A DNA stretch of 37,748 nucleotides from a virus: the IMG/VR virus record IMGVR_UViG_3300037882_000123, positions 1-37,748 of that record; one strand, given 5' to 3'. The stretch's first letter is position 1, and every line of letters begins with the position of its first letter. A program made the translations under genes and the position numbers. The notes beneath the pieces are model-generated. The model had not been told where the DNA came from. It did no database searches and was given only the letters and a program-made list of their open reading frames with translations. This document shows, piece by piece, positions 1 through 37,748 of this stretch.

Positions 1-197
1 AAGGTGCTGGACTTACAGCCAAAGGTAGAGCAAAATACAATGCAGCAACAGGCAGTAATTTAAAGGCCCCACAACCAGAAGGCGGACCACGTAAGAAGTC
101 GTTCTGTGCCCGTATGTCAGGTATGCCAGGCCCAATGAAGGATGAAAAAGGTCGTCCTACCCGCAAAGCAGCTTCACTAAAAAGATGGAAATGTTAA
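1..197 (+). CDS. Partial basic phage protein, C-terminal end only (DUF6321-like)
   Basis: An open frame runs in from the left edge (first full codon at 3) to a TAA at 195-197, giving about 64 residues. It is rich in Lys, Arg, Gly and Pro. It contains KSFCARMSGMPGPM followed by DEKGRPTRKA and ends in RWKC. I recall this ending from small conserved phage proteins of environmental phages (DUF6321-like), but the assignment is from memory. The function is unknown. It sits one base before the next ATG, so it belongs to the same plus-strand operon of small basic proteins. The N-terminus lies outside the window. Confidence 0.7.
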   Translation, partial: GAGLTAKGRAKYNAATGSNLKAPQPEGGPRKKSFCARMSGMPGPMKDEKGRPTRKAASLKRWKC

Positions 198-198
198 C

Positions 199-402
199 AT
201 GATTAAAGAACTCTTAGAAAAACTAGATGCGGTCAACGAGCATACTAAAAGCATAATTGACTGGACTTCAATTGGTGTTGCCTTCGGCTCCTTATTACAA
301 ATACTACCATCAATAGCAGCAGCGTTGTCAATCGTGTGGACCATAATCCGCATTTACGAAACTAAAACAGTACAAAACTTTATTAAGAAATGGAAAAAAT
401 AA
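199..402 (+). CDS. One-TM small membrane protein, holin-like
   Basis: The product has 67 residues. An amphipathic N-terminal helix (1-20) is followed by one strong hydrophobic segment (about 24-50, containing LLQILPSIAAALSIVWTII). The tail is basic (FIKKWKK). The layout, with one TM, a short N-terminus and a Lys-rich C-terminus, resembles class II/III phage holins annotated in many environmental podoviruses. A holin would form holes in the inner membrane to time lysis. It starts one base after the previous stop and its stop abuts the next gene. It is not next to the endolysin, and a second holin candidate lies at 7607-7981, so its role in lysis is an inference. Confidence 0.65.
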   Translation: MIKELLEKLDAVNEHTKSIIDWTSIGVAFGSLLQILPSIAAALSIVWTIIRIYETKTVQNFIKKWKK

Positions 403-403
403 A

Positions 404-622
404 ATGGCTAAAGATAAAATGGACATGGCTCAAGACAAGAAGATGGTCAAAAAAGCTGTTGGTATGCATGACAAACAAATGCACGGTGGTAAGAAAACTG
501 ACATGTCAGAACTTAAAAAAGGCGGTAAGGTTAAGAAAATGGCTACTGGCGGTATGTGTGGCGGTGGTAAGACTATGAAGAAAATGGCTACTGGTGGTAA
601 AACTAAAGGAAAGGTCTGCTAA
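404..622 (+). CDS. Small Lys/Gly/Met-rich basic protein with GGK repeats
   Basis: The product has 72 residues and is extremely basic and low in complexity. The N-terminal part is Lys/Met/Asp-rich. Residues 38-72 hold repeated KKMATGG units and the protein ends in GGKTKGKVC. I know of no assigned function. The closest match is to its own neighbours: the GGKxKKMAxGG unit and the GKTKG ending recur in the genes at 625, 1020 and (in part) 1305. It lies just after the holin-like gene. An overlapping reading from 390 in another frame is a shadow. The composition would suit nucleic-acid contact inside the capsid, but that is inference only. Confidence 0.7.
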   Translation: MAKDKMDMAQDKKMVKKAVGMHDKQMHGGKKTDMSELKKGGKVKKMATGGMCGGGKTMKKMATGGKTKGKVC

Positions 623-624
623 TC

Positions 625-1020
625 ATGGATAAAAGTCGTATGAGCCCATCAGATAAAATTGGGCCAAATTTTGATGTACCACGTAGGGCTTCACGTGTAG
701 ATAATAGTGACGGTTCTAAAGTAGGCCCAGATATGGGTAAAGTAAATAAACCAAAACCAAAAGCTAAACCAAAAGCTGCTATTAAAAAACTTAAAGATAC
801 AAGCGGTGACTACTATACTGCCAACGGTATTTCTGGTGATATGGGTTCAGCTTCAGGTGAAATGGGTGCTAATATGGGCCAGGTTAACAAAGGCGGTTAT
901 GACCCAGAAGAAGGTATGAAACGCGGTGGTAAAGTTAAAAAGATGGCTGGTGGCGGTTCTGCATCTAGTCGTGGTGACGGTTGCGCTCAACGCGGTAAAA
1001 CTAAAGGAAGGTTTGTATAA
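625..1020 (+). CDS. Basic Gly/Lys-rich small protein with C-terminal GKTKG cassette
   Basis: The product has 131 residues. It has a low-complexity N-terminal half with KPKPKAKPKAA (about 48-58), a Gly/Met-rich middle (SGDMGSASGEMGANMG) and a C-terminal cassette: KRGGKVKKMAGGG, then SASSRGDGC, then RGKTKGRFV. The cassette is nearly the same as the end of the next protein (TASSRADGCC, GKTKGKIC). It starts 2 bases after the previous stop and its TAA overlaps the next ATG (TAATG), so translation is probably coupled. No enzyme motif or membrane segment is visible. The function is unknown and a virion-associated role is only inferred from its place among structural genes. Confidence 0.72.
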   Translation: MDKSRMSPSDKIGPNFDVPRRASRVDNSDGSKVGPDMGKVNKPKPKAKPKAAIKKLKDTSGDYYTANGISGDMGSASGEMGANMGQVNKGGYDPEEGMKRGGKVKKMAGGGSASSRGDGCAQRGKTKGRFV

Positions 1021-1304
1021 TGGCTGATAAAAGTATATTAACAAAAGCTAAAGAAGCGATTATCGGTACTCCTGAACAGAATGCTGAAGCTACTACTAAA
1101 TTAAAAGCTATGAAATCATTTAGTCAACGTAAAGCAGAGCAAGACCAGGGTGAAGCTGAAAAATACTTCGGCCTTAAAAAAGGCGCGGGTGCTTCTTGGG
1201 ATGATAGTGATAAACCAGCTAAGAAAATGGCTAAGGGCGGTACAGCTTCATCACGCGCTGACGGTTGCTGCGTTAAAGGTAAAACTAAAGGAAAGATTTG
1301 CTAA
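1020..1304 (+). CDS. Basic small protein sharing the ASSRxDGC-GKTKG ending
   Basis: The product has 94 residues. Residues 1-60 look helical and charged (TKAKEAIIGTPEQNAEATTKLKAM and so on). Residues 66-94 form the shared cassette: KKMAKGGTASSRADGCC, then KGKTKGKIC. The start overlaps the upstream stop (TAATG at 1018-1022). The next gene starts immediately after the stop at 1305. I do not recognise a function. The helical body with a modular basic tail suggests that the tail is a reusable element shared by several proteins in this cluster. Confidence 0.72.
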   Translation: MADKSILTKAKEAIIGTPEQNAEATTKLKAMKSFSQRKAEQDQGEAEKYFGLKKGAGASWDDSDKPAKKMAKGGTASSRADGCCVKGKTKGKIC

Positions 1305-1649
1305 ATGAGAGCTTCTCGTGGTATGGGTAATATTAATCCTTCAAAGATGCCATCAGGCAAGAAAAAACCACGCCGTGATGACACGGACTTTACCGAGTTT
1401 AAAAAGGGTGGCAAGGTAAAAATGCCAAGCACCCCTAAAGCTCCTAAAGGCAAGAAGTACGCCGAAGGCGGTGAGGCTAAGTCTAAAGTCAATGAGGCTG
1501 GTAATTATACTAAACCTAGCAAACGAGAAGCACTGTTTAAAAGCATTAAAGCTTCTGCAACCCACGGTACAGCCGCAGGGCAATGGTCAGCACGTAAAGC
1601 ACAGTTACTAGCTAAACGATATAAAGAATCAGGTGGTGGGTATAAATGA
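1305..1649 (+). CDS. Basic small phage protein, hypothetical
   Basis: The product has 114 residues. The N-terminal half is low in complexity with KKGGKVKMPS, KAPKGKKYAEGGEAKSK and many Lys/Pro. The C-terminal half (about 63-114) looks folded: PSKREALFKSIKASATHG, then AAGQWSARKAQLLAKRYKESGGGYK, the type of Lys-rich helix seen in DUF5872-like phage proteins (recalled, not verified). It directly abuts the previous stop and overlaps the next start by 4 bases (ATGA). The antisense and shifted readings over this interval are shadows. The function is unknown. Confidence 0.72.
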   Translation: MRASRGMGNINPSKMPSGKKKPRRDDTDFTEFKKGGKVKMPSTPKAPKGKKYAEGGEAKSKVNEAGNYTKPSKREALFKSIKASATHGTAAGQWSARKAQLLAKRYKESGGGYK

Positions 1650-1897
1650 GTGCGTTAGCTAAAAGCCAAAAGTCGCTAAAAGCTTGGGGAGACCAGAAGT
1701 GGACTACCAAGTCGGGTAAAAAATCATCTGACACTGGTGAACGATACCTACCTGAAAAGGCGATTAAAGCACTTAGCCCAGCAGAATATGCAGCAACAAC
1801 TAAAGCCAAACGCGCAGGTAAAGCGGCAGGTAAACAATTTGTAGCACAGCCAGACAAGATTAAAAGCAAAGTTAAGCCCTTTAGAAAGGTAAAATAA
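1646..1897 (+). CDS. Basic small phage protein, hypothetical
   Basis: The product has 83 residues and is strongly Lys/Ala-rich. It contains SLKAWGDQKWTTKSGKKSS followed by GERYLPEKAIKALSPAEYAATTKAKRAGKAAGKQF and a basic end. The motif of W, T/S, KSGKKSS and then a YLP-x-KAI-x-L-x-P-x-EYA stretch is one I recall from proteins that accompany the preceding family in other phage genomes. It overlaps the upstream gene by ATGA (1646-1649), so the pair is probably co-translated. No catalytic residues are seen and the function is unknown. Confidence 0.72.
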   Translation: MSALAKSQKSLKAWGDQKWTTKSGKKSSDTGERYLPEKAIKALSPAEYAATTKAKRAGKAAGKQFVAQPDKIKSKVKPFRKVK

Positions 1898-1898
1898 T

Positions 1899-2027
1899 AT
1901 GTTCGCTTGCTATATGAGTTTTATTACAGGCATGATGGTTGGGATTGAATTAGCTGACCACGAAGATAGTAACTTTTTAATTATCAATTTATTTATTGTG
2001 CAGATTATGCTTGAGTGGGAAAAATAG
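1899..2027 (+). CDS. Very small hydrophobic protein (42 aa)
   Basis: This gene was read directly from sequence: ATG at 1899, TAG at 2025-2027, 42 residues beginning MFACYMSFITGMMVGIE and ending MLEWEK. It fills the whole gap between the upstream stop (1897) and the next ATG (2028). An AAGG lies about 10 bases upstream of the start. Two hydrophobic stretches (about 1-18 and 26-38) are separated by an acidic ADHEDSN turn, so it could be a small membrane-associated protein. The exact gap-filling fit supports a real gene. The function is unknown. Confidence 0.55.
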   Translation: MFACYMSFITGMMVGIELADHEDSNFLIINLFIVQIMLEWEK

Positions 2028-2750
2028 ATGACAACTACAGCTACTACAGCGTTTAACTTAGATTTAAATGACCTCGTTGAAGAGGCTTTTGAGCGTTGTG
2101 GTTCAGAGCTACGTTCAGGTTATGATTTCCGTACAGCACGTCGTAGTTTAAACTTATTAACCATAGAATGGGCAAATCGTGGAATCAATTTATGGACTAT
2201 TGAACAGGGTCAGATTACTCTTACTACAGGAGTGGGAACATATAACTTACCTGTTGACACCATTGACTTACTAGACCACGTAATCAGAACCCAAGAAGGC
2301 ACGATACAACAAACTGATATTAATATTAACCGTATCTCAGAGTCTACCTATTCAACTATCCCAAACAAGTTAACACAGGGTAAACCAATTCAAGTATGGA
2401 TTAATCGACAGTCGGGAGCTACAACACCAAGTGGAATTAAGAACCCTCAAATCAATGTCTGGCCTACACCTAATGCTCCTGACGGGCAATATATTTTCGT
2501 TTATTGGCGCTTACGCAGATTACAGGATGCTGGCGATGGTGTTAATACTCAGGATATTCCATTCCGATTTTTGCCGTGTATGGTTGCGGGATTAGCTTAC
2601 TATCTAAGTATGAAGATTCCAGGTGTAGACCCTAGCCGCTCAATGGCACTTAAAGCAGACTACGAACAACAATTCCAACTTGCTGCAGAAGAAGACCGTG
2701 AGAAAGCGAGTATTCGTTTCGTGCCAAGGAATTTTTCATATACTAGATAA
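2028..2750 (+). CDS. Head-tail adaptor / tail accessory factor (P22 gp4-like)
   Basis: The product has 240 residues. Its N-terminal region reads LDLNDLVEEAFERCGSELRS, then YDFRTARRSLNLLTIEWANRGINLW, then a LTTGVGTYNLPVDTIDLL stretch. I recognise this pattern from podovirus tail accessory factors and head-to-tail joining proteins (P22 gp4 family). The C-terminal part holds a RFLPCMVAGLAYYLSMK helix and a long charged helix. It would sit below the portal ring and connect it to the tail. The start directly follows the small gene upstream. It is followed, out of frame, by an HNH endonuclease gene. Confidence 0.78.
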   Translation: MTTTATTAFNLDLNDLVEEAFERCGSELRSGYDFRTARRSLNLLTIEWANRGINLWTIEQGQITLTTGVGTYNLPVDTIDLLDHVIRTQEGTIQQTDININRISESTYSTIPNKLTQGKPIQVWINRQSGATTPSGIKNPQINVWPTPNAPDGQYIFVYWRLRRLQDAGDGVNTQDIPFRFLPCMVAGLAYYLSMKIPGVDPSRSMALKADYEQQFQLAAEEDREKASIRFVPRNFSYTR

Positions 2751-2751
2751 T

Positions 2752-3264
2752 ATGGCATTTAAAGATAAAAATAAGCAAAAAGAGTATGCACATCAATATT
2801 GGCTTGATAACAAAGCTAGTGAATCTGCACGTATTAAAGCATGGAAGGTAGCTAATAAAGAAAAACTTAAGCAACAAGCTAAAGAATATAACGAAAAAAA
2901 CTGTGAAAAAATAACGGAACAAAAACAAAAGTATTACTTGCGGATTAAAGAAAAACGCGCAGTCTATGCTAAAGAGTATGGTAAGAATAACTCTCATATT
3001 ATTAATAAAGCCTCCGCAAAACGTAAGGCATCTAAATTAGATAGAACACCATCATGGTTGACTGATGATGACTTATGGATTATTAATGAGATATATGATT
3101 TAGCGGCTAAGAGAACAAAAATGCACGGATTTAAATGGCACGTAGACCATATTATTCCCCTTCAGGGTAAGTTAGTTAGTGGATTACACGTCCCAGCTAA
3201 TATGCAAGTTATCTCAGCTACGGATAACCATAGAAAAAATAATAAGTATAAGGTAGCTATATAA
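2752..3264 (+). CDS. HNH endonuclease, free-standing
   Basis: The product has 170 residues from ATG 2752. An upstream in-frame ATG at 2680 would overlap the adaptor gene for 24 residues and is not preferred. Residues 1-95 form a basic, helical, repetitive region (units like NKEKLKQQAKEYNEKN). The HNH core is at 129-165: WHVDHIIPLQGKLVSGLHV, then N150 and a TDNHRKNN end, with H130, D132 and H133 in the beta-beta-alpha-metal motif. It probably cuts DNA as a homing or intron-type nuclease. Its place between two adaptor genes, with no role in virion building, fits a mobile homing gene. Confidence 0.85.
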   Translation: MAFKDKNKQKEYAHQYWLDNKASESARIKAWKVANKEKLKQQAKEYNEKNCEKITEQKQKYYLRIKEKRAVYAKEYGKNNSHIINKASAKRKASKLDRTPSWLTDDDLWIINEIYDLAAKRTKMHGFKWHVDHIIPLQGKLVSGLHVPANMQVISATDNHRKNNKYKVAI

Positions 3265-3653
3265 TGCCGACCAAGTACGCTAGTGGTAAGCACAGTATTG
3301 CCGAGTGCGATAGATGTGGACAAAGATACAAGCTATCAGAGCTTAAGAAGCTAACGATTAAGACCAAACAGGTTAGTATTAAGGTTTGTTTTGAATGCTG
3401 GGAACCTGACCAACCGCAACTACAACTAGGGATGTACCCAGTTAACGACCCACAAGCGGTTAGAGAACCTCGCCCAGATACCAGTTATGCGGTGTCAGGC
3501 TTAAACGCAGATGGCAATCCGAGTGATGGTAGTCGAGTATTTCAGTGGGGTTGGAATCCTGTTGGTGGCGCTAGCGGGTTTGATACACCATTAACACCAA
3601 ATGACTTGATTGCAGTGGGTCAAGTAGGTATAGTAACGATAACAACAACTTAA
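3264..3653 (+). CDS. Zinc-ribbon small protein, conserved phage hypothetical
   Basis: The product has 129 residues. C15-x2-C18 (AECDRCGQ) and C42-x2-C45 (VCFECWE) form an apparent four-Cys zinc ribbon near the N-terminus. Then comes a Pro-rich segment (PVNDPQAVREPRPDTSY) and a Gly/Asn-rich C-terminal part (VFQWGWNPVGGA). I recall this protein from other environmental phage genomes near tail adaptor genes, but with no experimental role. It overlaps the HNH stop by one base (TAATG). A role in assembly is inferred from position only. Confidence 0.72.
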   Translation: MPTKYASGKHSIAECDRCGQRYKLSELKKLTIKTKQVSIKVCFECWEPDQPQLQLGMYPVNDPQAVREPRPDTSYAVSGLNADGNPSDGSRVFQWGWNPVGGASGFDTPLTPNDLIAVGQVGIVTITTT

Positions 3654-3655
3654 TA

Positions 3656-3668
3656 TTAGGAGTTTCAA
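3656..3668 (+). promoter_or_regulatory. Strong Shine-Dalgarno leader (TTAGGAGTTTCAA)
   Basis: AGGAG lies 7 bases ahead of the ATG at 3670. The same 13 bases recur at 5120-5132, ahead of the tail protein gene at 5133, and a weaker version (attaggggttataa) precedes the gene at 5575. Most neighbouring genes rely on stop-start overlap instead, so these leaders mark strong independent translation starts. Confidence 0.6.
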
Positions 3669-3669
3669 A

Positions 3670-3846
3670 ATGGCTTATAAATCAGGCGCTGATGGCGTAA
3701 CTAAATCAGGCAAAACAAAAGGTAAGAACTTAGGTGACGACGGTAAAAAAGTTGGCATCCAATCAGGCAAAGGTTCAAAAGGCGTTTCATCTGACTCAAT
3801 GAAATCAGTGGGTCGTAACCTAGCTCGCGTAGCAAACCAAGGATAA
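3670..3846 (+). CDS. Small Lys/Gly/Ser-rich protein (58 aa)
   Basis: This gene was read directly: ATG 3670, TAA 3844-3846, 58 residues. It begins MAYKSGADGVTKSGKTKGKN and ends NLARVANQG. It is preceded by a clear AGGAG leader. The composition (Lys, Gly, Ser) and the SGKTKGKN motif tie it to the GKTKG proteins at 404-1304. No fold or function is recognised. The strong ribosome site suggests a high-copy product, possibly packaged in the virion, which is inference. Confidence 0.68.
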   Translation: MAYKSGADGVTKSGKTKGKNLGDDGKKVGIQSGKGSKGVSSDSMKSVGRNLARVANQG

Positions 3847-3850
3847 TATA

Positions 3851-4198
3851 ATGGCTAAGAATGATTTTGTGAAAGCAACACCAGCTGACTCCTATCCATT
3901 AGGACATGCTAAAGAAAACAAAGACGCTAGTGCGTATACGGACTTTAAATATCCGTCAGGCGGTGGCAATGATATTGGTGTGTACAAGCAACCAATGAAC
4001 AACACTTACAGCTCAGACATTAATGACAGCGTTAACCCAAACTCTCGTGCGGCTAAAGATGTAGGTCCTTCAACACGTGCTATGAATGTTAGTATTGGTG
4101 ATAGCGGTGCTAACCGTGTTAATCCACATGGTGTTGGCGAGATGCGTGGTTATGGCGCTGCTACTAAAGGCCGCAAGATTAGTGGAAAAATGGGCTAA
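3851..4198 (+). CDS. Hypothetical structural-cluster protein
   Basis: The product has 115 residues. It is polar, rich in Asn, Ser, Gly and Asp, with no membrane segment, and ends in a basic tail (MRGYGAATKGRKISGKMG). The ending again recalls the Gly/Lys tails of the cluster at 404-1304. The stop overlaps the next ATG (TAATG). I recognise it only as a recurrent neighbour of the adaptor gene in similar phages. It is probably disordered. The function is unknown. Confidence 0.66.
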   Translation: MAKNDFVKATPADSYPLGHAKENKDASAYTDFKYPSGGGNDIGVYKQPMNNTYSSDINDSVNPNSRAAKDVGPSTRAMNVSIGDSGANRVNPHGVGEMRGYGAATKGRKISGKMG

Positions 4199-5118
4199 TG
4201 AACTATATTGAACTAAGTCAGGCTATTCAGAGCTATGCAGAGAACACTGAGTCACTGTTTGTAGCTAGTATACCTACGTTTGTACAAGAAGCAGAAAAAC
4301 GTATATTCAACTCAGTTCAATTACCATCATTACGTAAAAACGTAACAGGCACGATGACTAGTAATAACAAGTATATTTCACTTCCTAATGATTGGTTGGC
4401 TAACTATTCTTTCGCTAGCATTGACCCTGTAACAGGAAACTATACATATTTACTAAACAAAGACGTTAACTTTATTCGTGAAGCTTATCCTAACCCCACT
4501 TCTACTGGCGCACCTAAGTACTACGCGTTATTTGGGTCTAGAATATCTGAGCCTAATGAACTATCTTTGATTATAGGGCCTACCCCTAACGCTGCTTACG
4601 GCATGGAGCTACATTACTTTTACTACCCAGTAACAATTGTGCAGGGGATAATTATTACTTTAGGCACGGTTACTACGGGTTCAGGATATACTAGCGGCGT
4701 TTATTACAACGTTCCTTTGACAGGCGGTTCAGGAGCGTATGTTTATGCAACTGTTGTAGTGACTAGCGGAGTTGTTTCTTCTGTAACTATTACTGATGGT
4801 GGCTCACTATATGTAGTTGGCGATGTATTAAGTGCGGACAATACAAGTATTGGCGGTTCAGGCACAGGTTTTTCAGTTCCAGTTCTAACAGTTAATAACT
4901 CGACTGGTACTAGCTGGCTAGGCGATAACTACGACCCTGTATTGTTGTATGGTGCTATGCGCGAAGCTATGCTCTTTATGAAGGGTGAAGCAGACTTAGT
5001 TGGGTACTATGAAACTAAGTATCAAGAATCTTTAATGCAACTTAAACGTCTTGGTGATGGGTTAGAACGTGGCGATGCATATCGTGATGGACAAACAAAA
5101 CTTAGAATAACTACATAA
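4198..5118 (+). CDS. Tail adaptor protein with inserted Gly/Thr/Val-rich domain
   Basis: The product has 306 residues. Residues 1-148 look like a phage adaptor protein (gp11/gp4 type): YIELSQAIQSYAENTE, then a FVQEAEKRIFN helix, then SLPNDWLANYSF and LSLIIGPTPNAAYGMELHYFY. Residues about 232-306 complete it (SWLGDNYDPVLLYGAMREAM, then MKGEADLV with a YETKYQESL helix). Between them, about 149-231, sits a Gly/Ser/Thr/Val-rich segment (GSGYTSGVYYNVPLTGGSG, VSSVTITDGGSLYVVGDVL). That segment is unlike the rest and resembles beta-structured modules found in other phage virion proteins. Removing it would leave a normal-length adaptor. It probably caps the portal-tail joint with the module exposed, which is inference. 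Confidence 0.75.
   Translation: MNYIELSQAIQSYAENTESLFVASIPTFVQEAEKRIFNSVQLPSLRKNVTGTMTSNNKYISLPNDWLANYSFASIDPVTGNYTYLLNKDVNFIREAYPNPTSTGAPKYYALFGSRISEPNELSLIIGPTPNAAYGMELHYFYYPVTIVQGIIITLGTVTTGSGYTSGVYYNVPLTGGSGAYVYATVVVTSGVVSSVTITDGGSLYVVGDVLSADNTSIGGSGTGFSVPVLTVNNSTGTSWLGDNYDPVLLYGAMREAMLFMKGEADLVGYYETKYQESLMQLKRLGDGLERGDAYRDGQTKLRITT
4642..4890 (+). other. Inserted beta-rich domain within the adaptor gene
   Basis: This is codons about 149-231 of the adaptor at 4198. Aromatic-Gly and Val-Thr alternation with GGSG turns predicts beta strands. The flanking adaptor sequence (PVTIV before, VNNSTGTSW after) reads as if continuous once the segment is removed. The borders are approximate. Confidence 0.5.
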
Positions 5119-5132
5119 TTTAGGAGTTTCAA

Positions 5133-5561
5133 ATGCCAATTTCACAAGCAATGTGCACAAGCTTTAAAGTTCAAATACTTAGTGGCGCACAAAATTTTAA
5201 TACAGGTACAACAAAGGTTTATAAAATCGCGTTGTATACATCATCAGCTACACTAGGCGCATCAACTACATCGTACTCAACAACCAATGAAGTAGTGGGT
5301 ACAGGGTACACTGCGGGCGGTAATACTCTAACTGTCTCTCAAATTCCTACGTCATCAGGCACAACAGCGTTTATTGACTTTGCAGATACAACATGGTCAA
5401 GCGCTACTATTACTGCCCGCGGCGCTTTGATTTACAACAGCACAGATAACACAGCGGTTGCGGTATTAGACTTTGGTTCAGATAAGACATCAACGGCTGG
5501 TGACTTTACTATTGTGTTCCCAACAGCTGATGCATCAAACGCTATTATCCGTATCGCCTAA
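5133..5561 (+). CDS. Conserved phage tail/virion protein
   Basis: The product has 142 residues. It begins MPISQAMCTSFKVQILSGAQNF and contains YKIALYTSSATLGASTTSYS, TNEVVGTGYTAGGNTL, TARGALIYNS and VAVLDFGSDKTSTAGDFTI. I recognise this as a widespread small phage structural protein (beta-rich, often near tail fibre genes), with no defined biochemical role that I know. It has a strong AGGAG leader (5120-5132), suggesting high expression. It is followed by a related class of small tail proteins. Confidence 0.72.
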   Translation: MPISQAMCTSFKVQILSGAQNFNTGTTKVYKIALYTSSATLGASTTSYSTTNEVVGTGYTAGGNTLTVSQIPTSSGTTAFIDFADTTWSSATITARGALIYNSTDNTAVAVLDFGSDKTSTAGDFTIVFPTADASNAIIRIA

Positions 5562-5574
5562 TTAGGGGTTATAA

Positions 5575-6045
5575 ATGGCTCTAATTATTAAAGACAGGGT
5601 ACAGCAGACAGGTACGGCTAATACTACAGTTAGCTTTACCCTAAGCGGGACTGTCACAGGGTTTCAATCCTTTACCGTAATTGGTAATACAAATACTACA
5701 TATTACAGTGCAACTGATACGTCAGGTAACTGGGAAGTAGGGCTAGGTACGTATTCAACTACAGGGCCAACACTAACTCGCACTACGATTCTTTCCTCTA
5801 GCAATAGTGGGAGCGCAGTTACATTTTCAGGGACGGTTAACGTATTTGTTACTTATCCATCAGGCAAAGCAGTAGTAAGCCCGACAGGTGTTCAAGCTAC
5901 TGGATATATAGGAACTGTGTTAATATGGGGCCTAGTTAATAACGACCAAACAACAACATGGGTTACTATTAATACCGACCAAACAACATCATGGGGTACT
6001 ATTAATAATAACCAAGCAACAACATGGACAGGGATAATTGATTAA
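5575..6045 (+). CDS. Conserved phage tail protein with three C-terminal 11-residue repeats
   Basis: The product has 156 residues. The N-terminal beta-rich region has IIKDRVQQTGTANTTVSFTL, VTGFQSFTVIGN and LTRTTILSSSNSGSAVTFSG, which I recall from a conserved phage structural family. The C-terminus (122-154) is three tandem 11-residue units: NNDQTTTWVTI, NTDQTTSWGTI, NNNQATTWTGI. The leader is attaggggttataa. The stop overlaps the next ATG (TAATG). It is probably a tail or fibre-associated protein, and the repeats may act as a stalk or attachment point (inference). Confidence 0.7.
   Translation: MALIIKDRVQQTGTANTTVSFTLSGTVTGFQSFTVIGNTNTTYYSATDTSGNWEVGLGTYSTTGPTLTRTTILSSSNSGSAVTFSGTVNVFVTYPSGKAVVSPTGVQATGYIGTVLIWGLVNNDQTTTWVTINTDQTTSWGTINNNQATTWTGIID
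5938..6036 (+). repeat. Three tandem 33-bp coding repeats
   Basis: Three copies of a 33-bp unit, in frame, encode (N)(N/T)(D/N)Q(T/A)T(T/S)Wx(T/G)I. The copies differ by a few substitutions, so they arose by duplication and then drifted. Confidence 0.75.
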
Positions 6046-6170
6046 TGAATAATGAAAACAAAACCGAAACTGAAACCATACAACCTGCGGAGCCAACTGA
6101 ACCTGCAGAAAAACAAGACGTAGTTGTTGAAGTAACAGGGTTTCAATTAGAATTATTTAAAGGACTATAA
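6045..6170 (+). CDS. Very small acidic protein (41 aa)
   Basis: This gene was read directly: ATG 6045 (overlapping the upstream TAA), TAA 6168-6170, 41 residues. It is Glu/Thr/Pro-rich (MNNENKTETETIQPAEPTEP) and ends FQLELFKGL. It exactly fills the gap before the ATG at 6172. It is probably disordered, with a short hydrophobic end. A role as a small tail chaperone or linker is conceivable but unsupported. The function is unknown. Confidence 0.5.
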   Translation: MNNENKTETETIQPAEPTEPAEKQDVVVEVTGFQLELFKGL

Positions 6171-6171
6171 C

Positions 6172-7194
6172 ATGGCATCAACGTTCTCACCATCATTAAA
6201 ATTAGAACTTATAGGTAACGGCGACCAGTCGGGTACTTGGGGTACAACTACAAATACCAATTTAGGCACGTTGCTTGAGCAAGCTATTACTGGGGTTCAA
6301 TCTATTGTAATGACTAACTCAGACGTTACGTTAACTAGTTTAAATGGTACATCTGACCAAGCGCGTAATGCGGTGCTTGTAGTGACTGGAACAAACTCAG
6401 CGGTTAGAAACATCATTGCCCCTGCAGTGACTAAAACATATATCATCTCGAACAATACCTCTGGTGGGTATGCTGTAAACATAAAAACTGCGGCATCAGC
6501 TGGGGTAAGTATTGATAATGGAGTTACGATGATTGTGTACTGTAACGGTACACAGTTTTTCCCAGTTACTAAGAACTACGCAGTTACTAATATAGCCGAT
6601 ACAGCCGTCATCCGTGATGGTTCAGGTAATTTTGCAGCTAACGTCATCACCGCTAATACAGTAACTCAGGCCGCAAATGATAACTCAACAAAACTTGCCT
6701 CAACAGCATATGCAAACGCAGCGGCTACAGCAGCAATTCAACTACTACACCCAGTAGGTTCTATCTATACTTCTACAGTCGCGACTAACCCTAATACACT
6801 ATTTGGCTTTGGTACTTGGGTAGCATTTGGCGCAGGTAGAGTAATGATTGGTAATGGGGGCGGGTTTGTAGCAGGTGCTACAGGTGGTAGTGTAGATGCA
6901 ACATTGGTAACCCATAGTCATACGTATTCTGGTACTACAGGTGGGCAAAGCGCAACTCACCAACATGATAGCGGTTGGGGTGAAACAAACGTTGGTCCAT
7001 TTGGTAATAGTGGGCGTGTTAATGGTCGAGGTTCAGCGTCTACTGATAGTGATAATAACGGCTGGCTAACTGGAGCTAATATAACAGACCACAATCACGG
7101 ATTTTCAGGAACAACAACTACAGCAGGTTCAAGTGCAACTAATGCTAACTTACAACCATACATCGTAGTCTACATGTGGAACAGGACTGCATAA
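6172..7194 (+). CDS. Tail collar/fibre protein, probable receptor-binding
   Basis: The product has 340 residues. The N-terminal region (1-185) is beta-rich: SGTWGTTTNTNLGTLLEQA, then a SNNTSGGYAVNIKTAA and YCNGTQFFPV segment. I recognise this as the tail-collar type N-terminal region of phage fibre proteins. Residues 191-222 read LLHPVGSIYTSTVATNPNTL, then GTWVAFGAGRVMIG. The C-terminal 230-340 holds three HxH motifs (HSH 248-250, HQH 263-265, HNH 307-309), and the protein ends NLQPYIVVYMWNRTA. That ending is typical of T4 gp10/gp12-like collar proteins, in which such histidines bind metal in a trimer. It probably touches the host surface. Confidence 0.8.
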   Translation: MASTFSPSLKLELIGNGDQSGTWGTTTNTNLGTLLEQAITGVQSIVMTNSDVTLTSLNGTSDQARNAVLVVTGTNSAVRNIIAPAVTKTYIISNNTSGGYAVNIKTAASAGVSIDNGVTMIVYCNGTQFFPVTKNYAVTNIADTAVIRDGSGNFAANVITANTVTQAANDNSTKLASTAYANAAATAAIQLLHPVGSIYTSTVATNPNTLFGFGTWVAFGAGRVMIGNGGGFVAGATGGSVDATLVTHSHTYSGTTGGQSATHQHDSGWGETNVGPFGNSGRVNGRGSASTDSDNNGWLTGANITDHNHGFSGTTTTAGSSATNANLQPYIVVYMWNRTA

Positions 7195-7607
7195 TGATTA
7201 ACTCACGTAAACTAGAAGACCTACACCCTAAAGTTAAAACGCTATGCGAGCAGTTTATTGCTTCTTGCGCCAAACACAATATTGATGTATTAATTACGTC
7301 AACTTACAGGGACGCGGCCTCACAAAATGCGTTATACGCACAAGGACGTACACTACCTGGGAAAAAGGTAACTAATGCTAAAGCTGGGCAATCTTTCCAC
7401 AACTGGCGTGTAGCCTTTGATTTCGTGCCTTTAGTTAACGGTAAAGCAATGTGGTCTGATACTGCGTTATTCACAAAATGTGGTGAGATTGCAGAAAGCG
7501 TAGGACTTGAATGGGCTGGACGCTGGACAAAGTTTAAAGAGATGGCTCACTGCCAATATACAGGCGGACTAACACTTGCTGACTTTCAAGAAGGAAAGAG
7601 TTTCTAA
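7194..7607 (+). CDS. Endolysin, M15 family L-alanyl-D-glutamate/D-Ala peptidase
   Basis: The product has 137 residues from ATG 7194, whose TAATG overlap with the fibre stop decides the start over an in-frame ATG at 7176. Zinc ligands typical of M15 are visible: H69 and D76 in GQSFHNWRVAFDF and H119 in EMAHCQY. E106 before GRW is a probable catalytic residue. The N-terminal ITSTYRDAASQNALYAQGRT matches the family. It would cut peptidoglycan cross-links in the host wall at lysis. It directly precedes a holin gene, making a lysis pair. In the usual SxHxxGxAxD pattern the Gly is replaced by Arg (HNWRVAFD). Confidence 0.9.
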   Translation: MINSRKLEDLHPKVKTLCEQFIASCAKHNIDVLITSTYRDAASQNALYAQGRTLPGKKVTNAKAGQSFHNWRVAFDFVPLVNGKAMWSDTALFTKCGEIAESVGLEWAGRWTKFKEMAHCQYTGGLTLADFQEGKSF

Positions 7608-7981
7608 TGGACCCAATTACAATCCTAGCGGCTTTAGGCCCAGTAGCAGTAGACTTAGGTAAGTCATTAATCAATCGTTTTATTGCACTAGACCAGTTTA
7701 AACCTGCAACCATCGAGCAGTATGCAAAGATGAAAGAGATTGACCTAGAGTTTTTTAAAGTGATGAACGAAGCTGGTGGCGGTAATCCTAGCTATCCTTG
7801 GGTTGAAGCAATTGTTCGCTTAATGCGCCCAGCTATTGGTATAATCGTGCTATCGACATGGGCTTACCTAGCATTAGCAGGTGACGGGGTAGTTAACGAG
7901 CAAGTATCTAACTTTGCTTCTGTTATTGGATTTTACTTATTCGGTGAGCGCAGTCTGTTCTATGTAAAAAAACAAAAGTAG
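7607..7981 (+). CDS. Holin, 3TM-superfamily type
   Basis: The product has 124 residues. Residues 1-17 are hydrophobic (ITILAALGPVAVDLG), with a second segment at about 73-93 (LMRPAIGIIVLSTWAYLALAG) and a third at about 98-116 (VSNFASVIGFYLFGERS). The middle is charged and amphipathic (FKPATIEQYAKMKEIDLEFFK). This layout matches Holin_3TM proteins that sit beside M15 endolysins. It would permeabilise the inner membrane to release the endolysin. The start overlaps the endolysin stop (TAATG), so the pair is translationally coupled. Confidence 0.8.
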   Translation: MDPITILAALGPVAVDLGKSLINRFIALDQFKPATIEQYAKMKEIDLEFFKVMNEAGGGNPSYPWVEAIVRLMRPAIGIIVLSTWAYLALAGDGVVNEQVSNFASVIGFYLFGERSLFYVKKQK

Positions 7982-7990
7982 AAAGTAGCC

Positions 7991-9904
7991 ATGCCATTAC
8001 AGAAACTATCATTTAGACCTGGACTTAACCGTGAAGGTACTGATTACGCCAACGAGGGTGGTTGGTATGACGGAGACAAGATTCGCTTTCGTTCTGGATT
8101 TCCTGAAAAGATTGGCGGCTGGTCACAATTGTCTAATAGTCAGTTTTTAGGCATTGCTCGCTCATTGTGGAACTGGCAGGCTTTAAACGGAAATAATTAT
8201 CTCGGTGTAGGTACTAACGTTAAATATTATATTGAGTTTGGTGGCACGTATAACAACATTACACCCTACATTGCAACCAACACCTTAAGTGGCGCTTTTG
8301 CTGCAACTAACGGCTCTTCAATTATTACTGTAACTGATGCTTCATACAGCCCTGCAGTGGGAAGTTATGTTGTATTTAGCGGTGCAGCTACATTAGGTGG
8401 TAATATTACCGCGGCAGTTTTAAATCAAGAATACATAGTAAATACTGTACCCTCACCCAGCACATACACAATCATAGCTAAAAGCCCTACAACAGGGTTA
8501 CCCGTACTCGCTAATGCAAGTGATGTGGGGACTGGCGGCGCAGCTATTATTGCTAACTACGAAGTACCTCCAGGGTTAAACGTCTTTACAGTAGGTACAG
8601 GTTGGGGTGCGGGCACTTGGTCACGTGGTACTTGGGGCTCGTCATTTGCTAGCGGAGGTATTGGACAACAACTACGTATTTGGTCTAATGATAACTTTGG
8701 TCAAGACTTATTAATTGCCCCACGAGGCGGTGAAATCTACTACTGGCAAGCTAATAGTGGAGTGGGTACTAGAGCAGTGAAGCTATCTACACTAGCGGGT
8801 AGTTCGTATGTACCTAACACTACAAACCAAGTTGTGTCATCCGCAATTCAGAAATTTGTTATTGCAATGGGGGCAAATCCGTACGTAACAGGTACACCAA
8901 ACACTCCGTTTAACCCCATGCTTGTGCGCTGGTCAGACCAGTTAGACCCTAACCAATGGGTGCCAGATATTACTAATCAGGCGGGTGAGTTCGCATTAAC
9001 TAATGGTTCATTCATCATGGGGGCTCGCGCAACTCGCCAAGAAATTCTAATATGGACTGATTCAGCAATTTATTCTATGCAGTACCTAGGCGCACCTTAT
9101 GTGTGGGGCTTTAATATCTTAATGGAAAATATTTCTATTATGGCTCCCAATGCAATGATTACTATAAATAACGTTACTTACTGGATGGGTAATGATAAAT
9201 TTTATGTGTATTCAGGTCGAGTTGAAACTTTACCATGCTCGTTACAACAGTATATCTTTAATGACATTAATAAAGACCAAGCATTTCAAGTATTTGCTGG
9301 GGGTAACGAGGGATACAATGAAGTCTGGTGGTTCTACGTAAGTAACTCAAGTATGAGTACAGCCATTGATAAGTATGTCATCTATAACTATGTAGACCGT
9401 GTTTGGTACTATGGCTCTATGGCTCGCACTGCTTGGTTAGACTCAAATATTCGTCAGTTCCCTATGGCTGCTGACTATAACAACAGGATTTTGTATCATG
9501 AATCTTCGGTCGATGATAATGCTGGTGAGTCTTCACTTCCTATTGCAGCTTATATTCAATCTTCTGATTTTGATATTGGTGACGGGCATAATTTTGGTTT
9601 TGTTTGGCGTATCCTTCCCGATATAAACTTTAACGGCTCTAATGTAAACAATCCATCCGTAACAATGACTGTTAAACCTCGCCAAAACTCAGGTGCTCCA
9701 TATAGTGCATCGAATAGCCCGACTGTAACAAGCGCTGATAACTATGGAATTCCGCAAGTTTACAACATACAAGAGTTTACAGGGCAAGTATATACAAGAC
9801 TTCGTGGTCGTCAGTTAGCGTTCCGTATTGAGTCTACTGGCTTGGGTGTATCATGGCAGTTAGGTATGCCGCGTATTGATATTAGACCAGATGGGCGTAG
9901 ATAA
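7991..9904 (+). CDS. Large tail hub / stabilisation protein (P22 gp10-like)
   Basis: The product has 637 residues. It begins MPLQKLSFRPGLNREGTDYA followed by GGWYDGDKIRFRSGFPEKIGGW, a signature I recognise from gp10-like packaged-DNA stabilisation and tail proteins of podoviruses. The body is WD-like and beta-rich (WGTSFASGGIGQQLRIWSN region; LIAPRGGEIYYWQ; FNPMLVRWSDQLDPNQWVPD; ATRQEILIWTDSAIYSMQYL). It ends with LAFRIESTGLGVSWQLGMPRID. It probably seals the DNA exit channel beneath the adaptors. It overlaps the next gene by one base. Confidence 0.72.
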   Translation: MPLQKLSFRPGLNREGTDYANEGGWYDGDKIRFRSGFPEKIGGWSQLSNSQFLGIARSLWNWQALNGNNYLGVGTNVKYYIEFGGTYNNITPYIATNTLSGAFAATNGSSIITVTDASYSPAVGSYVVFSGAATLGGNITAAVLNQEYIVNTVPSPSTYTIIAKSPTTGLPVLANASDVGTGGAAIIANYEVPPGLNVFTVGTGWGAGTWSRGTWGSSFASGGIGQQLRIWSNDNFGQDLLIAPRGGEIYYWQANSGVGTRAVKLSTLAGSSYVPNTTNQVVSSAIQKFVIAMGANPYVTGTPNTPFNPMLVRWSDQLDPNQWVPDITNQAGEFALTNGSFIMGARATRQEILIWTDSAIYSMQYLGAPYVWGFNILMENISIMAPNAMITINNVTYWMGNDKFYVYSGRVETLPCSLQQYIFNDINKDQAFQVFAGGNEGYNEVWWFYVSNSSMSTAIDKYVIYNYVDRVWYYGSMARTAWLDSNIRQFPMAADYNNRILYHESSVDDNAGESSLPIAAYIQSSDFDIGDGHNFGFVWRILPDINFNGSNVNNPSVTMTVKPRQNSGAPYSASNSPTVTSADNYGIPQVYNIQEFTGQVYTRLRGRQLAFRIESTGLGVSWQLGMPRIDIRPDGRR

Positions 9905-10602
9905 TGTCAGGTGAAAAAAACATACCACTTCGTGCTTCCAAAGCGCCGAACTTACCTATTGCTCCAGTTGAGTACAACCAACAGTACGTAGACCAACTAT
10001 CTAATGTACTACGTCTTTATTTTGCACAGGTAGATAACTTTAATGGTGGTTTATCAGGGGCTAACGGCGGTAGTTTTTTACAGCTTCCTTACATAGGGGC
10101 ATCATACAATGCAATTCAATACGCTACTGCAACTAATACCCCTACAATTGTTAGGTGGGACACTCTGGAGTCTGGTAGTGGGTTTACACTAAATGTAGAT
10201 AATACCGCTACTGCGGAACGGTCTGGAGTATATAAAATAACATATAGTATTCAGTTTGCAAATAATGACAATACAGCACATGAAGCGGCGGTATGGCTTA
10301 GAATTAATGGAGTTACTTCCGCCGCTGACGTATCAAAATCAACGACTATCTTTTCATTACCCGCTCGCAAAAGCGGACTGATACCAACCTATGTATGTGG
10401 GTACTCAGAAGTGGTGTTTGAATTAAATGCGGGTGATAAAGTGGGTCTATGGTGGGGTACTAACCAAGCAGCTACATCAGGTGGGGTTACAGGAATTTAT
10501 ATGTTCTATCAAGGGGCGCAAACAACTCCTATGACATACCCCGCTGTGCCCTCTGTTATTGGCTCAATAACGTTTGTATCGGCATTGCCTAATACACCAT
10601 AA
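9904..10602 (+). CDS. Jelly-roll (C1q/TNF-like) virion protein
   Basis: The product has 232 residues. Residues 1-60 form an N-terminal linker (PLRASKAPNLPIAPVEYNQQ, then YVDQLSNVLRLYFAQVD). Residues about 75-232 read as a beta sandwich: SASYNA-type strand, ERSGVYKITYSIQFANND, EAAVWLRINGVT, SEVVFELNAGDKVGLWWGT. The alternation and the SG(V/I)Y-x-I-x-Y-S-x-Q and V-x-L-x-A-G-D patterns resemble C1q/TNF-like trimeric modules that phages use on tails and fibres. It is a candidate head-fibre or tip protein. The next gene starts after a 39-base gap. Confidence 0.6.
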   Translation: MSGEKNIPLRASKAPNLPIAPVEYNQQYVDQLSNVLRLYFAQVDNFNGGLSGANGGSFLQLPYIGASYNAIQYATATNTPTIVRWDTLESGSGFTLNVDNTATAERSGVYKITYSIQFANNDNTAHEAAVWLRINGVTSAADVSKSTTIFSLPARKSGLIPTYVCGYSEVVFELNAGDKVGLWWGTNQAATSGGVTGIYMFYQGAQTTPMTYPAVPSVIGSITFVSALPNTP

Positions 10603-10641
10603 TAATGATAACATACAACTAAATTAATAAAGGTTTAAATT

Positions 10642-12552
10642 ATGTTTAGCTCCAAATTTAACATAGGCGTTTTAAAACATCCAGGATATAACGTTGGTGG
10701 AGGTATCGGCGAGGCTGCGCTTATTGGAGCAGCTTTTGGAGGTGCTAAATCTTTAGCAACAGGTGATGATGTATTAGAAGGTGCTTTGCTTGGCGGTATT
10801 ACTGGCGGCGCGATGTCAGGTATTACAGGTGCTGTGATGGGTAAAGAAGCTTTAACGGGTGCAGGAACAATTGCTAATTCCGCGGATGATATTTTAGCTT
10901 CTACTCAAGGTGTTGTTAATAGTGGTGTTATCCAAGGGGCTAATCAAGGTTTAAATATTGCTGGTACAGTTAACCCAGCTATGTTATCTAGTGGCACTCA
11001 AGGTATTGCAGGTTATACAGGCCAAGTAGCTCCTAATTTTGCTCAAGCTGCAGCACAAAACGCGGTACCCGCTTCACAAAGTATGATGCAGACATTAGCA
11101 AATCCAGTTAGTACGGGAGGCTATACAGCAGGGCAAGCTATTCCAGTTGGTACAGATATTTCACAAGGTGTTGCTAATGCAGGTAGACTTGCAGAACAAG
11201 CTGCGGCTGGTAGTGTTAATGGTAATATTGCAGCACAAATGCCAAGTGGTGGTGGCGGATTAAAAGAATTTCTTACTAGACCAGGTTATGATGCAAGAGG
11301 AACAGATTTAGCGCCTGAAGGGTCAATGGCTAACGATGCTTTAAATTTTTATGCTAATCAAGGCCAGTTGGGTCGCGCGGGGATTGCTGGTGCAGCTGGC
11401 TATGGTATGGGTGCATTAGAACCAAGAAAAATTCCTAAGTTAGAAGAGGAAGAAGAAAGCCCGTTAGCTGGTTACGACCCTGATAACTTCACACCATATA
11501 TCCCTGAGACTCCTAACCCCTATTACAGCGCTAGATACCAAGATTATAGAACAGCCGCTCAAGGCGGAACAATGCAATCATATGCACAAGGTGGTATTAC
11601 AGCATTAGCACAAGGCGGTATGGGTAGTAACACGGGTTATCCACAAGCGATGTTAAATACAACGCAGTATGCTACGCCTACCCAAATGCCTACAAGCGCA
11701 CAAGTAGCTAGTGCGGACTACGAATTGCCAATTGACCCATACATGAGCTCACCACTAAGAATGGCTGAAGGCGGTGTTGCTCATTATGCTTTTGGGGGTA
11801 GTGCAGGGGCTGGTAGTCAAGTTTATTACGACCCACAAAAAGGTATGTACTATACTCAAAATGGTAATCCTATGATGAATATGATGGGGATGGGTAGAGA
11901 TGATAGTCGTATGTATATAGGCGCAAACGGAAGACCTGTAGAAGGGGGTGATGGTAAGTTTGGGGGCTCTATTCAAAGTGCTAATGGTACTATTGGTGAT
12001 AACTTCCAAGTAACACAAGCTAAACCTGAAGTATACCAACAAGCTCAACAAGTGCCTATGTCAGACTACAACCCTAATTCAGCGGCGGTAGCGGCACAGT
12101 CAGTAGCGTCTCCATCGTATGATGCAATGATGCAAGGTGTAGCTCCGCAAGACTTTAACCGTGTGTTTAGTCAGATAATGAATCAGACTCCATATGCTCC
12201 TCAAGCTTCTCAAGCTCCTCAAGCTCCTCAAGAAGTAGTTAAAAAAGCACAAGGCGGTATTGCTGGATATAGTCTTGGCGGATATGCTGCAGGGGGTAAC
12301 CCAAGATTGTTAAAAGGTCCTGGTGATGGTATGTCAGATAATATCCCTGCAGTAATCGGTAATAAACAACCAGCACGTTTGGCAGACGGCGAGTTTGTAG
12401 TTCCAGCTGACGTAGTCAGTCACTTAGGTAATGGCTCAACAGATGCGGGTGCTAAACACTTATATAAAATGATGGACAAGGTGCGTACTGCTAGAACAGG
12501 TAAAAAGGCTCAAGGTAAGCAAATTAAACCAGAAAAGTATTTACCTAGATGA
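10642..12552 (+). CDS. Internal virion / ejection protein with glycine zipper and AxGG repeats
   Basis: The product has 636 residues. Residues 18-90 are Gly/Ala-rich (GGGIGEAALIGAAFGGAKSL, LLGGITGGAMSGITGAVMG), a glycine zipper compatible with membrane insertion. Several AQGG/AEGG/FGG units are spread over 300-380 and 540-560. A conserved C-terminal domain (about 555-636) has GPGDGMSDNIPAVIG, then PARLADGEFVVPADVVSHLG, then KHLYKMMDKVRTARTG. I recall this tail from phage virion proteins found upstream of DNA-ejection genes. AAAGG lies ahead of the ATG. Release into the host during DNA entry is inferred. Confidence 0.68.
   Translation: MFSSKFNIGVLKHPGYNVGGGIGEAALIGAAFGGAKSLATGDDVLEGALLGGITGGAMSGITGAVMGKEALTGAGTIANSADDILASTQGVVNSGVIQGANQGLNIAGTVNPAMLSSGTQGIAGYTGQVAPNFAQAAAQNAVPASQSMMQTLANPVSTGGYTAGQAIPVGTDISQGVANAGRLAEQAAAGSVNGNIAAQMPSGGGGLKEFLTRPGYDARGTDLAPEGSMANDALNFYANQGQLGRAGIAGAAGYGMGALEPRKIPKLEEEEESPLAGYDPDNFTPYIPETPNPYYSARYQDYRTAAQGGTMQSYAQGGITALAQGGMGSNTGYPQAMLNTTQYATPTQMPTSAQVASADYELPIDPYMSSPLRMAEGGVAHYAFGGSAGAGSQVYYDPQKGMYYTQNGNPMMNMMGMGRDDSRMYIGANGRPVEGGDGKFGGSIQSANGTIGDNFQVTQAKPEVYQQAQQVPMSDYNPNSAAVAAQSVASPSYDAMMQGVAPQDFNRVFSQIMNQTPYAPQASQAPQAPQEVVKKAQGGIAGYSLGGYAAGGNPRLLKGPGDGMSDNIPAVIGNKQPARLADGEFVVPADVVSHLGNGSTDAGAKHLYKMMDKVRTARTGKKAQGKQIKPEKYLPR
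12196..12231 (+). repeat. Four tandem 9-bp coding repeats (APQ units)
   Basis: Four copies of gctcctcaa (one gcttctcaa) encode APQ-ASQ-APQ-APQ inside the ejection protein gene. This is a slippage-type expansion in a Pro/Gln linker just before the conserved C-terminal domain. Confidence 0.7.
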
Positions 12553-12965
12553 TAACAATACAAACAGTAAGTCCAATCCATGTTCATCAAATGTGGAGTA
12601 TAGTAGGGCCGTTTATTAAATCCGCAATTGACGTAGCATTAGGTAGTGCTGATTGCACAGAAGACCAATTAAAGATGCAGTTAATTAACGGCTCACAAAC
12701 TTTATTGGTAGCAGTAGAAGATGAAAAAGTTATAGGGGCGGCAACAATCCAAGTAAGCTCATTTCCTAATCACAGGGTTGCAACGATGACTACTGTAGGT
12801 GGTAGGTGTATTGTGGATGAAGAAACATTTAACCAAGTAGTTGCATGGGCTAAAGCGCAAGGCGCTACTAAAATTAGAGCTTATGCTTCTGGGGCAAGAG
12901 TTAGATTATATAGACAAAAAGTTGGACTTATTGCTACTGAGACAGTAGTGGAGAAATTAATATGA
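12549..12965 (+). CDS. GNAT-fold-like virion protein
   Basis: The product has 138 residues. LLVAVEDEKVIGAATIQVSS resembles the beta strands before the acetyl-CoA loop in GNAT enzymes. VVAWAKAQGATKIRAYAS followed by RLYRQKVGLIATET resembles the GNAT C-terminal half. The usual Q/RxxGxG/A pantothenate loop is not clear (VGGRCIVDEE instead), so activity is doubtful. T7 gp13 is also about 138 residues, GNAT-like and located in the ejection gene cluster, so this is probably a functional analogue (inference). It overlaps both neighbours by ATGA. Confidence 0.65.
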   Translation: MITIQTVSPIHVHQMWSIVGPFIKSAIDVALGSADCTEDQLKMQLINGSQTLLVAVEDEKVIGAATIQVSSFPNHRVATMTTVGGRCIVDEETFNQVVAWAKAQGATKIRAYASGARVRLYRQKVGLIATETVVEKLI

Positions 12966-14128
12966 GTTATTCAAGACGTGAACTTTATGCATTGGGGGAG
13001 CCTTTAGGTAACTCTGCTACTCAGTTAAAAGCTGATAGAAGTCGTATTTATGGCGGCGGCGGTGGACCTTCAGGCCCAACAACAACTAATGTCCAAAACT
13101 CAAATCTACCTGAATATGTACGCCCTTATGTAGAATCAATGCTTGGTGCGGCACAACAACAAGTCTATACATTTAACCCTAATGGCACAGTAAGCGGATT
13201 TCAAGGCTACACTCCATACAGCACTAACATGAATAACTACGTTGCTGGGTTTAGTCCTATGCAACAACAATCTTTTCAAGGCGCGGCTAACTTAACAACT
13301 CCAGGTCAATACGGTCAAGCGTCACAGATGGCTGGTATGGCAGGTTTAGGTTCGTTAGGTGTAGCAGGTCAAGCTGGTCAAGCGGGTAATAATTATTTTG
13401 GTATGGCTACAAGTGCTCCAACCGTTAATCAGTTTATGAATCCGTATTTACAAAGCGCACTAGACCCAGCACTACAGGAAACACGCCGTCAATACGGAAT
13501 AAATCAAACCAACCAAATGGGTAACGCTACTAGAGCGGGTGCGTTTGGTGGTTCTCGTGAGGCTTTGATGGCTTCTGAAAACAACCGTAATATGAACACA
13601 GCGATGAACCAAATGATTGGTACAGGGTATCAAAACGCTTACGATGCAGCTCAAAAGAATATTCAGTATGGTGCTGGCTTAGGTCTACAAGGTCAACAAG
13701 CCGCGCTTCAAGGTTACAACCAATTAGGTCAAGCAGCAGGCGCATTAGGTCAACTTGGTCAACAACAGTTTGGCGCACAAAAAGATATTATCAACATGCA
13801 GAACCAAATGGGTGGTCAGCAACAACAAGCTGAACAGACTAAGATTAACCAAGCAATTCAGAACTACGCTACTGCACAGCAATACCCAATGATGCAACTA
13901 GGTAACATCAGTAACTTACTACGCGGCTTACCGATGCAGTCTACAACAACACAAAGTTATCAGGCACAACCTGGCATGGGGGCTCAACTAGCAGGTCTTG
14001 GTGCAGGTGCGTACGGGTTGTCAAAACTAGCTGGAGCTAAAGCTGGTGGTAGTACAAAACAGATTAGTAAACGTGGTGATGGTATTGATGCAATTGCTTA
14101 CCATGACGTAATGAACTATAAGGAATAG
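12962..14128 (+). CDS. Internal virion / ejection protein, Gln/Gly-rich
   Basis: The product has 388 residues. The N-terminal region has LPEYVRPYVESMLGAAQQQV, then Gly/Met-rich segments. Residues about 175-300 are Gln/Asn/Ala-rich and helical (RAGAFGGSREALMASENNRN, GLQGQQAALQGYNQLGQAAG, QQFGAQKDIINMQNQMGGQ). I recall this protein type from podoviruses just upstream of the large ejection proteins. The C-terminus has a glycine-rich LGAGAYGLSKLAGAKAGG and then SKRGDGIDAIAYHDVMNY, which recalls the RxDG cassette of the 625 and 1020 genes. It starts with an ATGA overlap. Confidence 0.65.
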   Translation: MSYSRRELYALGEPLGNSATQLKADRSRIYGGGGGPSGPTTTNVQNSNLPEYVRPYVESMLGAAQQQVYTFNPNGTVSGFQGYTPYSTNMNNYVAGFSPMQQQSFQGAANLTTPGQYGQASQMAGMAGLGSLGVAGQAGQAGNNYFGMATSAPTVNQFMNPYLQSALDPALQETRRQYGINQTNQMGNATRAGAFGGSREALMASENNRNMNTAMNQMIGTGYQNAYDAAQKNIQYGAGLGLQGQQAALQGYNQLGQAAGALGQLGQQQFGAQKDIINMQNQMGGQQQQAEQTKINQAIQNYATAQQYPMMQLGNISNLLRGLPMQSTTTQSYQAQPGMGAQLAGLGAGAYGLSKLAGAKAGGSTKQISKRGDGIDAIAYHDVMNYKE

Positions 14129-14130
14129 AC

Positions 14131-15942
14131 ATGCTTAATCAAAACCCTATGAGTGTAATGGCACAAGCATCTAAGCTGTCCATTGCTCAACTACAACAAG
14201 CGATTAAAAACGGCACTGTTCCTCCTTATATCGGTGTGCCATTACTACAACAAAAGATTAAAGAAAGCCAACAAGCTAAACAAGCTATGGCCGCTCAACA
14301 ACCACAACAACCACCTATTGCCCAGCAAGTAATGCAACAAGCAGAAAGCCAAGGGGTAGACACACTACCTTCAAACTTACCAGTACAAGGCATGGCACAG
14401 GGTGGCATCATTGCATTTAAAGAAGGTGATGTAGTTGAGGACCCAGACCCGTACGGTTATTGGGCAGAACAAAAACGAGCAGAAAAAGCAAGAGCGCCTT
14501 ATGTTGAAGGGCTTAAAGACTTTGCTTTCACTGGCCCTAGATTGATAGGTAGAGAGATAAACTATTTAGGTGATGTTTTAGGTGACACACGTGATAAGAA
14601 CAAAATGGTAATTGACCCTGAAACTGGCAAGCCTATCAGTGTATACGAGCTAAAACGCAAATCAGTTAATGCTGTTGGTAAAGATGCGGCTAGTCAATAT
14701 AGAACTAGCGGAAAAATAGACTTACCTGCGAACCCATCATTTAATCTATTAGGTGATAATAAAGCTAGTTCAGTTAACCCAAATCAAATCACTGCTAATT
14801 TTATGGCTGATGCAAATAAACCAGGTGAAGTAAACCCATTAGCTGCCGCTGCCACTAGAGAACCAAGTGTTGAACAAGGTATGACAGAAGCAGAAATCCG
14901 TGCCCAGTATAGGGATAGCGGAGCGCGAGGCGGTGCAGGTGCTGGCAAGGGTAGTCAAGGTATTGACGCGTTCAGAATTAAACCTGCTGTGTTTGATGAC
15001 AAATACTTACAAGATATTCTAGCTAGTGAAAATAACCCTGCTACTGGCAAACCATATACGCCTGAAGAGATTAAAGCTAGACGTCGTGACGAAGAAGAAA
15101 AAGCTGGTATTGACCGAAATATCTATAAATCACAACGTACTGAACTTGATGAACTTAAAGCTAAACATAAAAAGGGTACTAAACTTGATGAAGCGATGCC
15201 TTTCTTTGCATTTGCTGAACGTGTAACAAGACCAACTAAATCTGGTGAAGCTCCTGAGTCGCTTATTGGTAGTCTTACTGGTGGTCTAGGTGCTTATGGT
15301 AGAACTAGCGCTGAACTTACTGATAAGCAAGAAGCTAAACTAGAAAAAATACGTGCAGAAAGTAACGCCTTAGCTTTAGCCCAAAATGCATTTACCCAAG
15401 CTGAAATCAATGGTGACCGTACAGAAATTAAATCAGCAAAAGATGCACTTAATAGTCACTATAAAGCATTGAGTGACTTTGGTATTAAGAAAGCAGAAGC
15501 TAATGCACTGGCCGATGCAGAATCTAAAAAAATCCAAGCTCAAATACTAATGAACCAAAATAGCGTAGGTGCTACCTACTACGCGGCTGATAAAGCGTCA
15601 CGCGAGATTAATGATATGGCTGCGCAGATTCAAGTAGATGCGGCTAAAAAAGGCATGCCTATCACTAAGTCAGAGGCTACTAGAAAAGCGTACGAAGATA
15701 AAGCGGCTGGTTCAATCTACGGTGCTAACTTACGTGATATTGCATCGCAACGTACTAGCTTAACAAAAGCAATTGGTGATATCCAAAAACAATACCCAAT
15801 GGGTACAGCAATGCCACCTGAAGTTAAAGCAAGGTACACTGCTTTAACTAACCAATTAAATGCGCTTGGTTCAGGCGGTGAAGCAGAAAGTGCTGGAGCG
15901 GCAAGTGGAAATACTGTAGACTTTAGCAAATTACCTAAATAG
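14131..15942 (+). CDS. Internal virion / ejection protein, helical, hydrophilic
   Basis: The product has 603 residues. The N-terminal helix reads QASKLSIAQLQQAIKNGTVP and the region to 75 is Gln-rich. GMAQGGIIAFKEGDVV follows at 88-103 (the AxGG motif again). A long charged, mostly helical body spans about 290-560 (KLEKIRAESNALALAQNAFT, AEANALADAESKKIQAQIL). The protein ends in a Gly/Ser tail. It is similar in layout to other phage ejection proteins, but I cannot assign a named family. It sits between the Gln-rich protein and the giant 1840-residue protein, so co-ejection is likely but inferred. Confidence 0.66.
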   Translation: MLNQNPMSVMAQASKLSIAQLQQAIKNGTVPPYIGVPLLQQKIKESQQAKQAMAAQQPQQPPIAQQVMQQAESQGVDTLPSNLPVQGMAQGGIIAFKEGDVVEDPDPYGYWAEQKRAEKARAPYVEGLKDFAFTGPRLIGREINYLGDVLGDTRDKNKMVIDPETGKPISVYELKRKSVNAVGKDAASQYRTSGKIDLPANPSFNLLGDNKASSVNPNQITANFMADANKPGEVNPLAAAATREPSVEQGMTEAEIRAQYRDSGARGGAGAGKGSQGIDAFRIKPAVFDDKYLQDILASENNPATGKPYTPEEIKARRRDEEEKAGIDRNIYKSQRTELDELKAKHKKGTKLDEAMPFFAFAERVTRPTKSGEAPESLIGSLTGGLGAYGRTSAELTDKQEAKLEKIRAESNALALAQNAFTQAEINGDRTEIKSAKDALNSHYKALSDFGIKKAEANALADAESKKIQAQILMNQNSVGATYYAADKASREINDMAAQIQVDAAKKGMPITKSEATRKAYEDKAAGSIYGANLRDIASQRTSLTKAIGDIQKQYPMGTAMPPEVKARYTALTNQLNALGSGGEAESAGAASGNTVDFSKLPK

Positions 15943-15950
15943 GATTTATT

Positions 15951-18900
15951 ATGGATGTGCGGATGCCAGATGGCACGGTTATTACTAACGTTCCTGATAA
16001 CATAACCCAAACTGAATTACTTGCTAGGTTTAATAAGTTTAACGCTCCTAAGATTGAAACTGCGGGTGTTGGTGAAGCCCTTAGAGGAGGTGCTAAACGT
16101 ACGCTTGGTTCTATGGAGACTGGCCTATCTAGTTTGTTTGGCGCTGAAGAAGCCGCTAAAGCAGGTCAAGCACGTCAAGAAGCTATCACTGAAAAGTCTG
16201 GTGCTAGTCTAGAAAAAGTCAAACAAGTTTACGGCGAGAAAGGTTTACTTCCTGCCGCTCGTGAAGTCCTTAGTCAAATCCCAAGTGCTGTTGCAGAACA
16301 AGCCCCTAACTTAGCCGCTACTCTAGGCAGTGCACGACTTGGCGCTATGGCTGGTTCAATGTTTGGCCCTGCTGGTACAGTAATTGGCGGTTTAGGCGGT
16401 GCTTTTCTTCCATCATTAGTTCAGCAAACAGGTACAAACTTAGAACGCCAAGCACAAGAAGGTAAACCTATTTCAGGTAGTGGTGCATTAGGCGCTGCTG
16501 TTCCTCAAGCCGCTTTAGATGTATTCACTGACAAGCTGTTGTTCGGTAAGTTAATGGGTATCCCTGCTAAGTCCTTAGGACGTGCTGAAGCTGATGCTGT
16601 TGTAGCCCAATCATTAAAACGAACACTCGCTGAAGGTACATTAAAAGGCGTTGCTGCCGAAGTCCCTACTGAAGTTGCACAACAAATGCTTGAGCGTTAT
16701 CAAGCTGGTCTATCTCTAACTGATGAAGAAGCTCGCAAAGAATATGCAGATACTATATATCAAACAGCATTACTCGGCCCATTAGGTGCGGTAGGTAAAT
16801 TCCAAGAACGTGGTGAAGCTAAACAAGTTATAGCACAAGATGAAGCGGCACAAGCACAAGCTGCTCAACAAGCACAGCGCCGTGCTACTGGGGTAATGGA
16901 CCAACAACCGCTATTCACTCCACAAGAAGCACCTGTTCAAGAACAACTAACACCTGAAGTAGCGCCTATCTCAACGGTAGTACCAGAACCAACCACTACC
17001 CCACCAACTTTTGGCTTCAATGATGAAGGTAAGTTTGTTAATGAGCCAGCGCCAGAAGTCTCTCCAGACCAAGGGGATTTGTTTACTCGTAAAGGTGCAC
17101 CCACTAAAGATGCTTTGGCAAGTGTAGAAGCCGCTCGTCTTCAAGGTCTTCCAGATAAAATCCAAGAATTACTACAAACCCCCGAAGGCCGTGCAGAACT
17201 TGCGGGTAATATAAAAATGTACTTCCCTGATTTAGATGTCAAGGAAAGAAACAAAACTCGTCAAGCAATTCAACAAGGCACTTATGGGGTAGAACCTGTA
17301 GCTCCTGCTGAAGGAACATTGACTCCTGAGATACTAAAAACGTTTGGTATCACACCACGTAGCAAACAATACAAAGCGTTAGAGGGTGGCAATTTAGCTG
17401 ACCCAACAACGTATAACTTACTTACAGTAGCGGCAGCAACTAATACTGACTTTGGTGTTAAAGCTAACCGTATCTTAGAAGCATTTCCTCAATACAAACC
17501 AGCAGAGGTAGTCAATGAGCAACCTCAACCGCAAGATGTCCAACCAGACCTCTTTGGTGTTCAACCGAACGGAATACCAGATACTACTGAGCAACAAGGA
17601 ACTGAGCAAGGCGTGGGAATGCCTGTTCAACCAGCAGAAACCACGCCTGAAGAAGCTCCAGAACCTGTCGGACCAAGAGTGGATGGTGATAGTGGAGTAC
17701 CTAAATCAGACGTTGGAGCAGTTAGACCAAGCACAACGGGACAACCAAGTGCACTAGCACCTGTACCAAAAAAAGTTGCGCGCGATGCCGCAGCTGCATT
17801 AAAGAAAGAGCCTGTTGCGGTTACATGGGGTTTCTTTAGTGATACTCCATTTGCTAAATTATCTAAAATTGCTAAAGATAAAGTAAAAGACGCTCATGCT
17901 CAAGGGTACTTAAACCAAGAACTTGCAGATGAGATTGAACGTATTGAAGCAGGTAATGCTCGTGCTACTGCCGCAGGTAAAGCAATCACACCTGAAACTC
18001 CACTAGACGACACGCCAGTACAAGGGCTTACAGCTGAAGCAGCGGCATTGCCAGACATTGAAGCGCCATTATTACTAACTGAAAATAAACAAATTGAAGA
18101 TTTAAAAAACAAGTCTGTATTAGAAGTGGCTAAATGGTTTTCTACGAATGCACCTAGTAAATCATATCGCATTATCGCTAACATACTGGCTAAGAGATTT
18201 GCTGAGTTTGAAAAAGCTGGGGCAACATATTCGTTTAAACTTACAAATACATTAAAGGGCGGAACCAGAGGGCAATGTAATACAAGCATAGACAACCGTA
18301 CAGGAGAGCTAGAGGTTAAGGTATCCATCCAAGATAGCAGCGTTGGAAAAACATACGAAGTAGTTTTACATGAACTAATTCATGCGGGAGTAGATTCCGC
18401 TATTGGGGTTGCTCAATTAGCAAGAAAAAGAGGTAAAACAATTCCTGGCTACGCTAAATATGTTGACCAAATATCAGCTGTAGCAAAAGAAACAAAGAAA
18501 GTAATTGGACAACGTGTTGCTAACGGAACCGCAAATGAATTTGAGATTAGAGCATATGCAAAAAATAACAATGCGTTTGCTAATGAATTTGAATTTGTAA
18601 CATGGGGATTAACTAACCCAGACATGCAAGCTACGTTAGAATCAATTCCAATGGGTACACAGGGTAAAACCTTATGGTCTGAATTCGTTACTGTCATTCG
18701 TAACTTATTAGGTATCCCTGCATCCGCAAATACAGCTTTATCAGAATTATTATCTGCTAGTGAAGGGTTATTAAATACACCTTATACTGATATTAAAGGC
18801 GCAATATCCCAGTACAGTTCTATAACTTCAAATCAAATTAACCCTCAAGCACAGGCTCAAGCACAGCAGTTCATCGCTGGTATGTCAGGTACACTTGCAC

Positions 18901-21473
18901 GTTCAGTACCAACACAAACAACCACACCAGCTCAAGCCGCGCAGAACTTTGTGAATACTGTTTATCGCAACCCTACTGATGCACTGGGTATGATTGAGAG
19001 TATGGCTAATAGAATTCGTACCAGTGCAATTGATAAGGCGGCGCATTTATCTGCATCTATTCAAGACCATATGGACGGCGCATTCTATGATGTTAACGGT
19101 CAAATGCGAGCTGACTTAAAACTAAGTGCGGCAAACAATCAAAACAACTATATCAATGCCGTATTTACGTTTGGTGATATTGATATCCTACCTAATGGTG
19201 CGATTAAAGTTAAACAAGGTACCCATAGCGTTGATAACATTTTCCGCCATGCTAAGACTTTAGCTGACCGTATCGGTGTAGAGCAGATGCGCGAATTAGT
19301 AACAGGCGTGTTCTACCACTACCGTGCCAAAGCAATTATTGATAACGTACCACCAGACCAATGGCCTGAGAACTGGCGAAAAGACCCACGCATGGTGCCA
19401 ACACAAGCGCAAATCAATGCGGCTATGGCAGCGTTTAATGCTGTCCCTGAACTACGCGCTATGCAAACTGAGTTTATTGGTTCTAAGAATCAAATGGTTA
19501 AGTTCCTTCGTAAGGCTGGGTTCCTATCTAAAGATAAAGCAGATGCCTTCTTAAAAGATGACTCATACGCACCGTGGTTACGATTGAAAGAATACCAAGA
19601 CACAATTCCTGGACTTGGTAACATGGGTAAGATGGTTGACTTGAGTCAGATGAAAGCCCTTGTCGGTGGCACAGAAGAAGTTAACGACATGCTTGAGAAC
19701 ATGTCACAGATGATTGGCTGGTGTGTACGTTCAGGCATCTCTAACCATACGGCTAACAGTGCACTCGACACGATGTCCAGTATGGGTACAGCAGTGCGTC
19801 ACGCAGGTCGTCCAGGGTCTGGTAACCCAGCTCACGTTGTTATGACTTATGTTGATGGTAAGCCTACGTTCTGGACTGTTGATAATCCATATGACCTAGC
19901 GGCCTTCCAATCAGTTAAAGGTTTGAACAGTCCTGTTATGAGGGCTATAGGCAAAGGGCTAGGTACGCTACGTGCTGGTATTGTTTTATTCCCTGCCTTC
20001 CCATTACGTCAAGTAGTTATGGACTCGCAACGTGCGTTTGTAGAAGCTGGTGTTAAGAATCCTTGGTCTATGGTTGGTAAGATTTACTCATCATTCCTAT
20101 CAGGCGAAGCGTTCCGTGGTGAACACCAAGACATTCAAAAACTAATGCAACACGGTGTAGTTGGTGGTGCTGACTTTACTGCGATGGATACTACACGTGG
20201 TCGTGCTACTCAGTTTGGAATTGGTGAAGAAGCTAAAACGATTACTGATAAATGGGTACGTAGCCCAGCATATAACTTCTTGCACAAACTAGCTTACAGT
20301 GCCGACCTAGCAGTGCGTTTAGGTATCTATAGACAAACACTAGAAGAAACAGGTGATGAAACACTTGCCGCTACTAAAGCCCGTGAGATTATCAACTTCC
20401 AAAAGGCTGGCACAAGTGAGAGAATGCACATGTTAAAACAAACTATCCCGTTCTTAGGTGCGTATCTACAAGGTATGGATGTTAACTATAAAGGTATGGT
20501 TGGTCGTGGTAACTCTATGCAGTCTCGTAAAGCTGCCGCTAAAGCATACTGGGGTAACATGGCGATGTACGCTGGGCTTACTATTGCATACACAATGGCG
20601 ATGTCAGGTGACGATGAGTACGAAGACCAAAAAGGCTATGTGACTGACCACAACTTCTTAATTCCTGGTGGTGGGTTACTTCCTATCCCGCCTGATGTAG
20701 GCTTCTTGGCTAAAGTAGTACCAGAACGCATTACGGATTACATACTGCAGGAAGGCACTGATAGTCCTGAGTCTGCCAAACGCCTACGTCAAGGGTTACT
20801 ACAATCGTTTGCTGCTGGGTATATGCCACCAGCCGCGGTGTATGGCGTGACACCTACTATTGAGTTAATGCTTAATAAGAGTTTCTTCTCAGACATGCCG
20901 ATTGTTAGTCAGCGTATGCAAGGTCTAGACCCTAGGTTCCAGTACACAGCAAGCACAAGTGAGATAGCTAAAGAGATTGGTGATATTACAGGGCAGTCTC
21001 CACTACAGATTGACTACTTGTTTAATGCAATTGGTGGTACATCTGCTGGTGCGTTACTACAATTAACTGATGTTGCGTTTGGTAGTGGCAAGATGGCTCC
21101 AGATAAGACACCTATTATTGGTTCATTCCAACAAAAAACTGTTGGCGGTCGTAATGCTGAAGAATACTATGCGCTTCGTGAGATGGCTGATAGAGCGTAC
21201 AACACAGTACAGGCATTGGCATTGGAACAAAATCCTGAGAAGCTACAAGCGTATTTGGCTGACCCTAAAAAGCAACAGTTATATGCGATGCACCAAGGGA
21301 TTGAATCACTACATGCTCAACTAAATCAGGTAAGTCGTATCCGTAACATAATCGAAAAAGACCCTAACCTCTCACCAGAAGAGAAGCGTCAAAAGGTTAA
21401 CGAGTTATTAGCAAACGTGGAAGCTACGTTGCGAGCGATGCCGATACGAAAACAAAGAGCGGAATTAGAATAA
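15951..21473 (+). CDS. Giant internal virion protein with HELIH metallopeptidase and LPD38-like region
   Basis: The product has 1840 residues. The N-terminus reads MDVRMPDGTVITNVPDNITQ. Residues about 105-150 form a Gly/Ala hydrophobic stretch (LGAMAGSMFGPAGTVIGGLG). A Pro/Gln-rich linker covers about 300-390 and 520-620. HELIHAGVD at 807-815 is a gluzincin-type zinc site, and an FANEFEFVTWGLTNPDMQ segment further on supplies a plausible third ligand Glu. Residues about 1250-1450 contain AFPLRQVVMDSQRAFVEAG and resemble the LPD38 region of large polyvalent phage proteins. It would be injected with the DNA, and the peptidase may act on host wall or protein (inference). It ends the plus-strand arm. 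Confidence 0.75.
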   Translation: MDVRMPDGTVITNVPDNITQTELLARFNKFNAPKIETAGVGEALRGGAKRTLGSMETGLSSLFGAEEAAKAGQARQEAITEKSGASLEKVKQVYGEKGLLPAAREVLSQIPSAVAEQAPNLAATLGSARLGAMAGSMFGPAGTVIGGLGGAFLPSLVQQTGTNLERQAQEGKPISGSGALGAAVPQAALDVFTDKLLFGKLMGIPAKSLGRAEADAVVAQSLKRTLAEGTLKGVAAEVPTEVAQQMLERYQAGLSLTDEEARKEYADTIYQTALLGPLGAVGKFQERGEAKQVIAQDEAAQAQAAQQAQRRATGVMDQQPLFTPQEAPVQEQLTPEVAPISTVVPEPTTTPPTFGFNDEGKFVNEPAPEVSPDQGDLFTRKGAPTKDALASVEAARLQGLPDKIQELLQTPEGRAELAGNIKMYFPDLDVKERNKTRQAIQQGTYGVEPVAPAEGTLTPEILKTFGITPRSKQYKALEGGNLADPTTYNLLTVAAATNTDFGVKANRILEAFPQYKPAEVVNEQPQPQDVQPDLFGVQPNGIPDTTEQQGTEQGVGMPVQPAETTPEEAPEPVGPRVDGDSGVPKSDVGAVRPSTTGQPSALAPVPKKVARDAAAALKKEPVAVTWGFFSDTPFAKLSKIAKDKVKDAHAQGYLNQELADEIERIEAGNARATAAGKAITPETPLDDTPVQGLTAEAAALPDIEAPLLLTENKQIEDLKNKSVLEVAKWFSTNAPSKSYRIIANILAKRFAEFEKAGATYSFKLTNTLKGGTRGQCNTSIDNRTGELEVKVSIQDSSVGKTYEVVLHELIHAGVDSAIGVAQLARKRGKTIPGYAKYVDQISAVAKETKKVIGQRVANGTANEFEIRAYAKNNNAFANEFEFVTWGLTNPDMQATLESIPMGTQGKTLWSEFVTVIRNLLGIPASANTALSELLSASEGLLNTPYTDIKGAISQYSSITSNQINPQAQAQAQQFIAGMSGTLARSVPTQTTTPAQAAQNFVNTVYRNPTDALGMIESMANRIRTSAIDKAAHLSASIQDHMDGAFYDVNGQMRADLKLSAANNQNNYINAVFTFGDIDILPNGAIKVKQGTHSVDNIFRHAKTLADRIGVEQMRELVTGVFYHYRAKAIIDNVPPDQWPENWRKDPRMVPTQAQINAAMAAFNAVPELRAMQTEFIGSKNQMVKFLRKAGFLSKDKADAFLKDDSYAPWLRLKEYQDTIPGLGNMGKMVDLSQMKALVGGTEEVNDMLENMSQMIGWCVRSGISNHTANSALDTMSSMGTAVRHAGRPGSGNPAHVVMTYVDGKPTFWTVDNPYDLAAFQSVKGLNSPVMRAIGKGLGTLRAGIVLFPAFPLRQVVMDSQRAFVEAGVKNPWSMVGKIYSSFLSGEAFRGEHQDIQKLMQHGVVGGADFTAMDTTRGRATQFGIGEEAKTITDKWVRSPAYNFLHKLAYSADLAVRLGIYRQTLEETGDETLAATKAREIINFQKAGTSERMHMLKQTIPFLGAYLQGMDVNYKGMVGRGNSMQSRKAAAKAYWGNMAMYAGLTIAYTMAMSGDDEYEDQKGYVTDHNFLIPGGGLLPIPPDVGFLAKVVPERITDYILQEGTDSPESAKRLRQGLLQSFAAGYMPPAAVYGVTPTIELMLNKSFFSDMPIVSQRMQGLDPRFQYTASTSEIAKEIGDITGQSPLQIDYLFNAIGGTSAGALLQLTDVAFGSGKMAPDKTPIIGSFQQKTVGGRNAEEYYALREMADRAYNTVQALALEQNPEKLQAYLADPKKQQLYAMHQGIESLHAQLNQVSRIRNIIEKDPNLSPEEKRQKVNELLANVEATLRAMPIRKQRAELE

Positions 21474-21478
21474 AAAGA

Positions 21479-21498
21479 ACCCCAGCCGAGGCTGGGGT
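21479..21498 (-). terminator. Rho-independent terminator for leftward transcripts
   Basis: The perfect hairpin ACCCCAGCC/GGCTGGGGT (9 bp if fully paired, 8 bp with a CGAG loop) is followed on the minus strand by TTCTTTTT. On the plus strand it lacks a T tract (TAAATGATTT), so it mainly stops the right-arm operon before it runs antisense into the 1840-residue gene. Confidence 0.8.
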
Positions 21499-21539
21499 AA
21501 ATGATTTCACGGAGAATGAAAACAATGCATATCTGCAAG

Positions 21540-21606
21540 CAAGGAGCCTTTAAATATGTATAAATAAACTATACAACACTAATCAACACTATGCAACTGT
21601 TTTATT
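21540..21606. other. AT-rich stretch in the convergent gap
   Basis: Between the terminator and the 10-bp repeats lies an AT-rich sequence (ttaaatatgtataaataaac). It contains two copies of CAACACTA a short distance apart. No gene is supported here. Next to tandem repeats this could be a duplex-unwinding stretch, which is inference. Confidence 0.35.
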
Positions 21607-21610
21607 GTCC

Positions 21611-21650
21611 CATACCGTCTCATACCGTCCCATACCGTCCCATACCGTCC
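21611..21650. repeat. Four tandem 10-bp repeats (CATACCGTCC), iteron-like
   Basis: Four direct copies of CATACCGTCC lie head to tail (the first ends T instead of C), preceded by GTCC as a partial copy. Their 10-bp spacing would place each copy on the same face of the helix. They lie in the only convergent intergenic gap of the window, between the terminator and the stop of the small gene at 21652. They could be an origin iteron set, a protein-binding array or a slippage product. Confidence 0.8.
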
Positions 21651-21651
21651 A

Positions 21652-21858
21652 TTACTGAACTCTCCATACCATCAAACCTAAGTACCCGTCCTCGACTGTA
21701 TTTCTCATCTCAACGGAATACTCAAGCTCTCTAGCTATTCTTTTTACTATGTGCCTAACTTCTGTAGGCTTTAGGGTGGGGATGAATACGCTATCTTTAA
21801 CTACCATAAACTCGATAGGCACATCCATCTCAACCCCATCAGGCAGCTGCAGTATCAT
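21652..21858 (-). CDS. Small hypothetical protein downstream of primase
   Basis: The product has 68 residues. It begins MILQLPDGVEMDVPIEFMVV and contains LKPTEVRHIVKRIARELEY and a C-terminal YLGLMVWRVQ. It looks like a compact alpha/beta fold with no cysteine cluster or membrane segment. The start overlaps the 3' end of the primase-helicase gene by 20 bases in another frame, and it is the last gene of the leftward operon. I do not recognise the family. A small replication accessory role is suggested only by position. Confidence 0.6.
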   Translation of the reverse strand: MILQLPDGVEMDVPIEFMVVKDSVFIPTLKPTEVRHIVKRIARELEYSVEMRNTVEDGYLGLMVWRVQ

Positions 21859-24757
21859 TTACTACTTCCGCCTCCATGTCATGCCACATGCTTACATCAA
21901 TGTTAACTGCGTTAGTATCAAATTCAACTGTGCGCGTATTACCTGACACCACACCTGAACCTGCTGCTAATCGTCTATTACCTAGCTTCGCACCTGAGAT
22001 AGAAATCAAGCTGTTGAATGAGAACTGTCTATCAACGCAGTAGTCACGCAATGCCTTAGACGCAACAATCAACTTGCCAGTATCAGGCTCATATCGCGCT
22101 ACGATTTTGTTGATGTTTCTATTACGTGGTGGAGACAACAATCCATTTGCATCAGGCAAGCCGTCAACTACTAGAATGTAACTGTGGTTCTCTACCAAGA
22201 AGTCTGAAATCAATGCGTCAAAGTGAGTAATGCTTTGTTCTACTTCACCACGCATACGACCAACTTGTTTAACCATCGCTTCAATGTTGTCTTGGATTGG
22301 GAAGTCATGGATACCTAACTCTTTTGCTACGTATGCAATTGTATAAGCACATGCCACACTCATAGACCAATTACGTTCCTTGCTGGTAAACTTGAATTTC
22401 AAATCCATATTACGCTGTACGCGTTCAACCATAGGACGTAAGTTATCTACGTTCTCAACCAACCATGAAGCTAAGAAGTGACCTGCTAAACCAAAGTTAG
22501 ATTGCATCAATGGGAATGTACTATCCGCAATGTCTTTAGCAATAACAGGTGTACCACGCATGTCAAACTCAAACAAGCGCATGTTCTCACCTTCAGCAGA
22601 TGCTTTTAATGAACCTAACTTATCACGTAATGCGGCGTTAGCTGTCGCAAATGAATTTAGATTCCATGTCGTGTTGTTCACACGCTCAACACCTGTGATG
22701 GTACTGCGGTTCTTACCACGACCCATTGTAGCCATGTACACAATGTCACTACATACTTCAGGTGTCTTGTTGGTAAACTCATCTAAGAACAACGACACGC
22801 TGTTAAATACACCCATGCGGTTAACTGTTGCATTGATTGTATCGTGTGGCATAGAAAGCATCTCGCGTGGGTGACCCCATACGCTATTACATAACATACC
22901 TAAAGTTGTTTTACCAATACCTGACTCGTCACTAATCAACGTAGTCAACATCCCTGGGTGGTTCATTGACTTTAATAAAGGTGAACTTAGCGCCAAGTAG
23001 AATATAAACTGGTGTACTTCAAATCCTGGTGCGTTGTAAATATCTACAACCTTACGCCACTCTGCCATCTCGCCTTCCATACGGAACATAGCTTGATAAT
23101 TCAAAGTAGCATTTGATGGTGGACAATTACGAATACCATTCTTAGAGTATTCACGTGAGCCTACTACAAACGTACCATCTTCCTGCCAACCCATTTGGGT
23201 TCTTGCTTTTTCCTCGTTATGCATTCTTCCAATCTCCTTTGTTAATGCTATTAAATATAGGCTAATCTCCGCTATCGTCTTGTCCGTAGCAGCTACGCCT
23301 TGACTACAAATCAATTCTCTCAGCTTGTCTCTCGAACCTACTGATTTTAATGGGATATTAAAAACGCGTACCCCATCTAATGGTGTGTGTAGCCGACACG
23401 CCAAAACTTGTTTTTCTTCGGGGTCCCATAGACGAGCATAGATATACAAGTCATCGTCGTATATCATTACGTCCTCAAAGGTACCATCATCTAATTTAGT
23501 CCGTTTATATAACCCGCCTTTTGGTCCACGTATGTATGGCATAGGTGGGACAGGTATTGTGACTATATCTTTGTTCTTGTAAAACGATGCAAGTGATGCA
23601 TCAATCTTAGCTAAATCAACCGTACCAATATCTTTAATAGGTGTTTCTTCTTTGGCTTCGGTTATAGCCATTTTTGGTGCATATACTGGTGCAATGCTAA
23701 CCGTTACAGGCGCAGTAACCGCTTGAACCTCATTACCTAATTGAATAGGGCTTGTGATTTTACTGTAATTAGGGCAAGACTGACAAACGCTACCACGTAG
23801 AGTATCGAATGTCGCACAAGTATAAGGGCCTTTTGTTTGTTCAGCTTTCGCGACCGTAGCATCATAGTCATAATCAGGGTGCTGATTAGAAGCCAGATGA
23901 ATTGCAGTGGTAGAGTCATTACAGTGTTGTGCTACAGATAGCACAGCCCTCCAAAAAGGTTCGTCAATGGTGGCTTGTTCAGTCACCCCATGTAGTAGTT
24001 GTTCACAGCCAGTACCTGCACAGCTTCGCTTTATGATTTTTTTAAATGACGATGATGTATTGCCAATCAACGCTTTTGTTACCGCGCTCATTTCTTTTTT
24101 AGTAGGTGTGCCAGCTATTTTTAAGCTAGGCTTTACATTTAATGTCATCAAACCTAAGTCTATCAAGCCTGTAAAAGACTCGAACATGACAGGCTTACCC
24201 TCAATCTTTAATTCAACTGACGATGGTGGGTCAAAGCGATAGTTCTGTGTGCTAGGAATACGTAGAATCCGAGCGCTATCCGCTGTACATGCTGGGTCAA
24301 TACGTAAGCCGTCGTTCAAGCATAGTGACTTTAGTTTATCAGCCGCAGGTTGCCATTCGTCTTTTGTAACTTCGGTGTCCAAAACCCAATACACATGCCA
24401 GCCATTGCCTGAATCAACGATGGTTGGACGAGGGAACGAGTGACGTGAGCAGAACTGTTGGATGGCTTTGATACCATCCTCTTTGTTAGCGTAGTCTTTT
24501 AGGGGGTCTTTATTCTTACAGTCTACGTCAAGCCAAAACGCTTTAAGCCGTAACACGTTATCTTGTGTACGTGTGCTTGCATCTTTGAACGATGCCATAG
24601 CATAGTATGCGTTTTTACCTTGCGCTGACGCGTCAATACCAGCGGCTACAAGTACATCCTTGTTGTCGTAAAAGGTTTGTACAATTGCTTTACCTTGTAT
24701 GGTAGTGAGGCAGTAGGTCCCAATAGAAGGCACCACGCTATTAATAAGCGTATTCAT
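21839..24757 (-). CDS. Primase-helicase: AEP primase domain, zinc cluster, DUF927/SF3-like ATPase
   Basis: The product has 972 residues. N-terminal primase of the archaeo-eukaryotic type: FWLDVD (D77, D79), SGNGWHVYW (H121) and RIDPACTADSARILRIPST (D154). A Cys set follows (C246, C251, C314, C325, C328), probably zinc-binding. The C-terminal ATPase has Walker A SDESGIGKTT (609-618), Walker B LFLDE (656-660) and a sensor-like NSFATANAALRD (701-712), with a DUF927-like setting (SPLLK, SVWGHP). It would lay primers and unwind DNA at the fork, alongside the family A polymerase at 30051. AAAGG lies about 10 bases upstream of the start. Confidence 0.85.
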   Translation of the reverse strand: MNTLINSVVPSIGTYCLTTIQGKAIVQTFYDNKDVLVAAGIDASAQGKNAYYAMASFKDASTRTQDNVLRLKAFWLDVDCKNKDPLKDYANKEDGIKAIQQFCSRHSFPRPTIVDSGNGWHVYWVLDTEVTKDEWQPAADKLKSLCLNDGLRIDPACTADSARILRIPSTQNYRFDPPSSVELKIEGKPVMFESFTGLIDLGLMTLNVKPSLKIAGTPTKKEMSAVTKALIGNTSSSFKKIIKRSCAGTGCEQLLHGVTEQATIDEPFWRAVLSVAQHCNDSTTAIHLASNQHPDYDYDATVAKAEQTKGPYTCATFDTLRGSVCQSCPNYSKITSPIQLGNEVQAVTAPVTVSIAPVYAPKMAITEAKEETPIKDIGTVDLAKIDASLASFYKNKDIVTIPVPPMPYIRGPKGGLYKRTKLDDGTFEDVMIYDDDLYIYARLWDPEEKQVLACRLHTPLDGVRVFNIPLKSVGSRDKLRELICSQGVAATDKTIAEISLYLIALTKEIGRMHNEEKARTQMGWQEDGTFVVGSREYSKNGIRNCPPSNATLNYQAMFRMEGEMAEWRKVVDIYNAPGFEVHQFIFYLALSSPLLKSMNHPGMLTTLISDESGIGKTTLGMLCNSVWGHPREMLSMPHDTINATVNRMGVFNSVSLFLDEFTNKTPEVCSDIVYMATMGRGKNRSTITGVERVNNTTWNLNSFATANAALRDKLGSLKASAEGENMRLFEFDMRGTPVIAKDIADSTFPLMQSNFGLAGHFLASWLVENVDNLRPMVERVQRNMDLKFKFTSKERNWSMSVACAYTIAYVAKELGIHDFPIQDNIEAMVKQVGRMRGEVEQSITHFDALISDFLVENHSYILVVDGLPDANGLLSPPRNRNINKIVARYEPDTGKLIVASKALRDYCVDRQFSFNSLISISGAKLGNRRLAAGSGVVSGNTRTVEFDTNAVNIDVSMWHDMEAEVVNDTAAA

Positions 24758-24769
24758 AACGTGCCTTTA

Positions 24770-24937
24770 CTAAAATAATTCTAATTGGACTGGTGGATTT
24801 GGGTTCTGTCTAAATTCTAATTCGTCAGTTATGTCTTTAATTTCAACTTGTAAGCCGTATATCATTTCATTACGGGTTCGGATTAATTCTGTTAGGTACT
24901 CTGATGTAAAACCTATTAGTGGTCTTTTTGTATGCAT
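24770..24937 (-). CDS. Small hypothetical protein (55 aa) before primase
   Basis: The product has 55 residues from ATG 24937, chosen because GGAG sits 7 bases upstream. A longer frame from 25009 would read through a terminator hairpin. The sequence is MHTKRPLIGFTSEYLTELI, then a helical charged stretch (RTRNEMIYGLQVEIKDITDE), ending NPNPPVQLELF. No family is recognised. The terminal QLELF resembles a short sliding-clamp-binding peptide (Qx2LF-type), which is speculative because no phage clamp is seen. It precedes the primase gene by 12 bases. Confidence 0.65.
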   Translation of the reverse strand: MHTKRPLIGFTSEYLTELIRTRNEMIYGLQVEIKDITDELEFRQNPNPPVQLELF

Positions 24938-24955
24938 TTTTGTTCTCCGTTGTTT

Positions 24956-24990
24956 AAGAAAAATACACCCACCCGTGAGGGCAGGTGTAT
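24956..24990 (-). terminator. Rho-independent terminator after the ssDNA-binding-like gene
   Basis: The stem ATACACC/GGTGTAT (24963-24969 with 24984-24990) encloses a second CCC-GTGA-GGG hairpin and is followed on the minus strand by TTTTTCTT. It starts 11 bases past the stop of the gene at 25002. It separates that gene from the primase unit and would reduce primase transcripts unless read-through occurs. Confidence 0.75.
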
Positions 24991-25001
24991 CTATTATAAA
25001 G

Positions 25002-25925
25002 TTAGTCACCCCATGCGTCTAGTACATTCGCAATTTTTGCAGAACGCGCATCTGCGTCAACTGGTGTAGCCTTGACTGGCTCAGGGATAGCCTCTTCTTC
25101 ATCAGCTACAGGCTGAAAACCTGATTGCTTAGGTGCCACTGTAGTATCCACTACCGCAGTAGGTTTTGGTGCCGCAATAGCAACGTTACCTGTATCGACT
25201 TGGTATGCACTTAAACCGATTGCGTACTCAGCTTCAGGGGTATCTGCTTGACGGTCTACAATAGCTTGCTCATCCTCTTCCAAGAAACGTGCTGGAGAGA
25301 ATACCAACTTAGGTGTAGATGAATCTGTATCGAATTCCATCTTAGTTACTACTGAATCAACACCCACACGGTTACCATGCAACATACGAGCATAGGCTTC
25401 TAATGGCAATTGCTGTGTACCTTGACCTTTACCAAAGATAGAAGTAGCTGGTAAGATAACTTGATATACATCACCACTTATATCACCTTCAAGCACAACT
25501 GCCAAACGACGTTGGTATCGACATGCACGTGACTCACCATTACCTGAACCTGCGATGTTTTGTGGGCATGTTGCACACGTTGCAGCTTGTGGTGTCTTAG
25601 TGCCTGGGTTTGGTTTGTTACCATCTGTTGATGAGCATGTTGGTGCTGACGCTTGACCACGTACATATGGGACTGATGGGTCGTAATAAACACGACTGTT
25701 TGCTGGTGCTGTACTAACGATAGCTACATTCATTGAACGGTCTGTATTCTTAGCAACTTCTTTACCGCCGACCATCATGCGGAACACACCACCTTCAATA
25801 GAGATACGCTTCGTTGTATTAGTTGAACCTGCACCTGCAAGTGCTAACGTTGTTTTACTTAACTCACGCTTTGCAATGTGTGCTGGGATTGCGTTACCAC
25901 TAAACATTGTAATTTCTGTTGCCAT
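25002..25925 (-). CDS. Putative ssDNA-binding protein with four-Cys knuckle
   Basis: The product has 307 residues. A beta-rich N-terminal part (SIEGGVFRMMVGGKEV, MNVAIVSTAPANSRVYYDP) is followed by C97, C117, C120 and C135 (TCSSTDG, ATCATCP, SRACRYQRRLAV), a likely zinc knuckle. VVLEGDISGDVYQVILPATS then continues the fold. The C-terminal 80 residues are acidic and Pro/Ala-rich and end in AWGD. I recall this family beside DNA polymerase genes in environmental phages, and an ssDNA-binding role is plausible but not proven. An AAAGGAG site precedes the ATG and a terminator follows, consistent with high expression. Confidence 0.55.
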   Translation of the reverse strand: MATEITMFSGNAIPAHIAKRELSKTTLALAGAGSTNTTKRISIEGGVFRMMVGGKEVAKNTDRSMNVAIVSTAPANSRVYYDPSVPYVRGQASAPTCSSTDGNKPNPGTKTPQAATCATCPQNIAGSGNGESRACRYQRRLAVVLEGDISGDVYQVILPATSIFGKGQGTQQLPLEAYARMLHGNRVGVDSVVTKMEFDTDSSTPKLVFSPARFLEEDEQAIVDRQADTPEAEYAIGLSAYQVDTGNVAIAAPKPTAVVDTTVAPKQSGFQPVADEEEAIPEPVKATPVDADARSAKIANVLDAWGD

Positions 25926-25936
25926 TTCATTCTCCT

Positions 25937-26125
25937 TTATTGACTAACTTTAGATTCGATGTAAGCATCTAAATCTGTTTTACGGTACAAGATACGTGCA
26001 CCTAATTTAACAAACGCTGGACCACTATTATCCTTTCGCATACGTGACAATGTTGCTGTACTTAATTGGATATACTTTGATGCTTGTTCAATATTTAACA
26101 ACGGCGTTTCTTGAACGTCACTCAT
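25937..26125 (-). CDS. HTH DNA-binding protein, AlpA/excisionase-like
   Basis: The product has 62 residues. LLNIEQASKYIQLSTATLSRM (9-29) is a MerR-like helix-turn-helix, followed by KDNSGPAFVKLGARILYRKTDL and DAYIESK, the usual wing and end of HTH_17 proteins. Such proteins act as excisionases or small transcription regulators. No integrase is visible, so a regulatory role in the replication operon is more likely here. AAGGAG precedes the ATG, and it sits 11 bases upstream of the ssDNA-binding-like gene. Confidence 0.75.
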   Translation of the reverse strand: MSDVQETPLLNIEQASKYIQLSTATLSRMRKDNSGPAFVKLGARILYRKTDLDAYIESKVSQ

Positions 26126-26521
26126 TTACAACTCCTTCTTTGTGCTAGGTTTACGGATTGTAATCCCAAACTCTCTGTTGATGTTCAGACTAGGCGGGAA
26201 ATCATTAGGATGCGCGGCAATCCAATCACGCATATTTGTTTCATGGATACGTTGTTGAAGTAACCCGACCGCACCGTGTTCAATAATATATTGATGTAGC
26301 GCAGACCAATCATTCGACCAGTATCTATCTTTGACTCCTTTGGTAACAGTGCCGTGGTCAGTACGCACAGACTCTAGCTTTTGTTCTTTCATAATCTCTA
26401 GAATAGTGTTACGTACTTCCTGACGCTGTTCTTCAATCTCGTCAATTTTGGCTTGATATTCAGCCATGGCAGTTTCCATCTTACGATGGATAGCAACCAA
26501 TTTATCTATTGTAACAGCCAT
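26126..26521 (-). CDS. Coiled-coil conserved phage replication-module protein
   Basis: The product has 131 residues. A long N-terminal coiled coil (KLVAIHRKMETAMAEYQAKI, then DEIEEQRQEVRNTILEIMKE) is followed by a conserved C-terminal body: VRTDHGTVTKGVKDRYWSND, then a QQRIHETNMRDWIAAHP segment and an ITIRKPS strand. I recall this pattern in phages beside ssDNA-binding or recombination genes, with no proven function. A Gam-like nuclease inhibitor role is one unsupported option. Strong SD AAGGAG. The next gene begins one base after its stop. Confidence 0.68.
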   Translation of the reverse strand: MAVTIDKLVAIHRKMETAMAEYQAKIDEIEEQRQEVRNTILEIMKEQKLESVRTDHGTVTKGVKDRYWSNDWSALHQYIIEHGAVGLLQQRIHETNMRDWIAAHPNDFPPSLNINREFGITIRKPSTKKEL

Positions 26522-26585
26522 ATCATTCTCCTTAACTAAACAGCAGGAACCATTGTACTAATGTCATACAACATCGTCAACAGTT

Positions 26586-28151
26586 TTATTCAGTCTTATC
26601 AGATAATATGTTGTTATACAAATCAATCAGTTGGTTATGAGAGTCAACCTTACCATTCAGCATGGTATACATATGGCTTTCCGCAGGGCTACCTTGAATC
26701 ATAATTACAGTAACTTTGTGGTCTTGCCCCTTACGATGCGCACGTGCATTTGCCTGTAGGTAGGTCTCAACGCTTGACGTAGGACCAAACCAAACTACGG
26801 TGTTCGCCGCGGTCAATGTAATTCCATGTGCCGCCGCTTGTGGTTGGATAATCAATACACGAGGGTCGGGTAGTTCTTGGAAGTTCTGAATATGCGTAGC
26901 GCGTTTGTTAGCCGATACTGCTCCGTTAATTACTGCACAGGTTATTTTCTTTTTAGTTAGAAACTGTTCTATCACTTCAATCGTATGAGTAAACGGTGCA
27001 AACACAATAACTTTCTTTAGGCTCTCGTCAATCACAGCCTCTAGTTCTGCCAAGCGGTTACTGATATCAAAGTATAGCGGAGCGCCATCATCAGAATATA
27101 CTGCGCCGCATGAGATTTGTAATAACTTGTTTAGCTTTGCCGCCGCATTGACTGCACTTACCGATTCACCAGCCGCTTCAATAAGCAATTGTTTACGTAG
27201 TACTTGGTAGTACTTCTCTTGTTGTGGGGTCATTGGAACCTCACGTGTTTCGTATGTGATGTCAGGTAAGTCTAGGCATTCTTCTTTAGTAAATCGGATA
27301 GCTGGTTGTAATGCTTTGAACACAATGTCTTTCGCACGTGGGCGTGGTATCCATTTAAACGTACTAATCTTTTGCATCACTAGGTCTTTCCAACCGCTTA
27401 CAAATGCTGGTACGTTTTGTGGGCTGACTAACTTAGCTAACCCATACGCATCTTCAGGGGATTGTGCCGCTGGTGTACCTGTCATTAACACTAGGCGTGT
27501 CTCAGGTTTAACTAGATGTTTAAACGCTTTCCATCTACGTGTCTGTGTAGACTTTAAAGCATTGGCTTCGTCCACGATGATACAGTCAAAGTTAGCATCT
27601 TTTAATTCTTGTAGCACAATCTCAATGCCGTCAAAGTTTAGTATGACAAACTCGTAGTTGCCTTCAATGACAGTACGACGTGATTTGGGTGTGCCATGTG
27701 CAATGCCTACTGAACGATGGGGTAGGACTTGGAATAAATCGCGTTGCCATGCAGCTTTCATAATAGACAATGGGCAGACGACTAGCACTCGTTTAACCTT
27801 ACCTTTGGTCATCAAGTAGTCTACTGCCCATGCCGCGCTTGCTGTCTTACCTACACCTTGCTCGTTGAAAACAAAGCACTTCTGATTATTAACAATAAAC
27901 CCAGCTGTCTCTTTTTGGTGAGCCATTGGTTTGAATTTACCAGCCCATCTATATTCTTTATCAATAACAGATGGTACTTTCTTTAATCCTAGTTTAGTTA
28001 GGGCTACAGTATTATCATAGTCCCACTTAACCATCAGTTCATATATCCCTTCGGATACTTCGCCTAGGTTTACACTGCTTGGGATTACATCGGTAAATCG
28101 TTTTGGGTTTCTTACTGTTACTAATAATGCTTTGTTATCTACTATCTCCAT
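26586..28151 (-). CDS. SNF2-family DEAD-like helicase/translocase
   Basis: The product has 521 residues. Motif I is FNEQGVGKTAS (95-105), motif II IVDEAN (192-197), motif III LMTGTP (222-227), motif V QPQAAAHGITL (436-446) and motif VI QANARAHRKGQ (466-476). This is the classic two-lobe SF2/SNF2 ATPase that translocates on duplex DNA. The protein is short for the family and lacks added chromatin domains, as in phage versions. It follows an HNH gene and two PD-(D/E)XK nucleases, suggesting a recombination or replication-fork repair unit. It overlaps the HNH stop by one base (TAATG). Confidence 0.9.
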   Translation of the reverse strand: MEIVDNKALLVTVRNPKRFTDVIPSSVNLGEVSEGIYELMVKWDYDNTVALTKLGLKKVPSVIDKEYRWAGKFKPMAHQKETAGFIVNNQKCFVFNEQGVGKTASAAWAVDYLMTKGKVKRVLVVCPLSIMKAAWQRDLFQVLPHRSVGIAHGTPKSRRTVIEGNYEFVILNFDGIEIVLQELKDANFDCIIVDEANALKSTQTRRWKAFKHLVKPETRLVLMTGTPAAQSPEDAYGLAKLVSPQNVPAFVSGWKDLVMQKISTFKWIPRPRAKDIVFKALQPAIRFTKEECLDLPDITYETREVPMTPQQEKYYQVLRKQLLIEAAGESVSAVNAAAKLNKLLQISCGAVYSDDGAPLYFDISNRLAELEAVIDESLKKVIVFAPFTHTIEVIEQFLTKKKITCAVINGAVSANKRATHIQNFQELPDPRVLIIQPQAAAHGITLTAANTVVWFGPTSSVETYLQANARAHRKGQDHKVTVIMIQGSPAESHMYTMLNGKVDSHNQLIDLYNNILSDKTE

Positions 28152-28426
28152 TACTTACCTTTCTTTTCTCCTTTGTGATGGAGATTTTTCTTTTCGTTTG
28201 CGGCAACTGAAACAAGTTTCAAGTTACCTTTAGTAGTTTTGCCACCCGCTTCAAGCGGTTTTATGTGGTCTATCTGTTTACCTTTACGGTCGATTCCAAG
28301 TTTATCATACATCCGACGGGCTTTCGCACGTTCGGTATTCTTTTTATTTTCACCAGTTTTCTTTTGGTATTCCCATTCGCGTTTCCATTCAGGGTCGCCT
28401 TTGGGTAAGTTTGGTTTTCTAGGCAT
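28151..28426 (-). CDS. Small HNH endonuclease
   Basis: The product has 91 residues. The N-terminus is basic (MPRKPNLPKGDPEWKREWEY). IDHIKPLEAGGKTTKGNLKL and ANEKKN (about 52-82) make an HNH core with D-H as the first catalytic pair, the middle Asn, and a last N-x3-N/K end. It lies between the nuclease and helicase genes and overlaps both (TAATG with the helicase, 8 bases with the upstream gene), so it is integrated in the operon. It could be a homing nuclease or a resident DNA-processing enzyme. Confidence 0.82.
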   Translation of the reverse strand: MPRKPNLPKGDPEWKREWEYQKKTGENKKNTERAKARRMYDKLGIDRKGKQIDHIKPLEAGGKTTKGNLKLVSVAANEKKNLHHKGEKKGK

Positions 28427-29099
28427 ATTTTGATTTCCTTATTCGTCTGTCTTTAGTGTTGTGTGGGCATGTTGTTACTTCACACCACCCGCATAGCCCT
28501 GTCGGATTCTCATGGTAGATGTTCATAGCAGCGGCTTGTTCCATTGTTTCTACCTTAGCCAGCCACTGCTTCCATTTAGGCTTTGCGTCTTTTTTGTGGT
28601 ATTCAGCAGTCACTACTTTATCATGAACAATAAATAAAAGGGCGGCTTTTACATGCTCTACTTCAGGGAAATATCTGAATATCATCAACGCCATAAGTTC
28701 TAGTTGGTCTGTGTCAGGATACTTAGCACTGCCTGTTTTGTAGTCGCCTATGTACGCACGTTTCTTTTCTTTGTCCACCACTACAATGTCAGCGATACCA
28801 CGTATGAATACATCTTTACCTAAGAACTCACACGGATTTAAGTTATCATCCAATGCCATTTCAAACTCTGTTAGCTTCTCACCTTCTAATGCTAGGATTG
28901 AATCAGCAATAGGTTGGAACCTAGTATGCGGACCTAACGGCTTGTTCTCACCAATATAATCTTCAAGTGCCTTATGCACATCCTTGCCGTACATGATGGC
29001 TTCCGTTTCAGGAAACGGCCAGTTCTTTAGTATCCGTGTTTCATAATACTGTCGTTGGCAGTTCTTAAATGCTTTTATCGCTGAGTAACTATAAGCCAT
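28419..29099 (-). CDS. PD-(D/E)XK exonuclease, Cas4/AddB-like with four Cys
   Basis: The product has 226 residues. YSYSAIKAFKNCQRQYY (C14) and a GKDVHKALEDY helix (H42) match the RecB-like nuclease start. D104 (IRGIADIVVV), D119-Y-K121 (IGDYKTG) and Q132 complete the active site. C203, C206 and C211 (GLCGWCEVTTC) with C14 fit the iron-sulfur pattern of Cas4/AddB nucleases. It probably trims DNA ends for recombination with the neighbouring SNF2 protein. No CRISPR repeats or other cas genes are seen, so it should not be read as CRISPR-linked. Confidence 0.85.
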   Translation of the reverse strand: MAYSYSAIKAFKNCQRQYYETRILKNWPFPETEAIMYGKDVHKALEDYIGENKPLGPHTRFQPIADSILALEGEKLTEFEMALDDNLNPCEFLGKDVFIRGIADIVVVDKEKKRAYIGDYKTGSAKYPDTDQLELMALMIFRYFPEVEHVKAALLFIVHDKVVTAEYHKKDAKPKWKQWLAKVETMEQAAAMNIYHENPTGLCGWCEVTTCPHNTKDRRIRKSKYA

Positions 29100-29462
29100 T
29101 TACATTCTTTCTACTGTAGTTTTCCAAAATACTAATAACTGCTTGAACCTATCCACACCTTTGCCTTTGGATGTTAATGCACTTGTGCCATCCATCTGCC
29201 AAAACTCATCTACCACCATTGTGCTGTCATCAGTATGACCTTGGATAATCATCACAGTAAATTTAGGTTGACGTGCTAACTGCATCAGGAGTATCTCTTG
29301 CCCTCTACTAATCTGTTCCCCAGCGCGTTTCCATTCACCTACAAAGAAGTATCCATTACGTTCCATAACCATATCAACATTAGACGGAAGTATCTTACCC
29401 ATCTCACGTATCCCCATTAGGTCTTTGAAATTGATATGCACCGCCTTTGGGTTACGCATCAT
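29100..29462 (-). CDS. Minimal PD-(D/E)XK-like nuclease (tentative)
   Basis: The product has 120 residues. D30 in NVDMVMERNGYF, E43-W-K45 in FVGEWKR, and a following GQEILLMQLAR helix (54-64) have the spacing of a PD-(D/E)XK core. The C-terminal part is beta/alpha (FTVMIIQGHTDD, VDEFWQMDG) and then a basic helix. No family name is recognised. It overlaps the upstream gene stop by ATGA and abuts the Cas4-like gene, so the two probably act together. Confidence 0.6.
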   Translation of the reverse strand: MMRNPKAVHINFKDLMGIREMGKILPSNVDMVMERNGYFFVGEWKRAGEQISRGQEILLMQLARQPKFTVMIIQGHTDDSTMVVDEFWQMDGTSALTSKGKGVDRFKQLLVFWKTTVERM

Positions 29463-30067
29463 TTTTCAAACTCCTTTAGTATGTCACGCACTTGGTGAAC
29501 TAATATTGGGTTTCTATAGCGGAACCTAGCAGGTTCATCATCCCTAATCCACTTAGCTATATTTTTAACTGATTCTTCTGTCCTAATAATTACCATGTTA
29601 TCTGCTGACTCAATCCAACCTATCCATGCTTCTACAGATTCTGCGTCTTCTTGTGCTGTATAAATCTTTACAGGTTTAGGTTTAGGCGGTTCAATCTTAG
29701 GGATATGCGTAATAGTATCTTCATCCCTGTTAATGTAGTGTTCTCTAACAACAGCTTTCTTAACCTGTGGTGCTTTAGGCTCAAAAGGGTAATCAAAAAA
29801 CGGTATCCGTTTCGCTACTTTTAATAGTCGTAGATTCGCGGATGGTGTTTCTGATTTAATGCAGTCTCTAAGTAGAGTGCTAGTGCCTTGGTCAACCGCC
29901 ATCTTAAGTGACGCTACAATCTCGTTCACATCGTCTTCATCATACCCATCGTCATACCAGCACTTGTCTGTATAGTTGTGCCAAAACTTGGTCTGGTCGT
30001 TTAAGTAGTTAACTACTTGTTTCCGATTAGCTGGTGAATTGTATTTGTAATTACTTTGCGTTGCCAT
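29459..30067 (-). CDS. Hypothetical protein between polymerase and nucleases
   Basis: The product has 202 residues. The N-terminus is rich in Asn/Tyr/Asp (KYNSPANRKQVVNYLND, WYDDGYDEDDVNE). It has a Lys/Pro-rich linker near 123-136 (EPPKPKPVK), and the C-terminal part is helical and charged (WIGWIESADNMVIIRTEESV, RNPILVHQVRDILKEFEK). No catalytic motif or family is recognised. It overlaps the polymerase gene by 17 bases and the nuclease by ATGA. It may be a polymerase-associated factor, but only its position supports that. Confidence 0.6.
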   Translation of the reverse strand: MATQSNYKYNSPANRKQVVNYLNDQTKFWHNYTDKCWYDDGYDEDDVNEIVASLKMAVDQGTSTLLRDCIKSETPSANLRLLKVAKRIPFFDYPFEPKAPQVKKAVVREHYINRDEDTITHIPKIEPPKPKPVKIYTAQEDAESVEAWIGWIESADNMVIIRTEESVKNIAKWIRDDEPARFRYRNPILVHQVRDILKEFEK

Positions 30068-31910
30068 ATCTTTTCCCCGAACCTACTTCGCAATCTAATG
30101 GTAAATCTTTAGCCCATGCTGGTGGTGTACGCATCATCTGTGTGATGTATGTCTTTGCTTCTTCCACTTCACCATCAGGTACCACACATATTACCTCATC
30201 ATGTACCAACCCTGCAACCCAATACTTTTTGTTAATGTTGATAGTATGTTCTGCCATAATGTCACGTGCTAGGCTTTGTGTTACACGTTGGAAAACCTTT
30301 GAGCCGTACACTTTATCTTTCATCGTTGCACGACCACGGCGCACATCATAATGCCACTCGTTCCCTTTAGCCCCCAAGCTCTCAGTCAAGTTAGGGTATG
30401 GTAGCGACAAGCCATTAGGTTTAATAATCCCAGCTGAACCAAGCACAGGTAAGAAGTCATACACAGTATGCGACTCGTTGTTCTTAATCCACTCCAGTAC
30501 ATACCCACCTTCGCGCCACGCATCAGCAACGTTAGTATTCTTATCACGATACAAAGTCTTTAAGCGTTCTGCTTCATTAGCTGATACGGTTGTCTTGCCC
30601 TTGCTTTGGATACGGATTGTTTCACGTAGCTTGACTGCCCCTGTACCATAGATAAGTGATAGGCAGCAGACCTTTGCAATGAACCGTTCGTTACTGTCTT
30701 TACCAATCTTTTTGTAGTCTAAGTTAAACGCCTCAGATGCAAATACTTTATACAAGTCCATACCATCGTTAATCTGTTGTATCGCATCGTGTTGTCCAGC
30801 AAGCCACATACCTAGTCGTAACTCAATGTTACTCAAGTCAGCTACTACTAGCTGGTGTCCATCGGGTGCCATGATTGCTTTACGTAGTGTCGAACCATGT
30901 GGTAAGTTCTGTGGGTTAGTATCAAAGCCCGACCAGCGGTGGGTAATCATCGCCCCTGAGTATTTCAATGAGAACGGATATGTACCACGTGCGGCAATGT
31001 CTGCATATGATTCTGTTCTTGTCTCACCGATGGTCGACTTGTTAGCCAAGCGCGTTGCTACTAGGGTAGCAATCATCGGGTCTTCGCTGTCCATGAGGTC
31101 TGTAAACTCCTCGTCGGTCTTAGCGAATGCCCATGCTTCCTTGCCTGTCTTGTCACTAATCTTAGTAGGCGGTTCAACACCACGTGACTTGAGTAACTCT
31201 GCAAACTTGTCGTTGCTCATCAATTGTTTCTTGAGGGTGTCCTCATTCTTAACACCTAGTAAGTTCATCATGGTTACTAACGAACCACGCTTGTCTGCAC
31301 GAATCTGCATCAAGTCATCCACCAATAGCTTCTCGTCTAGTTCTAGGATAGGCTCGGCAAACATACGGATAGTCAAATCAACCACGCGTAGTTCTGTCTT
31401 AGGGAAGTTAGGTAGCATTTTGTTAAACACGTTATAACAAATCTCTACGTCATGTTTACAGTAGACACCATAGTCCTCAAGCTCTAGTGGTGAGAAGTCC
31501 TTGCGATGGTAGCCAATGTACTGCTTGACCTGTTCACCCTTGTCTTCTTCACCATAGACCTTAGCTAAGTTAGCTAGGCTTACAGATTGTTCTAGTCCGT
31601 GGATAGCCATCGCCATGCTCATCGTATCCAAGTAGCCTACGGGTTTAATTCCGAATCGCCAATTGAGGATAGCTGCATCGAATGCTGTGTTCTGTGCAAG
31701 CATAAGGTGGTCGCCCCACGGTAGTGAGTCGAGGTGTGCCTTAAGTTCTTTATACGTACCTGACACCCACACAATCGGACCGTCATCAACCTTAGTAGCT
31801 ACACCAATCACTTCAAACTGTTTGCTACGCACATACTCTTCGGTTGTAATCTTTGATAGCGAAAAGTCTTTGTCGTAATAGGTTTCTATATCAACCGTAA
31901 TGTACTTCAT
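30051..31910 (-). CDS. DNA polymerase I (family A) with 3'-5' exonuclease
   Basis: The product has 619 residues. Exonuclease DEDDy: D7 and E9 (TVDIETY), D78 (NTAFDAA), Y150 and D154 (YCKHDVEI). Polymerase motif A is VVADLSNIELRLG (D358, E363), motif B is R409-x3-K413 up to Y421-G (RFIAKVCCLSLIYG) and motif C is VHDEV (570-574). The residue at the E. coli Phe762 place is Leu417. No 5' nuclease domain is present. It replicates the phage genome with the primase-helicase. Its GGGGAG ribosome site lies inside the last codons of the upstream HNH gene. Confidence 0.95.
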   Translation of the reverse strand: MKYITVDIETYYDKDFSLSKITTEEYVRSKQFEVIGVATKVDDGPIVWVSGTYKELKAHLDSLPWGDHLMLAQNTAFDAAILNWRFGIKPVGYLDTMSMAMAIHGLEQSVSLANLAKVYGEEDKGEQVKQYIGYHRKDFSPLELEDYGVYCKHDVEICYNVFNKMLPNFPKTELRVVDLTIRMFAEPILELDEKLLVDDLMQIRADKRGSLVTMMNLLGVKNEDTLKKQLMSNDKFAELLKSRGVEPPTKISDKTGKEAWAFAKTDEEFTDLMDSEDPMIATLVATRLANKSTIGETRTESYADIAARGTYPFSLKYSGAMITHRWSGFDTNPQNLPHGSTLRKAIMAPDGHQLVVADLSNIELRLGMWLAGQHDAIQQINDGMDLYKVFASEAFNLDYKKIGKDSNERFIAKVCCLSLIYGTGAVKLRETIRIQSKGKTTVSANEAERLKTLYRDKNTNVADAWREGGYVLEWIKNNESHTVYDFLPVLGSAGIIKPNGLSLPYPNLTESLGAKGNEWHYDVRRGRATMKDKVYGSKVFQRVTQSLARDIMAEHTININKKYWVAGLVHDEVICVVPDGEVEEAKTYITQMMRTPPAWAKDLPLDCEVGSGKRYGNAK

Positions 31911-32383
31911 TTGTATGTCTCCCCTCGCACTATTAAGCTAATGCATCGTTGAGATACTCCGTATTCTTTTGCTAATGGCACTTGATATTCTCCGTGGTTA
32001 TATCTATCTCTTATCGTAGTTACTTGCTCTACTGTAAGTTTTGCATTTGTATGTGCGGCACCTTTATATGAAGTGCGACGTTGTTTTTTAAAAGCGTCTT
32101 TCTGATTGTCCGTGTAGGTACCTAAGAAAAAATGGTCAGGGTTACAGCATTTACGGTTGTCGCATTTATGCAGTATATGGGTAGGTTCGCGTGACGAATG
32201 CGGTGCAGCGGGTGATGTTACTAACCCACTAATCCATGCCGCTACTCTATGTGCTGTATAAACTTTACCATCCCACGCAACAGTACCATACCCCGTGTTG
32301 TTGCATGAACCTTGCCATTCCCAACACCCATCCTGTTTTGTAACCTTACTCCAAAAAGATTCCGCCGTTTGCTTCTTACTCAT
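31907..32383 (-). CDS. HNH_3 homing endonuclease with C-terminal HTH
   Basis: The product has 158 residues. CWEWQGSCNNTGYGTV (20-35), a HRVAAW strand-helix (45-50), HKCDNRKCCNPDHFFLGT (72-89) and DNQKDA are the HNH_3 zinc/catalytic core. KLTVEQVTTIRDRYN (115-129) followed by AKEYGVSQRCISLIV is an HTH like those in homing nucleases. Its stop overlaps the polymerase ATG (ATGA) and its last codons carry the polymerase SD. It is probably a homing gene that settled beside polA, a common target in phages. Confidence 0.88.
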   Translation of the reverse strand: MSKKQTAESFWSKVTKQDGCWEWQGSCNNTGYGTVAWDGKVYTAHRVAAWISGLVTSPAAPHSSREPTHILHKCDNRKCCNPDHFFLGTYTDNQKDAFKKQRRTSYKGAAHTNAKLTVEQVTTIRDRYNHGEYQVPLAKEYGVSQRCISLIVRGETYK

Positions 32384-32425
32384 CTTAGACTCCTAGAACG
32401 TTCTATAAGTCCATAGTATACACTA

Positions 32426-32872
32426 TTATTTTCTTCCTATTATTCTGTCCCACAGTGTTGTGGTGACGCTTGAGCCTGTTTGTACTGGGTGCAACCCGCC
32501 TGTCCCTGTAGTCGATATAGCACCACCATAAGGGTTAACGTATCCGCCTGGTGTGTACTGCACTGCATTCTGCATCCCTGCCATTTGTTGTCTATACAAT
32601 TCGTACTGCTTACGTTGTATGTCTGCAGCGCTCTCGCCATTAAGTTGGTCAGCTAACTTAGACTCATCAATCGTGGTTTCAAGAAACAACTCATCCCACT
32701 CTTCTAATTCTTTTTTGTGCGCAATCGGATGAAATCTAGCTTCTAATATTAAGTGTTCGCTTTCAGGCAGTTTTCTATATAGCGATTCGTATAGGTATGT
32801 CCACACCTTAGGGTTAGCATCGTACCGCGTTGCGGCTACTGCAATGAAATCATCAATACGCTTGTTTGTCAT
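32426..32872 (-). CDS. Hypothetical protein, helical with Gly-rich tail
   Basis: The product has 148 residues from ATG 32872, chosen for an AAGGAT site upstream. An ATG 12 codons earlier has none. The body reads IDDFIAVAATRYDANPKVWT, then a SEHLILEARFHPIAHKKELE segment and a charged helix. The last 45 residues are Gly/Thr-rich (YTPGGYVNPYGGAISTTGTG, then TTLWDRIIGRK). The start overlaps the gene upstream by 20 bases. No family is recognised and the function is unknown. Confidence 0.6.
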   Translation of the reverse strand: MTNKRIDDFIAVAATRYDANPKVWTYLYESLYRKLPESEHLILEARFHPIAHKKELEEWDELFLETTIDESKLADQLNGESAADIQRKQYELYRQQMAGMQNAVQYTPGGYVNPYGGAISTTGTGGLHPVQTGSSVTTTLWDRIIGRK

Positions 32873-33281
32873 TTTTATAATCCTTCTTATACTTGTCGTA
32901 TGCCTCAAGTACTTCTTTAGTTAGCTGTACATTGGATGTCGCTGGCGCCCATGTTGCGCTTGTACCACCATTTGATATTACTGAACGACCCTCGGCTTTA
33001 ATTGGTGCACTACCAAAAGCTGAATTATCATAAGCAATATCATATCCATTACTCATCTCACCTGTGATAAGTACTTCGTGGAAACGGTCGTCCCACATCT
33101 TCAATAGTTCTTCTTGTTGGGTTTCTTTGAACGCTGAATTAAGGTGTGCTTTTTGTTCATCTGTGAGTAAACCTGCTTCTTGCACAAGGGCAGTGCGTAA
33201 TCTATCCCAATTCATTTTGTGTTCAGGTTTTTCTTTGCGCATACGAATGAGCGCGTCGATACGTTCTTGCATTGTTGTCAT
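32853..33281 (-). CDS. Hypothetical helical protein
   Basis: The product has 142 residues from ATG 33281, which has CGGAG 6 bases upstream. The ATG 8 codons earlier lacks a site. It is helical and charged: QERIDALIRMRKEKPEHKMN, LVQEAGLLTDEQKAHLNSAF and LKMWDDRFHEVLITGEM. A Ser/Ala/Gly segment follows and the tail is Lys/Tyr-rich (YDKYKKDYKNDKQAY). No motif indicates an enzyme. It is encoded next to the 32426 gene with overlap, so the two are probably functional partners. The function is unknown. Confidence 0.6.
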   Translation of the reverse strand: MTTMQERIDALIRMRKEKPEHKMNWDRLRTALVQEAGLLTDEQKAHLNSAFKETQQEELLKMWDDRFHEVLITGEMSNGYDIAYDNSAFGSAPIKAEGRSVISNGGTSATWAPATSNVQLTKEVLEAYDKYKKDYKNDKQAY

Positions 33282-33292
33282 ATCATTCTCCG

Positions 33293-33517
33293 TTAGATAA
33301 TCCAAAATATATTATCACCAATCCGTACTCCAAGTGCTTCGGTGATTGATTGGTCATTTGTACTTGTCCACAATAATTGTTTTACTTTGTTGCCTAAATC
33401 TTCAGGCATGGCATCTAGACTTTTATAGTATTGGATTCTATCTAGCTTGCCTTCTGTGTCCGTACTTTCAACTTTATACTTGTGGTCGTTAATTCTATAA
33501 ACCACTTTACTAAACAT
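33293..33517 (-). CDS. Small hypothetical protein
   Basis: The product has 74 residues: MFSKVVYRINDHKYKVESTD, then DRIQYYKSLDAMPEDLGNKV and a C-terminal ALGVRIGDNIFWII. The layout is strand-strand-helix-strand, compact, without Cys or a TM segment. The ribosome site GGAGGAG is strong. No family is recognised. It begins directly after the stop of the zinc-finger gene upstream. Confidence 0.6.
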   Translation of the reverse strand: MFSKVVYRINDHKYKVESTDTEGKLDRIQYYKSLDAMPEDLGNKVKQLLWTSTNDQSITEALGVRIGDNIFWII

Positions 33518-33715
33518 CTACCTTCTCCTCCGTAATTCCCAGTCGTGTTGACAGTCAGCATCGCACCAGCGTTTACCTACTTCTTCTATTGGCTCAAAAC
33601 AATTCAAGCATTCACCTGTAGCCTCTGCTTCGAGCCCAGGTTTCTTAGTATACTTGCGACGAAGTAAATCGTCTAGTTCTGAATTAGCTTGTGCTAAATC
33701 GGCTTCATCCGCCAT
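33518..33715 (-). CDS. Small C4 zinc-finger protein, TraR/DksA-like
   Basis: The product has 65 residues. The N-terminal helix (ADEADLAQANSELDDLLRRK) is followed by C36-x2-C39-x11-C51-x3-C55 (ECLNCFEP, RWCDADCQHDW) and an Arg-rich end. The acidic DExDLAQ start and the late four-Cys finger resemble phage TraR-type proteins, which in their host enter the RNA polymerase secondary channel. Similarity is by eye, and a generic zinc finger remains possible. GGAG lies 8 bases upstream. The end of the upstream 33705 gene overlaps its start. Confidence 0.6.
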   Translation of the reverse strand: MADEADLAQANSELDDLLRRKYTKKPGLEAEATGECLNCFEPIEEVGKRWCDADCQHDWELRRRR

Positions 33716-33881
33716 GGTATCTCCTGTTGTTATCTCTTCTAATTTGTTTCATACGTTTATCTATAATCGCTTGTCTGCGGCGGTCATTACTTTGAAGTAG
33801 TATTACTGTACCTACCCCCATAATAAACCCCAACCCAAACGCTACGCTATAGCAAAGTATATACTCAATCGCTAATTGCAT
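33705..33881 (-). CDS. Small single-TM protein (58 aa), overlapping gene
   Basis: This gene was read directly from the minus strand: ATG at 33881, TGA at 33705-33707, 58 residues. The TM helix is about 4-30 (AIEYILCYSVAFGLGFIMGV, then VILLQ), followed by a basic tail (NDRRRQAIIDKRMKQIRRD). AAGGAG sits 8 bases before the ATG. It overlaps the VRR-NUC gene by 17 bases and the zinc-finger gene by 11. One TM segment plus a cytosolic basic helix suggests a membrane anchor. The function is unknown. Confidence 0.65.
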   Translation of the reverse strand: MQLAIEYILCYSVAFGLGFIMGVGTVILLQSNDRRRQAIIDKRMKQIRRDNNRRYHGG

Positions 33882-34161
33882 CTAGTGTTCTCCTTACTAC
33901 CTCAACGTTGTCTTCGTTGATAACCATAGCACGACCACCAGCTTCCTCAATCTTTGCTAACTCTCGGTCTTGCAATGCAGTCGTCGTGTTATTCCCTGCC
34001 TTACATTCGATACCAATGAAATGTCCACGGAAACAAGCAACGATGTCAGGAACGCCACTGCGACCAAACCCGCCAGTGGCGGGATAAAAATAATAAGCGT
34101 TATATTCTTTAAGAATTTTAGTAACCGCATCTTTTACTTTCTTTTCAGGTGTAGCCGCCAT
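33865..34161 (-). CDS. VRR-NUC nuclease
   Basis: The product has 98 residues from ATG 34161, which has GAGAG upstream. An earlier ATG 18 codons upstream would overlap the preceding gene. TPEKKVKDAVTKILKEY is the first helix, followed by GVPDIVACFRGHFIGIECKA (D39, E52-x-K54) and Q64 in LQDRELAKIEEAGG, the VRR-NUC order. Such small proteins cut Holliday junctions or flaps. It is surrounded by small unknown genes and is far from the polymerase. Two other nucleases of the same superfold lie in this arm. Confidence 0.88.
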   Translation of the reverse strand: MAATPEKKVKDAVTKILKEYNAYYFYPATGGFGRSGVPDIVACFRGHFIGIECKAGNNTTTALQDRELAKIEEAGGRAMVINEDNVEVVRRTLDAISD

Positions 34162-34162
34162 A

Positions 34163-34333
34163 TTATTCTCTCGGCATTTCAAGTTCGTTAATATCAATTT
34201 CAGTTTGTTTATCATTAGGTAGGACTACCATAGCGGTCGTAGGAAAATGCCCTGTCCTTAATACTTCTACTACGCACTCGCCTTTTGTCCACCACATCCA
34301 TCTGTGTAGGTGGTTTGTTCTATTTAATTCCAT
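34163..34333 (-). CDS. Small hypothetical protein
   Basis: The product has 56 residues from ATG 34333, chosen because GGAG sits 6 bases upstream. The ATG 4 codons earlier has none. The sequence reads MELNRTNHLHRWMWWTKGEC, then VVEVLRTGHFPTTAMVVLPN and an acidic end. Aromatic-rich strands suggest a small beta fold. The stop is one base before the VRR-NUC start, so translation is probably coupled. The function is unknown. Confidence 0.55.
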   Translation of the reverse strand: MELNRTNHLHRWMWWTKGECVVEVLRTGHFPTTAMVVLPNDKQTEIDINELEMPRE

Positions 34334-34395
34334 GCTTCTCTCCATATAAAGGGTGGGGTACTAACGCGGGTTGATAGATTTTGCACAATATATCG

Positions 34396-34414
34396 TAGTC
34401 TAACTGTCAGACTA
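34396..34414. repeat. Short inverted repeat, possible operator
   Basis: TAGTCT and AGACTA (6 bp each) flank a 7-base spacer (aactgtc) in a gap of about 100 bases with no gene (34334-34437). It could bind a dimeric regulator or form a weak hairpin. No promoter element was convincingly seen. Confidence 0.35.
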
Positions 34415-34437
34415 ATTACTGCGCTTTCCCCCATTGA

Positions 34438-34641
34438 CTAGTTTACCTGCTTCGGTTGTCTAAATCCATTAGGCACTTGCCCAACGGTCAATTCTTGCAT
34501 GACAAGCATCAGCTTCTCAAGTACTTTCTCGTGGTCATCAAGCCTAGCTTGCATAGCGATTAAGCCGTGGTGCATAGCTGATAATGTTGCATGTAACTGT
34601 GCATCTGTTAGCGGTACTCCCGCTCCTTGTGGTTCACTCAT
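34438..34641 (-). CDS. Small hypothetical helical protein
   Basis: The product has 67 residues from ATG 34641, which overlaps the upstream stop (ATGA) and has AGGAG about 10 bases upstream. The ATG 3 codons earlier is too close to the SD. It begins MSEPQGAGVPLTDAQLHATL and continues with a long helix (HHGLIAMQARLDDHEKVLEK, then LMLVMQEL). It probably forms a coiled coil. No function is recognised. It follows a small gene in the same operon. Confidence 0.6.
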   Translation of the reverse strand: MSEPQGAGVPLTDAQLHATLSAMHHGLIAMQARLDDHEKVLEKLMLVMQELTVGQVPNGFRQPKQVN

Positions 34642-34772
34642 AATAAACATTCTCCTAGTTGTTCAAACATCTCTGTTAAAGTTAACTTCTTTTCTACTAT
34701 TTCTACTGCGTTCTTGGCTGGGTAATTGAAGTACCTAATGACTTCGCCTTCATCGTCAAGTAGCACCCACAT
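34638..34772 (-). CDS. Small protein (44 aa), gap-filling
   Basis: This gene was read directly: ATG 34772 (overlapping the upstream stop as TAATG), TGA 34638-34640 (overlapping the downstream ATG as ATGA), 44 residues. It reads MWVLLDDEGEVIRYFNYPAK, then NAVEIVEKKLTLTEM and EQLGECLL, a strand-turn-strand-helix layout. I recall similar short proteins next to DUF3310 genes. The double overlaps strongly support it as a translated gene. The function is unknown. Confidence 0.7.
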   Translation of the reverse strand: MWVLLDDEGEVIRYFNYPAKNAVEIVEKKLTLTEMFEQLGECLL

Positions 34773-35143
34773 TATTTTTCACCGTACTTAGTCTGCATCA
34801 ACAACTCACAATAGTGGATTGCTTTCTTAATGTCCTCGGCACCGTTCTTAGCATGATGCCTACAGATATACTTCACTACGTTGCCTTCCAAGAACCCAAG
34901 ATTGTTTGCCGTAATAAACTCTACAGGTTGTATTGCCATATCCTTGTAGTGATTGCCACCTTCTTGTTTTTGTAGTGCGTTATCTAGCATTGCTTTTGCG
35001 TTGTCTCGTAATGCCCTTGTGTATGCTGTACCTTGTTTATATAAATCTGTATCTTCCCACTCTTTATCTGCTCCGCTTCCCACGATTCTCATCCTTCCAT
35101 CTATAAATTGTTCATATACTGCATTAGGTTTTCCCTTACCCAT
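34772..35143 (-). CDS. DUF3310 family protein (nucleotide-kinase-like)
   Basis: The product has 123 residues. The C-terminal half carries GGNHYKDMAIQPVEFITANN, then a FLEGNVVKYICRHHAKNG and a DIKKAIHYCELL helix, the DUF3310 pattern (sometimes labelled nucleotide kinase, with no proof I know of). The N-terminal half is charged and variable (YEQFIDGRMRIVGSGADKEW). GGAG lies upstream of the ATG. It overlaps the upstream oxygenase stop by one base (TAATG). A role in the DNA precursor supply is a family-level guess. Confidence 0.75.
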   Translation of the reverse strand: MGKGKPNAVYEQFIDGRMRIVGSGADKEWEDTDLYKQGTAYTRALRDNAKAMLDNALQKQEGGNHYKDMAIQPVEFITANNLGFLEGNVVKYICRHHAKNGAEDIKKAIHYCELLMQTKYGEK

Positions 35144-35631
35144 TACAATATCTCCAGCAACAGGTCGTCATAACTTAACGCGTCTTTGTCCTCACCAAAC
35201 TCAATCGTCAGCAAAAACCTAGGCTCTTCAAAGTTCAGCACCATGTGGTTAACTTGTGTATTAAACACATAGTATGTGTCGGGTTTATATTGTAACTCAA
35301 TAAACTGCCCTACGACAACATCTTTATCAGGGGTGAACACACAATGGCTCATACCATCATAAGGGTTCAGCACCATGTTGATACTTACACCTCTACGTGT
35401 GTCTGTGTGCCAGTTATAAAACGTATTTGGTGGTAGCATCACAACACCGCCCATCAACGGATGCCTACTGCCAATGTCTGCAATCACAGGGTCTTGAGCC
35501 AGTATGTCATTAGGAATGCGTGTTGCATCAAAATTAAAATACTTAACCCACTCAGCATTGGGGCGCATTGCCTCACGTATCACCGCCTCACGGATAACAG
35601 ATTTAGTTTTTACTTCATGAAATGGATTCAT
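35143..35631 (-). CDS. 2-oxoglutarate/Fe(II) oxygenase-like protein
   Basis: The product has 162 residues. LPPNTFYNWHTDTRRGVSIN contains H75-x-D77, H129 lies in NTQVNHMVLNF, and R138 lies in EEPRFLLTIEF. This is the HxD...H plus Arg layout of double-stranded beta-helix oxygenases, with a 52-residue gap from D77 to H129. The substrate is unknown; candidates include a protein or nucleotide. SD GGAG sits 8 bases before the ATG. It is followed by the DUF3310 gene with a TAATG overlap. Confidence 0.6.
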   Translation of the reverse strand: MNPFHEVKTKSVIREAVIREAMRPNAEWVKYFNFDATRIPNDILAQDPVIADIGSRHPLMGGVVMLPPNTFYNWHTDTRRGVSINMVLNPYDGMSHCVFTPDKDVVVGQFIELQYKPDTYYVFNTQVNHMVLNFEEPRFLLTIEFGEDKDALSYDDLLLEIL

Positions 35632-35636
35632 ATCTT

Positions 35637-36059
35637 TTACTCCATACTAAACATTGACAAGCCACTTTGGATACCGCTATACATACTCTTGCGATTCTTT
35701 GGTGGCGGTGGCGGTGCTAATGGTTTACTTAGTAACCTAACTACACGTGCATGCTCTGATTTAATTTCGGGCATCTCATCTACCTCTACCCCATACTCCT
35801 TATCAATTAGTTTATCTTTTGCGTCCATTGTGTAGTAAGGTTTGTTAGTTCGTTTGTACTTAAACTCTTTAGCCCCTGCATCGCACTTAACTATGTGTCC
35901 AGACTTTTGTAGCTGTATAGTGTATAACGCTAACTGAGATTTAGTCATACCCAAAGCAATGTATATCTCTTTGCTGGTTGCGTGTTTGCCTTTCAGATAA
36001 TCTAGTACAGCGTTGCGGTTCTTTTCGCCGTTGATTATGTGTCTTATGTTAGCTGCCAT
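35637..36059 (-). CDS. Winged-HTH-like small protein with poly-Pro linker
   Basis: The product has 140 residues from ATG 36059, which has GAGGAG 7 bases upstream. The ATG 10 codons earlier would overlap more and lacks a site. NAVLDYLKGKHATSKEIYIA, LGMTKSQLALYTIQLQKSGH and IVKCDAGAKEFKYKRT form a winged helix-turn-helix. The C-terminus has a poly-Pro run (LAPPPPPKNRK) and a polar end. It is a likely DNA-binding regulator. It overlaps the upstream gene by 11 bases. Confidence 0.65.
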   Translation of the reverse strand: MAANIRHIINGEKNRNAVLDYLKGKHATSKEIYIALGMTKSQLALYTIQLQKSGHIVKCDAGAKEFKYKRTNKPYYTMDAKDKLIDKEYGVEVDEMPEIKSEHARVVRLLSKPLAPPPPPKNRKSMYSGIQSGLSMFSME

Positions 36060-36447
36060 CTTTCGTCTCCTCGTAGTGTAAGCCGTCATTTCCGTTCTGC
36101 CCTATTACATCTGTGCGTGATTCATCACCCCAATTAAGTGGGCATCCTGTCCATGCACATTCTTTTGTACTGCCTAGAACTTTGCCGCATATTTTACATA
36201 AAGGGTCTACAGGTTCATCCATATCAAAGTTTACCTCTCTTGGTTTCCAAGCGTAATACTCCTCCGTTACTTTCTCGTAAGTATCCCATGCTTTTCTAAA
36301 ACGCATCTCATACACATGCTTAATGCCTAATACTTTATTACAAAAATCATCGTTATCCTCATGCTCTTTAGCAAGCAATAACAAATCTTCTGTAATGCCC
36401 CAACACAATAAAACTTCTTGCTCTAGGTCTTGTATTTTGTTACTCAT
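36049..36447 (-). CDS. Hypothetical protein with four-Cys zinc knuckle
   Basis: The product has 132 residues. A helical N-terminal part (IQDLEQEVLLCWGITEDLLL, YEMRFRKAWDTYEKVTEEYY) is followed by C84-x2-C87 (LCKICGK) and C97-x4-C102 (ECAWTGC), a probable zinc site. The C-terminus is polar. A very strong SD (AGGAGG) lies 5 bases before the ATG. It opens the block below the 157-base gap. No family is recognised and the function is unknown. Confidence 0.65.
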   Translation of the reverse strand: MSNKIQDLEQEVLLCWGITEDLLLLAKEHEDNDDFCNKVLGIKHVYEMRFRKAWDTYEKVTEEYYAWKPREVNFDMDEPVDPLCKICGKVLGSTKECAWTGCPLNWGDESRTDVIGQNGNDGLHYEETKDGS

Positions 36448-36604
36448 GTTTCCTCCTTTATAGTGGACATAATGTTAGCTTTTACCTACATATCATCCAT
36501 TACAATACATAAAAGTTACTCTTACCTATTCATGGCTTCTTCGACCGAGCTTTGCAAACAATTGTCCACTTCCCCAGTCCTAACGACTTCAGCCATTGCC
36601 GACA

Positions 36605-36808
36605 CTATGTGTTCTTTTCCTTTAATGCTTGTTCAATTCTATGTCTTGCATCTTTATACCCACACCAACATTTTTGTGATGGCAATAAAATTTTTGGCTG
36701 TGCTTTGGGTAATTTAACTGTGCAGTCAGGGCAAGGCACTCCATATTTCTCACGCATTTCTTTCTTGTACCGCTTCATGTCATTAAATATTTCTGCCATA
36801 TCACCCAT
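36605..36808 (-). CDS. Small zinc-binding protein with LKEKNT tail
   Basis: The product has 67 residues. C26-x2-C29 (PCPDCTV) and C47-x-C49 (KCWCGYK) form a four-Cys site. The N-terminus is helical (MAEIFNDMKRYKKEMREKYG). The ending HRIEQALKEKNT is shared with the gene at 37259 (AIEQALKEKNT), and the DNA behind it is a 31-base exact repeat. It starts inside the end of the gene at 36801. The function is unknown. Confidence 0.65.
   Translation of the reverse strand: MGDMAEIFNDMKRYKKEMREKYGVPCPDCTVKLPKAQPKILLPSQKCWCGYKDARHRIEQALKEKNT
36607..36637. repeat. 31-bp exact direct repeat, copy 1
   Basis: These 31 bases are identical to 37261-37291. They cover the 3' end of the 36605 gene, which encodes the EQALKEKNT tail. 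A diverged third version lies near 36816-36845, in the end of the 36801 gene. They could recombine to delete or shuffle the genes between them. Confidence 0.8.
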
Positions 36809-37262
36809 AATTCTTTTCCTTTAGCTTGGCTTCAATAGCACGGGCAAAATTGTGATAAACACCATTTTTTCCAATCATTAAATTATCTATCTCATCATCC
36901 GTTAATCCTTGCCATTGATGAGGGGAAGTGTCATTAAACTCTCTGATTTTATCCATGTCATTCCAGAAAAATTCTGTATGTTCTTTTGCTTCTTTAACCA
37001 TATCATGGTCAAGATATTTACAAACATCTCTAGCGTTATCCAACGCACTTTTCATCCAACCAACAGGCTCTTGCGCTTGTTTATCAGCCCATCGTGCTAT
37101 TTCTTTACCTCTTTCAAAAAACTCTTTGCCTTCTGGTTGTTCTAGTGCTTCTTTGCAAGCGTTGATTGTTCCCTCTAAATCGCATCCCCAAGCACCTTGC
37201 TCATTATGGTATTCAAGACATTCAATCGCCATCTTTAATGCTTCTTGTGTTTGTGTGTTCAT
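36801..37262 (-). CDS. ALEQP/LTDDEI-family small phage protein
   Basis: The product has 153 residues. It has an EALKMAIECLEY start, NACKEALEQPEG near 30, an AQEPVGWM stretch, then DTSPHQWQGLTDDEIDNLMI and FARAIEAKLKEKN. I recall this set (ALEQP, EPVA/G, W-x-LTD-x-EI, ARAIE-x-LKEKN) from many hypothetical phage and prophage proteins of proteobacteria. The function is unknown. AAAGG in the end of the upstream gene acts as its ribosome site. The motifs are shared with the gene at 37259. Confidence 0.68.
   Translation of the reverse strand: MNTQTQEALKMAIECLEYHNEQGAWGCDLEGTINACKEALEQPEGKEFFERGKEIARWADKQAQEPVGWMKSALDNARDVCKYLDHDMVKEAKEHTEFFWNDMDKIREFNDTSPHQWQGLTDDEIDNLMIGKNGVYHNFARAIEAKLKEKNYG
37134..37167. 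repeat. 34-bp near-exact direct repeat, copy 1
   Basis: It matches 37607-37640 with one mismatch. It encodes the INACKxALEQP stretch in each paralogue. A shorter related copy (21 bases) lies at 37529-37549. Confidence 0.75.
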
Positions 37263-37748
37263 GTGTTCTTTTCCTTTAATGCTTGTTCAATAGCATGGGC
37301 AAAACACATAGTAGGTAATCCTGAATCGTATAATTCAAAATATACTTTTCTTATCTCATCATCCGTTAATGCAGTCCACTTCGATGGACTTGTTCCATCT
37401 TGATGAGGGGGGGTGATATTTAAACATTCAATTTCATAAAGTGCGTCATCTGCGGAAATTTCACGGTTCCATACATTAATAAGCAATTCATGTATTTTAT
37501 TAAATTCAATAGCCACAGGCTCTTGCGCTGGTTGTTCTAGTGCTTCTTTAAATTCACTATCTCTAGCAATACGTTCGTCTATTGTTTCTTTCCAATCTCT
37601 TGTGAGTGGTTGTTCTAGTGCTACTTTGCAAGCGTTGATTGCATCTTTATATAAAACTAATGAATATTTTTGTTTTGACTTTGTGCTTAATTGTCTTTGC
37701 ACTACAGCACTCAAATAATCCATAGCTTCAATCGTCATCTTTAATGCT
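37259..37748 (-). CDS. ALEQP/LTDDEI-family protein, N-terminus outside window
   Basis: The product has at least 162 residues. The first ATG in frame lies at 37738, but the frame continues upstream to the window edge as ALKM-TIEAMDYL. The paralogue at 36801 has EALKM-AIECLEY inside its N-terminus, so the true start is beyond the edge. Motifs are NACKVALEQP, FKEALEQPAQEPVAIEF, TSPSKWTALTDDEIRK and FAHAIEQALKEKNT. The function is unknown. Its end overlaps the next start by ATGA. Confidence 0.65.
   Translation of the reverse strand, partial: ALKMTIEAMDYLSAVVQRQLSTKSKQKYSLVLYKDAINACKVALEQPLTRDWKETIDERIARDSEFKEALEQPAQEPVAIEFNKIHELLINVWNREISADDALYEIECLNITPPHQDGTSPSKWTALTDDEIRKVYFELYDSGLPTMCFAHAIEQALKEKNT
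37261..37291. repeat. 31-bp exact direct repeat, copy 2
   Basis: It is identical to 36607-36637 and encodes the AIEQALKEKNT tail of the gene at 37259. Two exact copies about 650 bases apart frame the 36801 gene and most of the 36605 gene. Confidence 0.8.
37607..37640. repeat. 34-bp near-exact direct repeat, copy 2
   Basis: This is the partner of 37134-37167, with one mismatch. It encodes INACKVALEQP in the gene at 37259. Confidence 0.75.

What the first reader, a model, noticed from the sequence alone, without database searches (positions are those of the whole stretch)
404..1897. Tandem cluster of tiny Lys/Gly-rich proteins sharing a movable C-terminal cassette
Five consecutive genes encode very basic, low-complexity proteins. 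The 625 and 1020 genes end in the same cassette (GGxxKKMAxGG, ASSRxDGC, GKTKG). The 404 gene carries the first and last parts of it, the 1305 gene only the GGK part, and 3670 has SGKTKGKN. Different bodies with the same tail suggests domain shuffling of a basic tag. Possible roles are DNA condensation, packaging into the capsid, or a sorting signal. No function is known to me.
Basis: partly seen in the sequence, partly recalled or inferred. Interest (0 to 1): 0.65.

Follow-up and report, generated by a model that had tools for sequence, protein, structure and literature searches.

The report
C-terminal cargo tag of podophages
Many uncultured short-tailed phages attach the same roughly 25-residue C-terminal tail to small, otherwise unrelated and fast-changing proteins encoded among their head genes; the best guess is an address label that loads accessory proteins into the virus particle, and the DNA end of the label also starts translation of the next gene.

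Summary
Genes 404, 625 and 1020 carry the tail; 1305 and 1646 are conserved untagged neighbours. The tail is a widespread C-terminal tag, SAS[KS]RADG[IC]Ax[RK]GKT[KR]G[KR]-hydrophobic-[VIC]-stop, with a variant ARGGGIEVRGKTKG... A profile built without the window finds it in 625 and 1020 at E=2e-12 and 5e-14; shuffled ORFs give nothing. About 120 dissimilar bodies carry it, up to six per contig, in one cluster between capsid and adaptor genes; 341 of 345 tagged loci share this head module. DUF6321 proteins 97% identical occur with and without it. Bodies turn over fast (33% shared between phages with 85-95% identical adaptors; core neighbours 98%). The tag's last codons double as the Shine-Dalgarno of the next gene (last Gly GGA/GGG 70% when that gene abuts, 16% when not; p=4e-12), yet the residues stay conserved either way. 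A second, similar tag ([SR]GGGAAxRGTKFxGV[KF]-stop) marks at least 22 other bodies in phages with related portals, including cultured HTVC023P. Best explanation (about 0.5): a targeting signal that loads variable cargo into the procapsid, working like the T4 and P1 capsid-targeting sequences but C-terminal and unrelated in sequence. Virion location is untested.

The parts
404..622 (+). Small basic protein (72 aa) of a family recurrent in these phages (133 matching ORFs in the loci held); tail is an eroded class-2 tag
578..619 (+). Eroded tag KKMATGGKTKGKVC (relatives: KKMAKGGGIEVRGKTKGKVC)
   Evidence: alignment A5
605..614 (+). AAAGGAAAGG inside the tag codons, Shine-Dalgarno-like, 10 bases before the start of gene 625
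   Evidence: sequence; codon test across loci
625..1020 (+). Tagged variable protein (131 aa); body closely matched in one other locus (L351)
937..1017 (+). Class-1 C-terminal tag of gene 625
   Evidence: E=3.2e-12; E=2e-12 with a profile lacking window sequences
1003..1011 (+). AAAGGAAGG inside the tag codons, Shine-Dalgarno-like, 8 bases before the start of gene 1020 (stop and start overlap, TAATG)
1020..1304 (+). Tagged variable protein (94 aa); body pI 6.2, full-length relative only in L273
1221..1301 (+). Class-1 C-terminal tag of gene 1020
   Evidence: E=5e-14 with a profile lacking window sequences
1287..1295 (+). AAAGGAAAG inside the tag codons, Shine-Dalgarno-like, 9 bases before the start of gene 1305
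1305..1649 (+). Conserved untagged neighbour, phrog_17747
   Evidence: E=5.2e-25; in 308 of 345 tagged loci
1646..1897 (+). Conserved untagged neighbour, phrog_14910; used as tag-independent anchor
   Evidence: E=3.2e-33
2028..2750 (+). SU10-type adaptor (PF24175), core gene of the module
   Evidence: E=2.6e-11; in 311 of 345 tagged loci
3670..3846 (+). Short conserved protein with a tag-like motif near its N-terminus (motif 3688-3726); possible relative or donor of the tag
3851..4198 (+). Protein whose C-terminus (4142-4195, MRGYGAATKGRKISGKMG) resembles the class-3 tag
   Evidence: 12.7 bits, weak
3..197 (+). DUF6321 protein, cut by the contig start, untagged here but tagged in many relatives
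   Evidence: PF19846 E=1.3e-23

Best explanation
Shown: the cassette is a separable C-terminal tag under protein-level selection. It is appended to a rapidly changing set of small proteins encoded inside the head gene block of a podophage lineage, and its last codons serve as a ribosome-binding site for the next gene. Inferred: the tag is an address. After translation, the probably unstructured, basic C-terminus is recognised by one phage component present in all these genomes (candidates: the scaffold-like protein phrog_28737, the portal or the capsid protein). This draws each tagged protein, whatever its body, into the procapsid before DNA packaging, so that it is carried in the virion and delivered with the genome. 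The bodies would be swappable cargo (anti-defence, takeover or DNA-organising proteins), as T4 internal proteins are a diverse set sharing only a capsid-targeting sequence. The embedded ribosome-binding site keeps the cluster translated in series whichever cargo stands upstream, which makes the tag-coding end a natural joint for swapping genes.
For: Exact C-terminal position in 186 of 227 proteins, not required by the search pattern. Bodies unrelated: 120 clusters, 7% column identity, 0 of 52 within-contig pairs similar. Same DUF6321 domain with and without the tag appended at its natural end; same 1020 body with class-1 or class-2 tag. Codons of tags within a contig barely more alike than between contigs (50% against 46%), amino acids more alike (79% against 70.9% shuffled, 0 of 2000). 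Tags found in one cluster of the head module, 341 of 345 tagged loci with module homologs. Cargo hypervariable next to stable core genes (33% against 98% shared at 85-95% adaptor identity). Embedded Shine-Dalgarno (273/391 against 7/44). Precedents: T4 internal proteins share only a CTS (PMC3012670); P1 DarB N-terminal signal (PMC9024508). Parallel tag in related phages.
Against: No virion proteomics or solved structure of any tagged protein was found. No tagged protein has a known function except for the unexplained DUF6321. No receptor is identified and no separate prohead protease was recognised in the module. Greater similarity of tags within a contig could be shared history. The basic charge would also fit nucleic-acid binding.
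Confidence: 0.5

Rival explanations
1. DNA- or RNA-binding tail: the tag is a basic peptide that makes small proteins bind and condense the packaged genome (protamine-like) or bind phage transcripts, with no specific protein receptor.
For: Tail net charge about +7 in 30 residues; K and R interchange at -9, -5 and -3; median body pI 9.5.
Against: D, G, T and the distance to the stop are as fixed as the charges. About a quarter of bodies have pI below 8.3, including that of 1020 at 6.2.
Confidence: 0.2
2. Docking peptide for virion assembly outside the cargo space: tagged proteins are minor structural or head-completion proteins that attach to the adaptor, portal or capsid surface through the tag.
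For: Genes lie between the capsid gene and the adaptor and connector genes. One tagged family shares an N-terminal 40-residue module with PHROGs labelled virion structural protein.
Against: The bodies change faster than structural neighbours, unlike typical minor structural proteins.
Confidence: 0.15
3. A sorting, chaperone-recognition or stability signal inside the infected cell, unrelated to the virion.
For: The same modularity evidence; a GroES-like gene is a regular part of the module.
Against: Tagged genes are confined to the head gene block and were not found among replication genes in the 19 large contigs with matches.
Confidence: 0.1
4. Not a protein signal: the end of the gene is conserved because it contains the ribosome-binding site of the next gene, or because it is a recombination hotspot copied between genes.
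For: Strong Shine-Dalgarno codon bias in the last codons.
Against: Conservation extends upstream to SAS-RADG, outside the site. At genes whose successor starts 8 or more bases later, GGA/GGG falls to 16% but [KR]-G-[KR] at -5 to -3 is kept (96%, 85% and 88%). Synonymous codons differ between copies.
Confidence: 0.03

Closest known systems
T4 capsid-targeting sequence (CTS) of internal proteins
   Same: One short conserved terminal peptide on a highly diverse set of small head-associated proteins (PMC3012670)
   Different: CTS is N-terminal (own knowledge; PMC9024508 compares it with the DarB N-terminus) and proteolytically processed; the tag here is C-terminal, unrelated in sequence, in podophages, and packaging is not shown
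P1 DarB N-terminal packaging signal
   Same: About 30 residues suffice to bring a foreign protein into the capsid (PMC9024508)
   Different: N-terminal, on one large protein, no shared consensus with other Dar proteins; here C-terminal and shared by many proteins
Class-3 tag [SR]GGGAAxRGTKFxGV[KF]-stop of HTVC023P-type and related phages (described here)
   Same: C-terminal, on unrelated small bodies, in loci with homologs of the same portal or head module
   Different: Distinct consensus; class 2 (ARGGGIEVRGKTKGK) looks intermediate, but common descent is not proven

Membership tests
T4/P1-type capsid-targeting sequence | short terminal peptide shared by diverse proteins | tested here: met
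T4/P1-type capsid-targeting sequence | N-terminal position | tested here: not met
   the tag is C-terminal; it can only work like a CTS, not be one
T4/P1-type capsid-targeting sequence | directs proteins into the capsid | not testable with these tools
   needs virion proteomics or a reporter fusion
T4/P1-type capsid-targeting sequence | removed by a prohead protease (T4) | not testable with these tools
   no separate prohead protease gene was recognised in the module; cleavage itself cannot be seen from sequence
Walker A (P-loop) NTPase | GxxxxGK[ST] followed by the rest of a P-loop domain | tested here: not met
   DGIAQRGKT fits the letters, but the protein ends within 9 residues, the Lys varies (GRT in Pag-Yong1, GHT variants), and no NTPase family matches
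Protamine-like DNA condensation protein | basic throughout, binds and condenses DNA | tested here: inconclusive
   whole proteins are mostly basic, but a minority of bodies, including that of 1020 (pI 6.2), are not; binding untested
Known Pfam, PHROG or NCBIfam family for the tag | profile match to the tail | tested here: not met
   no tail match in 120 tagged proteins

The most novel reading that the evidence does not exclude
A large group of aquatic podophages uses a family of short C-terminal address peptides (at least three related classes) as a general code for loading a fast-evolving set of accessory proteins into virions. The coding end of each tag doubles as the ribosome-binding site of the next gene, making each tagged gene a plug-in unit.
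Probability: 0.35. Interest if true: 0.85.

Novelty: new variant of a known kind. Interest (0 to 1): 0.72.

Why it matters
If the tag is a virion-loading signal, it turns about a hundred unannotated small protein families of common aquatic phages into predicted virion cargo with one simple, testable rule (read the last 25 residues). It would give a way to find delivered anti-defence or takeover proteins in uncultured phages, and a possible C-terminal handle for placing reporter proteins in phage heads. The overlap of an address peptide with the next gene's ribosome-binding site would also explain how such gene clusters can swap members without breaking translation.

Tried and rejected
Pfam, PHROGs and NCBIfam scans of 120 tagged proteins: only DUF6321 and unnamed or 'virion structural' PHROGs (the latter through an N-terminal module), plus one weak NCBIfam match. 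Tail profile against PDB sequences: nothing meaningful. tblastn of the tail consensus, of 625 and of 1020 against cultured phages: no usable hit; such short queries are insensitive, so this is not evidence of absence, and Pag-Yong1 was found only by scanning its region. T7 gp14 ends AAKGTKTGR, which looked similar, but neither tail HMM hits any T7 ORF in the stretch held: dropped. Gene 12962 (phrog_4287, DNA ejection protein) has a weak tail-like C-terminus (13 bits), but its homologs lack the GKT part: dropped. Walker A motif: rejected. A tagged acyltransferase on a Patulibacter MAG contig (L220) has the tag close to the contig end in a stretch poorer in G+C: probably a chimeric assembly. AlphaFold models were too poor to use. 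Literature searches for the motif letters, DUF6321 and Pag-Yong1 gave nothing relevant in the open-access library.

Full report
OBSERVATION. The window is a whole IMG/VR virus record of 37,748 bases. Genes 404, 625, 1020, 1305 and 1646 exist as described, abut or overlap, and encode basic proteins. The shared tail of 625 and 1020 is real: a tail HMM made without window sequences hits 1020 at 44.6 bits (E=5e-14) and 625 at 40.4 bits (E=2e-12). In 31,527 shuffled ORFs the best score is 6.7 bits, in reversed ORFs 14.8, and 784 real ORFs score 20 or more. Gene 404 has an eroded tail: relatives end AKGGGIEVRGKTKGKVC and the window has lost GIEVR. Genes 1305 and 1646 belong to the conserved families phrog_17747 and phrog_14910 and are not tagged. 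Gene 3670 has the motif near its N-terminus (15.1 bits).

WHAT THE CASSETTE IS. It matched 31 stretches in 257 billion bases of bacterial and archaeal genomes, of which only some hold a real tail, mostly on MAG contigs that carry the same phage genes. In the retrieved proteins the motif ends exactly three residues before the stop in 186 of 227, although the pattern did not require this. The consensus is GGxVSSAS[KS]RADG[IC]Ax[RK]GKT[KR]G[KR]-hydrophobic-[VIC]-stop. The invariance of R.DG and GKT in that set is partly imposed by the pattern. Loci fetched instead by the neighbouring phrog_14910 gene (80 loci, not chosen by the tag) show the tag in 57, all on the strand of the anchor, with the same preferences plus variants such as GHT, GRT and a shorter end GKTRA.

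UNRELATED BODIES. Tagged proteins with bodies of 30 residues or more form 120 single-linkage clusters at E=1e-4. An alignment of 120 such proteins, nearly all cluster representatives, has 7% mean column identity, with conservation in the tail only. Cluster numbers are inflated by short, low-complexity bodies, so the stronger test is within contigs: none of 52 tagged pairs has similar bodies at E<1e-3. Searching with 625 and 1020 finds a close full-length relative in one locus each, while most other hits cover little more than the tail. Direct evidence of modularity: DUF6321 proteins occur without the tag, ending ..RAWKC or ..RAWNC, and with it appended at that same point (for example ..RAWNC-AEGGYVNSADGVAQRGKTRGKMY), at up to 98% body identity. 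The 1020 body has a class-1 tag in the window and a class-2 tag (ARGGGCEVRGKTKGKMV) in L273.

PROTEIN-LEVEL SELECTION. At identical residues, tags within a contig use the same codon 50% of the time, against 46% for GC-matched pairs from different contigs. So across the set these are not fresh DNA copies. The window pair itself is closer (same codon at 89% of few comparable residues), so this conclusion rests on the collection. Tags of one contig are more alike in amino acids (79%) than in shuffles (70.9%, sd 1.4%; 0 of 2000), which fits adaptation to one partner but could also reflect shared history.

SECOND LAYER: RIBOSOME-BINDING SITE. In the window the tag codons AAA-GGA-AAG/AGG stand 8-10 bases before the start codons of genes 625, 1020 and 1305. 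Across loci the last Gly codon is GGA or GGG in 273 of 391 tagged genes whose successor starts within 4 bases of the stop or overlaps it, but in 7 of 44 where it starts 8 or more bases later (Fisher p=4e-12; 71% and 17% with one gene per contig). The Gly of GKT uses GGA/GGG in 3%, bodies in 22%. The residues not fixed by the search, [KR] at -5, G at -4 and [KR] at -3, are conserved in both groups (99, 99 and 97% against 96, 85 and 88%), so the ribosome-binding site adds to the protein motif but does not explain it.

SURROUNDINGS. Large relatives show the order TerL, portal, GroES-like, scaffold-like (phrog_28737), phrog_36003, a further gene, capsid protein, variable genes, DUF6321, membrane/coiled-coil protein, tagged cluster, phrog_17747, phrog_14910, SU10-type adaptor, Zn-ribbon-like, 3670-like, 3851-like, connector, with local variations. 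In the 19 large contigs with matches, all matches lie within one stretch of a few kilobases. Of 345 tagged loci 341 carry homologs of this module. The capsid protein relates these phages to Planktothrix phage Pag-Yong1, Pelagibacter phages HTVC023P and HTVC027P, Roseobacter phages CRP-901/902 and others. Pag-Yong1 has a tagged 308-aa protein (UMO75986, ending RYASGGMIGRDGCAKRGRTKGRFI) between capsid and adaptor genes.

HYPERVARIABLE CARGO. Among 64 distinct loci with at least 2.5 kb upstream of phrog_14910, 59 have one to six tagged genes. At 85-95% adaptor identity only 33% of tagged bodies have a homolog in the other locus, against 98% for core neighbours; at 55-65% the figures are 20% and 97%. 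Loci are limited stretches, so sharing is underestimated to some extent, and the core genes used as comparison lie nearer the anchor.

A PARALLEL TAG. HTVC023P protein QGZ17680 ends SRGGGAAVRGMGFKGVF. All 94 loci with it carry homologs of this head module, 81 of them the portal. HTVC023P has two such proteins. Class 2 (ARGGGIEVRGKTKGK) looks intermediate between class 1 and class 3, and the 3851-like proteins end RGTGAATKGTKARGPMA or similar. Common origin is suggested by eye and by weak HMM scores only.

HOW IT PROBABLY WORKS. The pattern (one constant terminal peptide, many changing bodies, head-gene location, one cluster per genome) is what a targeting signal for virion cargo looks like. 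[quoted passage not shown] I therefore favour recruitment into the procapsid through a common partner, at about 0.5. It would work like a capsid-targeting sequence but is not a member of those families: it is C-terminal, and no sequence relation was found. DNA or RNA binding, external docking and non-virion sorting remain possible. AlphaFold models of 1020 and 3670 have low confidence (mean pLDDT 57.9 and 60.5) and show the tag or motif as mostly coil; they decide nothing.

NOVELTY. No relevant paper in the open-access library holds the motif letters and no profile library names the tag. Absence from those sources is not proof that nobody has noted it.

Noticed in passing
window 15951-21473: 1840-aa protein with HELIHAG, a zincin-type metallopeptidase motif by eye, matching only phrog_9854 (unknown function); looks like a large ejected or polyvalent protein.
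   Followed up: no
window 12962-14128; L253, L255: Gene matches phrog_4287, DNA ejection protein; in L253 and L255 it appears to be joined in frame with the following gene.
   Followed up: partly
L047 3324-4271 and related ORFs; phages collection: An N-terminal module of about 43 residues (MPSKSAKQHRFMEMVAHNPKMAKKVGVPQSVG..., phrog_16759) is shared with PHIKZ165.1 of phiKZ and 124 cultured phage records, and occurs fused to PHROGs labelled virion structural protein: possibly another movable tag.
   Followed up: partly
L097, L384: Hybrid proteins in which a tag runs on into the sequence of the 3670-like protein (GKTKGKNLGDSGPNVGIQSG), suggesting exchange between the two.
   Followed up: no
many loci, e.g. 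L198, L218, L401: A minority tag form continues 8-15 residues beyond the motif and ends in GGxxC or similar.
   Followed up: no
OL906435, OQ594354, PP438419: Three phages recorded for different cyanobacterial hosts have genomes of identical length (65,014) and identical scores in the capsid search, so they may be one phage.
   Followed up: no
L220 (JALRCL010000652.1), about 162-260: Tag fused to an acyltransferase-like ORF near the end of a Patulibacter MAG contig; probably a chimeric assembly.
   Followed up: partly
window 2680-3264, 28151-28426, 31907-32383: Three short HNH-endonuclease-like genes (by eye), one inserted between the adaptor and the Zn-ribbon-like gene.
   Followed up: no
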